DNA of 39,736 bases from Streptosporangiaceae bacterium. Lineage in GTDB: Bacteria > Actinomycetota > Actinomycetes > Streptosporangiales > Streptosporangiaceae. Made by a program: the position numbers and the translations under genes. Below, one piece after another: positions 1 through 39,736 of this stretch; the stretch's first letter is position 1; each line of letters begins with the position of its first letter. A model generated the notes under the pieces. The model had not been told where the DNA came from. It saw only the letters and a program-made list of their open reading frames with translations, and did no database searches. The stretch lies in the NCBI GenBank assembly GCA_030038495.1, contig JASHOV010000167.1, forward strand, positions 1 to 39,736. Direction: 5' to 3'.

Positions 1-57
1 CAGCACCAGCACCAGCACCAGCACAGCCAGCGCCCCGACGGTCGCATCTAGGGGCAT
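1..57 (-). CDS. N-terminus of a putative membrane or exported protein (partial)
   Basis: An ATG on the minus strand at 57 opens a frame that runs off the window edge. It reads MPLDATVGALAVLVLVLVL, a strongly hydrophobic start like a signal anchor or first membrane helix. The hydrophobic run is encoded by four tandem CAGCAC hexamers (seen on the plus strand), which alternate Val and Leu. I see no clear ribosome site. Only 19 residues are visible, so no family can be named, and the frame could be a chance product of the hexamer repeat. Confidence 0.3.
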   Translation of the reverse strand, partial: MPLDATVGALAVLVLVLVL

Positions 58-67
58 CGTTGGACCA

Positions 68-110
68 TTGCTGCCCTTCTATGGGCAACGTAGGAGCTTT
101 GCTGCCCTTC
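68..110. repeat. Two direct copies of TTGCTGCCCTTC, 31 bp apart
   Basis: The 12-mer TTGCTGCCCTTC occurs at 68-79 and again at 99-110, 31 bp start to start, close to three helical turns. Between them lies GGGCAA, a partial inverted copy of the first half. The pair sits just upstream of the minus-strand frame starting at 57. Spacing and position would suit an operator, but nothing shows which protein would bind. Confidence 0.4.
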
Positions 111-172
111 ACGGCCGCCGCGGGATGGCCTTCGTGATCTTGAGACGCCGGGAGTGACCCGCGGGCCGCTGC

Positions 173-958
173 CTACCGGCCGGCGGCCCGGCGGAGGGCG
201 GCCAGCAGCGGCACCGCCGCGATCTTCTCCTCGGTGAGGTCCGCCCAGATGATGCCGGATGCGGGGCGGGCACCTCGGCTGGCCCGGCAGTCGATGACCC
301 GCTCGGGCGTGACGACGAAGTCAACGGGAACGTCGTGCCCGGTCAGCGGGATCGAGCCATCCGGCTGGACCTGTATCTCGTGCACAGTCGTCACCGCGAT
401 CGTGTCCGGCCCGATCAGGCCGGCCGCGGTGGCGAGGGCGAACTCCAGGTCCGCGAATCCGCCGCCCTTGCCGAGCCTGGCTCCGTCCGCGCTGGCGGCG
501 ACGCTGCCCATGACGACCAGGTCGACCGGCTCGAGATCGGCGAGCGGCACCCGCCGGGCCGATTTCGTGGCGCCGCTGATCGACGCGGCGGCCCGCGGCG
601 AACCGGAGAGATGGTCCGGGTCCAGCGCGAAGAACGGCTCGTGCCCGGCCAGCCGGGGCACGGCCATGTAGACCGTCTTGCCATCCTCAAGCGCGCGCTG
701 GCGGACCGGCAGCTGCGGAGAGTCCGGATTCGCCTTCACTGTCCGCGCCGCCTGCCAGTGCGTCAGGCCGCGCAGCCGCTCGGCAGCGGCCTCCGCGCCG
801 GTGAAGTTGGGGATTCGGCCCTCGGCACCGGGGAAGCGCGCGACACGGGCCGCGCGCATCGCCTCCCATACTTCCCGGCGCACGGCCGACTTGGCGGCCA
901 GGATCTCCGCCGGGCCGCCGGCGTCGTGGTCGTGCTGGGGAGTGCGCCGGGGCGGCAT
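173..958 (-). CDS. 5-formyltetrahydrofolate cyclo-ligase family protein
   Basis: A 261-residue protein of the 5-formyl-THF cyclo-ligase (MTHFS) fold. Family members convert 5-formyl-THF to 5,10-methenyl-THF with ATP in the cytosol. The best marker is GKGGGFADLEFA near residue 165, the family's phosphate/folate loop, followed by a T-x-x-H-E-x-Q segment and a C-terminal D-V-P-V-D-x-x-V-T-P-x-R stretch. The N-terminal K-S-A-V-R-R-E-V-W motif matches the usual start of the fold. It is longer than classical cyclo-ligases (about 190 residues), like the 'MTHFSD-type' homologues whose substrate is less certain. The ATG at 958 lies 3 bp after the stop of the upstream dehydrogenase gene, so the two are probably cotranscribed. 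Family assignment is firm; the exact reaction is inference. Confidence 0.8.
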   Translation of the reverse strand: MPPRRTPQHDHDAGGPAEILAAKSAVRREVWEAMRAARVARFPGAEGRIPNFTGAEAAAERLRGLTHWQAARTVKANPDSPQLPVRQRALEDGKTVYMAVPRLAGHEPFFALDPDHLSGSPRAAASISGATKSARRVPLADLEPVDLVVMGSVAASADGARLGKGGGFADLEFALATAAGLIGPDTIAVTTVHEIQVQPDGSIPLTGHDVPVDFVVTPERVIDCRASRGARPASGIIWADLTEEKIAAVPLLAALRRAAGR

Positions 959-961
959 GAC

Positions 962-1939
962 TTACTCGCCGTAGTCTTCCGCGCGGACTACGCCGGTGAC
1001 GGGCTCGCCGCCGAGAAAGCGGGCGATATTGCCCACCGCGTGCCTCGTCGCGGCCCTCATCGTGCCCGGCACCATGCCCGAGTTGTGCGGGGAGCCGAGG
1101 ACACTCGGCAGATCGAAGAACGGATGGCCGACAGCGAAGCTGCCTGCGTCGCCCGGCTCCTGCCACCAGGTGTCGATGCCCGCGGAGAAAGCGGGTACCG
1201 CCACCAGGTGCTCATACAGCGCCGTCTCGTCGATGACCGCGCCGCGGGCGACGTTCACCAGGACCGCGGTGGGCTTCATCAGGGCCAGTTCCCGCTGCCC
1301 GATCAGCCCCCGAGTGCGGCGCGTCAGCGGAATGCTGAGCAGGACCGCGTCCGCCTCCGGCAGGACGTCGTGCAGGTTGTCGAGCGTCCCGGCGAAGTCG
1401 ACAGGCTCGGTCGTGCGCCCGCTGGTGTTGATGGCGTACACCCGCGCGCCCAGCGCTCGGAGCATGCGCCCCGCCGCCTGGCCGATGCCGCCGAAACCCA
1501 CGATCACGTGGACGGAGCCGAGAACGCGCACGGTGCGACCCTGCGCCCAGATCCCGGCGGCCAGCTTCAGGTGATTCTGCGGCAGGCGCTTCATCAGCGC
1601 CAGCGTCATCGCGACCGCATGCTCGGCCATGGGCTCGGCGAACGCGCCGGCGTTGCTGGCCACCACGGCGTTCCGCGGCAGCTGATCGAACGGCACCCGG
1701 TCGGCTCCGGCCCACAGCAGCTGGACGAACCTGGCACCGGAGTCCCTGGCCTCGTCCGGACCGAACTCGCTCGCCCAGGATGCAGCGAACACGACGTCGG
1801 CGCCGGCGACGGCGGCCGCGCGGTCGGCGTCCGGCAGACCGTCGAGGCGCCGTACCTCGGCCAGCCCGGCCAGCTGATCGCGGACCCGGTCAACATCTAC
1901 GGGAGCGGTCACCGCAACCAGCGGTCGTTGCCTAGGCAC
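962..1939 (-). CDS. D-isomer-specific 2-hydroxyacid dehydrogenase
   Basis: A 325-residue NAD(P)-dependent dehydrogenase that would interconvert a 2-hydroxyacid and its 2-oxoacid. The central Rossmann motif is VGFGGIGQAAGRMLRALG (GxGxxG), with the nucleotide domain inserted between two halves of the substrate domain as usual for the family. The signature VNVARGAVIDETAL carries the catalytic Arg. A W-Q-E-P segment supplies the Glu, and G-S-P-H-N-S-G the His, a slightly unusual form of the normal TPH motif. The start is GTG at 1939; there is no strong ribosome site. It heads a two-gene unit with the cyclo-ligase-like gene and diverges from the selenoprotein operon across a 160-bp spacer. It may therefore serve the same pathway, for example on a 2-keto acid product, but that is inference. 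Confidence 0.85.
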   Translation of the reverse strand: MPRQRPLVAVTAPVDVDRVRDQLAGLAEVRRLDGLPDADRAAAVAGADVVFAASWASEFGPDEARDSGARFVQLLWAGADRVPFDQLPRNAVVASNAGAFAEPMAEHAVAMTLALMKRLPQNHLKLAAGIWAQGRTVRVLGSVHVIVGFGGIGQAAGRMLRALGARVYAINTSGRTTEPVDFAGTLDNLHDVLPEADAVLLSIPLTRRTRGLIGQRELALMKPTAVLVNVARGAVIDETALYEHLVAVPAFSAGIDTWWQEPGDAGSFAVGHPFFDLPSVLGSPHNSGMVPGTMRAATRHAVGNIARFLGGEPVTGVVRAEDYGE

Positions 1940-2099
1940 CCGGACAGCATGCCACTGGCGCGACGGGGCCGCACTCGGGCCGCCCCCGCGCGACAGGCGG
2001 CCGGCTCCCGCCAGGCGGAAGCATTCTTGTCAGTCACCCACCGTCATGTTTGAGTGAGGCGCGAGATGCCAGGGATCGGGCGCTGGAGGTGACGGCAGC
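1940..2099. promoter_or_regulatory. Divergent intergenic region
   Basis: This 160-bp gap separates two divergent units and must hold both promoters. A TTGTCA hexamer at 2027-2032 on the plus strand could be a -35 box, but the -10 opposite it is poor. GGAGG at 2085-2089 is the probable ribosome site for the ATG at 2100. I see no clear operator palindrome. Confidence 0.35.
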
Positions 2100-2639
2100 A
2101 TGGCCGGGCGGGAGAAGTTACTCGATCCGACCGGCTTTGACCAGCGGGCCATGGACACGACCCTGGCACCGCGCCCTGCGAGCCTGCGCGGGCTGACGGC
2201 GGGGCTGCTGGAGAACACCAAGCCCAACGCCGCCCTGTTCCTGTCTGTCGTGGGACGGGAACTGCAGCGCGAGCATGGCGTTGCGGCCGCCGTCATGTTC
2301 AGCAAGAGCTACTTCGGCACTCCGACGGAGGAGAGCCTCATCCAGCGCATCCTGCACAACTGTGACTTCGTCGTGGCCGGTATCGGTGATTGAGGCTCGT
2401 GCAGCGCGGCCAGTCTGGCCGACGGGATCCTGCTGGAGCGGGCCGGAGTGCCCGCGGTGAGCATCTGCACGGACCCGTTCGTACCGGCGGCACGGGCGAT
2501 GGCCACGGTGTACGGCTTCGGTGGCTACCAGTTCGTCACGATGCCGCATCCGCTCGCGAGCCTCGACGAGCAGCAGATCCAGGCTCGTGCCCGCGACCTG
2601 CTGCCGGACGTGCTTCGCGTCCTCGGCGCGGAGTCCTGA
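2100..2639 (+). CDS. UGSC-family selenoprotein (UGA at codon 98 read as selenocysteine)
   Basis: The frame from ATG 2100 meets TGA at 2391-2393 and then continues in the same frame to TGA at 2637-2639, giving 179 residues with one internal UGA. The residues around it are V-A-G-I-G-D-U-G-S-C-S-A-A-S-L-A-D. This is the U/C-G-S-C-[ST] motif for which the UGSC (seleno)protein family is named. Both sides stay protein-like: before it a V-G-R-E-L-Q-R-E-H-G region, after it V-S-I-C-T-D-P-F and a V-T-M-P-H-P-L segment. A hairpin suited to a bacterial SECIS follows the UGA. A redox pair of Sec98 and Cys101 is expected; the reaction is unknown. The next gene overlaps by one base (TGATG), so expression of the partner probably depends on ribosomes passing the UGA. 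Selenocysteine machinery (selA, selB, selC, selD) is not in this window and must be elsewhere. An automatic caller would split this gene at 2393 and 2448. Confidence 0.8.
2391..2421 (+). promoter_or_regulatory. SECIS-like hairpin after the in-frame UGA
   Basis: CGGCCA (2407-2412) pairs with TGGCCG (2416-2421) around a three-base loop GTC. The loop starts 19 nt after the UGA, has G in first place and U next. Bacterial SECIS elements lie in the coding region just after UGA and use a small loop with an early G (and U) at about this distance. The lower stem is weak. Confidence 0.6.
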
Positions 2640-3736
2640 TGACCGCCGATGTCAGCGATGCGCCGCTGGCCGACGCGGGCGAGGTCCGCGCCGCCATGGA
2701 GTACTACGCCCGGCAGGGCTGGACCGACGGCCTTCCTGTCGTGCCGGTAACCGAGTCGTACCTCGCCGAGTTCCTCGCCCGCACGGGGCGGGAACCGGGC
2801 GACGTCGTGTTCGCGATGCCGCACCTGAACCGCGAGTGCACCGTCCGGCTGGCGGCGGTCAATGCCGCCATGGCCGGATGCCTGCCCGACTACTTCCCGG
2901 TTGTGCTGGCCGCGTGGGAGGCACTGACGGGCGATGGCTACCCGGTCAGGGGTATCTGGCAGAGCACAACCGGCACCGCGCCCCTGCTCGTCGTCAACGG
3001 GCCGGTCCGCGCGCGCATCGGAATGAACAGCGCCGGCAATGTCTTCGGCTCTGGGTTCCGCGCGAACGCCACGATCGGCCGGGCGATCCGGCTCACCGCC
3101 ATCAACGTGTTCGGGCTGCACCCGCACCTGCTGGACCAGGCCACCCAGGGAACGCCTGCCAAGTACACCGCCTGCATCGCCGAGAACGAGGAACTGAGTC
3201 CGTGGTCACCACTGCACGTCGAGCACGGCTTCGATCCGGCGGACAGCACGGTCACCGCGATCGTCATCAGGTCCTGCGTGCACATCGAGGCCCGCCACAC
3301 GCAGGTGCCCGAGCAGCTGGCCCTCGACATCACAGGGACGATAGCGCGCACCGGCGCGCTGATCCACCGGACCGTCAGCGCGCTGGTCGTCCTGTCTCCC
3401 GAGCACGCGCGCGTGTTCGCGGCGGCCGGCTGGGGCAAGGATGAGCTGCGCCAGTACATCTACGACCACGCCGTGAACACGCGCGCGGGCCTGGCCGCGG
3501 TTGGCAAGGACGGGATCTCCCGGCATAGCCACTGGCGGCTGCCCGCTGACCACCCTGACGCCATCGCGGACGAAGCCGCAGCACACGGGAACTCCGACCT
3601 CGTGCCCCTCCTCAACTCGCCGGCTGCGGTGCAGGTGATGGTCGCGGGCGCCGACAACGCGGGTGTCTCCGCCGTCATCGAGACCTTCGGCCCTCGGGGC
3701 AACCCGCCGTCGATCGCGAAGGTGGAGCACGGCTAA
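2639..3736 (+). CDS. Uncharacterised partner protein of the UGSC selenoprotein
   Basis: A 365-residue protein with no function I can name. The ATG at 2639 overlaps the selenoprotein stop (TGATG), so the two are translationally coupled. The N-terminus has a Y-x-x-Q-G-W-T-D-G-L-P-V-V-P-V-T block typical of this uncharacterised family. Next comes P-H-L-N-R-E-C-T-V-R-L-A-A-V-N-A-A-M-A-G-C-L-P-D-Y, with two cysteines about 19 residues apart that could meet the selenoprotein's Sec/Cys pair. Further on is a Gly/Asn-rich stretch (M-N-S-A-G-N-V-F-G-S-G-F-R-A-N). There is no signal peptide or membrane helix, so it is likely cytosolic. The coupling suggests that the two proteins form one enzyme, possibly with this chain as the substrate-binding subunit. 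That is inference. Confidence 0.75.
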   Translation: MTADVSDAPLADAGEVRAAMEYYARQGWTDGLPVVPVTESYLAEFLARTGREPGDVVFAMPHLNRECTVRLAAVNAAMAGCLPDYFPVVLAAWEALTGDGYPVRGIWQSTTGTAPLLVVNGPVRARIGMNSAGNVFGSGFRANATIGRAIRLTAINVFGLHPHLLDQATQGTPAKYTACIAENEELSPWSPLHVEHGFDPADSTVTAIVIRSCVHIEARHTQVPEQLALDITGTIARTGALIHRTVSALVVLSPEHARVFAAAGWGKDELRQYIYDHAVNTRAGLAAVGKDGISRHSHWRLPADHPDAIADEAAAHGNSDLVPLLNSPAAVQVMVAGADNAGVSAVIETFGPRGNPPSIAKVEHG

Positions 3737-3750
3737 CCCCAGGGAGCACG

Positions 3751-5118
3751 GTGGACAGTCCGGCCGCGTTAACTGAGCCCAGCCGCAGCACGCCGGTGCG
3801 CGGCGAGTACGACGTGGTCGTCGTGGGCGGCGGCCCGGCGGGCCTGATGGCGGCGGCCGCGGCGGCGCGGACCGGGCACTCGGCGATCCTGCTCGAGCGC
3901 TATGGCTTCCTCGGCGGCGCCGGCACCGCAGGCGGACTGAGCACGTTCTGCGGCCTGCACGCCCGGGTGCACGGCGAGCACCAGCGCGTGATCCACGGGC
4001 TGGCGGACGAGCTGCTCGACCGGCTGACAAAACTGGACGGGCTCGCCGCGCCACACCTGACGATCAACGACGGCATCCTGGCCCAGGCGTTCGACATCTC
4101 CAGCTACAAGATCGCCGCGGACGAGCTCGTGACCGGGTCCGGGGCCCGGCTGCTGTTCCACGCGCTGGCCGTCGGCGTCGTCCTGGCCGCCGGCGACACC
4201 ATCGACGCGGTGCTGGTCGAGTCGAAGTCGGGCCGCGCGGCCGTACGCGGCCGGATCTTCATCGACGCGTCCGGCGACGCCGACGTGGCCGCCTGGGCGG
4301 GCGCGCCGTTCGAGAAGTCGCCGGGCCTAGACGGGATGCTCTATCCGTCGCTAATGTTCCGGATCAACGGAGTGGACGCCGCCGCCGCCGGCGACAAGCC
4401 CTGGCGGACGGTCGAGCAGCGGATGGACGCCGCCGAGCGGGCGGGCACGCACACGTTCCCCCGCAAGAAGCCGATCGTCCGCCCGCAGCGCAACCCGCTG
4501 GAGTGGCGCGCGAACCTCACCCAGCTCAGCAACCCGGACGGAAGCGCCGTGGACGGCACGGACGTAGACCAGCTCACGCACGGCGAGCTGCAGGGGCGCC
4601 AGCAGGCGCTGGACGCGTTCACGTTCATCCGCGATCACACGCCCGGATTCGGCGACTCCTACATCGTGGACCTGGCCCCGCAGATCGGGATCAGGGAGAC
4701 CCGGCGCATCGTCGGCGCCTACCAGCTGACCGAGGACGATGTGCTCGGCTGCGCCGACTTTCCTGACACGATCGGCGTGAACGGCTGGCCGGTGGAGTCG
4801 CACCAGGCGGGCACCGTCGAGTTCCGCTGGCCGCGCGGCGGGAACCCGCGCGGATTCTGCCAGCTGCCGTTGCGCATGATCCTGCCGGGCAGGATCGCCA
4901 ACCTGTACGTGATCGGCCGGTGCGCGTCGATGACCCACGACGCCCAGTCGGCGGCCAGGGTGACCGGGCCGTGTTTCGCCATGGGCCAGGCCGCCGGGAC
5001 CGCGGCCGGGCTGGCGCTCGACGCGGGTGTCGCCTGCCGCGACGTGAACGTCACCGACCTGCAGCGTCGGCTCGAGCTGGCCGGCGCCTACCTCGGCCGC
5101 GACGGCGGCAGCCCATGA
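3751..5118 (+). CDS. FAD-dependent oxidoreductase (FAD_oxidored type)
   Basis: A 455-residue flavoprotein. The N-terminal dinucleotide fold is Y-D-V-V-V-V-G-G-G-P-A-G-L-M-A-A around residue 25, ended by L-L-E-R-Y-G-F-L-G-G-A-G-T-A-G, the pattern of the PF12831-type family. The C-terminal FAD site is L-Y-V-I-G-R-C-A-S-M-T-H-D-A-Q-S-A-A-R-V-T-G-P. A mid-protein I-D-A-S-G-D-A-D-V-A-A-W-A-G segment is also diagnostic. Members oxidise or reduce varied small molecules, so the substrate cannot be read from sequence. It starts at GTG 3751 with AGGGAG nine bases upstream, 14 bp after the partner gene, and its stop overlaps the next start (ATGA). It is the third gene of the operon. Confidence 0.88.
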   Translation: MDSPAALTEPSRSTPVRGEYDVVVVGGGPAGLMAAAAAARTGHSAILLERYGFLGGAGTAGGLSTFCGLHARVHGEHQRVIHGLADELLDRLTKLDGLAAPHLTINDGILAQAFDISSYKIAADELVTGSGARLLFHALAVGVVLAAGDTIDAVLVESKSGRAAVRGRIFIDASGDADVAAWAGAPFEKSPGLDGMLYPSLMFRINGVDAAAAGDKPWRTVEQRMDAAERAGTHTFPRKKPIVRPQRNPLEWRANLTQLSNPDGSAVDGTDVDQLTHGELQGRQQALDAFTFIRDHTPGFGDSYIVDLAPQIGIRETRRIVGAYQLTEDDVLGCADFPDTIGVNGWPVESHQAGTVEFRWPRGGNPRGFCQLPLRMILPGRIANLYVIGRCASMTHDAQSAARVTGPCFAMGQAAGTAAGLALDAGVACRDVNVTDLQRRLELAGAYLGRDGGSP

Positions 5119-6803
5119 CGGCCCCGCTGCGCAGTAACTTCGAGCCGGGCACGAACCGGTGGGCCATGCGCCGTGCCCAGTGGACCGCGCTGGGCCTGAC
5201 CGACGAGGACATGGCCAGGCCCAAGATCGCGATCGTGAACAGCTCGTCCGACCTGGCGAGCTGCTTCAGCCACCTCGACGGCATGGTCCTCCCGCTTAAG
5301 GACGCCATCCGGGCGGCCGGGGGCATCGGGTTCGAGATCCGCACGGCCGCGCCCAGCGACGCCATCACCAGCGCCGGCGCGGCCGGGCAGTACATCCTGC
5401 CGAGCCGTGACCTGATCGTCAGCGACATCGAGGTAGCGGCCGAGGGCGCGCTCCTGGACGGCATGGTGTGCCTGTCGTCCTGCGACAAGACCACGCCCGC
5501 GCACCTGATGGCGGCCGGGCGGCTGGACATCCCGACGATCGTCGTCGCCTGCGGCTACCAGCCATCCGGGCGCTTCCGCGGGCAGCCCGTCGACTTCGAG
5601 GACGTCTTCGTGTACGCGGGCCACGTCGCCGCCGGCCGGATGACGGTCGCGGAGCTGGCCGAGATGACCGGCTGCGCGGTGCGCGGGCCCGGCGTCTGCG
5701 CGGGCATGGGCACCGCGAACTCCATGCACATCGCGGCCGAGGCCCTCGGCATGGCGCTGCCGGGCAGCACCCCGGTGCTGGCCGGCAGCGCGAAGATGTG
5801 GCAGGCCGTCGACGCGGCCGGACGGCGCATTGTCGAGCTGGTCGGGGCCGACGTCCGGCCGCGCGCCATTCTCACCGCGGGCGCGTTCCGCAACGCCGTG
5901 ATCGCGATCCTGGCGATCAGCGGCTCGGTCAACTGCCTCAAACACCTGCAGGCCGTCGCCGTCGAGGCCGGCTGCGACGTCGACGTGTACGGGCTCTTCG
6001 AGGAACTGGCCCCCGCGGTGCCGCTGCTCGCCGCGGTGAAGCCCAACGGCGACCAGCGCATCGACGAGTTCGAGGCCGCGGGCGGCGCGCTCGGCCTGCT
6101 GCGCCAGCTGCGGCCGATGCTCGATCTCGGCCAGCCGACAGTGGACGGCCGGAATATCGGGGCGGTGACAGCCGCCGGCCCGGACGTCGACGGCCCGGAC
6201 GTGGACGCCGCGGTGATCCGGCCGCTGGACGCCCCGTTCGCCCGCCATCCCGGCATCGTCATCCTGCGCGGCTCGCTCGCACCGGACGGCGCGGTGGTCA
6301 AGCGCACCGTCGCGGACGACGGCGTGAAACAGTTCACCGGGCCGGCCCGGGTCTTCCGGTCCCGTGAGCAGGGCCTGGCGGCCATCCGGGCCGGCCAGGT
6401 GCAGGCCGGCGAGGTGCTCGTGCTGACGGGCCTGGGCCTGCGCGGGGCTCCCGGCATGGGTTTCACGTCCGCGTTCGTCTTCGCCCTGGCCGGTGCCGGG
6501 CTGTCGGACAAGGTCGCCGTGGTCACCGACGGGCAGATGTCCGGCCTGGTCAACAAGGGCATCTCGGTGGCTGAGGTGAGCCCGGAAGGAGCGGCAGGCG
6601 GTCCGCTCGGCCTCGTCCGTGATGGCGACGTCATCCGCGTCGATGTGGACGCCGCCACGATCGACCTGGATGTGGCGCCCGCCGAGCTCGCCCGGCGGCG
6701 AGCCCAGCTGCCGCCGCCGACTGCGCCAGCGGGCTGCAGCTGGCTCTCGGTCTATGCCCGCACCGTCCGCCCGCTCGGCCAGGGCGCCACCCTGGGCACC
6801 TAA
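5115..6803 (+). CDS. IlvD/EDD-family dehydratase (sugar-acid type)
   Basis: A 562-residue iron-sulfur dehydratase that would remove water from a 2,3-dihydroxy acid to give a 2-keto-3-deoxy acid. All three expected cluster cysteines can be placed: Cys50 (S-D-L-A-S-C-F-S-H-L), Cys123 (L-S-S-C-D-K-T-T-P-A-H) and Cys195 (G-P-G-V-C-A-G-M-G-T-A-N-S-M). The C-terminal T-D-G-Q-M-S-G-L-V-N-K-G motif supplies the Mg2+/substrate loop with its catalytic Ser. The form of the CDK and GMGTANSM motifs is closer to sugar-acid dehydratases than to branched-chain IlvD, and no branched-chain gene is nearby. The ATG at 5115 overlaps the stop of the FAD gene. In this operon it most likely dehydrates an aldonate-type acid made by the dehydrogenases further down; the substrate is inference. 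Confidence 0.88.
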   Translation: MTAPLRSNFEPGTNRWAMRRAQWTALGLTDEDMARPKIAIVNSSSDLASCFSHLDGMVLPLKDAIRAAGGIGFEIRTAAPSDAITSAGAAGQYILPSRDLIVSDIEVAAEGALLDGMVCLSSCDKTTPAHLMAAGRLDIPTIVVACGYQPSGRFRGQPVDFEDVFVYAGHVAAGRMTVAELAEMTGCAVRGPGVCAGMGTANSMHIAAEALGMALPGSTPVLAGSAKMWQAVDAAGRRIVELVGADVRPRAILTAGAFRNAVIAILAISGSVNCLKHLQAVAVEAGCDVDVYGLFEELAPAVPLLAAVKPNGDQRIDEFEAAGGALGLLRQLRPMLDLGQPTVDGRNIGAVTAAGPDVDGPDVDAAVIRPLDAPFARHPGIVILRGSLAPDGAVVKRTVADDGVKQFTGPARVFRSREQGLAAIRAGQVQAGEVLVLTGLGLRGAPGMGFTSAFVFALAGAGLSDKVAVVTDGQMSGLVNKGISVAEVSPEGAAGGPLGLVRDGDVIRVDVDAATIDLDVAPAELARRRAQLPPPTAPAGCSWLSVYARTVRPLGQGATLGT

Positions 6804-6816
6804 GGAGCACGACGTC

Positions 6817-7692
6817 ATGACCGCAGAACCCACCAGTCCGCTGACCCTGGAGCGCGGCCGGCCCGTCACCGCGGCGGAGCTGTCGTGGCGGGCGGACTGG
6901 ATCCGGCTCAACACAGTGCACCTGATCGCGCAGGCCGGCCTCGGCCACTACGCGAGCACGTTCTCCTGCGCGGAGATCGTAGCGACGCTGTACTACCACA
7001 CCCTGCGACTGCGGCCCAGAAAACCGGACTGGGTGGACCGCGACCGGTTCCTGCTCGGCAAGGGCCACGTCGCGACCGGGCTCTGGCCGGTCCTGGCCGA
7101 CCTCGGCTACTACCCGCAGGACTGGCTGAAGCAGTTCGGCTCGGTCGGCTCGCCGCTGAACGACCACCCGAACATGCGGCTCGCGCCCGGCATCGACTTC
7201 AGCTCCGGCGCGCTCGGGCACAACCTCTCGGTGGCGGTCGGCATGGCGCTGGCCGGGCGGCTCTCCGGGCGCGACTACAGGACGTTCGTCCTGACCGGCG
7301 ATGGCGAGCTGCAGGAGGGGCAGATCTGGGAGGCCGCGATGGCGGCCAGCCACTACAAGCTCGGCAACCTGGTCACGGTCGTCGACGCCAACGGCTTCTC
7401 CGGCAGCGGCCCCACCTCGGCGGCCATGAACATCGAGCCGCTCGCCGCTCGCTTCGCCGCCTTCGGCTGGCTGACCAGCGAGATCGACGGGCACGACCCC
7501 GCCGCGCTGATGAACGCCTTCGACAGACTTCCCGATCCAGGCGCGCGTCAGCCGGTCTGCGTCATCGCGCGCACCAGGAAGGGCCGGGGCTCGGCCCTGA
7601 TGGAGCAGGCGCCGCAGGCCTGGCACCTCGGGCTGCTGCCGGCCGACCTGCAGGATGCCGTGATTGCCGAGATAACCGCGAGAATGCAGTGA
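6817..7692 (+). CDS. Transketolase, N-terminal (TPP-binding) subunit
   Basis: A 291-residue protein equal to the first third of a full transketolase. The thiamine diphosphate motif is G-D-G-E-L-Q-E-G-Q-I-W-E-A at 161-173, with the second ligand Asn192 in V-V-D-A-N-G. His residues in G-L-G-H-Y and G-K-G-H match the substrate channel. It starts at ATG 6817, with AAGGAG at 6802-6807 overlapping the stop of the dehydratase gene. The C-terminal half is the next gene (GTGA overlap), as in the split transketolases of many bacteria. Together they would transfer a two-carbon ketol unit between sugar phosphates or from a pathway-specific ketose. Confidence 0.9.
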   Translation: MTAEPTSPLTLERGRPVTAAELSWRADWIRLNTVHLIAQAGLGHYASTFSCAEIVATLYYHTLRLRPRKPDWVDRDRFLLGKGHVATGLWPVLADLGYYPQDWLKQFGSVGSPLNDHPNMRLAPGIDFSSGALGHNLSVAVGMALAGRLSGRDYRTFVLTGDGELQEGQIWEAAMAASHYKLGNLVTVVDANGFSGSGPTSAAMNIEPLAARFAAFGWLTSEIDGHDPAALMNAFDRLPDPGARQPVCVIARTRKGRGSALMEQAPQAWHLGLLPADLQDAVIAEITARMQ

Positions 7693-8708
7693 CCCCGCCC
7701 AGATCAGGGAACGAGGGCCGGGCTGCCGCCGCGGAAGGTCCGGCTAGCCCCGGCATGGTCGATGTATTCTCCGATGTTCAGGTCGAGACTGCCCTGGCGG
7801 CGAACCCGGCCGGGTACGCGATCGCCGAGCTCGCCGACTCCGATCCGCGCATTCTCACGCTCAGCGCCGATCTCAGCACGCCGCTGGCCGAGTTCAGGGA
7901 CCGCCATCCGGACCGCTACATCGAGCTCGGCATCGCGGAGACGAACTCGGTATCGGTGGCGGCGGGGCTGGCCGCCAGCGGGTTCGTGCCCTACATCTTC
8001 TCGATGGCACCGTTCGGTGTGCTCAAGTGCGCCGAGCAGCTCCGCACCGACGTCGCCTACAACCACCTGCCGGTCCGGCTCGTCGGCCGGCTGTCCGGCC
8101 TGGCCATGGGGTTCTTCGGGACCAGCCACCACGCCGTCGAGGACATCGCCGTCGCCCGCGCGATCACGAACATGACGGTCGTCGCGCCCGCCGATAGCCA
8201 TTCCGCGCTGAGCCTGATGCGATCCACCGCCGGGCTGAACGGCCCGGTCTACCTAAGGATCACCGAGCGACCCGTCAATGTGTACCGCGAGCCGCCGACG
8301 ATCGGCCTCGGTCAGTGGCTGCGGCTGCGCAGCGGCAGCGATGTCTCCCTGATCGGGCACGGACTGGGCGTCGGCCTGGCCGTGCGGGCCGCGGCGGCGC
8401 TGGCGGCCGAGGGCATCGAGGCCGATGTCTATGACGCCGCCTACCTCAAGCCGTTCGACGAGACCGTCCTGACCGAGAGCGCCGCGCGGACCGGCCGCGT
8501 CGTCACCATCGAGGAGCACAGCGAGATCGGCGGGCTCGCGAGCATCGTCGCCGAGGTTGCGGGCAGGCGCAGGCTCGGCGTCGCGCTGCGGAACGTCGGA
8601 CTGCCCGACGCCGACCTCGAGGTCGGGACGCCCGCCGATCTCTACGAGTACTACGGATTCACCGCCGACGGCGTCACGACCGCCGCGCGGGCGCTGGCCG
8701 GGGCCTGA
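7689..8708 (+). CDS. Transketolase, C-terminal subunit
   Basis: A 339-residue protein with the pyrimidine-binding domain and the C-terminal domain of transketolase. Y-I-E-L-G-I-A-E-T-N-S-V-S-V-A-A-G-L-A contains the Glu that activates TPP. F-G-T-S-H-H-A-V-E-D-I-A and D-S-H-S-A-L follow, and the C-terminal domain carries E-E-H-S-E-I-G-G-L. The GTG at 7689 overlaps the upstream stop (GTGA) and is preferred for coupling. The ATG at 7755 would drop a 22-residue low-complexity lead and is the alternative start. It works as a heterodimer half with the preceding gene. The pair is dedicated to this operon, which argues for a ketol-transfer step in the pathway rather than housekeeping pentose-phosphate work. 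Confidence 0.88.
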   Translation: MTPPRSGNEGRAAAAEGPASPGMVDVFSDVQVETALAANPAGYAIAELADSDPRILTLSADLSTPLAEFRDRHPDRYIELGIAETNSVSVAAGLAASGFVPYIFSMAPFGVLKCAEQLRTDVAYNHLPVRLVGRLSGLAMGFFGTSHHAVEDIAVARAITNMTVVAPADSHSALSLMRSTAGLNGPVYLRITERPVNVYREPPTIGLGQWLRLRSGSDVSLIGHGLGVGLAVRAAAALAAEGIEADVYDAAYLKPFDETVLTESAARTGRVVTIEEHSEIGGLASIVAEVAGRRRLGVALRNVGLPDADLEVGTPADLYEYYGFTADGVTTAARALAGA

Positions 8709-8719
8709 GCGGGCGTCGG

Positions 8720-9727
8720 ATGCGCGCCGTGGTCTGCGTGCCTGGCGGCACCGAGGTGACCGACGTTCCCGACCCGGTGCCGGGAGTCGGCGAGGTGGTC
8801 GTGGCGGTGGAGGCGTGCGGTCTGTGCGGCTCCGACGTGCACGCGGTCGCCGCCGGGTTCGCCCGGCCGGGGCAGATACTGGGCCACGAGTTCAGCGGGC
8901 GCATAGCCGAGACGGGGCGGGGTGTAACCGGCTGGCAAGCCGGCCAGGCCGTCGCGGTCAATCCGCTGGGCAGCTGCGGCACGTGCCGGGCGTGCGGCGG
9001 CGGTGTGCCGTTCCGCTGCGACGCGATGCCCAACCTGGGGATTAGCGCTCCCGGCGCGTTCGCGCAGTTCGCCGCGGTCCCGCAGGCACAGCTGGTCGCG
9101 CTGCCCGACGGGCTGCCGGTCGAGGTCGGTGCGCACGCCGAGCCGCTCGCGGTCGCGCTGCAGGCGGTCTCGCAGGCCGGTGCCGGGCCCGGTGATGCGG
9201 TCCTGGTGTACGGGGTCGGCCCGATCGGGCTCAGCGTGATCATGGCGCTGCGGCTGGCCGGAGTGGACGCCATCGTGGCCGCCGGGAGGTCGGCGGGCCG
9301 GCGCGCTGCCGCCGCCAGGGTCGGCGCCGGCGTGGTCATCGACACCCGGCAGGTCGGCGTGACGGAGTACGCGACGCAGGCCGGCCTGCGATTCACCGCC
9401 GCCATCGAGTGCTCGGGCGCGCCAGGGTCGGTGGCCGAGGCACTGGGCCTGCTCGAGCCGGGCGGCAGCTGCGTCGAGGTGGCGCTGACGTCGGAGGATG
9501 CCGCCGTTCCCCTCCTCCGCATGGTCGGCGACGGGCTGCGGCTCTCGGGCACGTGCGCGTTCAGCAATCCGGCCTACGAGGCAGCAGTAGGGCACCTGGC
9601 CGCCGGGCGGGTGCCGGCCGCCGACCTGATCAGCGAGCGGGTGAGCCTGGCGGACACGCCCGCCGCCCTGGTCCGGCTGCGTGCGCCCGGTGACCTGGTC
9701 AAGATCCTGACCCGGCCCGGCCAGTAG
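8720..9727 (+). CDS. Zinc-dependent alcohol/polyol dehydrogenase (MDR family)
   Basis: A 335-residue medium-chain dehydrogenase. Catalytic zinc ligands are Cys in A-C-G-L-C-G-S-D-V-H and His-Glu in G-H-E-F-S-G. The structural zinc loop is complete: C-G-T-C-R-A-C-G-G-G-V-P-F-R-C. The NAD(P) fold is V-Y-G-V-G-P-I-G-L-S. Its overall look is that of sorbitol, threonine or butanediol dehydrogenases, oxidising a secondary alcohol of a polyol or sugar. It starts at ATG 8720, 11 bp after the transketolase gene. It probably catalyses an early oxidation in the pathway; the substrate is unknown. Confidence 0.88.
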   Translation: MRAVVCVPGGTEVTDVPDPVPGVGEVVVAVEACGLCGSDVHAVAAGFARPGQILGHEFSGRIAETGRGVTGWQAGQAVAVNPLGSCGTCRACGGGVPFRCDAMPNLGISAPGAFAQFAAVPQAQLVALPDGLPVEVGAHAEPLAVALQAVSQAGAGPGDAVLVYGVGPIGLSVIMALRLAGVDAIVAAGRSAGRRAAAARVGAGVVIDTRQVGVTEYATQAGLRFTAAIECSGAPGSVAEALGLLEPGGSCVEVALTSEDAAVPLLRMVGDGLRLSGTCAFSNPAYEAAVGHLAAGRVPAADLISERVSLADTPAALVRLRAPGDLVKILTRPGQ

Positions 9728-9762
9728 CCGGGGACGGACCCAGTCGCGATGTGAGGAGGGAC

Positions 9763-10632
9763 ATGGACGAGCTCGCCGGACGGGTCGCCGTCATCACCGG
9801 CGCGGGCAGCGGCATGGGCCGCGCCTTCGCCGTCCGCTTCGCCGCCGAGGGGATGAAGATCGTGGCCGCCGACATCGAGCCGGACGCGCTGGACGCGACC
9901 GTGGCCGAGGTCGCCGCGGCCGGTCATGACATAACCGGGTTCCGTACGGACGTCGCCGACCCGCAGGCCGTGCGGCAGCTCGCGGACGCGGCGTTCGAGC
10001 GGTACGGCGCCGTGCACCTGCTCTGCAACAACGCGGGCGTCGAGGGCTACCTGGACGGCCCGATCTGGGCCGCCACCGACCGCGACTGGGAGTGGACGGT
10101 CGGCGTCAACTTCTGGAGCGTGGTGCACGGCATCCGCGCGTTCGTGCCGCGGATGCTCGCGGCCGGCGAGCCCGGTCACGTCGTCAACACCTGCTCGATG
10201 ACCGCCGTGGTCGGTGCCAGGAACATGTACGCCGTCACCAAGCACGCCGTCCTGGCATTGTCGGAGGTGCTCGCGGCCGACCTGCGGGACCTCGATGCTC
10301 CGATCGGCGTGACCGCACTGTGCCCCGGCATGATCGCGACCAGCCTGTTCCGCGGGATAAGAAACCGGCCCGCGGAGCTGCGCAACGACGCCGAGCCCGA
10401 CGGGAGCCAGGAAGGCCGCGAGCTGCGCGAGCGGATGGACGCGATGCTCGCCGCCGGGATGCCGCCCGCCGAGGTCGCGGATCTGCTGGCCACCGCGGTC
10501 CGCCGTGGCGACAGCTACCTGCTGACCGATCACGACTGGGACGACAGGATCCGGCAGCGGCACGAGTCCATCCTGGCCGCTGCGGTGGGACCGCTGATCC
10601 CGGCGCGCGAGAGCGGAGCTGACGATGAGTGA
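9763..10632 (+). CDS. Short-chain dehydrogenase/reductase
   Basis: A 289-residue classical SDR. The cofactor motif is T-G-A-G-S-G-M-G near the N-terminus, then L-L-C-N-N-A-G-V-E, the catalytic Ser in N-T-C-S-M-T and Tyr/Lys in Y-A-V-T-K. Asp-Ile after the second strand (A-A-D-I-E) suggests NAD preference. The C-terminal ~90 residues are longer than usual and include a polar helix of R-N-D-A-E-P-D-G type. ATG 9763 is chosen because AGGAGG at 9754-9759 sits just before it; GTG 9751 would place that site inside the gene. It overlaps the next SDR by 8 bp, so the two are coupled. Confidence 0.87.
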   Translation: MDELAGRVAVITGAGSGMGRAFAVRFAAEGMKIVAADIEPDALDATVAEVAAAGHDITGFRTDVADPQAVRQLADAAFERYGAVHLLCNNAGVEGYLDGPIWAATDRDWEWTVGVNFWSVVHGIRAFVPRMLAAGEPGHVVNTCSMTAVVGARNMYAVTKHAVLALSEVLAADLRDLDAPIGVTALCPGMIATSLFRGIRNRPAELRNDAEPDGSQEGRELRERMDAMLAAGMPPAEVADLLATAVRRGDSYLLTDHDWDDRIRQRHESILAAAVGPLIPARESGADDE

Positions 10633-11389
10633 GCGTTTTGCCGGGAAGGTGGCCGTGGTCACCGGGGCCGCTAGCGGCTTCGGGCTGGCGGCCGCGACCC
10701 GCCTCGCGGCCGAGGGCGCCAGCGTGGTTCTCGTCGACCGCGCGGCCGACGCCCTGCAGGAGGCCGCCGCCTCGATCCACGGCGCACTGCCGGTGGTCGC
10801 CGACGTCAGCCTGGAAGCCGACGTGGAGTCCTACGTGGCCGCAGCGCTGTCGGCGCACGGGCGGATCGATCTGTTCTTCAATAACGCCGGCATCGAGGGC
10901 CGGATGGCCCCGATGACCGAGCTGTCGGCGGACGACTTCGACCGCGTGTGGGCGGTGAACGCCCGCGGAGTGTTCCTCGGGCTGCGGGCCGTGCTCCGGA
11001 TGATGAAGCAGCAGAAGTCCGGGGCGATCGTGAACACGGCGTCGATGGCCGGCATCCGGGGCAGCGCGACGTTCTCGCCTTACGTCGCGTCCAAGCACGC
11101 CGTGGTGGGCCTCACCCGGTGCGCCGCGCTGGAGGGCGCGCCGTTCGGGATCCGGGTCAACGCGGTCGCCCCCGGCCACATCGATACCCGGATGGCGCGC
11201 GCGCTGACCGCGCAGATCAATCCCGAGGACCCGGACGGCGTCTACCAGCGGATCGCGGCCAGCGTCCCGCTCGGCGGCCGGTACGGCACCGCGGCGGAAG
11301 TCGCCGGCCTGGTGCTCTGGCTGCTTTCCGACGACGCCGCGTACATCTCCGGCGCGACCCAGCTCATCGACGGCGCGCTCAACGCCTGA
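10625..11389 (+). CDS. Short-chain dehydrogenase/reductase
   Basis: A 254-residue classical SDR of standard length. Motifs in order: T-G-A-A-S-G-F-G (cofactor), V-L-V-D-R (Asp, NAD-type), F-F-N-N-A-G-I-E-G, the catalytic Ser in N-T-A-S-M-A-G, and Y-V-A-S-K-H-A-V. The C-terminus has the usual G-A-T-Q-L-I-D-G-A. It is distinct from the SDR just upstream, so they are not a recent tandem duplicate. It is the last gene of the operon; a convergent methyltransferase gene ends 18 bp downstream. A sugar, polyol or hydroxyacid substrate is likely from context. Confidence 0.88.
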   Translation: MSERFAGKVAVVTGAASGFGLAAATRLAAEGASVVLVDRAADALQEAAASIHGALPVVADVSLEADVESYVAAALSAHGRIDLFFNNAGIEGRMAPMTELSADDFDRVWAVNARGVFLGLRAVLRMMKQQKSGAIVNTASMAGIRGSATFSPYVASKHAVVGLTRCAALEGAPFGIRVNAVAPGHIDTRMARALTAQINPEDPDGVYQRIAASVPLGGRYGTAAEVAGLVLWLLSDDAAYISGATQLIDGALNA

Positions 11390-11407
11390 GCGCCCGGTTC
11401 GCCGCGA

Positions 11408-12091
11408 TCAGCTGCGCAAGGTCCAGACCGTCGTGTGCTTGACTTCGCTTCCTTCCAGGACAAGCAGGCCGGGAACCGCGTACGTCGCGACTGCCTCCAG
11501 CCGGTCGCGCGGCAGGTACTTGCGGCCGAAGTCGCCTACGAGGACGGCAGACCCGCGAGCGCGAGCCTGCTCGAGGAACCGCGTCACCTCCGATGCCAGG
11601 TCGCGCTCGTAGAAGGCGTCCGCGACGAGGACCACGTCGGCCTCCGGTGCCGACGTTCCCGAATCGGTGATGATGTCGTCGGTGACGGCGGTGATCGTGA
11701 CGCCGTTGGCGCGGGCGTTCAGGGTCATGGCCGCGGCCGCCAGCGGGTCGACGTCGTACGCGGTCACGACCGCGGCCCCGGCCTTCGCCGCCGCGATCGC
11801 GACCAGTCCCGAGCCGGACGCGATGTCGGCGACAAGCAGGCCGCGGGCGGCCTCCGGATGATCAAGGATGTAGCGAGCCAGCGCCCGGCCGCCGGCCCAG
11901 GCGAACGCCCAGAAGGGCGGATCCAGGCCGGTCACCCCGATCGCCCGCTCGGTGCCCTCCCACAGGCCGATCGGCTCGCTGGCCTGGTGAATCCGGATCT
12001 CGGGCACCAGCGGCACGGCGGCCAGCCGCGTGTTAGCCCGGACGATCTCCAGTAGCGCCGACTGGGGCTGCGCGCCGCGCTCTGGTGCCAT
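11408..12091 (-). CDS. Class I SAM methyltransferase (ETFB-lysine / nicotinamide methyltransferase-like)
   Basis: A 227-residue protein. The SAM-binding motif I is V-A-D-I-A-S-G-S-G-L-V-A-I-A-A-A, followed by A-Y-D-V-D-P-L-A-A (acidic residue for the ribose) and a V-V-L-V-A-D-A-F-Y-E post-II segment. Upstream lies D-P-P-F-W-A-F-A-W-A-G-G-R-A-L-A-R-Y, typical of the METTL20-like group, which methylates lysines of electron-transfer flavoprotein beta and similar targets. Many bacterial homologues are annotated as nicotinamide N-methyltransferase-like without proof. It stands alone, convergent with the SDR gene. Confidence 0.75.
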   Translation of the reverse strand: MAPERGAQPQSALLEIVRANTRLAAVPLVPEIRIHQASEPIGLWEGTERAIGVTGLDPPFWAFAWAGGRALARYILDHPEAARGLLVADIASGSGLVAIAAAKAGAAVVTAYDVDPLAAAAMTLNARANGVTITAVTDDIITDSGTSAPEADVVLVADAFYERDLASEVTRFLEQARARGSAVLVGDFGRKYLPRDRLEAVATYAVPGLLVLEGSEVKHTTVWTLRS

Positions 12092-12171
12092 AGCGGGCCA
12101 GGTTAGCCTGGCGGCCGCCAGCGCGCTTCACTGACAGTAGGTGACAGGCAAGCCCGGCTAACGTGCCGTGC

Positions 12172-12645
12172 ATGTCATTCCAGCAGAAGTACGTACACAG
12201 CCTTCCCGCTATCGAGCGCGCCGGACGCTACGTCAAGCGCTACCACATCACTCGCGCACCGGACGGCGTCATCGGCCCCGACGTGGTCGATGCCGCCTAC
12301 GCGGTCGCCGACAAGCTGCTGCCCGCCCCCGACGGCGAGATGCCGCCCGCCGGCTGGATCGTGCTGCACGAGGGCAAGGGCGCCATGTACCTGTGCGTGT
12401 ATAGCTGGGTCTGGGGGAACGCCGTGCACTCGCAAGGCGCGTCCGCCGGCGAGCCCCACCTGGGCTGCTCGGACACGGACCTGACCAATTTCGTGATCCT
12501 GTCCGAGCCGCTTGTCGGCTGCGTGTGGGAACTCCCGACGATGGCCCACGAGCGGACCGCCTGGGTCCGGCACATGCTGAGCCCGGAGGTGCCCGACCTC
12601 GACGGTTACCTCGCCGACACACTCCCGGACGGCCCGATCGGCTAG
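12172..12645 (+). CDS. Hypothetical protein
   Basis: A 157-residue soluble protein with no family I recognise. It is rich in Trp, Tyr and Cys around its centre (Y-L-C-V-Y-S-W-V-W-G-N) and has a well-formed end (D-G-Y-L-A-D-T-L-P-D-G-P). Amino-acid use is protein-like across its length, and the opposite strand has no competing gene. ATG 12172 is chosen; GTG 12163 would add three residues. Neither has a strong ribosome site. It lies between a divergent methyltransferase and a VOC gene, with no operon evidence. Confidence 0.6.
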   Translation: MSFQQKYVHSLPAIERAGRYVKRYHITRAPDGVIGPDVVDAAYAVADKLLPAPDGEMPPAGWIVLHEGKGAMYLCVYSWVWGNAVHSQGASAGEPHLGCSDTDLTNFVILSEPLVGCVWELPTMAHERTAWVRHMLSPEVPDLDGYLADTLPDGPIG

Positions 12646-12724
12646 CCGAGCCCTCGACCTGGACTGATGTACCAGAAGCGGCTGATGATGCGGATCCGGC
12701 AGCGGCGCATCTATTGTGATGAGC

Positions 12725-13447
12725 ATGCTGACTGGACCGCGGCTGCGGCAGGTAGCCCTGGTAGCCCGAGACTGCGGCCAGGTCGCCGGCGACTTGCGCG
12801 CGGCGTTCGGCTGGGCGGATCCGTTCCACGACCCCGGAGTTGGTCAGTTCGGGCTGACCAATGCGGTCTTCGCCGTGGGCGACACGTTCGTCGAAGTGGT
12901 CGCGCCGAAGCAGCCCGACACCACGGCCGGGCGCTACCTGAAGCGCCGCGGCGGTGACGGCGGATACATGGCGATCTTCCAGATACCGGATCTGGCCGCC
13001 GCCCGCGCCCGGATCGCCGATCTGGGCATACGCGTGGTGTGGACGGCTGAGCTGCCCGACATCGTCGGCACGCACCTGCACCCCAAGGATGTCCCCGGCG
13101 CGATCGTGTCGCTGGACTGGACAGTGCCGGCGCAGTCGTGGCGGTGGGCGGGCCCGGCGTGGACGGGGCAGGCACCCGAGCACGCTCCTGGCGGCGTGAC
13201 CGGGCTGACGGTCGAGGTCCTCGACCCGCCTGCCGCCGCGAAACGCTGGGCGCAGGTGCTCGGCCTGACCGCCGCCGGCGACGGGCGCGCCGCCGTGATA
13301 GCGCTGCCGGACTCGGGTCAGGTGCTGCGCTTCGTGCCGGTACCTGCCGGACGCGGCGAGGGCATCACCGAGGTGACGATCGCCGGTCTGACGGACGGCG
13401 AGCCGCGTGTGATCGGCGGAGTCAGCTTCGCGGCCGCAACGCGATGA
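12725..13447 (+). CDS. VOC-fold protein (glyoxalase-like, two modules)
   Basis: A 240-residue protein with two beta-alpha-beta-beta-beta modules of the vicinal-oxygen-chelate type. The first starts at L-R-Q-V-A-L-V-A-R-D and carries a G-G-Y-M-A-I-F-Q segment. The second starts at G-V-T-G-L-T-V-E-V-L-D-P and has A-A-A-K-R-W-A-Q-V-L-G-L. It lacks an obvious full set of His/Glu metal ligands, so it may bind rather than isomerise its ligand. Starts at GTG 12716, ATG 12719 and ATG 12725 are all possible. Its stop overlaps the start of an acyl-CoA synthetase (ATGA), so it probably acts on an acid or CoA ester handled by that enzyme. Confidence 0.75.
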   Translation: MLTGPRLRQVALVARDCGQVAGDLRAAFGWADPFHDPGVGQFGLTNAVFAVGDTFVEVVAPKQPDTTAGRYLKRRGGDGGYMAIFQIPDLAAARARIADLGIRVVWTAELPDIVGTHLHPKDVPGAIVSLDWTVPAQSWRWAGPAWTGQAPEHAPGGVTGLTVEVLDPPAAAKRWAQVLGLTAAGDGRAAVIALPDSGQVLRFVPVPAGRGEGITEVTIAGLTDGEPRVIGGVSFAAATR

Positions 13448-15060
13448 GGGAGAACTTCGCGACCGTGCTGGAGACCGTGGCCGACGTGCGCGCGGATCGG
13501 GTGGCCATCAGCCACGGGGACCGCAGCGTCACCTGGCGGGAACTGGACGAGCGGGCGGCACGGCTGGCCGCGTTCCTGGCCGGGTGCGGCGTCCGCGCCG
13601 AGGATCGGGTAGCGATCGCGCTGTACAACAGCATCGAGTACCTGGAGAGCGTCTTCGCGGCACTCAAGCTCGGCGCGATCGCGGTCAACATCAACTACCG
13701 GTACCAGGCCGCCGAGATGCTGCACATCTTCGAGGACGCGCGCGTCAGCGCCATCATCTTCGATGCCACGCTCGCCCCGCGGGTAACAGAAGCCGCGGGC
13801 GGAGCGCCCGTCCTGCACACCCTCGTCCAGGTCGGCGGCCCGCCGGCTGTCCCGCCTGTACACTCGTATGACCAGGTCATCGACGCCACCGCGCCCGTGC
13901 CGCGCGCCGCTCGCGAGATTGGCCACTGGCTGATGTACACCGGCGGCACCACCGGCAAGCCGAAGGGCGTCCTGGTCAGCCACGCGTGGCTCTACCCCGT
14001 CGCCAGCGGCAACGGCTTCGTGGTCGCAGGCGAGCCGATCCCGGACTCGCTCGGCGAGCTGCACGCCACCACCGAGCGGCTGAGCGCTCGCGGTGACGCG
14101 ATCGTCTGCGTGCCCGCTCCCCCGCTCATGCACGCGACCGGCATGTACACCTCGCTCGGGGCGCTGCTGGCGAGCGGCCGCGTCGTCTTCCTCTGCTCAC
14201 GGTCGTATGACGCCGACGAACTGGCCCGTACGGTCGCCGAGCAGCGGGCCGATACGGTGTCGCTCGTCGGCGACGTGTTCGCGCTGCCGCTCGCCGACGC
14301 GCTGGACCGGGCCGCGCGGGAAGGCCGTCCCTACGACCTGTCCAGCCTGCGCCGCATCCTGAGCGTGGGCGTGACCTGGAGCGCGGAGGTGAAGCGCCGG
14401 CTGCTCGCGCACGGCGATTTCGTCTGCCGTGACCTGGTCGCGGCCTCCGAGGGCGGCCCGTTTGCCATCAGCGAGACCAGGCGCGGCGATGCCGCCGTTA
14501 CCTCGCGATTCACCCTGTTGCCGGGTGCGCGGATCGTCGACGACACGGGCGCCGACGTCGTGCCCGGCTCGGGTCAGGTCGGCCTGCTCGCCGCGCCCGC
14601 CGACGCCGAGATCGGCTACCTCGGCGACCAGGCGAAGACCGCCCAGACGTTCCGGATCTTCGGCGGCGGGCGCTGGGTAGTGACCGGCGACCTCGCCTCC
14701 CTTGAAGCCGATGGCTCCGTTATCTTCCATGGCCGCGGCAGCCGGGTCATCAACACCGGCGGGGAGAAGGTCTTCGCCGAGGAGGTGGAGCAGGCGCTTA
14801 TCGAACACCCGGCCGTGCGGGACGCGCTGGTGGTCGGGCTGCCGGATCCCCGCTGGGGCCACCGCATCGCGGCCGTCGTCGCGGCCGTCCCCGAAGCCGA
14901 GGTGACCGAGGACGAACTGACCGCGCATGTCGCGACGCGGCTCGCCGACTACAAGAAGCCACGCGCCATCGTCTTCGTTCCCGCAGTCCAGCGCAGCCCG
15001 TCCGGCAAGGCCGACCTACGCTGGGCTCAGTCGGTAGCCGCCGGCGGCCGGCAGTACTGA
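13444..15060 (+). CDS. AMP-dependent acyl-CoA synthetase
   Basis: A 538-residue adenylate-forming enzyme that would activate a carboxylic acid to its CoA thioester through an acyl-AMP. Motifs in order: the P-loop M-Y-T-G-G-T-T-G-K-P-K-G near 165, the A5 region A-A-S-E-G-G, W-V-V-T-G-D-L-A-S-L (A7), the hinge/A8 region G-R-G-S-R-V-I-N-T-G-G-E-K-V-F, and the catalytic Lys in P-S-G-K-A-D-L near the end. Length and motif style fit FadD-like medium/long-chain or steroid-acid ligases; the substrate is not evident. The start ATG 13444 overlaps the VOC gene's stop. Confidence 0.9.
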   Translation: MRENFATVLETVADVRADRVAISHGDRSVTWRELDERAARLAAFLAGCGVRAEDRVAIALYNSIEYLESVFAALKLGAIAVNINYRYQAAEMLHIFEDARVSAIIFDATLAPRVTEAAGGAPVLHTLVQVGGPPAVPPVHSYDQVIDATAPVPRAAREIGHWLMYTGGTTGKPKGVLVSHAWLYPVASGNGFVVAGEPIPDSLGELHATTERLSARGDAIVCVPAPPLMHATGMYTSLGALLASGRVVFLCSRSYDADELARTVAEQRADTVSLVGDVFALPLADALDRAAREGRPYDLSSLRRILSVGVTWSAEVKRRLLAHGDFVCRDLVAASEGGPFAISETRRGDAAVTSRFTLLPGARIVDDTGADVVPGSGQVGLLAAPADAEIGYLGDQAKTAQTFRIFGGGRWVVTGDLASLEADGSVIFHGRGSRVINTGGEKVFAEEVEQALIEHPAVRDALVVGLPDPRWGHRIAAVVAAVPEAEVTEDELTAHVATRLADYKKPRAIVFVPAVQRSPSGKADLRWAQSVAAGGRQY

Positions 15061-15106
15061 CGGGCAGCGGCATCGGATACGCCCTGTTCTGTGGCAGGAT
15101 CGCCTG

Positions 15107-15508
15107 ATGCTGCAACTCCTGGGTTTCATCATCGACTGCCCGGACCCGATGAAGCTGGCGGCCTTCTACTCCCAGCTGACAGGCCGCGCCATCAGTGAGG
15201 GTAGTGACGACAACTTTGCCGGCATCACTTTCGGCGAGGTCGATCTGGCCTTCCAGCGGGTCGCGGACTACCGCCCTCCGCGCTGGCCCGACGACGAGCA
15301 CCCCAAGCAGTTCCACCTCGACTTCGAAGCGGCCGAAATCGAGCCCGAACAGCGCCGCGTCGTCAAGCTCGGCGCGACACTGCAGAAGGACTTCATCGGA
15401 CCCGAGGGCTACGGCTGGCAGGTCTACACCGATCCGGTCGGGCATCCCTTCTGCCTGTGCCGCCACGACGGGGTCACGTGGACCGACAAACGGGTGGTGT
15501 GGCCCTGA
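15107..15508 (+). CDS. VOC family protein
   Basis: A 133-residue single-domain glyoxalase-like protein. It begins L-G-F-I-I-D-C-P-D-P-M-K-L-A-A-F-Y, the usual first strand and helix of actinobacterial VOC proteins, and has H-L-D-F-E-A midway and V-Y-T-D-P-V-G-H-P-F-C-L-C at the end. The C-terminal D-P-x-G-H-P-F-C signature is common in small VOC proteins of unknown role, often linked to antibiotic or electrophile resistance. It lies 46 bp after the acyl-CoA synthetase gene and may be cotranscribed. Confidence 0.85.
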   Translation: MLQLLGFIIDCPDPMKLAAFYSQLTGRAISEGSDDNFAGITFGEVDLAFQRVADYRPPRWPDDEHPKQFHLDFEAAEIEPEQRRVVKLGATLQKDFIGPEGYGWQVYTDPVGHPFCLCRHDGVTWTDKRVVWP

Positions 15509-15542
15509 GCTGGGCGACGTTTCAGCGGCGAGCGCTTCAGCA

Positions 15543-15606
15543 GTGTCCGGGTGTCCGGGTGTCCGGGTGTCCGGGTGTCCGGGTGCCCGGGTGCCCGGGT
15601 GCCCGG
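15543..15606. repeat. Tandem repeat, eight copies of an 8-bp unit
   Basis: Five copies of GTGTCCGG are followed by three of GTGCCCGG, head to tail and without spacers. The block lies between the VOC gene and the end of the SRPBCC gene, 23 bp past the latter's stop codon. The T-to-C change is shared by all of the last three units, as expected from slippage expansion. It is not a CRISPR. Confidence 0.95.
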
Positions 15607-15628
15607 GTGGCCGCCCGCCGCCCGCCGG

Positions 15629-16096
15629 CTACCGTGACCGCTGCAGGAGCGCATCGAGCTGTGTAAACGAGCTCGCCCAGCCGTCCTTCGCGTCGTGGGC
15701 CGTCTGCTCGGCGAAGGGACCCTGGCGCACTTCGAGCAGCGTCCGGCCGCCCGGCTCGTCCTGGAACTCCAGCCGCAGATGCAGGCGGTGAGGGCCGGCC
15801 GTACCCGGAATGCCCTCCACGTCCTCGTGACCGACGAGCAGCTGGTTCTCGACGACCTCGGTCAGGGTCGCATTCACCGGGCTGCGGACGCCCGGGTCGT
15901 CGTCGCTCACCAGGACGAAGCGCAGGAAGCCACCAGGCCGCGCGTCGATCTGCACGGACTCGAAGGGGACGGAGAAACCGTCGGGCCCGAACCACTGGCA
16001 GAACTGGTCCGGGTCGACGAATGCCCGGTAGACCAGCTCGGGCGGCGCGTCGAAGACGCGCGCGATCAATATTTCGCCCTTGTCAGCGTTTGCCAT
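15629..16096 (-). CDS. SRPBCC / AHSA1-type ligand-binding protein
   Basis: A 155-residue protein of the START-like SRPBCC fold. It opens I-L-I-A-R-V-F-D-A-P-P-E-L-V-Y-R-A-F and continues F-C-Q-W-F-G-P-D-G-F, the canonical beginning of the AHSA1 (Hsp90 co-chaperone-like) group. The C-terminus W-A-S-S-F-T-Q-L-D-A-L-L matches the long C-terminal helix. Bacterial members bind hydrophobic ligands or act in stress and polyketide contexts; no specific role can be read here. ATG 16096 is chosen because the family's first strand starts about ten residues later. Confidence 0.85.
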   Translation of the reverse strand: MANADKGEILIARVFDAPPELVYRAFVDPDQFCQWFGPDGFSVPFESVQIDARPGGFLRFVLVSDDDPGVRSPVNATLTEVVENQLLVGHEDVEGIPGTAGPHRLHLRLEFQDEPGGRTLLEVRQGPFAEQTAHDAKDGWASSFTQLDALLQRSR

Positions 16097-16492
16097 CACA
16101 ACGGCCTTCCTCCCGTGCCTTTCGGTCAGGTCATGACCAGGCGTCCTCCGGGCAGTCGCGAAGCCCGGACTCCGTAAGAGTAGCCAGGCAGCCTCAGCGG
16201 CACGTGCGCTGGCATGCCTGCCCGGCCCATGGCGCACTTATGGCCGGAACGCGGCCCCCGCGCTCGCGCAGCCGCACGTGGTTGGCGTGCAGACGGTCTG
16301 CGCCCGAAGCTGGCGTCGGCCTGCGCACGGCGCGCGGCCGGTCTGATAGCGTCTCCGGCGCAGGAGATCGACGCGAGGAGGTGAGACCCATTCCCGCAGT
16401 ATCAGGCTGGGTGCTCCACTCCGGCGCGGCAGCGCAGCGCGGCTGACAGCAGGTGACCCGGAGAGCGCCCGCGTGACACGACCGACAACGGC
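16097..16492. other. Intergenic stretch, no gene seen
   Basis: This 396-bp gap separates the divergent SRPBCC and hydrolase genes and should contain both promoters. A GAGGAGGTGAG at about 16375-16385 resembles a ribosome site, but the only frame it could serve is 21 codons long with no spacing between site and start. I see no RNA gene and no strong palindrome. Confidence 0.5.
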
Positions 16493-17188
16493 GTGCGCGA
16501 ACGGCATTTCAGCCTCGGCGGCATTGACGGCGTGCTCTGGACGCCGGCCGCGGACAGCACCGGGCGCCCTCTCATCCTGCTGGGCCACGGCGGCGGCCAG
16601 CACAAGAACGCGCCGGGCGTGCTGGCACGGGCCCGCCGCTACGTGGCGTCCTGCGATTTCGCGGCGGCGGCGATTGACGCGCCCGCGCACGGCGACCGCC
16701 AGAAGACCGAGCACGACGAGCGGTCCATCGCCGCCATCAGGGCGCAGATCGCGGCGGGTGAGTCCGCGTGGTCGCAGGTGGCCGACTACAACGCCGGGCT
16801 CGCGGCGCAGGCGGTGCCCGAGTGGCGGGCCATGCTCGACGCGCTGCAGGGCCTGGACGAGTTCGGCGGGCCGGTCGGGTACTGGGGCGTATCGCTCGGC
16901 ACCACGATCGGCATACCGCTGGCCGCGGCGGAGCCCCGCATCTTTGCGGCGGTCTTCGGCCTCGCGGGCGAGGAGACGCTTGCGGCGGCGGCCGCCCGCA
17001 TCACCTGCCCGGTCGAGTTCCTGCTGCAGTGGGACGACGAGCTAGTGCCGCGCGCCAGCGGACTCGCGCTCTTCGACGCCCTCGGCTCGCGCGAGAAGAC
17101 GCTGCACGCCAACCCCGGCCGGCATGGGGAAGTACCGCGGTTCGAGGTCGACAGCTCGGAGGCCTTTTTCCGCCGCCACCTGCGCTAG
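16493..17188 (+). CDS. Alpha/beta hydrolase (dienelactone-hydrolase-like)
   Basis: A 231-residue hydrolase. The nucleophile elbow is G-V-S-L-G-T near residue 130, the acid is probably in L-Q-W-D-D-E-L-V-P, and the His in P-G-R-H-G-E-V-P. The oxyanion region is L-L-G-H-G-G-G-Q-H-K near residue 35. The order and spacing fit cytosolic esterases and dienelactone hydrolases. It starts at GTG 16493 without a strong ribosome site. Its stop overlaps that of a convergent methyltransferase gene by 4 bp. Confidence 0.85.
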   Translation: MRERHFSLGGIDGVLWTPAADSTGRPLILLGHGGGQHKNAPGVLARARRYVASCDFAAAAIDAPAHGDRQKTEHDERSIAAIRAQIAAGESAWSQVADYNAGLAAQAVPEWRAMLDALQGLDEFGGPVGYWGVSLGTTIGIPLAAAEPRIFAAVFGLAGEETLAAAAARITCPVEFLLQWDDELVPRASGLALFDALGSREKTLHANPGRHGEVPRFEVDSSEAFFRRHLR

Positions 17189-17958
17189 CGATCGGGCGTG
17201 CGGCCGTGCACGACGGTGAACGCGACGGCCTGCGTCCACCACGCCGGATCGGCACACCTCCGGAGGAAGGCGTCGATGACGCGCCCGGTCAGCTTGCCGG
17301 AGTCCGTCAGCCGGGGCCGCAGTTCCGCGACGGTCAGCCGCCAGTACTCGGCCCATGCCGAGCCGCCGTTGTACCAGGCGGTCTCGGCGGTCGCCGCGAT
17401 CTCAGCTAGCCCTAGCCCGGACAGCATCGGCGCCAGGCGGCGGCCGATGAAGTAATCGATGTGCTCGTCTCGTGACCAGGCCAGCCAGCCGTCCCAGAAC
17501 TCGCGCACCTCGGCTGGCTCGGCGACGGTGGCCGGCAGGAAGTCGGGCTCAATGAGCAGGATCGCCCCGCCGGGGCGGGCGCTGGCGATCATGTTCCGTA
17601 CCGCCGCGCCGGGATCGGGGAGATGATGCAGCACGGCCCGGCCGGTCACGATGTCGAAGTCGGTCGGATGCACGGGACCGGCCAGGATGTCGGCCTGCCG
17701 CAGCTGAAGCCCGGGCACGTCCGCCGCCGCGAGCGACAGGTCGAGATCGACTGCCACCGCCCGGCCGGCGGGCGCGACCTTCCCGGCCAGCCAGGCCGAT
17801 ACCGAGCCATTGCCGCAGCCAACCTCGAGCGTCCGCACTCCGGGCGCCACCCCAAGCTGCTCCAGAACACGGCGGTGCATCGGATCGAGCAGCTCGGACA
17901 TGAGCGCCAGTCGCTGGCCCTCGCCTTCCCGGTGATGATCAAGAACGTACCCTGACAC
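17185..17958 (-). CDS. SAM-dependent methyltransferase
   Basis: A 257-residue class I methyltransferase. Motif I is T-L-E-V-G-C-G-N-G-S-V-S-A-W-L, followed by A-V-D-L-D-L-S, then F-D-I-V-T-G-R-A-V-L-H-H-L-P-D-P and a P-G-G-A-I-L-L-I-E-P-D strand, the pattern of small-molecule methyltransferases of the UbiE/methyltransf_25 type. Start GTG 17958 is chosen because AGGGAG lies about nine bases upstream and the next ATG is 19 codons into the protein. The substrate is unknown. It diverges from the GNAT gene. Confidence 0.82.
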   Translation of the reverse strand: MSGYVLDHHREGEGQRLALMSELLDPMHRRVLEQLGVAPGVRTLEVGCGNGSVSAWLAGKVAPAGRAVAVDLDLSLAAADVPGLQLRQADILAGPVHPTDFDIVTGRAVLHHLPDPGAAVRNMIASARPGGAILLIEPDFLPATVAEPAEVREFWDGWLAWSRDEHIDYFIGRRLAPMLSGLGLAEIAATAETAWYNGGSAWAEYWRLTVAELRPRLTDSGKLTGRVIDAFLRRCADPAWWTQAVAFTVVHGRTPDR

Positions 17959-18096
17959 GCTGCTCCCTGCCCCCCGAGGATGATTCCAGTCGGTGATTCC
18001 CCGGTCACGCTGCCGGGAATCTGGCGGCCGTGGGCACGGTGAGCGCTGGCTTAACCGAGCGATATCGTTCCGGACCAAGGAGGGCAAGGAGAGTTC

Positions 18097-18603
18097 ATGA
18101 GATCCGGCCACGTGCGAGTCAGGCCGACCTCCGCCGACGACCTGGGCCCGGTGGCGGAGATCTTCGCCCACTACGTCACCAGCAGCATCATCAGCTTCGA
18201 GGAGACCCCGCCGAGCCCGGATGACTGGCGCGACAAGCTCGCGCACATCACCGATCTGGGGCTGCCGTTCATGGTCGCCGAGCACGACGGCGAAGTGGCC
18301 GGCTACTGCTATGCCACCCCGTGGCGGCCAAAGCCTGCCTACCGGTACTCGGTCGAGGACTCGGTGTACCTGCGGCCCGGAAAGACGGGCCTGGGCCTGG
18401 GCCGACTCTTGCTGACCGAATTGCTTAGCGGCTGCGCCGGCACCGGCGTTCGACAGGTTATCGCGGTGATCGCCGATACCCAGGATCCGGCGTCGGTTGC
18501 GCTGCACCGCGCCTGCGGCTTCGCCGACGCGGGGCGCCTGGCCGCGGTCGGCTACAAGCACGGCCGCTGGATCGACACGATCCTCATGCAGCGCGCCCTA
18601 TAG
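18097..18603 (+). CDS. GNAT N-acetyltransferase (phosphinothricin acetyltransferase-like)
   Basis: A 168-residue acetyltransferase. The N-terminus (V-R-V-R-P-T-S-A-D-D-L-G-P-V-A-E-I-F-A-H-Y-V) and S-I-I-S-F-E-E-T-P-P-S match the Pat/Bar group, which N-acetylates phosphinothricin and related amino acids such as methionine sulfone. The acetyl-CoA loop is P-G-K-T-G-L-G-L-G-R-L-L, and the end has S-V-A-L-H-R-A-C-G-F and K-H-G-R-W-I-D-T. A GGAG site lies about ten bases before ATG 18097. Natural substrates of most homologues are unknown. Confidence 0.87.
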   Translation: MRSGHVRVRPTSADDLGPVAEIFAHYVTSSIISFEETPPSPDDWRDKLAHITDLGLPFMVAEHDGEVAGYCYATPWRPKPAYRYSVEDSVYLRPGKTGLGLGRLLLTELLSGCAGTGVRQVIAVIADTQDPASVALHRACGFADAGRLAAVGYKHGRWIDTILMQRAL

Positions 18604-18605
18604 CT

Positions 18606-18653
18606 GACACCCGCGGCGCCTCACACCCGCGGCACCTCACACCCGCGGCACCT
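18606..18653. repeat. Tandem repeat, three copies of a 16-bp unit
   Basis: The unit CACACCCGCGGCACCT occurs three times head to tail; the first copy starts GA and has one further change. A CACAC remnant starts a fourth. The block lies just after the GNAT stop and touches the end of the Clp-ATPase remnant. Confidence 0.9.
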
Positions 18654-18852
18654 CACACGCCGGCATGCTGCGGAGCGCGGCTGAAGGTTAGCGTTAGCAT
18701 CCCGTCCCCTACCTCGACGATGACATCCTGGCCAGCGGTGATCTGACCGTCCAGCAGCCAGGGCGCTACGGGCCGCCCGCACGGTAGATGTGGGCCATGA
18801 AGTCGTCGAACGGACTCGAGCCGAATCCCTCCGGTCCGAGTCCACCGGCCAT
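18653..18852 (-). pseudogene. Remnant of a Clp-family ATPase gene (both ends, middle missing)
   Basis: From ATG 18852, with a GGGGGAGG ribosome site upstream, the frame reads M-A-G-G-L-G-P-E-G-F-G-S-S-P-F-D-D-F-M-A-H-I-Y-R, like the N-terminal tail of actinobacterial Clp ATP-binding subunits. It hits TAG after 28 codons. In a shifted frame just past the break, V-A-P-W-L-L-D-G-Q-I-T-A-G-Q-D-V-I-V-E-V-G-D-G-M-L-T-L runs to a TGA at 18653-18655 and resembles the extreme C-terminus of the same proteins (P-L-x-x-x-L-L-D-G-x-x-x-x-G). The ATPase domains, some 700-800 residues in the family, are absent. It is therefore an internal deletion and frameshift relic, with the start region still intact. 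Confidence 0.6.
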
Positions 18853-19236
18853 CGCACGCCTCCCCCGTCTGCGTCACCTGCCGCGCGGGCGAACGCAGAA
18901 TCCGATTACCGCCTGATGAGATTCGGCACCCCGCGGATGTCACGCCCGGACCACGCCCCCCGATGACCAGCCGCTTTCCGCGCGGGACTGGCCCATCTGC
19001 ACCTCGGCCGTGGCCGCGCAGCCGCCGGAACCTCCATTGTGCGCCGGCCCGTTCCCGCTCCGGCCGCCGGGTCAGCGCGGTCGGCCCGTCGCAGCGCGCG
19101 TGCGGAGCGGGAACGGCGGGTTCTTAATTCGCGCCGTGTTTGCGCCGGACCCATCCGGCGGCCGCCGCCGCTGCACTGGCAGAGTGGCTTCTTGCGCAAG
19201 TCGTGGTTGTCGCGGTCCTCGGCGGATGGAGTGACG
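18853..19236. other. Intergenic stretch with an inverted repeat
   Basis: These 384 bp lie between the Clp remnant and the MDR gene. I see no coding frame I can support. The main feature is the 14-bp inverted repeat listed separately. A TTGCGCAA octamer palindrome lies about 45 bp before the MDR start. Confidence 0.45.
19049..19116. repeat. Perfect 14-bp inverted repeat with 40-bp spacer
   Basis: CCGTTCCCGCTCCG at 19049-19062 is exactly complementary to CGGAGCGGGAACGG at 19103-19116. It starts about 190 bp upstream of the MDR gene. It could be an operator pair, an RNA stem, or the ends of a degenerate insertion; there is no T-tract. Confidence 0.75.
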
Positions 19237-20181
19237 ATGAAGGCGATCTTGGTCAGCGGTCCTGGCGGCCCCGAGGTACTCACGACGGGTGAGGCGGAAA
19301 TACCGCAGCCCGGACCCGGCGATGTCCTCGTCCGGGTCCTGGCCGCCGGGGTCGGACCGTGGGACGGCTACCTCCGCAGCGGCGGTTGGACGGGTGAATA
19401 TCCCTATATTCCGGGCGGAGAGTTCGCCGGGGTCGTGGTGGGCGACACTGGCGACAGCGCGGCGTTCGAGGACGGCGAGCCCGTCTACGGCTATCCCGGT
19501 CTGAACGGCTGCTACGCCGAGTATGTGACCTGCCCGGCCGAGCAGCTAGCCCCGGTCCCTGAAGGCCTCGACCGCGTCGATGCCGCAGCGGTCCCGGTCA
19601 ACGGGATGACCGCCCTGCAGGGCCTGACCGAGGATCTGGACGTCGGTGCTGGCGACACGGTGCTGATCACGGCCGCGGCGGGCGGCCTCGGTCATCTCGC
19701 CGTCCAGATCGCCAGGGCGCTCGGGGCTAATGTGGTCGCCACGGCGAGCGCACAGCACCATGAGTTCGTGCACACGCTCGGCGCCGAGGAGGTCGTCGAC
19801 CACAGCCAGCCCGGCTGGTCCGATCAGGTGCGGGCGCTCACGGGCGGAGGTGTGAGCAAGGTCCTGGCCTGCGCGGGACCGACCCTGGCCGGAGCGGCGC
19901 AGGCCGCTCGCGATGGCGCCGTGATCGCCACGCCGGTGCCGGCCGAGACGTTCCCGGACGGGGACCGGGTCCGATGGCAGCGCTACAACGGCCGTCCGAG
20001 TGGCAGCAGCCTGATCAGGCTGGCGCCCTGGTTCGACGACGGCTCGCTCGAGATTCACATCGCCAGGCGCTTCTTCTGGCGCGATGCCACGGCCGCTCAG
20101 CGCGAGGTCGACCAGGGCCACGTGCGCGGGAAGGTCCTGCTGGTCGTGGACGAGGACGTCGCCGCGCGGTCTGGGCTCTAG
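19237..20181 (+). CDS. Quinone-oxidoreductase-like MDR protein
   Basis: A 314-residue zinc-free medium-chain reductase. The GroES-like N-terminal half has P-G-P-G-D-V-L-V-R-V-L-A-A-G-V-G-P-W-D and I-P-G-G-E-F-A-G-V-V; no zinc cysteines are present. The NADPH fold is V-L-I-T-A-A-A-G-G-L-G-H-L-A-V-Q-I-A-R-A-L-G (A-A-x-G-G-x-G), typical of the QOR group that reduces quinones or enones. ATG 19237 is chosen; a GTG two codons earlier is possible. Downstream begins the damaged GH3 segment, so this gene marks the last intact one before that break. Confidence 0.85.
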   Translation: MKAILVSGPGGPEVLTTGEAEIPQPGPGDVLVRVLAAGVGPWDGYLRSGGWTGEYPYIPGGEFAGVVVGDTGDSAAFEDGEPVYGYPGLNGCYAEYVTCPAEQLAPVPEGLDRVDAAAVPVNGMTALQGLTEDLDVGAGDTVLITAAAGGLGHLAVQIARALGANVVATASAQHHEFVHTLGAEEVVDHSQPGWSDQVRALTGGGVSKVLACAGPTLAGAAQAARDGAVIATPVPAETFPDGDRVRWQRYNGRPSGSSLIRLAPWFDDGSLEIHIARRFFWRDATAAQREVDQGHVRGKVLLVVDEDVAARSGL

Positions 20182-20254
20182 AGCGGGTACACGCCCTCGT
20201 CCCCCCCGGAGTTCCCAAACTGCGACTTATCGGGCGCCATCCGCCCGGTGCGCC

Positions 20255-20330
20255 GAACATTTCACCGATTGTGTACCTTCTTTCGAGGCATTTACCCAGC
20301 TTTGTGGGGTGCACAATCGGTGAAATGTTC
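20255..20330. repeat. 76-bp AT-rich element with perfect 19-bp inverted ends
   Basis: GAACATTTCACCGATTGTG at 20255-20273 is exactly complementary to CACAATCGGTGAAATGTTC at 20312-20330. The 38-bp core holds a smaller possible hairpin (ACCC...GGGT). The whole element is far poorer in G+C than its surroundings. It ends exactly where the readable GH3 sequence begins. No clear target-site duplication is seen. It is a candidate miniature inverted-repeat (MITE-like) element or other mobile palindrome; as an operator it would be unusually long. Confidence 0.75.
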
Positions 20331-20331
20331 C

Positions 20332-21273
20332 GGCCCGATCTCGGTCCGGCTTGGCCTGGCTCCGGCCGGGGACGACGACGCGCTGCTGGCCGAGGCCGAG
20401 GCGGCGGCCACAGGAGCGGATGCCGCGATCGTTGTCGTCGGGTCCGCCGAGCTGACAGAAAGCGAGGGCTTCGATCGCGACACCCTGTCGCTGCCCGGCC
20501 GCCAGGACGAGCTCGTGCGCCGCGTCGCTGCCGCCAACCCCGCTACGGTCGTGGTGGTCAACTCCGGCATGCCGGTGCTCCTGCCGTGGGCCGATCAGGT
20601 CGCCGCGATCGTCTACGCCTGGCTGCCGGGCCAGGAGTTCGGCCCGGCGCTGGCCGACGTACTCCTTGGCGCGGCCGAGCCGGGCGGCAGGCTTCCAGTG
20701 ACCCTGCCCGTGGCCGAGGCCGACTGCCCGGTGCTGCGCGCCGACCCGGATGAGGACGGCGTGCTGCACTACCGTGAGGGACTTCTCATCGGGTACCGCG
20801 GGTACGACGCGCGCGGCACCGCGCCGCGGTACCCGTTCGGGCACGGCCTGGGCTACACCACGTGGGAGTACGAGTCGATCGACTGCCCGCGCGGGGTGCC
20901 GGACGGGCGGGACCTCGAGCTAGCCGTCACCGTGCGCAATTGCGGCAGTCGCTCCGGCAAGGAGGTTGTCCAGGTCTACCTGGCCGGACCTGCCGCCGCC
21001 GCGGACCCGGCTGACCCGATCCGGGTCCTCGGGGCCTTTGCCGCGGTCCGCGCCGCTCCGGGCGAGGCGGTCCTGGCCCGGCTGACGATCCCGGCCAGGA
21101 CCTTCGCCAGGTACGACGAGGATCTCGCGAGCTGGATCTGGCCCGGCGGTCAGTTCACGGTGCACGCGGGCAGTTCGTCGCGCACGCTGGCGCTGTCGGC
21201 GGTCGTGCGGTCGGGGATCCCGCCGACGGATCCGGGCGTGGCCAGCCCGGCCGGAGCCGGGTTAGCCGCATGA
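20332..21273 (+). pseudogene. 5'-truncated GH3 beta-glycosidase (C-terminal domains only)
   Basis: About 313 codons match the second and third domains of family 3 glycosidases. They include the (alpha/beta)6 domain with T-E-S-E-G-F-D-R-D-T-L-S-L-P-G-R-Q and V-V-V-N-S-G-M-P-V, then G-L-G-Y-T-T-W-E-Y and a fibronectin-like domain with G-K-E-V-V-Q-V-Y-L-A-G-P. The N-terminal TIM barrel that carries the catalytic Asp nucleophile, some 350-400 residues, is absent. The sequence immediately upstream is the 76-bp inverted-repeat element and then the end of an unrelated MDR gene. The frame stays open back into the repeat (to 20248), but that part is not GH3-like. The remaining frame is undamaged, so the truncation is probably recent. 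It should be inactive as a glucosidase. Confidence 0.75.
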
Positions 21274-21311
21274 CCCGCGGGCTGCGCTGTGCTGGCCCGT
21301 TCTGCCGCGGC

Positions 21312-22352
21312 CTACTCTGGCGCGAGCCCCGCGGCGGCATTCAGCGCGTCGAGGGCCGAGCTCTGGCGGCAGGCATCGGCCTGATCGAACGGACCGGCCC
21401 AGTGCAGGCCGAACTGGCTCTTGTCGTTCCTGCTGTTATCCCAGATCGAGCGGGCGTTGGCGCGGATGAACTCGCCGTAGGCCGGACGGCGGCTCAGCCG
21501 GTTGAGGTCGTACAGGTTGCGCATGAAGACGCCCTTGAACTGAGGGCGGTCGGCGTCCTTGGGTAGGGTCTTCAGCTCCTCGCACTCGAAGAGGATGCCG
21601 GGCGTGCCCTGTGCCTCCGACGTGACCAGCGTGCCGAGGGCGGCGTCCGCTATTGCCTCCGCCTGCCGCAGGTAGGCGGCCTCCCCCGTGATCTCGTGCA
21701 GCGCCGCCAGGCCGCCAAGGACGACGCCCTGGTTGTAAGTCCAGGTCAGGCCGCCGTTATTCACGCACTCGCCGGTCAGCCCGTCGTTGATCAGGCCGCT
21801 GGGGCCGATCAGGCCGCGCGAGGTGAACCAGTCCCACTCGCGCAGCGCCCAGTCCAGGTACTCGCGGTCGCCCGTCCGCTGATGCAGCCGCCCGGCCAGG
21901 GTCAGAAACAGCTCGTTGGTGATCGCGTTCTTGTACGTGCGGTCGGTGTTCCACCAGACGCCGCCGCCGCAGGTGTCGTCCCAGCCGGTCACCATGTTGG
22001 CGAAGATCTTCCTGGCCGCGTCCAGGTAGCGGGTCTCGCCGGTCAGGTCGTGGGCGGCGACCCAGGCGAGTCCCCACCAGCCGTTGTCGTCGAAGAATTT
22101 GTTGACGAAGTCGTGGTTCCGGCGCCGCGCTGACCTGAAGGTCCGCTCAGGGACCCCGGCATAGGTCCGGTCTCCCGTGCGCTCGGTGTAGGCGATCACG
22201 GCAGTTAGCGCGTTGGCGGCATTCCACCAGCCCGTCGTCCGCCATTGCCCGGTCCACGGGCGATACCACCGCTGAAGTGCCTCTGCTCCCGCCGCCGCAT
22301 AGGCACGGTAGTCCGGTTCCCGGCCAGGACCGGGCTCGGCGTCTGCAGACAT
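21312..22352 (-). CDS. GH76-family alpha-1,6-mannanase-like hydrolase
   Basis: A 346-residue (alpha/alpha)6-barrel protein. Motifs in order: T-G-W-W-N-A-A-N-A-L-T-A, F-F-D-D-N-G-W-W-G-L-A-W, T-C-G-G-G-V-W-W-N-T-D-R-T-Y-K-N-A-I-T-N-E-L-F-L, and T-Y-N-Q-G-V-V-L-G-G-L-A-A-L. These are characteristic of family 76, which cuts alpha-1,6-mannan of fungal walls or actinobacterial lipoarabinomannan. No clear signal peptide follows the chosen ATG 22352, so it may be cytosolic. Upstream ATGs at 22361 and 22364 would sit too close to the GGGGGA site. It converges with the GH3 remnant, suggesting that a carbohydrate-use locus once lay here. Confidence 0.82.
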   Translation of the reverse strand: MSADAEPGPGREPDYRAYAAAGAEALQRWYRPWTGQWRTTGWWNAANALTAVIAYTERTGDRTYAGVPERTFRSARRRNHDFVNKFFDDNGWWGLAWVAAHDLTGETRYLDAARKIFANMVTGWDDTCGGGVWWNTDRTYKNAITNELFLTLAGRLHQRTGDREYLDWALREWDWFTSRGLIGPSGLINDGLTGECVNNGGLTWTYNQGVVLGGLAALHEITGEAAYLRQAEAIADAALGTLVTSEAQGTPGILFECEELKTLPKDADRPQFKGVFMRNLYDLNRLSRRPAYGEFIRANARSIWDNSRNDKSQFGLHWAGPFDQADACRQSSALDALNAAAGLAPE

Positions 22353-22410
22353 GGACGCCATCATCCCCCACGCGGCCCGCGGGCCCGCAGCCGGTGCGCA
22401 TCCGCCGTCA

Positions 22411-22758
22411 CTAGCGCCGGTCCGGGCTAGCACTGTCCGCCCCGCCCTCGCGACGGTCGTCGAACCGGTCATAGAGCGAGCGCTCGCGGATCCAGTCCTC
22501 GACCGGATCGGAGCCGGCCTCGCGACCGGCGCTCGCAGCCGTCCGCCGCGGCGAGTCGCGCCACGGCCTGCCGGTCTGCCAGTTCCTGAGCGGGTTCGCC
22601 CGGCGGTACATGACGATCAGCGCGCCGACGACGATCACGGCGAGCACGCCGAGGACGCCCGCCCCCGCGTACCAGGCCGCCGCAGCGCAGATGATGATCG
22701 CGGTCCAGGCGACCAGCAGCGTGGTCGCCCGGCCGCCGGAATGGTAGTGGCCTGGCAC
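22411..22758 (-). CDS. Small membrane protein
   Basis: About 115 residues with two adjacent hydrophobic segments (T-L-L-V-A-W-T-A-I-I-I-C-A-A-A-A-W-Y and V-L-G-V-L-A-V-I-V-V-G-A-L-I-V-M), followed by a positively charged tail (Y-R-R-A-N-P-L-R-N-W). This gives a hairpin with a long cytoplasmic C-terminus. No family is recognised. The start is uncertain: GTG 22758 is used, GTG 22782 would add eight residues, and neither has a good ribosome site. It lies between two minus-strand genes and may be cotranscribed with the GH76 gene. Confidence 0.55.
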   Translation of the reverse strand: MPGHYHSGGRATTLLVAWTAIIICAAAAWYAGAGVLGVLAVIVVGALIVMYRRANPLRNWQTGRPWRDSPRRTAASAGREAGSDPVEDWIRERSLYDRFDDRREGGADSASPDRR

Positions 22759-22804
22759 GATTTCATGGTACGCACCCGGCACCTGGGTGGGCAGATTCCG
22801 TCGG

Positions 22805-23698
22805 TTACGAGTTACGCGCGGCCTCACCGGGTCCGGGATCCTTCACCGGAATCGTGACCATCGGCGGAATAGGCGGCGTCGGCACATCCTGTATCTCGCG
22901 CCGCCTGATCTTGTCGCGCTTCTGCAGCAGGAAGAATGCGCTCGGCCCGAAATAGAATCGGCCCAGCGGCTGCTGCACGACTCGCTCGATGGCCAGCATC
23001 GCGCGCCGCGGCAGCAGCGCCTTGACCATCGGGTGACGCAAATTCGACACCGACAAGACGGCACAGGGCCTCAGGCCTACCGCGGCGAGATCCTCCAGTA
23101 TCGCGTCCGGGTGATGATTGAAATACGGTGCCGCGCCCCGGCGCCGGGATTCCTCCGACCGCAGGTCCACCGGCGTCATCGGCACGTGCTCGCCGCGCAG
23201 CAGGTACCTGAACCGATTGGCCGCGTGCGCGGAGTTCGCCACCTCGATCACCGCGAGCCCGCCCGGCCGCAGGATCCGGGCCAGCTCGGCGAACTCCGGC
23301 ACCGGATCGGGGAGATGATGCAGGACGCGGATCAGGCTTACCAGGTCGGCACTCTCGTCATCGAAGCCCAGGTGCGCCGCGTCCATGAGCTGCCGTTCGA
23401 TCCCCGCCTGACCTGGGAAGATGCGCTCTGAAAGCGCTAGCTGCTGGCTGCTCGGGTCGACGAGCGTGACGCGATCGGCGTAGCGCGCCAGGAGTACGCT
23501 CAGGCGCCCAAAGCCGCCGCCGATGTCAACAGCGTGCCCGAACCTGCGACCACGCAGCAGGTGCTGAAGCGCGATGACCTCGGCATGGTGCTCGTAATCA
23601 CGGCCGTCCCAAAAGCGCGCGTAGTTGAACGCTGGATCGTTGTAAATATCCGTCCGCCGTGCTGTTGAATTGCCGGCCGACGTCGTGGTCGTAGACAT
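22805..23698 (-). CDS. Class I SAM methyltransferase
   Basis: A 297-residue methyltransferase. Motif I is A-V-D-I-G-G-G-F-G-R-L-S-V-L-L, then V-T-L-V-D-P-S-S-Q-Q, L-I-R-V-L-H-H-L-P-D-P and L-R-P-G-G-L-A-V-I-E-V-A. A C-terminal extension of about 90 residues (P-Y-F-N-H-H-P-D onward) probably forms a lid or substrate domain, with a basic, proline-rich end. ATG 23698 is supported by GGAGGG six bases upstream. It diverges from a putative 2OG-Fe(II) oxygenase gene across 240 bp, so the two may act on one substrate. Confidence 0.85.
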   Translation of the reverse strand: MSTTTTSAGNSTARRTDIYNDPAFNYARFWDGRDYEHHAEVIALQHLLRGRRFGHAVDIGGGFGRLSVLLARYADRVTLVDPSSQQLALSERIFPGQAGIERQLMDAAHLGFDDESADLVSLIRVLHHLPDPVPEFAELARILRPGGLAVIEVANSAHAANRFRYLLRGEHVPMTPVDLRSEESRRRGAAPYFNHHPDAILEDLAAVGLRPCAVLSVSNLRHPMVKALLPRRAMLAIERVVQQPLGRFYFGPSAFFLLQKRDKIRRREIQDVPTPPIPPMVTIPVKDPGPGEAARNS

Positions 23699-23938
23699 AT
23701 GAACCCTCCGGGTGCCATATCCGCTCCCGCCGTACGTCACGCTTGGGCCGAGAAATCTTGACCGGGGCTTTGCGCGTAACCGAACTACGCGGCTCTGCCG
23801 CTCACGGCCGGGTAACTGGACGGCCAAATGCACGTCACGGCGTGGTTCCGGCATGGGCCCTGGCCGCTTTAGCCCCGCGGATCGGGGAAATGGGTGAGGG
23901 CGTTCGGGAACGAATCCAAGCCAAATCCGGGGGACCGA

Positions 23939-24610
23939 ATGCATCAGAAACTCGACTGCCTGGCCAAGACAGGCTACGTCGTACTCAACGATTACCGCGG
24001 GCCGGCGATCCCGTCGGCCGAGTGGGAGTCGCTGGAGTATATGGACTGGAAGAGCGGCGGCGACACGAACTTCGCCCCGCTGGCGTCGGCCACCGGCCAG
24101 ATGGACTGTCGCGGCTTCTGGGATCACGGCAAGGCCGACAAGTACGGGCTCTGGACCTCCAACCGCGACATCGCGCCGAACCTGACCCGCTACGTGGAGG
24201 AGATCGGCGGCAACTATGGCCGCGTGCGGGTCATCAAGCTCAACCCGAGCGACGAGGCGACCGCACTTCGGCAACTGCACCGCGACGACAACAACCGGCT
24301 CAACCCTGAGGGAACCGGCTGGGTTGTCAGGTCCTGGCTCGAGCTCGACGACACGGCCGGCCAGTCCCAGTTCATCCTCCGCGAGGACAAGGATGACCCC
24401 AGCACCGAGACGCGGATCACGCTGCATCCCGGCATGCAGCTCCTGATCGACACCGAGCGGCTCTGGCACGTCGTCTGGCACCCGGGCCCGCGGCCCAGGT
24501 ACTCCCTGATCACCTCGTGGGAGACCGACAAGGTCATCGACCACTGGATCAAGCGGGAGACGCGCAAGGACAAGGCGGGCAGCCGCCAGCTGCTGGGCGC
24601 GCGCCGCTAA
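23939..24610 (+). CDS. Putative Fe(II)/2-oxoglutarate oxygenase
   Basis: A 223-residue soluble protein. It contains L-H-R-D-D-N-N at about residues 118-124, which offers an H-x-D pair. About 70 residues later come R-L-W-H-V-V-W-H and then P-R-P-R-Y-S-L-I-T-S-W. This H-x-D...H...R order and spacing fit the iron and 2-oxoglutarate ligands of the double-stranded beta-helix oxygenases. The family is inferred from this pattern only; a non-catalytic cupin is possible. ATG 23939 is chosen for the GGGGGA site five bases upstream; GTG 23894 would add 15 residues. A strong hairpin follows the stop. Confidence 0.6.
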   Translation: MHQKLDCLAKTGYVVLNDYRGPAIPSAEWESLEYMDWKSGGDTNFAPLASATGQMDCRGFWDHGKADKYGLWTSNRDIAPNLTRYVEEIGGNYGRVRVIKLNPSDEATALRQLHRDDNNRLNPEGTGWVVRSWLELDDTAGQSQFILREDKDDPSTETRITLHPGMQLLIDTERLWHVVWHPGPRPRYSLITSWETDKVIDHWIKRETRKDKAGSRQLLGARR

Positions 24611-24637
24611 GCGCTCGCATACGGGCAGCACCGGGCA

Positions 24638-24669
24638 GGCCCGGCGGGAGAACGTGGTCCCGCCGGGCC
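24638..24669. terminator. Bidirectional hairpin terminator
   Basis: A perfect 12-bp stem (GGCCCGGCGGGA with TCCCGCCGGGCC) around the 8-base loop GAACGTGG lies between the convergent oxygenase and murJ genes. It lacks a T-tract, as is usual for actinobacterial terminators, and can serve both strands. Confidence 0.8.
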
Positions 24670-24692
24670 CGCTCATTCCTGGGCCGCTGATC

Positions 24693-26438
24693 TCAGCGGC
24701 GCAGCCGCGCCCGCACCAGGTCGGCCAGGCCGGTCAGCTCCCGCACCCGGAAGAAGTACGCGAGGGCCACGTAGGCCAGCAGAGCGCAGGTCCCCGCCAC
24801 GGTCACCGAGACCAGCGCGCTGGCGCGGCCCTGCCCCAGCAGCCGGTCCGCGGCCACCGTGATCGCGAGCGCGAGGACGGCCGCCGGGATCGCCGCCGCA
24901 TGCATTCGCAGCAGGCTGGCCCCGATGTCGCGCCCGGCCAGGCCGTGCAGCCGCCGCCGGAGAATGAACCAGGCCAGCGCCGAGCCAGCAACGTTCCCCA
25001 GACCGAAGGCAGCACCGAGGCCGGCCACAATGAGGCCGGGCGGCAGCAGATCAAGCGCGAGGTAGCAGCTCGCGACGTTCACGAGCATCGTCGCGACGCC
25101 GATGAGCGCGGGCGTCCGGCTGTCATGCGAGGAGTAGAAGACGCGCAGCTGCAGCTGGAAGATCGTGTACGGGACCAGCCCGAGGCACAGCACGGCAAAC
25201 ACCTGGCCCATGTACCGCGCGGTGGCAATGCTGGTGGCCCCGTGGGCGAGGAAGACGACGGCGAGGGCCGGTCCCAGGACCGCCAGCACGAAGGCCGACG
25301 GCACCACCAGCACCCCCGACAACCGGACCCCGGTCGAGAAGTCGGCCTTCACCAGGCCGGACTGCCGCGCGGCGGCATGCGCGCTCATCCGCGGCAGCAG
25401 GGCGGTGATCACCGAGATGCCCACCACGGCATAGGGCATCTGGAACAGCTGCCAGGCGTAGGCGAACGGCGTGTACCCCGCGCCGTAGCCGACGCGCGCC
25501 TGGGCCGCCAGGACGCTGGCCTCGTTGGCGACTCTGGTGGTGACGAACAGCGTCACCTGCGTGGTGATGATGTAGCCGAACATCCAGCCGGCCATGTGCC
25601 AGATCTCCGCCAGCTCGGTCCGGCGGAAGTCGAATCGCGGCCGCCAGCGGAACCCGACGCGGCCCAGCGACGGCAGCAGCGCGGCGGTCTGCGCGGCCAC
25701 GCCGATCGTCGTGCCGAGAGCGAGCAGGCGAATCTCGCCGGGGCTGATCGTCGCGGGCTGGACTCCGAACCCGGCGACCGCGATGAACCCGAGCAGCACG
25801 CCGCTGACCACGATGTTGTTGACGACCGGGGCCCACATCGGCGCCGCGAACGACCCGCGGGAGTTCAGGATCGCCCCGGCCAGCGAGCTTACGCCGTAGA
25901 AGAAGATCTGCGGGATGAAGAAGTAGGCGAAAACGACCATCAGGTGCAGCTCCGGCCCGGAGACCGAGCCGCCGTACAGGTCGACGATGGGCCTGGACGC
26001 CAGCGTCGCTGCGACGGTGATGCCCAGCAGGGCCATCGTGATCAGCGTGAACATCCGCTGGTCGTAGGAGCCGGGGGGTTCGGGGGGTTGCCCCCCCGGG
26101 TCGGCAGCAGCCTCGCCGTGGTCTCGCCCGCGGCTGGACGCCGACACCAGCAGCGGCACGATAACGCTGGTGAGGATCCCGCCCAGCATCAGGTTGTAGA
26201 CCGCGTTCGGCAGCGAGTTGGCCACGTTATACGCGTCGGCGAGCGCGAAGCCGCCGAGCGCGTAGGCCTGGATGAGCGTGCGCACCAGGCCGGTGACCCG
26301 CGAGGCGAGCGTGCCGAGCGCCATCCCGCCGCTCGACCTGGCGATGCTGCCGCCAGCGGTGCGGCGACGAGCGCCGACCTGGGCGTCGTCGCGCGCCCTG
26401 GTGGGCTGGCTCGCCTCGGACGGCAACGGTGTCGTCAT
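24693..26438 (-). CDS. murJ: Lipid II flippase MurJ
   Basis: A 581-residue multi-pass membrane protein of the MVF/MurJ family, which moves lipid-linked peptidoglycan precursor across the cytoplasmic membrane. After a hydrophilic N-terminus come about 14 hydrophobic segments. The first helix region has the family signature A-L-G-T-L-A-S-R-V-T-G-L-V-R-T, and L-P-N-A-V-Y-N-L-M-L-G-G follows. Others include N-N-I-V-V-S-G-V-L-L-G and Y-S-S-H-D-S-R-T-P (loop before a late helix). Many actinobacterial homologues have a long regulatory C-terminal extension; this one stops soon after the last helix (R-A-R-L-R-R). A G6/C6-rich tract lies in the loop after the second helix pair. ATG 26438 is chosen; GGGGGA lies about ten bases upstream. 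The open frame continues far upstream, but that part overlaps the opposite-strand oxidase. Confidence 0.88.
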   Translation of the reverse strand: MTTPLPSEASQPTRARDDAQVGARRRTAGGSIARSSGGMALGTLASRVTGLVRTLIQAYALGGFALADAYNVANSLPNAVYNLMLGGILTSVIVPLLVSASSRGRDHGEAAADPGGQPPEPPGSYDQRMFTLITMALLGITVAATLASRPIVDLYGGSVSGPELHLMVVFAYFFIPQIFFYGVSSLAGAILNSRGSFAAPMWAPVVNNIVVSGVLLGFIAVAGFGVQPATISPGEIRLLALGTTIGVAAQTAALLPSLGRVGFRWRPRFDFRRTELAEIWHMAGWMFGYIITTQVTLFVTTRVANEASVLAAQARVGYGAGYTPFAYAWQLFQMPYAVVGISVITALLPRMSAHAAARQSGLVKADFSTGVRLSGVLVVPSAFVLAVLGPALAVVFLAHGATSIATARYMGQVFAVLCLGLVPYTIFQLQLRVFYSSHDSRTPALIGVATMLVNVASCYLALDLLPPGLIVAGLGAAFGLGNVAGSALAWFILRRRLHGLAGRDIGASLLRMHAAAIPAAVLALAITVAADRLLGQGRASALVSVTVAGTCALLAYVALAYFFRVRELTGLADLVRARLRR

Positions 26439-26621
26439 GCAGGTAAATCCCCCGGAGTACGCGACCCGGTGCCCCCGCGCCCAGGCTGCGCTGACGAGCC
26501 TAGCGGCTCGCGATCGGGACGCCGCGGCGGAGGTGGGGCGTGTCCGGGCAGCGGATAAATGGGAGCCTTTACGCCAAGACGGCGGAGGTGGCCTTATCAT
26601 CACCGGGATCAGGGAGCGGAC

Positions 26622-27842
26622 ATGAGATTGCGCGAGATCGGCGAGCTGGTGCGCTGGCCGAGCTTCGAGCCTGACCGCCACCGCAGGGTGCTCGCCCGTT
26701 GTCATGACCTCGATGACCTGCGCGTGGCCGCCCGGCGGCGGCTGCCCCGGCCGGTTTTCGACTACGTCGACGGGGCCGCGGACGAGGAGATCTCGCTGCG
26801 CGCCAACCGCGCGGCGTTCCAGAGCTGGCAGTTCCGGCCGCGAGTGCTGCGTGACATCGCCGATCCCGACCTGCGGGTGTCGGTACTCGGGCGCGAGCTG
26901 TCGGTGCCCTTCGGCCTGGCGCCGACCGGATTCGCGCGGATGATCCATCCCGAGGGCGAAGTCGCGGTAGCGCGCGCGACCGCGGGCCGCGGCATCCCCT
27001 ACGGCCTGTCGACGACCGGTACCACCACGATCGAGCAGCTCGCGGCCACCGGCCACGAGGAGCTGTGGTTCCAGCTGTACGTGGCCCGCGACCGCAAGCT
27101 GGTGCACGCGCTGCTGGACCGGGCGGCCGCGTCCGGCTTCCGGGCGCTCGAGGTCACGGTCGACACGCCAGTCTCGGGCCGGCGCAGCCGGGATCTGCGC
27201 GCCGGGCTGACGCTGCCGCCGACCCTCACGGCGCGCAGCCTGCTCGGGATCGCGGCCCGCCCCGGCTACTGGCTGGCCGCGCTGCGTAACCCCGCGCTCG
27301 GATTCGCCAACGTCCAGCCGCCTGACGGTGCCGCGTACACCACGATCGCGGGCATCACGAGCCTGTTCGACCCGAGCCTGACCTGGGACGACATCGACGA
27401 TGTCCGCGCGCGCTGGCCGGGCCCGCTGCTGATCAAGGGACCGCTGGGCCCGGCCGATGCCGTCCGCGCGGCGTCGGCCGGGGCCGACGGCATCCACCTG
27501 TCCAACCACGGCGGCCGCCAGCTCGACCGGTGCATCCCGCCGGTCGAGCTGATCCGGCCGGTGCGGGAAGCGGTCGGCGAGCACATCACGCTGGTAGCCG
27601 ACTCGGGCATCCGGCACGGTGCCGACATCGCGGTGGCGATCGCCCGCGGCGCCGACCTGTGCATGGTCGGCCGGGGTTACCTGTACGGGCTCGGGGCCGC
27701 CGGTCAGGCCGGAGTCGAGCATGCGACCGACCTGCTCGCAGCCCAGCTGCGCCGCACGCTCCAGCTCCTCGGCGCGGCCAGCATTGCCGAGCTGCGGCGA
27801 TGCGGGGACGAGCTGGTAGTGCCGGGCGACGGCCAGCACTAG
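26622..27842 (+). CDS. FMN-dependent alpha-hydroxy-acid oxidase
   Basis: A 406-residue TIM-barrel flavoprotein of the lactate/glycolate oxidase and L-lactate dehydrogenase (LldD) family. Diagnostic parts: F-D-Y-V-D-G-A-A-D-E-E near residue 45, L-A-P-T-G-F-A-R-M, W-F-Q-L-Y-V, L-L-I-K-G-P-L (Lys for FMN N1), and H-L-S-N-H-G-G-R-Q-L-D with the catalytic His and Arg. D-S-G-I-R-H-G-A-D and V-G-R-G-Y-L-Y-G-L bind FMN phosphate. AGGGAG lies before ATG 26622. It oxidises an L-2-hydroxyacid to a 2-oxoacid; the acceptor (O2, quinone or a carrier) is not clear. It precedes the monooxygenase gene by 26 bp and may share a transcript. Confidence 0.9.
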   Translation: MRLREIGELVRWPSFEPDRHRRVLARCHDLDDLRVAARRRLPRPVFDYVDGAADEEISLRANRAAFQSWQFRPRVLRDIADPDLRVSVLGRELSVPFGLAPTGFARMIHPEGEVAVARATAGRGIPYGLSTTGTTTIEQLAATGHEELWFQLYVARDRKLVHALLDRAAASGFRALEVTVDTPVSGRRSRDLRAGLTLPPTLTARSLLGIAARPGYWLAALRNPALGFANVQPPDGAAYTTIAGITSLFDPSLTWDDIDDVRARWPGPLLIKGPLGPADAVRAASAGADGIHLSNHGGRQLDRCIPPVELIRPVREAVGEHITLVADSGIRHGADIAVAIARGADLCMVGRGYLYGLGAAGQAGVEHATDLLAAQLRRTLQLLGAASIAELRRCGDELVVPGDGQH

Positions 27843-27868
27843 CCGTCTAGCCGGGCGGCTCGGTCCGG

Positions 27869-29332
27869 GTGATGATGTACAGCATGCTGAGGACGGGCCA
27901 GGAATATCGCGAGTCACTTCGAGACGGGCGACAGGTCTGGATAGACGGGGAGAAGGTCGCCGACGTGACCGTGCACCCGGCGTTCAAGCCGATCGTGGAT
28001 ATCCGCGCACGCATCTACGACCTCGGCCATATGGAGGCTACCCGCGATCTGATGACCTATGCCGACGACGAGACCGGCGAGGTCTGCGCGATCGGCTCCA
28101 AGCCACCGAAGACGAAGACGGACTGGCATCAGAAGCGCCGCGCCGTCGACGCCATGCTTGACGACGCTCGCGGTGTTGTCACCCGAGTCGGCGACGAGAC
28201 AGTCGGTGAGATGTGGTCGCTCTTCGACGGCCAGGAGGTTCTCAACCAGATCAACCCGGCGTTCAGCGAGAACATCAGGCGGCACGTCCGCCGCGCCACC
28301 CTGGAGGATCCGTTCCACGTCTCGGCCAACACCGACCCCAAGGGCGACCGCTCGATGTGGCCGCAGGACCAGGACCCGGACGTGCTGTTGCGTGTCGTCG
28401 GAGAGAACGACAACGGCATCGTCGTCCGCGGGGCCAAGTTCGAGACGGCAGCCGCGTACGCCCACCAGGCGTTCGTCAAGCCGACCATCGCCGAATGGAA
28501 GACCCAGACCCATTCCGAGTACGCCGTCGGCTTCCGGGCCGACATGAGTGCCGCCGGCGTCAAGCACATCTGCCGGTCGGGCTTTGCCGCCACCCGCCCG
28601 GCAGCGGACTATCCGCTGGCCAACCGCGTGGACGAGGTCGACACGATGATCGTGTTCGACAACGTGCTGATCCCCTGGGAAGACGTGTTCTTCTACCAGC
28701 ACATCGAGGCGGCAGCATTCATCCGCGCGACGCTGCACCGGTACAGCATCTTCCCTTACGTGCAGCGCTACCTGCGGTGGGCGGACTACCTGCTCGGCTT
28801 CGCGTACGCCAACGCCCGGCAGACGGGCACCAAGATGCACCAGGGTGTGCGCGAGAAGATCGCCGAGGTCGCGGCCTACCGGGAGGGGATCAACGCGTTC
28901 CTGGTGGCGGCGGTCGAGCTCGCCGAGCCCAGCCCGGCCGGCCTGCTGATGCCCCACCGGCAGACGATCTACGCGGGGCGCATGTTCGCATGCTCGAACC
29001 TGCCGCAGATCGTGCACACGGTCCGTGACCTGGCCGGATGTCAGATCAGCCTCATCCCCAGCGCGGCCCAGTTCGCCGACCCGGAGACAGCGGGCTGGCT
29101 CAGCAAGTACTTCGCCGTCGGCACCGTCGAAGCCGAGGAGCGGCGCAAGCTGCTCGCGTTCGGCCGCGATCTCCTTAACTCGGACTACGCCACGCATCGC
29201 CTGACGTTCCAGCTCTTCGCCCAGTCTCCCCCGTTTTCACATCGGCTCGCGGTCTACAACAACTACGACTTCGAGCCGGCGACCAGCCTGGTGATGGACG
29301 TCGCGAACCTCAAGACCGTGGACGGGATGTAG
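27869..29332 (+). CDS. HpaB-family flavin-dependent monooxygenase, oxygenase component
   Basis: A 487-residue protein of the 4-hydroxyphenylacetate 3-hydroxylase (HpaB) family, related in fold to acyl-CoA dehydrogenases and 4-hydroxybutyryl-CoA dehydratase. Family parts include R-T-G-Q-E-Y near the start, a D-P-F-H-V-S-A-N segment, P-L-A-N-R-V-D-E-V-D-T-M-I-V-F-D-N-V-L-I-P-W-E-D-V-F mid-protein, and C-terminal F-A-V-G-T-V-E-A-E-E-R. No Fe-S cysteines of the dehydratase type are evident, favouring a monooxygenase using FADH2 from a reductase. No HpaC-like flavin reductase is next to it. Three in-frame starts (GTG 27869, ATG 27872, ATG 27875) cannot be told apart. It is followed after 3 bp by a RidA gene, so the pair probably works on one, perhaps nitrogen-containing, substrate. 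Confidence 0.85.
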   Translation: MMMYSMLRTGQEYRESLRDGRQVWIDGEKVADVTVHPAFKPIVDIRARIYDLGHMEATRDLMTYADDETGEVCAIGSKPPKTKTDWHQKRRAVDAMLDDARGVVTRVGDETVGEMWSLFDGQEVLNQINPAFSENIRRHVRRATLEDPFHVSANTDPKGDRSMWPQDQDPDVLLRVVGENDNGIVVRGAKFETAAAYAHQAFVKPTIAEWKTQTHSEYAVGFRADMSAAGVKHICRSGFAATRPAADYPLANRVDEVDTMIVFDNVLIPWEDVFFYQHIEAAAFIRATLHRYSIFPYVQRYLRWADYLLGFAYANARQTGTKMHQGVREKIAEVAAYREGINAFLVAAVELAEPSPAGLLMPHRQTIYAGRMFACSNLPQIVHTVRDLAGCQISLIPSAAQFADPETAGWLSKYFAVGTVEAEERRKLLAFGRDLLNSDYATHRLTFQLFAQSPPFSHRLAVYNNYDFEPATSLVMDVANLKTVDGM

Positions 29333-29335
29333 GCA

Positions 29336-29869
29336 ATGGCCACCGAAATCGTCATCGGGGGACATCGCCGGATCCGCCCCTTCAGCACCGCCGATACCTA
29401 TCCCGAGCAGGACCTCGGCAATGACCTCTGCCAGGCCGTCGTGGCGGGCAACACCGTGTACCTGCGCGGGCAGGTCGCCCAGGACCTCGACACCAGCGAG
29501 AACGTCGCGGTCGGCGACGCCGCGGGGCAGGCCCGGAAGGTGTGCGACAACATCCTCCTGCTGCTCGCCGAGGCCGGGGCCGGGCCCGAGCACATCGTGA
29601 GCTGCCATATCTACCTCACCGACATCCGGCACCGCGAGCCGGTGTACCGAGTGATGGGCGAACGGCTGCGCGGCGTGTTCTACGTCTCGACGGGGCTGGT
29701 GGTGCAGGCCCTGGCTCGCCCGGAATGGCTGGTCGAGGTCGGCGTCGTCGCCGTGCTGCCCCCCAGGGCACAGCACGGGCAGGCCGCGGTCGGCAAGGCA
29801 CTGCAGCCTGCCGTTGAGCCGTACGCCAAGCCGTTCGGTCAAGAGGCGGAAGCCCAGCATGGTGAATGA
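29336..29869 (+). CDS. RidA/YjgF-family protein
   Basis: A 177-residue protein. The RidA fold is clear: V-V-A-G-N-T-V-Y-L-R-G-Q-V-A, then Q-A-R-K-V-C-D-N-I-L-L-L-L-A-E-A-G, I-V-S-C-H-I-Y-L-T-D-I, and A-L-A-R-P-E-W-L-V-E-V-G-V-V-A-V, with the Arg and Glu usual in imine-hydrolysing members. A C-terminal tail of about 35 residues beyond the fold is unusual. RidA proteins hydrolyse reactive enamines/imines or act in ring-opening pathways. Three bases separate it from the HpaB-type gene, implying that it processes the product of that enzyme. Confidence 0.88.
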   Translation: MATEIVIGGHRRIRPFSTADTYPEQDLGNDLCQAVVAGNTVYLRGQVAQDLDTSENVAVGDAAGQARKVCDNILLLLAEAGAGPEHIVSCHIYLTDIRHREPVYRVMGERLRGVFYVSTGLVVQALARPEWLVEVGVVAVLPPRAQHGQAAVGKALQPAVEPYAKPFGQEAEAQHGE

Positions 29870-29946
29870 CCCGAACCCGAACGTGCAGGAACGCCCAGCA
29901 AGGAGCCCGGCGGCGGCTAGGACCTGGGCAGCAGGATCTGACCGAG

Positions 29947-30234
29947 TCAGCCGGCGACCTCTTCGTGGCCCGCGACAGTCAGCCAGGTCACTGTGGCAGG
30001 CTCGCCGACCCAGACCGCCCTCAGGTCATCCTTGAGGATCTGGACGTGGGTGGGCGCGATGGCGAAGTGCCACGCAGCGCCGCCGGCCGGGTCAGGGAGC
30101 CACGAGCCGTGAATCTGCTCGGTGAGATAGGTCAGCAGGTGGATGGTGACAGCCAGCTTGCCGCGGTTCAGGGTCGAGTCACTGGCGGCGACGGTCAGGA
30201 CCACGTCGGACGCCTGCCCGGCGGACTGGGACAT
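29947..30234 (-). CDS. Hypothetical protein, 95 residues
   Basis: A small soluble protein that I do not recognise. It reads M-S-Q-S-A-G-Q-A-S-D-V-V-L-T-V-A-A-S and later W-H-F-A-I-A-P-T-H-V-Q-I-L and L-R-A-V-W-V-G-E-P-A-T-V-T-W. ATG 30234 is well supported by GAGGAGGAAG just upstream, so translation is likely. It is convergent with the RidA gene. Confidence 0.65.
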   Translation of the reverse strand: MSQSAGQASDVVLTVAASDSTLNRGKLAVTIHLLTYLTEQIHGSWLPDPAGGAAWHFAIAPTHVQILKDDLRAVWVGEPATVTWLTVAGHEEVAG

Positions 30235-30318
30235 GATCTTCCTCCTCGGGTGCGGAACACGTGCTCGCGGCCCGTCCCAGGGCAGCCGCCACGGGTAGCG
30301 CCCGCCGAAGTCAGGGCG

Positions 30319-30334
30319 TTCCGGCCGGAACGAT
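30319..30334. promoter_or_regulatory. Perfect 16-bp palindrome, possible operator
   Basis: CGTTCCGGCCGGAACG reads the same on both strands. It lies about 85 bp upstream of the minus-strand 95-codon gene, a fitting place for a dimeric repressor. No regulator gene is adjacent. Confidence 0.4.
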
Positions 30335-30521
30335 CCCACGACCCGCGCCGGTCTGGTAGCCGACTCTGACCAAGCTTCGCGCCGCGGTGCCTGCGAGCAT
30401 CTCGCAATCGGCATGCGGCCGCCTGCTCACGAACTCAATAGTTGTAAATGGCCCATCGAGCCGATCATCCGACTGCTGCGCCCGGAAGTGAAGGGGCGCC
30501 GTTATCGCTGTTGCTCGTGGG

Positions 30522-30614
30522 GCGGATGAGCATGTCGTTGACCGAGACGTGCGGCGCGCCCGCCGCCCGATTACCCGCCCTGGCCAGCGCGAGCAGCCGG
30601 GAGTCGTCAAGCTC
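30522..30614 (-). pseudogene. Fragment of a 2-oxoacid dehydrogenase E2 acyltransferase gene
   Basis: About 31 codons read E-L-D-D-S-R-L-L-A-L-A-R-A-G-N-R-A-A-G-A and then P-H-V-S-V-N-D-M-L-I-R. This resembles the E2 catalytic domain block (D-x-x-x-L-L-A-L-R ... S-V-N-D-L-L-I-R-A). Similarity stops at R, and nothing upstream looks like a lipoyl domain. It is either a relic of a lost dehydrogenase operon or a chance match. The rest of 30235-30752 holds no gene I can support. Confidence 0.35.
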
Positions 30615-30752
30615 TGGCTGCCCGGGGTCCGCCCGCGACCCGGCCCGGCAGCCGACCGCGGTAGCCGACCCCGGTAGCCGGCGGCAGCGGTCAGGCTGTG
30701 GCGGCGGAGTCCCCTGCATAATGGTTCAGTAACCTTCCACAGGAGGCATAAC

Positions 30753-30848
30753 ATGACAGATCGCCGCAGCAGGCGTGAGTTCTCAGGTCTGATCCGGGCG
30801 GAGCTCGCGACGCTAGGCGCGAGCCGATTTGCGCACGAACTAGCCTGA
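30753..30848 (+). CDS. 31-residue peptide gene ahead of a P450; candidate RiPP precursor
   Basis: ATG 30753 is preceded by AGGAGG at 30741-30746, the best-placed ribosome site in this part of the window. The peptide reads M-T-D-R-R-S-R-R-E-F-S-G-L-I-R-A and then E-L-A-T-L-G-A-S-R-F-A-H-E-L-A, ending at TGA 30846-30848. The P450 gene starts 13 bp later. The N-terminal part is basic and helix-prone; the C-terminal R-F-A-H has an aromatic and a His two apart. Tiny precursor genes directly before a P450 are the layout of biarylitide- and cittilin-type peptides, in which the P450 cross-links aromatic or His side chains. Those known cores normally use Tyr or Trp, and here the aromatic is Phe. A translation-coupling leader without a peptide product is the main alternative. 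Confidence 0.5.
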   Translation: MTDRRSRREFSGLIRAELATLGASRFAHELA

Positions 30849-30861
30849 GGGGATCGCTGCG

Positions 30862-32097
30862 ATGCTTGCCGAGGACGCGGATCTGCCGCTGCTCGCCCAC
30901 GATGACCCCGCCCTGGCGGGGGACGGGTTCCACGAGGTTCTCGATGACCTCGCCAGCCGCAGCTGGCTAGTCCGCTCTGATCTGGGCTACATGGTGCTCG
31001 GCCGCGAGCCGGGCATGGCGCTGCTCAAGGACCGGCGGCTGTCGTTCCCCGCGGTCGAGCTGCTGGAGCTGCAGGGGCTGACGGAAGGAGTCGTCTACGA
31101 CGGCACGACCAAGGGCCTGATGGCCCAGTCGGGCCAGGCGCACGCTCGCCTGCGCCGGCTGGTCAGCGCGGCGTTCACACCCCGCCAGGTCGAGCAGCTG
31201 CGCCCGCGGCTGCGGGAGTACCTGGCCGGCCTGTGGCAGGACATCGCCCCCGCTGGCCGGTGCGAGGTCGTCACCGCGCTGGCCAGGCCGCTGCCGTCGA
31301 TGGCCATCGCCGAACTGCTCGGCGTTCCCGGCGACGCCGCGCAACTCGCCATCTGGTCGGGCAGCCTGCAGGCAGTGTTCGACATGGATATGACGGCGAA
31401 GCGGGCCGAGATCGAGGCGGCGCACGAGGAAGTCAGGGACTACGTACTCGACCTCGTGCGGCAGCGGCGGCAGCAGCCGGGCGAGGACCTGCTGTCCGCG
31501 CTGGTGCATCACGAGCAAGACGGTGACCGGCTCAGCGACGATGAGATCGTGACGCTGACCTCCTCGGTGATCGCGGGGGGCACCGACACCACCGAGTCAC
31601 AGCTCGCACACGGCCTGCGACTGTTCGCCGACCACCCCGGCCAGTGGCGGCAGCTCGGGGACGAGCCGGCCCTCGCGGAGCAGGCCTGCCAGGAAGTGCT
31701 GCGGTTCGAGCCGATCGTGCCGTTCACGGCCCGGCTGGTGCGGGAGGAAGTGGAGCTCGCCGGGATCGTATTCCCGGTCGGGACGGTCCTGTTCGTCTGC
31801 GCGGCCACCGCTAACCGTGACCCGCTGACCTACACGGATCCTGGCCGTTTCGACATCACAGCCGACCGCGCCGGCGCCCAGGTGGTCACCTTCGGCTTCG
31901 GCGCGCACTTCTGCGCCGGCTCGCACCTGGCCAGGGCGGAGATTATCGAGGCGCTGACCTTCCTGGCGCCGCGGATGCGAGACCTCGAGCCCGACGGCGA
32001 GCCCGTCTTCGGTACGCCCACCGGGATCTACACGATGCGCAGCCTGCCAGTTCGCTTCAGCCCGCACGAAGGGCAGCCGGGCCGCTTGCGGTATTAG
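30862..32097 (+). CDS. Cytochrome P450
   Basis: A 411-residue soluble bacterial P450. The oxygen-binding I-helix motif is A-G-G-T-D-T-T-E-S, the K-helix E-x-x-R is E-V-L-R, and the heme loop is F-G-F-G-A-H-F-C-A-G with the thiolate Cys351. Length and motifs fit class I enzymes fed by ferredoxin; no ferredoxin or reductase gene is adjacent. The substrate is not evident. It starts at ATG 30862, directly behind a 31-codon gene, which may encode its substrate. Its stop overlaps that of a convergent small gene by 4 bp. Confidence 0.92.
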   Translation: MLAEDADLPLLAHDDPALAGDGFHEVLDDLASRSWLVRSDLGYMVLGREPGMALLKDRRLSFPAVELLELQGLTEGVVYDGTTKGLMAQSGQAHARLRRLVSAAFTPRQVEQLRPRLREYLAGLWQDIAPAGRCEVVTALARPLPSMAIAELLGVPGDAAQLAIWSGSLQAVFDMDMTAKRAEIEAAHEEVRDYVLDLVRQRRQQPGEDLLSALVHHEQDGDRLSDDEIVTLTSSVIAGGTDTTESQLAHGLRLFADHPGQWRQLGDEPALAEQACQEVLRFEPIVPFTARLVREEVELAGIVFPVGTVLFVCAATANRDPLTYTDPGRFDITADRAGAQVVTFGFGAHFCAGSHLARAEIIEALTFLAPRMRDLEPDGEPVFGTPTGIYTMRSLPVRFSPHEGQPGRLRY

Positions 32098-32438
32098 CGA
32101 GCGAGGCTCTCCGGGTGTACAGGACAGGCCGCGTTGTAGTGCTTCAAGGTCAGCTTCCCCTGGGAATACGCCCACGAGCAGGTACAGGAATTAGGTACGC
32201 GGTCGGAGGTTATGACCTCGGCAGGCACGCCGCTGCGCCGCTCGGCGCGCCCCGGCTGGTACGGCAGTGGCTGTCCGACGAGGGCAAGAGCAGGACCCTC
32301 GGTCCTGGCCTCCTGGACAGCCCCGTTGGCCAGGGCCAGCCACTCCCGCGGCCTGGCATCTGATGAGGGCCGGGCAGGTAGGTTTCGCTTGACGCGCACC
32401 CTGGCTCCGGGGAGCTTGTCACTCGCCCGGCTGTCCAT
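32094..32438 (-). CDS. Small Cys/His-rich protein
   Basis: About 114 residues of unknown function. The last 35 residues contain N-S-C-T-C-S-W-A-Y, then T-L-K-H-Y-N-A-A-C-P-V-H-P-E, a C-x-C...H-x-x-x-x-C-P-x-H arrangement that could bind one zinc. The front part is basic and less distinctive. ATG 32438 is a guess, since no ribosome site is clear and the frame is open further upstream. It overlaps the end of the P450 gene by 4 bp on the opposite strand. Confidence 0.5.
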   Translation of the reverse strand: MDSRASDKLPGARVRVKRNLPARPSSDARPREWLALANGAVQEARTEGPALALVGQPLPYQPGRAERRSGVPAEVITSDRVPNSCTCSWAYSQGKLTLKHYNAACPVHPESLAR

Positions 32439-32516
32439 GCATTCAGGATATCCGCAGCGCGGGAGCGGGGTAATTCTCGTGGCCAGCGATTGGTCAGAGT
32501 CGGACCGGGGGCGCCG

Positions 32517-32552
32517 CCCGGCCAAGCTCCGTTTAAATGGAGCTTGGCCGGG
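32517..32552. terminator. 36-bp near-perfect palindrome, probable hairpin terminator
   Basis: A 14-bp perfect stem (CCCGGCCAAGCTCC and its complement) surrounds GTTTAAAT; the TTTAAA centre is itself self-complementary, so only one G/T position breaks the palindrome. It lies 59 bp past the end of the beta-helix gene on the minus strand, as expected for its terminator. There is no T-tract. Confidence 0.65.
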
Positions 32553-32610
32553 ACTTCCGCGGCCGACGGCCGTTATGGGTGATTTGGGCTTCCCCGCCGC
32601 CGGTCGCAAG

Positions 32611-34647
32611 TCACCCGCAGCCGCGCCGACTGCCGCGTGGCCTGGTCCTGTTGCCCTTGATGGTGTTGTGCCTGCCCTTGTTGACAACGGGACGGCCGGT
32701 ATTGGGCAGGCACCGCCCGAGCCGGTTAAGGCCGATGTAGTTTCCGACGACGCGGTTGCGGCTGGTGCCGGACGTCAGCGCCACGCCGGTGCCGATATTG
32801 GCGCTGATGAGGTTCGAGGGCTGGCGCGTGCCGCCGATCGTGTTGCCGAACGCCCGCCCGGCGATCAGGACGCCGCCCTGGTGGTTGCCGCCAGGCTTCG
32901 CCCCGAGGATCAGCGTCCCGATGTAGCTGCTGAAGACCCGGTTGTCATACGCGCGGCCGGTGATCACGATGCCGTGGCCCTTGTTGCCGGAGAACGTGTT
33001 CTGCGGGATCACCGACCGCAGCGAGCCGCCGATCGTGTTGTCGTGCGCCGATCCGTCGATCAGCAGACCATCTCCGCCGTTGGGCAGCAGGCCGTTCCCG
33101 CTCGTGGTCAGGCCGACGATGTCCGGGTCGACCGTCACTCCCCTGGCGTTGCCGGCCAGTTCGATCCCGTTGCGCCGGTTGCCGGAGAGCACGTTCGTCC
33201 GGGCCAGGTTGTCACCGCCGGTCGCGGTGATCAGGACGCCGTCGTTGCCGTTCGGTACCGCGCCGCCGAAGGCGGCCAGGCCGCCGAAGGTGTTGAAGGT
33301 GATGAAGCCACGGACCCGGCCGGCCACCTCGATGCCGTTGCGGCCGTTGCCGGCGGACACGTTGCCGAGCGGGATGACTCCGCCGACCTGCGTGTTGGCC
33401 GACGTACCGTCGACGAGGATCCCGTTCAGCCGGTTGGCGACCGCCTTGGCGTTGTTCGCGCCGATGCCGAAGAAGTTGCCCTGCACCACCACCGAGTTCG
33501 AGCTTGTGATGCGCAGGCCGTTGAGGCCGTTGCCGCTGAGCACGTTGTAGTACACGAACGGGTTCTCGACGAACGTGCAGCCGGTCAGTGAGTTGCGGCC
33601 GGCGTGGTCGATCCAGACACCGTTGCCGCGGTTGCCCAGGTCCGCGTTGCCCGACACCGTGGTGCCGACGAAGTTGCCGTTCAGCTTGTTGCCGCGCGAG
33701 CCGCCGTTGATCAGCACGCCGTTGCCCCCGTTACCCGAGATGAGGTTGCCCAGCGGGGGTGTCACGAAGACGGGCGGCACCGTTCCCTTGTCGCCGGTCG
33801 GGTTGTTCGCCTGCCCGGTGCTCGGGTCGGTGTAGTCGGTGCCGCCGATCTCGTTGCCGTCGGCGCCGCGAGTGAGCTCGATCCCGTTGCCGCCGTTCCC
33901 CATCCGGGCGGAGCCGCCGGCGTTCGTGCCGATGCGGTTCGCCACGATCGTGTCGTGCGACGAGCCGTTGAGCACGATCCCGCTGCCCCGGTTGGCGGAG
34001 ATGACGTTCGCGACGACGCCGGGATCGCCGGAGGAGTTGAGCCCGATCAGATCGTGCGACGAGCTCGCGGACGCCTGCACGCCGGGGCCGCCATTGCCGA
34101 GCGCGTGCCCGGCCAGGTTCAGGCCGATGTAGTCGTCGTTGACGGTGACCCGGCTCGCGGTCAGGGTGACGCCTGCTCCGCTGGCGTGACCGACTGCTAC
34201 GCCGAGCAACGCCGAGCCGGACGCGCCCTTCGCGAACACCAGGCCGGAGCGCCCGTTGCAGTCGATCTCCACCACCGGCGGTCCGCCAGCGGAGTAGCCG
34301 GGCGCGGTCACGGCGTCCACGCTCGTGTCCGCGGTGATCGCGGGGAGGGCGCTCGCCAGGGTGATGGTCCCCGCGACGTTGAAGTCGATGACCGTCGACG
34401 TGCCCGGCGCGGACCGGTTAGCTGTCTTGATTGCCAGGCGCAGCGAGCCGGTGCCGCTGTCATTAAGGCTGGTCACGGTGAGTGTCACCGTCGTTGCCTG
34501 CCGGGCGGCGGCGCCAGCCGGATACGGGCTGCCGAGCAGCACCGCCGCGCATCCCGCGACGGCCGCGAGGGAGCGGACACCGCGGGCGCGCGACCGGGCC
34601 CGGCCTGCCTGCCAACACGTGCGTGTGAGTCGCGTCGTGACGATCAT
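32611..34647 (-). CDS. Secreted right-handed parallel beta-helix protein
   Basis: A 678-residue exported protein. A basic N-terminus is followed by the hydrophobic segment R-S-L-A-A-V-A-G-C-A-A-V-L-L-G and an A-G-A-A-A cleavage site. Next is V-T-S-L-N-D-S-G-T-G-S-L-R-L-A-I, the CSLREA-like N-cap typical of such proteins. The rest is a long run of imperfect repeats of the form N-x-I-S-G-N-x-G-N-G-V-x-I and N-x-I-G-G, giving roughly 15-20 coils of a pectate-lyase-like solenoid. No catalytic residues are identifiable. A basic tail (R-P-R-G-S-R-R) ends it. Such proteins bind or cut polysaccharides or serve as surface structures. ATG 34647 is preferred over 34698 because the signal peptide is then of normal length. 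Confidence 0.82.
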   Translation of the reverse strand: MIVTTRLTRTCWQAGRARSRARGVRSLAAVAGCAAVLLGSPYPAGAAARQATTVTLTVTSLNDSGTGSLRLAIKTANRSAPGTSTVIDFNVAGTITLASALPAITADTSVDAVTAPGYSAGGPPVVEIDCNGRSGLVFAKGASGSALLGVAVGHASGAGVTLTASRVTVNDDYIGLNLAGHALGNGGPGVQASASSSHDLIGLNSSGDPGVVANVISANRGSGIVLNGSSHDTIVANRIGTNAGGSARMGNGGNGIELTRGADGNEIGGTDYTDPSTGQANNPTGDKGTVPPVFVTPPLGNLISGNGGNGVLINGGSRGNKLNGNFVGTTVSGNADLGNRGNGVWIDHAGRNSLTGCTFVENPFVYYNVLSGNGLNGLRITSSNSVVVQGNFFGIGANNAKAVANRLNGILVDGTSANTQVGGVIPLGNVSAGNGRNGIEVAGRVRGFITFNTFGGLAAFGGAVPNGNDGVLITATGGDNLARTNVLSGNRRNGIELAGNARGVTVDPDIVGLTTSGNGLLPNGGDGLLIDGSAHDNTIGGSLRSVIPQNTFSGNKGHGIVITGRAYDNRVFSSYIGTLILGAKPGGNHQGGVLIAGRAFGNTIGGTRQPSNLISANIGTGVALTSGTSRNRVVGNYIGLNRLGRCLPNTGRPVVNKGRHNTIKGNRTRPRGSRRGCG

Positions 34648-34752
34648 TCTCGCTAGCCCCCAGGTCGTTGCGGTCTGTGCGCGATCAAGATGGCGCACAG
34701 ACTGCTTTTCGGGGCCGGCGTGCAGATCGTTACCGGTGGAGCGCAGGCGGGG

Positions 34753-36555
34753 TCAGTAGCTGTCGAGAAAGTCCCTGACCTCGGGGCCGGCGACTTGAGC
34801 GCCGTAGCCGGCGTCGACGACCAGGCACGCGACCGCGACATCCTGTGACGGCTCGAAGGCAATGAGCCAGCTGTTGGGCTGCCCCTGGCCATCGATGTCC
34901 GCGGTACCAGTCTTGGCGTAGACATCGGGGCCGAAGCCGACCGGCTCGGCCGTGCCGCTGGTGACCACGGCCCGCATCATCTCGTGCATCCAGGTGTCGG
35001 TCGAGGACGGCAGCGGCGTCGCGCTGACCCGCGGGGCGCCCGCGGCCAGGTACGGCTGCTGGAACGTGCCGGTGTCGATGGTGGCGGCAACCGACGCCAT
35101 GGCCAGCGGCGAGGCGGTCAGCGATCCTTCGCCGAAGTCCTCCTGGGCCAGTTCCGAGCCGGACGCCGACGCCGGGGCGTTGAAGTAGCTCGCGGACAGC
35201 GTGCCGATGCCGATGTCCCAGTTCTGGTCGAGGCCGAAGTACTTCCTGGCCGTCTCGGCCAGGCGGCCGTCGGTCAGGTGTGCCCACTGCGTGCTGAAGG
35301 CGTTGTTGCAGGACTGGGCGAAGTCGGTAATGAACGGCGTCGAGGGCGGCTCGGATTCGCCGTTGTCGTTGTGATAGGTGATGCCCTGGATCGTGAAGGC
35401 CTTCGGGCAGGCAACGGGGCTTTCCGGGGTGAGCACCCCCTCGTTGAACAGCGCAGTCGAGGTAATGGTCTTCATCGTCGAGCCGGGCGCCACCGCCGCG
35501 GTGAGCGCGAAGTCGTTGTAACCGTCGTTATTGGCAATGGCCAGGATCTTGCCGGTCGACGGCTGGATGACAACCATCGAGCTGTTGCTATGCGCGGCGA
35601 CGGCAGACCGGGCAGCCTGCTCGGCGGCCGCGTCGATCGTGGTGGCGAGCCCGGAGACGTTCTTCGGGGCGACCACGACCGCCGCCGTGCTGGCCAGGGG
35701 CTTGCCGGCATTGGTCTGAAGCTCGACGTCCAGACCGGGGGATCCGTCTCCCGGTGGCGCGCCCGTCTCCAGCAGCGCGGCGATATGGTCCAGCCCCGCG
35801 TCACCGTAACTGGTGAGATCGTTGCCGCTGGCGTCGGTGACCGAGGTGACGCGCGGGGCTACGGAGACGGCATCAAGGTGCGTGGACGTGGTGAGATTGG
35901 GAGCCAGATCGGCGGGTGCCCAGGCGATGTACCAGTACCGGGACTGCCTTTCCTGATAGGCGACCACAGATGCGTGGTAACTCCAGGTTCCGCTGACCGC
36001 CCCGGCGCCGGTCGACGCGGCCACGACGGCGCTGGCCGCGTACGTCACCGTCTCCCGTGGATTCGCCGGGCTCGACGCGGTCGCTGTTGCCGAGCCGACG
36101 GTACTCGTCAGCTTCCCGAGGTGGAGGCTGGTCCCGAAAGCCTTGAGGGCGGCCCGCGCCGCAGCCGGATGATTGGTGTAGTTCGCCGCTTGCCGAAGGT
36201 GACCCGCGTCCCAGGTGCGCAGGAAGGCGCGGGCAGTCTGCTGCGCGTCCTGACCAGGCGATGAGCCGGTAGGCAGGTAACCAGTAGCCTGAGCGGACGG
36301 GCCGGCGGGCAGCACCAGGTACGCACCGATACCTGCGGCCGCCGCCACTACCACCGCCCCTATGACATACGGAAGCTTCCTTCGCTTCCCGCCCCGCCCG
36401 CCATGCCTGCCGCCGGGCGGCCGCTGCTCGCCGCCCGGAGGCCGCTGCTCGCCGCCCGGAGGCCGCTGCTCGGCGACCGGCGGGAGCTGGGCGGCCGAGG
36501 GCGCCGGGCGGTACAAAGAGTCCCACCAGGAGCTATCTTCCGAAGTGCCGCTCAC
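34753..36555 (-). CDS. Penicillin-binding protein (transpeptidase)
   Basis: A 600-residue membrane-anchored D,D-transpeptidase. Order: a cytoplasmic tail with three tandem R-P-P-G-G-E-Q units, the anchor Y-V-I-G-A-V-V-V-A-A-A-A-G-I-G-A near 65-80, an NTF2-like MecA-type domain (about 100-220), a dimerisation region, and the transpeptidase domain. Active-site motifs are S359-T-M-K362, S415-C-N417 and K548-T-G550, all intact. It would cross-link peptidoglycan outside the membrane. GTG 36555 is chosen; an open frame to 36597 is less protein-like. It diverges from an L,D-transpeptidase gene across about 280 bp, so wall 4,3 and 3,3 cross-linking enzymes are side by side. Confidence 0.9.
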   Translation of the reverse strand: MSGTSEDSSWWDSLYRPAPSAAQLPPVAEQRPPGGEQRPPGGEQRPPGGRHGGRGGKRRKLPYVIGAVVVAAAAGIGAYLVLPAGPSAQATGYLPTGSSPGQDAQQTARAFLRTWDAGHLRQAANYTNHPAAARAALKAFGTSLHLGKLTSTVGSATATASSPANPRETVTYAASAVVAASTGAGAVSGTWSYHASVVAYQERQSRYWYIAWAPADLAPNLTTSTHLDAVSVAPRVTSVTDASGNDLTSYGDAGLDHIAALLETGAPPGDGSPGLDVELQTNAGKPLASTAAVVVAPKNVSGLATTIDAAAEQAARSAVAAHSNSSMVVIQPSTGKILAIANNDGYNDFALTAAVAPGSTMKTITSTALFNEGVLTPESPVACPKAFTIQGITYHNDNGESEPPSTPFITDFAQSCNNAFSTQWAHLTDGRLAETARKYFGLDQNWDIGIGTLSASYFNAPASASGSELAQEDFGEGSLTASPLAMASVAATIDTGTFQQPYLAAGAPRVSATPLPSSTDTWMHEMMRAVVTSGTAEPVGFGPDVYAKTGTADIDGQGQPNSWLIAFEPSQDVAVACLVVDAGYGAQVAGPEVRDFLDSY

Positions 36556-36690
36556 CCCAGCGACGGTACCTACTGTCCCGATAGCTGGCCAAATCATCGA
36601 GAAAATTGCCGGTGAGCAGATTGCCCGCGGGCACCGCCCGTACCCTGGCTAACCAGCCGATTCAAGATCGCATTCGCGCAGGGAGTCCTC

Positions 36691-36711
36691 CCGGCCCGTT
36701 CCTCGGGCCGG
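36691..36711. promoter_or_regulatory. 8-bp hairpin in the divergent PBP/L,D-transpeptidase spacer
   Basis: CCGGCCCG (36691-36698) pairs exactly with CGGGCCGG (36704-36711) around TTCCT. Because both flanking genes point away from it, it is not a terminator for either; it may be an operator or a leader-RNA stem of the plus-strand gene. Confidence 0.4.
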
Positions 36712-36836
36712 GCACCCGGCGCCGCCGCGCACCCGCCCCGGTCCGGCTCATCCCGCCACGGGCGGAACCGAAGGACTCGTCCGGGCGTGATAAGAAATGA
36801 AATGGAAGCGCGGAGCGGCCTCGAAAGGGCGGCCCG

Positions 36837-38579
36837 ATGACGGAATCATCGGCTGAACACAAGAATCGGACCCGGGTGATCCGCGCGGGCATTGGTGCGC
36901 TGGCCGCGCTGAAGAGCCCGCTGAAGGATCGGACCCGGAGATTCCGCGTGGGCGTCGGCGCGTCCGCATTGGTTGTGATGGCGGGCATCGGCGTGGCGCT
37001 GGTAGCGGTCCTGAACCGTCCGGCAGTCTCGGTGTCATCGGGCGAGGCACTCGTCCAGGTGCACCTGGGCGGCATCGCGACCGAAGTGACCGGCATACGC
37101 GCGACCAGTGCTGGCCGACCGCTTGCGCTGGCCCATCAGGGCACGGGTTTCGTGCCCGTCACCACCCTGCCGCAGGGCCGGACGGTGCACGTGCGCGTGA
37201 CCGCCGCACCACCGTCCTGGCTGCGCTGGCTGCTGGGCTCCGGGGCCTCGACGTCGGCGACGCTGCGGGCGCCCTCGGCCGCGCCGTCGGCGCTGGTGGC
37301 CGTGGCCGCGCACCCAGGGCGGGTAACGCTTGACTTCGACCGTCCGGTGAGCGTCATCGATTACCGAGCCGCCGACGAGCCGGCCCGGGTCATCCGGCTC
37401 GGCCGACCCTCGACCACGGCCCAGCTGGCCGTGCCGCAGCACCAGTCGGGCGGCGCGCTTCAGGTGGCGGCCGCGGCCTGGCCGTGGGAGAACCTGGCCG
37501 CACCGTCGACCACGGTGGACTGGCTCGAGGCGCCGCAGGACGGCGTGCCGGTCGCAGCGGCCGATCCGGCTCCTGGCAGCGCGCACGCCGGGCTCGGCAG
37601 TCCGATCACGCTGACCTTCGACGAGCCGGTAGCCAGCGCCCTCGGTACGGCCCGTCCGCGAATCTCGCCAGCCACAGCAGGAACCTGGACCGAGCCAGAT
37701 CCCGACACGCTGGTGTTCACCCCGCAGGGCCTCGGCTTCGGCCCCGGCACCGCGGTAAGCGTCTCTTTCGACCGTCCCGTGACGGTGGTAGGCGGTTCCT
37801 CGGCTGGATCGGCAGTTCTGGCCGCTGCCGGCTCCTATCACTTCGCCGTCACGCAGGCCTCGGTGCTGCGCCTGCAGCAGATCCTGGCCCAGTTGCACTA
37901 CCTGCCGCTCAGCTTCACCCCGGCGCCAGGCGTCCGCTCGCCGACCACCTTCGCGGGCGAGGTGGCGACGCTCGGCACCCCGCTGAAGGGCAGCTTCTCC
38001 TGGCGCTGGCAGACGACCCCGGCGTCACTGCAGGCCCAGTGGCAGCCCGGCTCGCCCACGGTCATGGTCAAGGGCGCGCTGATGGCCTTCCTGTCCGCGA
38101 CAGAAGGCTCCTACAACGGCTACACCGCCGACGACGAGACCGTGAACCAGCTTGCGGACGCCTCGTGGAAGGCGCTCCTCAGCGCGGCCGCCGCCAGCAA
38201 GGTGGACCCCTACCCCTACTCGTACGTGCACGTTTCTGAGACCCTGCCCGAGACGCTCATCGTGTGGGATAACGGCAGGACGGTGCTCACGTCGCCGACC
38301 AATACCGGCATCCCAGGGGAGCCGACCGCGCTCGGCACCTATCCGATCTACGTTCGCTACACGTTCAACTACATGACCGGGTTCAACCCCGACGGCAGCT
38401 ACTACGACGACCCGGTGTACTGGATCAACTACTTCAACGGCGGCGACGCCGTGCACGCGTTCCCGCGAGCCTCCTACGGGTTCCCGCAGAGCCTCGGCTG
38501 CGTCGAACTGCCCGCCGCGGCCGCCCAGGTCGCGTTCGACCACCTGGCGATCGGCGACCTGGTCACCGTGGCTCCCTGA
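36837..38579 (+). CDS. L,D-transpeptidase (YkuD family) with Ig-like domains
   Basis: A 580-residue membrane-anchored enzyme that forms 3,3 cross-links in peptidoglycan. A basic cytoplasmic N-terminus is followed by the anchor V-V-M-A-G-I-G-V-A-L-V-A-V-L near 45-60. Two or three beta-sandwich domains follow (for example I-T-L-T-F-D-E-P-V-A and V-S-V-S-F-D-R-P-V-T, the bacterial Ig-like pattern). A small peptidoglycan-binding-like stretch (L-R-L-Q-Q-I-L-A-Q-L-H-Y-L-P-L) precedes the catalytic domain. The YkuD signature is His540...S-L-G-C555-V-E-L, with the catalytic Cys present. ATG 36837 fits the start of the basic tail. Confidence 0.9.
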   Translation: MTESSAEHKNRTRVIRAGIGALAALKSPLKDRTRRFRVGVGASALVVMAGIGVALVAVLNRPAVSVSSGEALVQVHLGGIATEVTGIRATSAGRPLALAHQGTGFVPVTTLPQGRTVHVRVTAAPPSWLRWLLGSGASTSATLRAPSAAPSALVAVAAHPGRVTLDFDRPVSVIDYRAADEPARVIRLGRPSTTAQLAVPQHQSGGALQVAAAAWPWENLAAPSTTVDWLEAPQDGVPVAAADPAPGSAHAGLGSPITLTFDEPVASALGTARPRISPATAGTWTEPDPDTLVFTPQGLGFGPGTAVSVSFDRPVTVVGGSSAGSAVLAAAGSYHFAVTQASVLRLQQILAQLHYLPLSFTPAPGVRSPTTFAGEVATLGTPLKGSFSWRWQTTPASLQAQWQPGSPTVMVKGALMAFLSATEGSYNGYTADDETVNQLADASWKALLSAAAASKVDPYPYSYVHVSETLPETLIVWDNGRTVLTSPTNTGIPGEPTALGTYPIYVRYTFNYMTGFNPDGSYYDDPVYWINYFNGGDAVHAFPRASYGFPQSLGCVELPAAAAQVAFDHLAIGDLVTVAP

Positions 38580-38628
38580 GCCGCGAACGCTATCGGCAGA
38601 GCGCGCTCGATCCCCGCCAGGCGCGGGC

Positions 38629-39099
38629 CTACGGAATCGCCGGCGACGAGTTAGGCGACGGCCCTCTGGCCGTCACCGGCCCTCGCACGATCACTTCTCC
38701 GCCCCAGGCCGGCATGAAGGTGCCGCCAGCCGGCGCTACCGTGGCACCGATGCTGGTAATGCCCGACCCGACCGCCAGGAGAATCGTGCGTCGGCCACCG
38801 CCTTGCACCAGGACGGTGCATTCCTCCCGCAGGATCCCGCCGGTCGCCACGTGCACGTCCGTGGCCGCGCCCCGGTCCCACCGCGGCACGGTCACAACGA
38901 CCTCCGCGCCGAGCGGAACGATCACCACGGGTACCGGGAGCGTGTCCGTGAGGGTGATCACGGACGTCTTCGGCCCGGCCGGGCACGACCCGCCAGCCGC
39001 CGGGTCGGCGCCCGACCGGGCTGGCACGGTCCGGGCTGGCACGGTCCCGCAGCCGGCAACCAGAACTGCCGCCGCGGCCGCGGCCGCCCATATGCGCAT
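38629..39099 (-). CDS. Putative lipoprotein
   Basis: A 156-residue exported protein. The N-terminus M-R-I-W-A-A-A-A-A-A-A-V-L-V-A-G-C has a clear lipobox (V-A-G-C), so it should be lipid-anchored outside the membrane. GGAGG lies about seven bases before ATG 39099. The mature part has a mostly beta pattern with V-V-I-V-P-L-G-A-E-V-V-V-T-V and a C-x(n)-E-E-C-T-V pair of cysteines. No family is recognised. It is convergent with the L,D-transpeptidase gene. Confidence 0.75.
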   Translation of the reverse strand: MRIWAAAAAAAVLVAGCGTVPARTVPARSGADPAAGGSCPAGPKTSVITLTDTLPVPVVIVPLGAEVVVTVPRWDRGAATDVHVATGGILREECTVLVQGGGRRTILLAVGSGITSIGATVAPAGGTFMPAWGGEVIVRGPVTARGPSPNSSPAIP

Positions 39100-39188
39100 A
39101 CCCGCCTCCACGAATCGCCTGCTAATCAGACGCACGCATAACGCCACGGGTTCCCGCACCGCGATAGAACGGCGGGATTCGCGGCCGC

Positions 39189-39308
39189 CTAGCCCTGGTG
39201 CTGACGCCAGGGATTCATGACCTCGACGCCGGTGTCGTCGAAGTCGGACACGTTGCGGGTTGCCAGCGCGGCGCCCTGGGAGCGACACACCGCGTCGAGG
39301 ATGATCAT
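39189..39308 (-). pseudogene. Internally deleted PIN-domain toxin (FitB/VapC-type)
   Basis: The ATG at 39308 overlaps the antitoxin stop (ATGA), the usual coupling in fitAB/vapBC pairs. It reads M-I-I-L-D-A, the first strand of a PIN toxin with its first catalytic Asp. It then jumps to V-C-R-S-Q-G-A-A-L-A-T-R-N-V-S-D-F-D-D and T-G-V-E-V-M-N-P-W, the known C-terminal end of these toxins, and stops at 39 residues. PIN toxins are about 130-140 residues, so some 100 central residues are lost while the frame is kept. The product cannot be a nuclease. Confidence 0.75.
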
Positions 39309-39559
39309 TGAGAGAAATCCGCGGCCCGTGCCACTTCGTCGCGCCCGGGCAGGTCAAGGTCGACTCCGCCCAGAGCGGCGAACCGGTCGAGGAGCGTCGT
39401 GAACAGGCCGGCGGAATCCGCGGGCTCACGCACGGCTTCCGAGAGAATGGCGCGCGCCTCCGCTTCCACCGACCGGCCATGACGAGCGGCACGAAGCTGA
39501 AGGCGCCGCTTCACCGTCTCGTCGAGGTTCCGAATGTTTAGTGCCGCCACTGCGACCAT
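39305..39559 (-). CDS. FitA/VapB-type ribbon-helix-helix antitoxin
   Basis: An 84-residue antitoxin. The N-terminal ribbon-helix-helix DNA-binding unit is A-A-L-N-I-R-N-L-D-E-T-V-K-R-R-L-Q-L-R-A-A-R-H-G-R-S-V-E-A-E-A-R-A, the standard FitA pattern. The C-terminus D-L-P-G-R-D-E-V-A-R-A-A-D-F is the usual toxin-binding tail. ATG 39559 starts the domain directly. The toxin gene overlapping its stop is a deletion relic, so the antitoxin is an orphan that may still bind DNA or neutralise a related toxin elsewhere. Confidence 0.85.
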   Translation of the reverse strand: MVAVAALNIRNLDETVKRRLQLRAARHGRSVEAEARAILSEAVREPADSAGLFTTLLDRFAALGGVDLDLPGRDEVARAADFSQ

Positions 39560-39562
39560 CCT

Positions 39563-39581
39563 GTGCAACCAGTGATAGCAC
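39563..39581. promoter_or_regulatory. Possible FitA operator
   Basis: GTGC at 39563-39566 and GCAC at 39578-39581 form short inverted arms immediately before the antitoxin start. RHH antitoxins repress their own promoter by binding such repeats, but the arms are only four bases long, so this is weak. Confidence 0.25.
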
Positions 39582-39638
39582 ATAATGGCAGCGCAGGTAT
39601 GCCGACGTGGACGAGCCCGCGGCGGGCTGGGCGCCGCC

Positions 39639-39736
39639 CTAAGCGGCATCCCCCGGTCCGGGGACAAGCACGGACCTCGCGCGCGCCGAGGCCGACATAC
39701 GGAAGCGGGCCGCGAAGTAGTAGACCACCGCCGCGA
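39639..39736 (-). CDS. C-terminus of a putative membrane protein (partial)
   Basis: A minus-strand frame enters from the window edge and ends at TAG 39639-39641. The 31 visible residues are A-A-V-V-Y-Y-F-A-A-R-F-R-M-S-A-S-A-R-A-R followed by a short polar tail. This looks like the end of a last membrane helix with a positive cytoplasmic tail, as in permeases. No family can be named from so little. Confidence 0.4.
   Translation of the reverse strand, partial: AAVVYYFAARFRMSASARARSVLVPGPGDAA

Follow-up and report, generated by a model that had tools for sequence, protein, structure and literature searches.

The question raised by this locus is whether two short frames separated by a single TGA are the pieces of a broken gene or one gene in which UGA is read as selenocysteine (Sec). 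The window is the whole stretch of DNA analysed, 39,736 nt of contig JASHOV010000167.1 in assembly GCA_030038495.1 (Streptosporangiaceae bacterium), and all coordinates are positions in it unless a locus is named. The host is represented by a draft genome of 6.59 Mb, 88% complete; among named relatives, metagenome assemblies of Streptosporangiaceae stand closest to it. From the comparisons below, positions 2100-2639 almost certainly hold a functional selenoprotein gene of the UGSC family, with UGA98 read as Sec.

The in-frame UGA and its column in relatives

The features of the gene itself are the following.

2085..2089, plus strand: Shine-Dalgarno-like GGAGG seen in the sequence, 10 nt 5' of the ATG
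2100..2639, plus strand: gene of a UGSC-family selenoprotein, from ATG at 2100 to the TGA stop at 2637-2639; product of 179 residues with predicted Sec98
2391..2393, plus strand: in-frame UGA at codon 98, almost certainly read as selenocysteine; TGA in 17/17 Sec-group orthologs, TGC in 7/7 Cys-group orthologs
2407..2421, plus strand: hairpin of the bacterial SECIS type, CGGCCA[GUC]UGGCCG, with its apical G at +20 relative to the UGA, invariant codons, and a compensatory change in ortholog L094

Readthrough of codon 98 gives the continuous 179-residue protein that the first-pass annotation had described, and this protein carries GIGD-U-GSCS at the recoded position. It matches the NCBIfam model NF041046 (UGSC_fam) with 153.7 bits (cut-off 125) and the Pfam model PF24696 (UGSC) with 211.3 bits (cut-off 25) over residues 7-176. 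With these near full-length matches and the TGA kept in frame at the same codon in 16 genomes besides the host, the UGSC reading of this region is far above chance. The same annotation had called the selenoprotein "hidden"; it was right about the selenoprotein, but the gene is hardly hidden, since NCBI has a dedicated model for the UGSC (seleno)protein.

The family has been known since 2008 as the "UGSC-containing protein" of Zhang and Gladyshev (PMC2398784). It is established as a selenoprotein family without an assigned function (PMC2398784, PMC9312934, PMC13188914), ranks with the most abundant selenoproteins of aquatic metagenomes (PMC2398784), and is listed in a 2026 review among selenoproteins with largely uncharacterised functions (PMC13188914). 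The window gene is almost certainly a genuine selenoprotein gene, and it is a further member of this family, which it resembles in sequence, in the UGSC motif, in the exchange of Sec and Cys, in the in-frame recoded stop and in the downstream hairpin. It differs in belonging to a Streptosporangiaceae clade of soil actinobacteria with its own gene neighbourhood, and otherwise in nothing substantive. UGSC-motif selenoproteins are also described in Geodermatophilaceae (PMC5330540), where the Sec codon is UAG, whereas the window gene uses UGA.

Orthologs were searched in 60 relatives and then in 347 genomes of the same order. Codon 98 was inspected in all 24 close UGSC genes recovered (from 23 genomes), being TGA in 17, the window gene included, TGC in seven, and no other residue in any. 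The UGA therefore lies exactly where the first-pass annotation had placed it, in the Sec/Cys column of the family, and the alignment of homologues that it had proposed returned only UGA or Cys at the first position of the U/C-G-S-C motif. In a second, paralogous group, about 45% identical and represented in the host genome by L002, L033 alone among the genes examined has TGA and the others have TGC. The more distant homologs L035 and L036, of a related family, carry TGA too. Because the same-column TGA is shared across orthologs, a paralog and distant homologs, a chance nonsense mutation is ruled out.

The tree requires at least three changes between the Sec and Cys states. Within the ortholog group, the Cys genes form one supported clade next to the Sec rows; since the inner branches are weak, we do not call the direction of change. 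The codon immediately 5' of the UGA (2388-2390 in the window) reads GAT in every ortholog of the Sec type (17/17) and GAC in every one of the Cys type (7/7), a split that suggests selection acting on the sequence just 5' of the recoded codon; decoding context is the only explanation we can offer.

Two further observations concern the distribution of the family. The host genome also contains a Cys-type UGSC paralog (L002, G000:C522:5968-6489, minus strand), which has its own partner gene and adjoins an alcohol dehydrogenase gene. Another genome of the same order (G037, 5.8 Mb) has ten UGSC-like matches (e.g. on C108, C117, C109, C91 and C60), 8 of which contain one in-frame TGA each, though the two lowest-scoring matches may be members of a related family. 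For a single selenoprotein family, such an expansion is unusual.

The downstream hairpin and the selenocysteine machinery

In bacteria the SECIS element is a hairpin directly after the UGA, within the coding sequence, with a small apical loop that bears a guanosine (PMC1088965). The window hairpin agrees with this in all these respects, and its particular form, a 3-nt GUY loop on a 6-bp stem, is within normal variation. All 17 UGA orthologs have the 6-bp stem and 3-nt loop (CGGCCA-GUY-UGGCCG or the variant of L094), and in each the loop begins at a distance of 20 nt from the UGA. The L094 variant, CCGCCA-GUU-UGGCGG, results from a double synonymous change that preserves the base pair. The Ser codon spanning the loop base is AGT in 17/17 of these genes, while AGT is rare at their other Ser codons (2/172). 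When L033, L035 and L036 are included, the loop is at +20 or +21 in 20/20 UGA genes, even though the stems of these three are unrelated in sequence to the ortholog stem; in the distant UGA homologs the loop at +20 or +21 starts with G, on stems such as GUCGUGGA-GUG-UCCACGAC and CGUCUGC-GGUC-GCGGACG. In the Cys orthologs, by contrast, the place of Ser AGT is taken by Thr ACC, and a hairpin looped at +20 is lacking.

The presence of a hairpin does not by itself separate the two groups. Hairpins also form in this region in 17 of 24 GC-rich Cys genes, a consequence of their high GC content, and we dropped hairpin presence as a discriminator; likewise, the folding energy of the region is not unusual (z = 0.9). 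What sets the UGA genes apart from the Cys genes is only the loop position, the invariant codons and the compensatory changes. On this comparative evidence the hairpin at 2407-2421, just 3' of the UGA and with a small G-containing apical loop, is under selection and conserved as RNA.

The first-pass annotation had advised a search for selA, selB, selC and selD. In the host genome we found selB with its C-terminal domain, selD, and directly upstream of selB the C-terminus of selA, cut by the contig end, so that selA, selB and selD are all represented, selA as a fragment. Neither of the two findings that the first-pass annotation had named as refuting its reading, a genome devoid of Sec machinery and unrelated residues or frameshifts at the UGA position in close relatives, was thus borne out. 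The host SelB is 68% identical to a SelB of the same genus and hence no obvious contaminant. The part of the search that failed is selC: the 88%-complete draft yielded no tRNA-Sec, its Rfam matches being tRNA-Ser and other tRNAs. One host match above the Rfam cut-off for tRNA-Sec is a tRNA-Ser, and for this reason the cut-off alone was rejected as evidence of tRNA-Sec. In G006 and G004, of the same genus, selC precedes selA by less than 1 kb, so that the host selC would fall past the broken contig end.

Among the other UGA-bearing genomes, tRNA-Sec is present at 68 bits or more in 15 of 16, and ARAGORN called tRNA-Sec(UCA) at 10/10 tested loci from relatives; in G361, which bears the UGA, neither tRNA-Sec nor selA was seen. 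The genomes with Cys orthologs mostly keep the Sec machinery, with neither tRNA-Sec nor selA seen in G311. One genome (G028) has two different SelA genes (C638:1435-2652 and C541:844-2088) and two tRNA-Sec genes, the result of either a second Sec system or bin contamination. We also observed a tRNA with anticodon CUA (L006:1501-1572, G000:C280:29283-29353; Rfam tRNA, 57.4 bits), called tRNA-Pyl by ARAGORN, which may be of the amber-suppressor type or a misbinned or phage gene.

We infer that a ribosome reaching UGA codon 98 would insert Sec there, owing to SelB that carries Sec-tRNA and binds the hairpin directly behind the codon. Decoding of UGA98 as another amino acid, by general readthrough or reassignment, would leave the same open frame, which alone is silent on the residue inserted. 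This is very improbable, as UGA still terminates the window gene and many orthologs, Cys is the only replacement in relatives, and selB, selD, a selA fragment and a SECIS-type hairpin after the codon are all present. Least credible is a pseudogene, that is, a Cys-type UGSC gene whose frame was recently interrupted by a nonsense change from TGC to TGA, or seems so through an error in sequencing: seven Cys orthologs one base away and a draft assembly as the source of the window make it conceivable, but conservation across genera has already refuted it, with the same TGA in 17 genomes, protein conserved on both sides, hairpin codons conserved beyond what the protein needs, and GAT before the UGA in none of the Cys group.

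Partner gene, predicted fold and possible role

For the predicted Sec-containing UGSC protein, leads to a function come from its neighbours and its predicted structure. The genes that follow it in the window are listed below.

2639..3736, plus strand: partner protein of 365 aa, its start overlapping the end of the UGSC gene (ATGA); assigned to no family in Pfam or NCBIfam
3751..5118, plus strand: FAD-dependent oxidoreductase (PF12831), a recurrent neighbour
5100..6803 (start approximate), plus strand: IlvD/EDD-type sugar-acid or dihydroxy-acid dehydratase, a recurrent neighbour
6808..7692 (start approximate), plus strand: transketolase N-terminal subunit
7686..8708 (start approximate), plus strand: transketolase C-terminal subunit
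8720..9727, plus strand: zinc alcohol dehydrogenase of the polyol-dehydrogenase type
9751..10632, plus strand: first short-chain dehydrogenase
10625..11389, plus strand: second short-chain dehydrogenase

The end of the UGSC gene overlaps the start of the partner gene (ATGA, 2639), and wherever the flank is long enough the partner nearly always adjoins UGSC, whether this is of the Sec or the Cys form. Searches of Pfam and NCBIfam returned no family for the partner protein, no clear sequence relative was found in the PDB, and a fold search gave weak matches only, with class I fumarases on top (TM about 0.2); for these reasons we give it no function. At one locus (L108:4408-5263, G010:C137) the partner matches as two pieces that overlap, residues 3-149 and residues 212-364, and that leave a gap, which suggests an internal deletion or a frameshift.

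The set of transketolase, UGSC, partner, FAD oxidoreductase and IlvD-type dehydratase recurs, and the loci L109 to L119 show several combinations of it around UGSC. Sugar-type ABC transporter genes lie beside the UGSC loci L111, L113 and L114, and an IclR regulator is found at L116. The sugar gene set was not seen around the closest UGA orthologs (L102-L108), partly because several of them are on short contigs. From the recurrent dehydratase, oxidoreductase and transketolase genes and the sugar-type transporters, it is a reasonable but tentative inference that UGSC takes part in breaking down sugars, sugar acids or polyols.

The AlphaFold model of the UGSC protein (pLDDT 88.9) alternates strand and helix five times, and Sec98 lies between the strand at 90-96 and the helix at 99-114, with Cys101 three residues further on (UxxC). 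The product would thus be a small doubly wound alpha/beta protein with Sec at a strand end and the N-terminus of the next helix. A thioredoxin fold has been proposed for the family (PMC2398784). The best structural matches of the model are receiver, flavodoxin-like and Rossmann-like folds, which speaks against that proposal; thioredoxin is not among the matches listed, and the thioredoxin fold may still apply. The fold predicted here is doubly wound alpha/beta rather than the thioredoxin fold of the literature.

The UGSC protein, together with its translationally coupled 365-residue partner, would most probably make a two-subunit selenol/thiol enzyme, set in a catabolic operon for sugars, sugar acids or polyols (dehydratase, FAD oxidoreductase, transketolase, dehydrogenases); redox or reductive chemistry is suggested by analogy with GrdB and PrdB, the Sec subunits of glycine and D-proline reductase. 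As a whole, we hold this biochemical role to be possible rather than probable.

A more specific version is that UGSC is a selenoenzyme like GrdB or PrdB, in which the selenolate attacks a substrate carbon in the reductive cleavage of a sugar-derived acid and the partner provides the substrate site. The GrdB model is matched by 20/39 UGSC members and the PrdB model by 12/39 (E < 0.1, best 8e-4), and profile-profile comparison by hhalign gives E about 4e-4 to both, with Sec aligned on Sec. Common to the three families are Sec after a hydrophobic strand and then the motif E-R/S-AG-I/V-P. On the other side, the hhalign probability is 33-36%, UGSC, at 180 aa, has nothing that corresponds to the N-terminal part of GrdB, no pyruvoyl-type subunit was identified, and sequence search found no relative with a solved structure. 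The protein scores far below the family cut-offs (17.2 against 602 bits for TIGR01917, 14 against 65 for TIGR01918), and we do not file it under GrdB/PrdB for this reason. Kinship of the partner with GrdB was also considered and rejected, since the two do not align. The link between UGSC and the Sec domain of GrdB/PrdB is weak but consistent, and a function of this kind is a tentative possibility.

Slightly less likely is the role suggested in the selenoproteome literature, in which UGSC is no catabolic enzyme but a thiol oxidoreductase of the thioredoxin-like kind or a protein of peroxide defence. The UxxC motif would fit it, but the fivefold strand/helix alternation with Sec at a strand-helix turn and the structural matches named above point elsewhere, and a constant partner amid catabolic genes does not look like a system for stress defence. 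That UGSC is instead a minimal selenolate domain of the GrdB/PrdB type, not thioredoxin-like, which with its partner degrades acids derived from sugars or polyols, we regard as rather unlikely in this full form; if true, it would mean that selenium has a catalytic role in soil actinobacteria that is new.

New are the RNA-level evidence in this clade, the partner, the surrounding gene set, and the hint from fold and GrdB. The locus offers a clean case of Sec/Cys exchange, in which the Cys orthologs have neither the UGA nor the +20 hairpin and retain the partner and neighbours. Testable handles are the constant partner, the catabolic set that in related genera lies by a sugar-type transporter, and the matched Sec and Cys orthologs, which share partner and neighbours. 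The constant partner gene and the sugar/polyol-type neighbourhood are the first lead to the function of the UGSC family.
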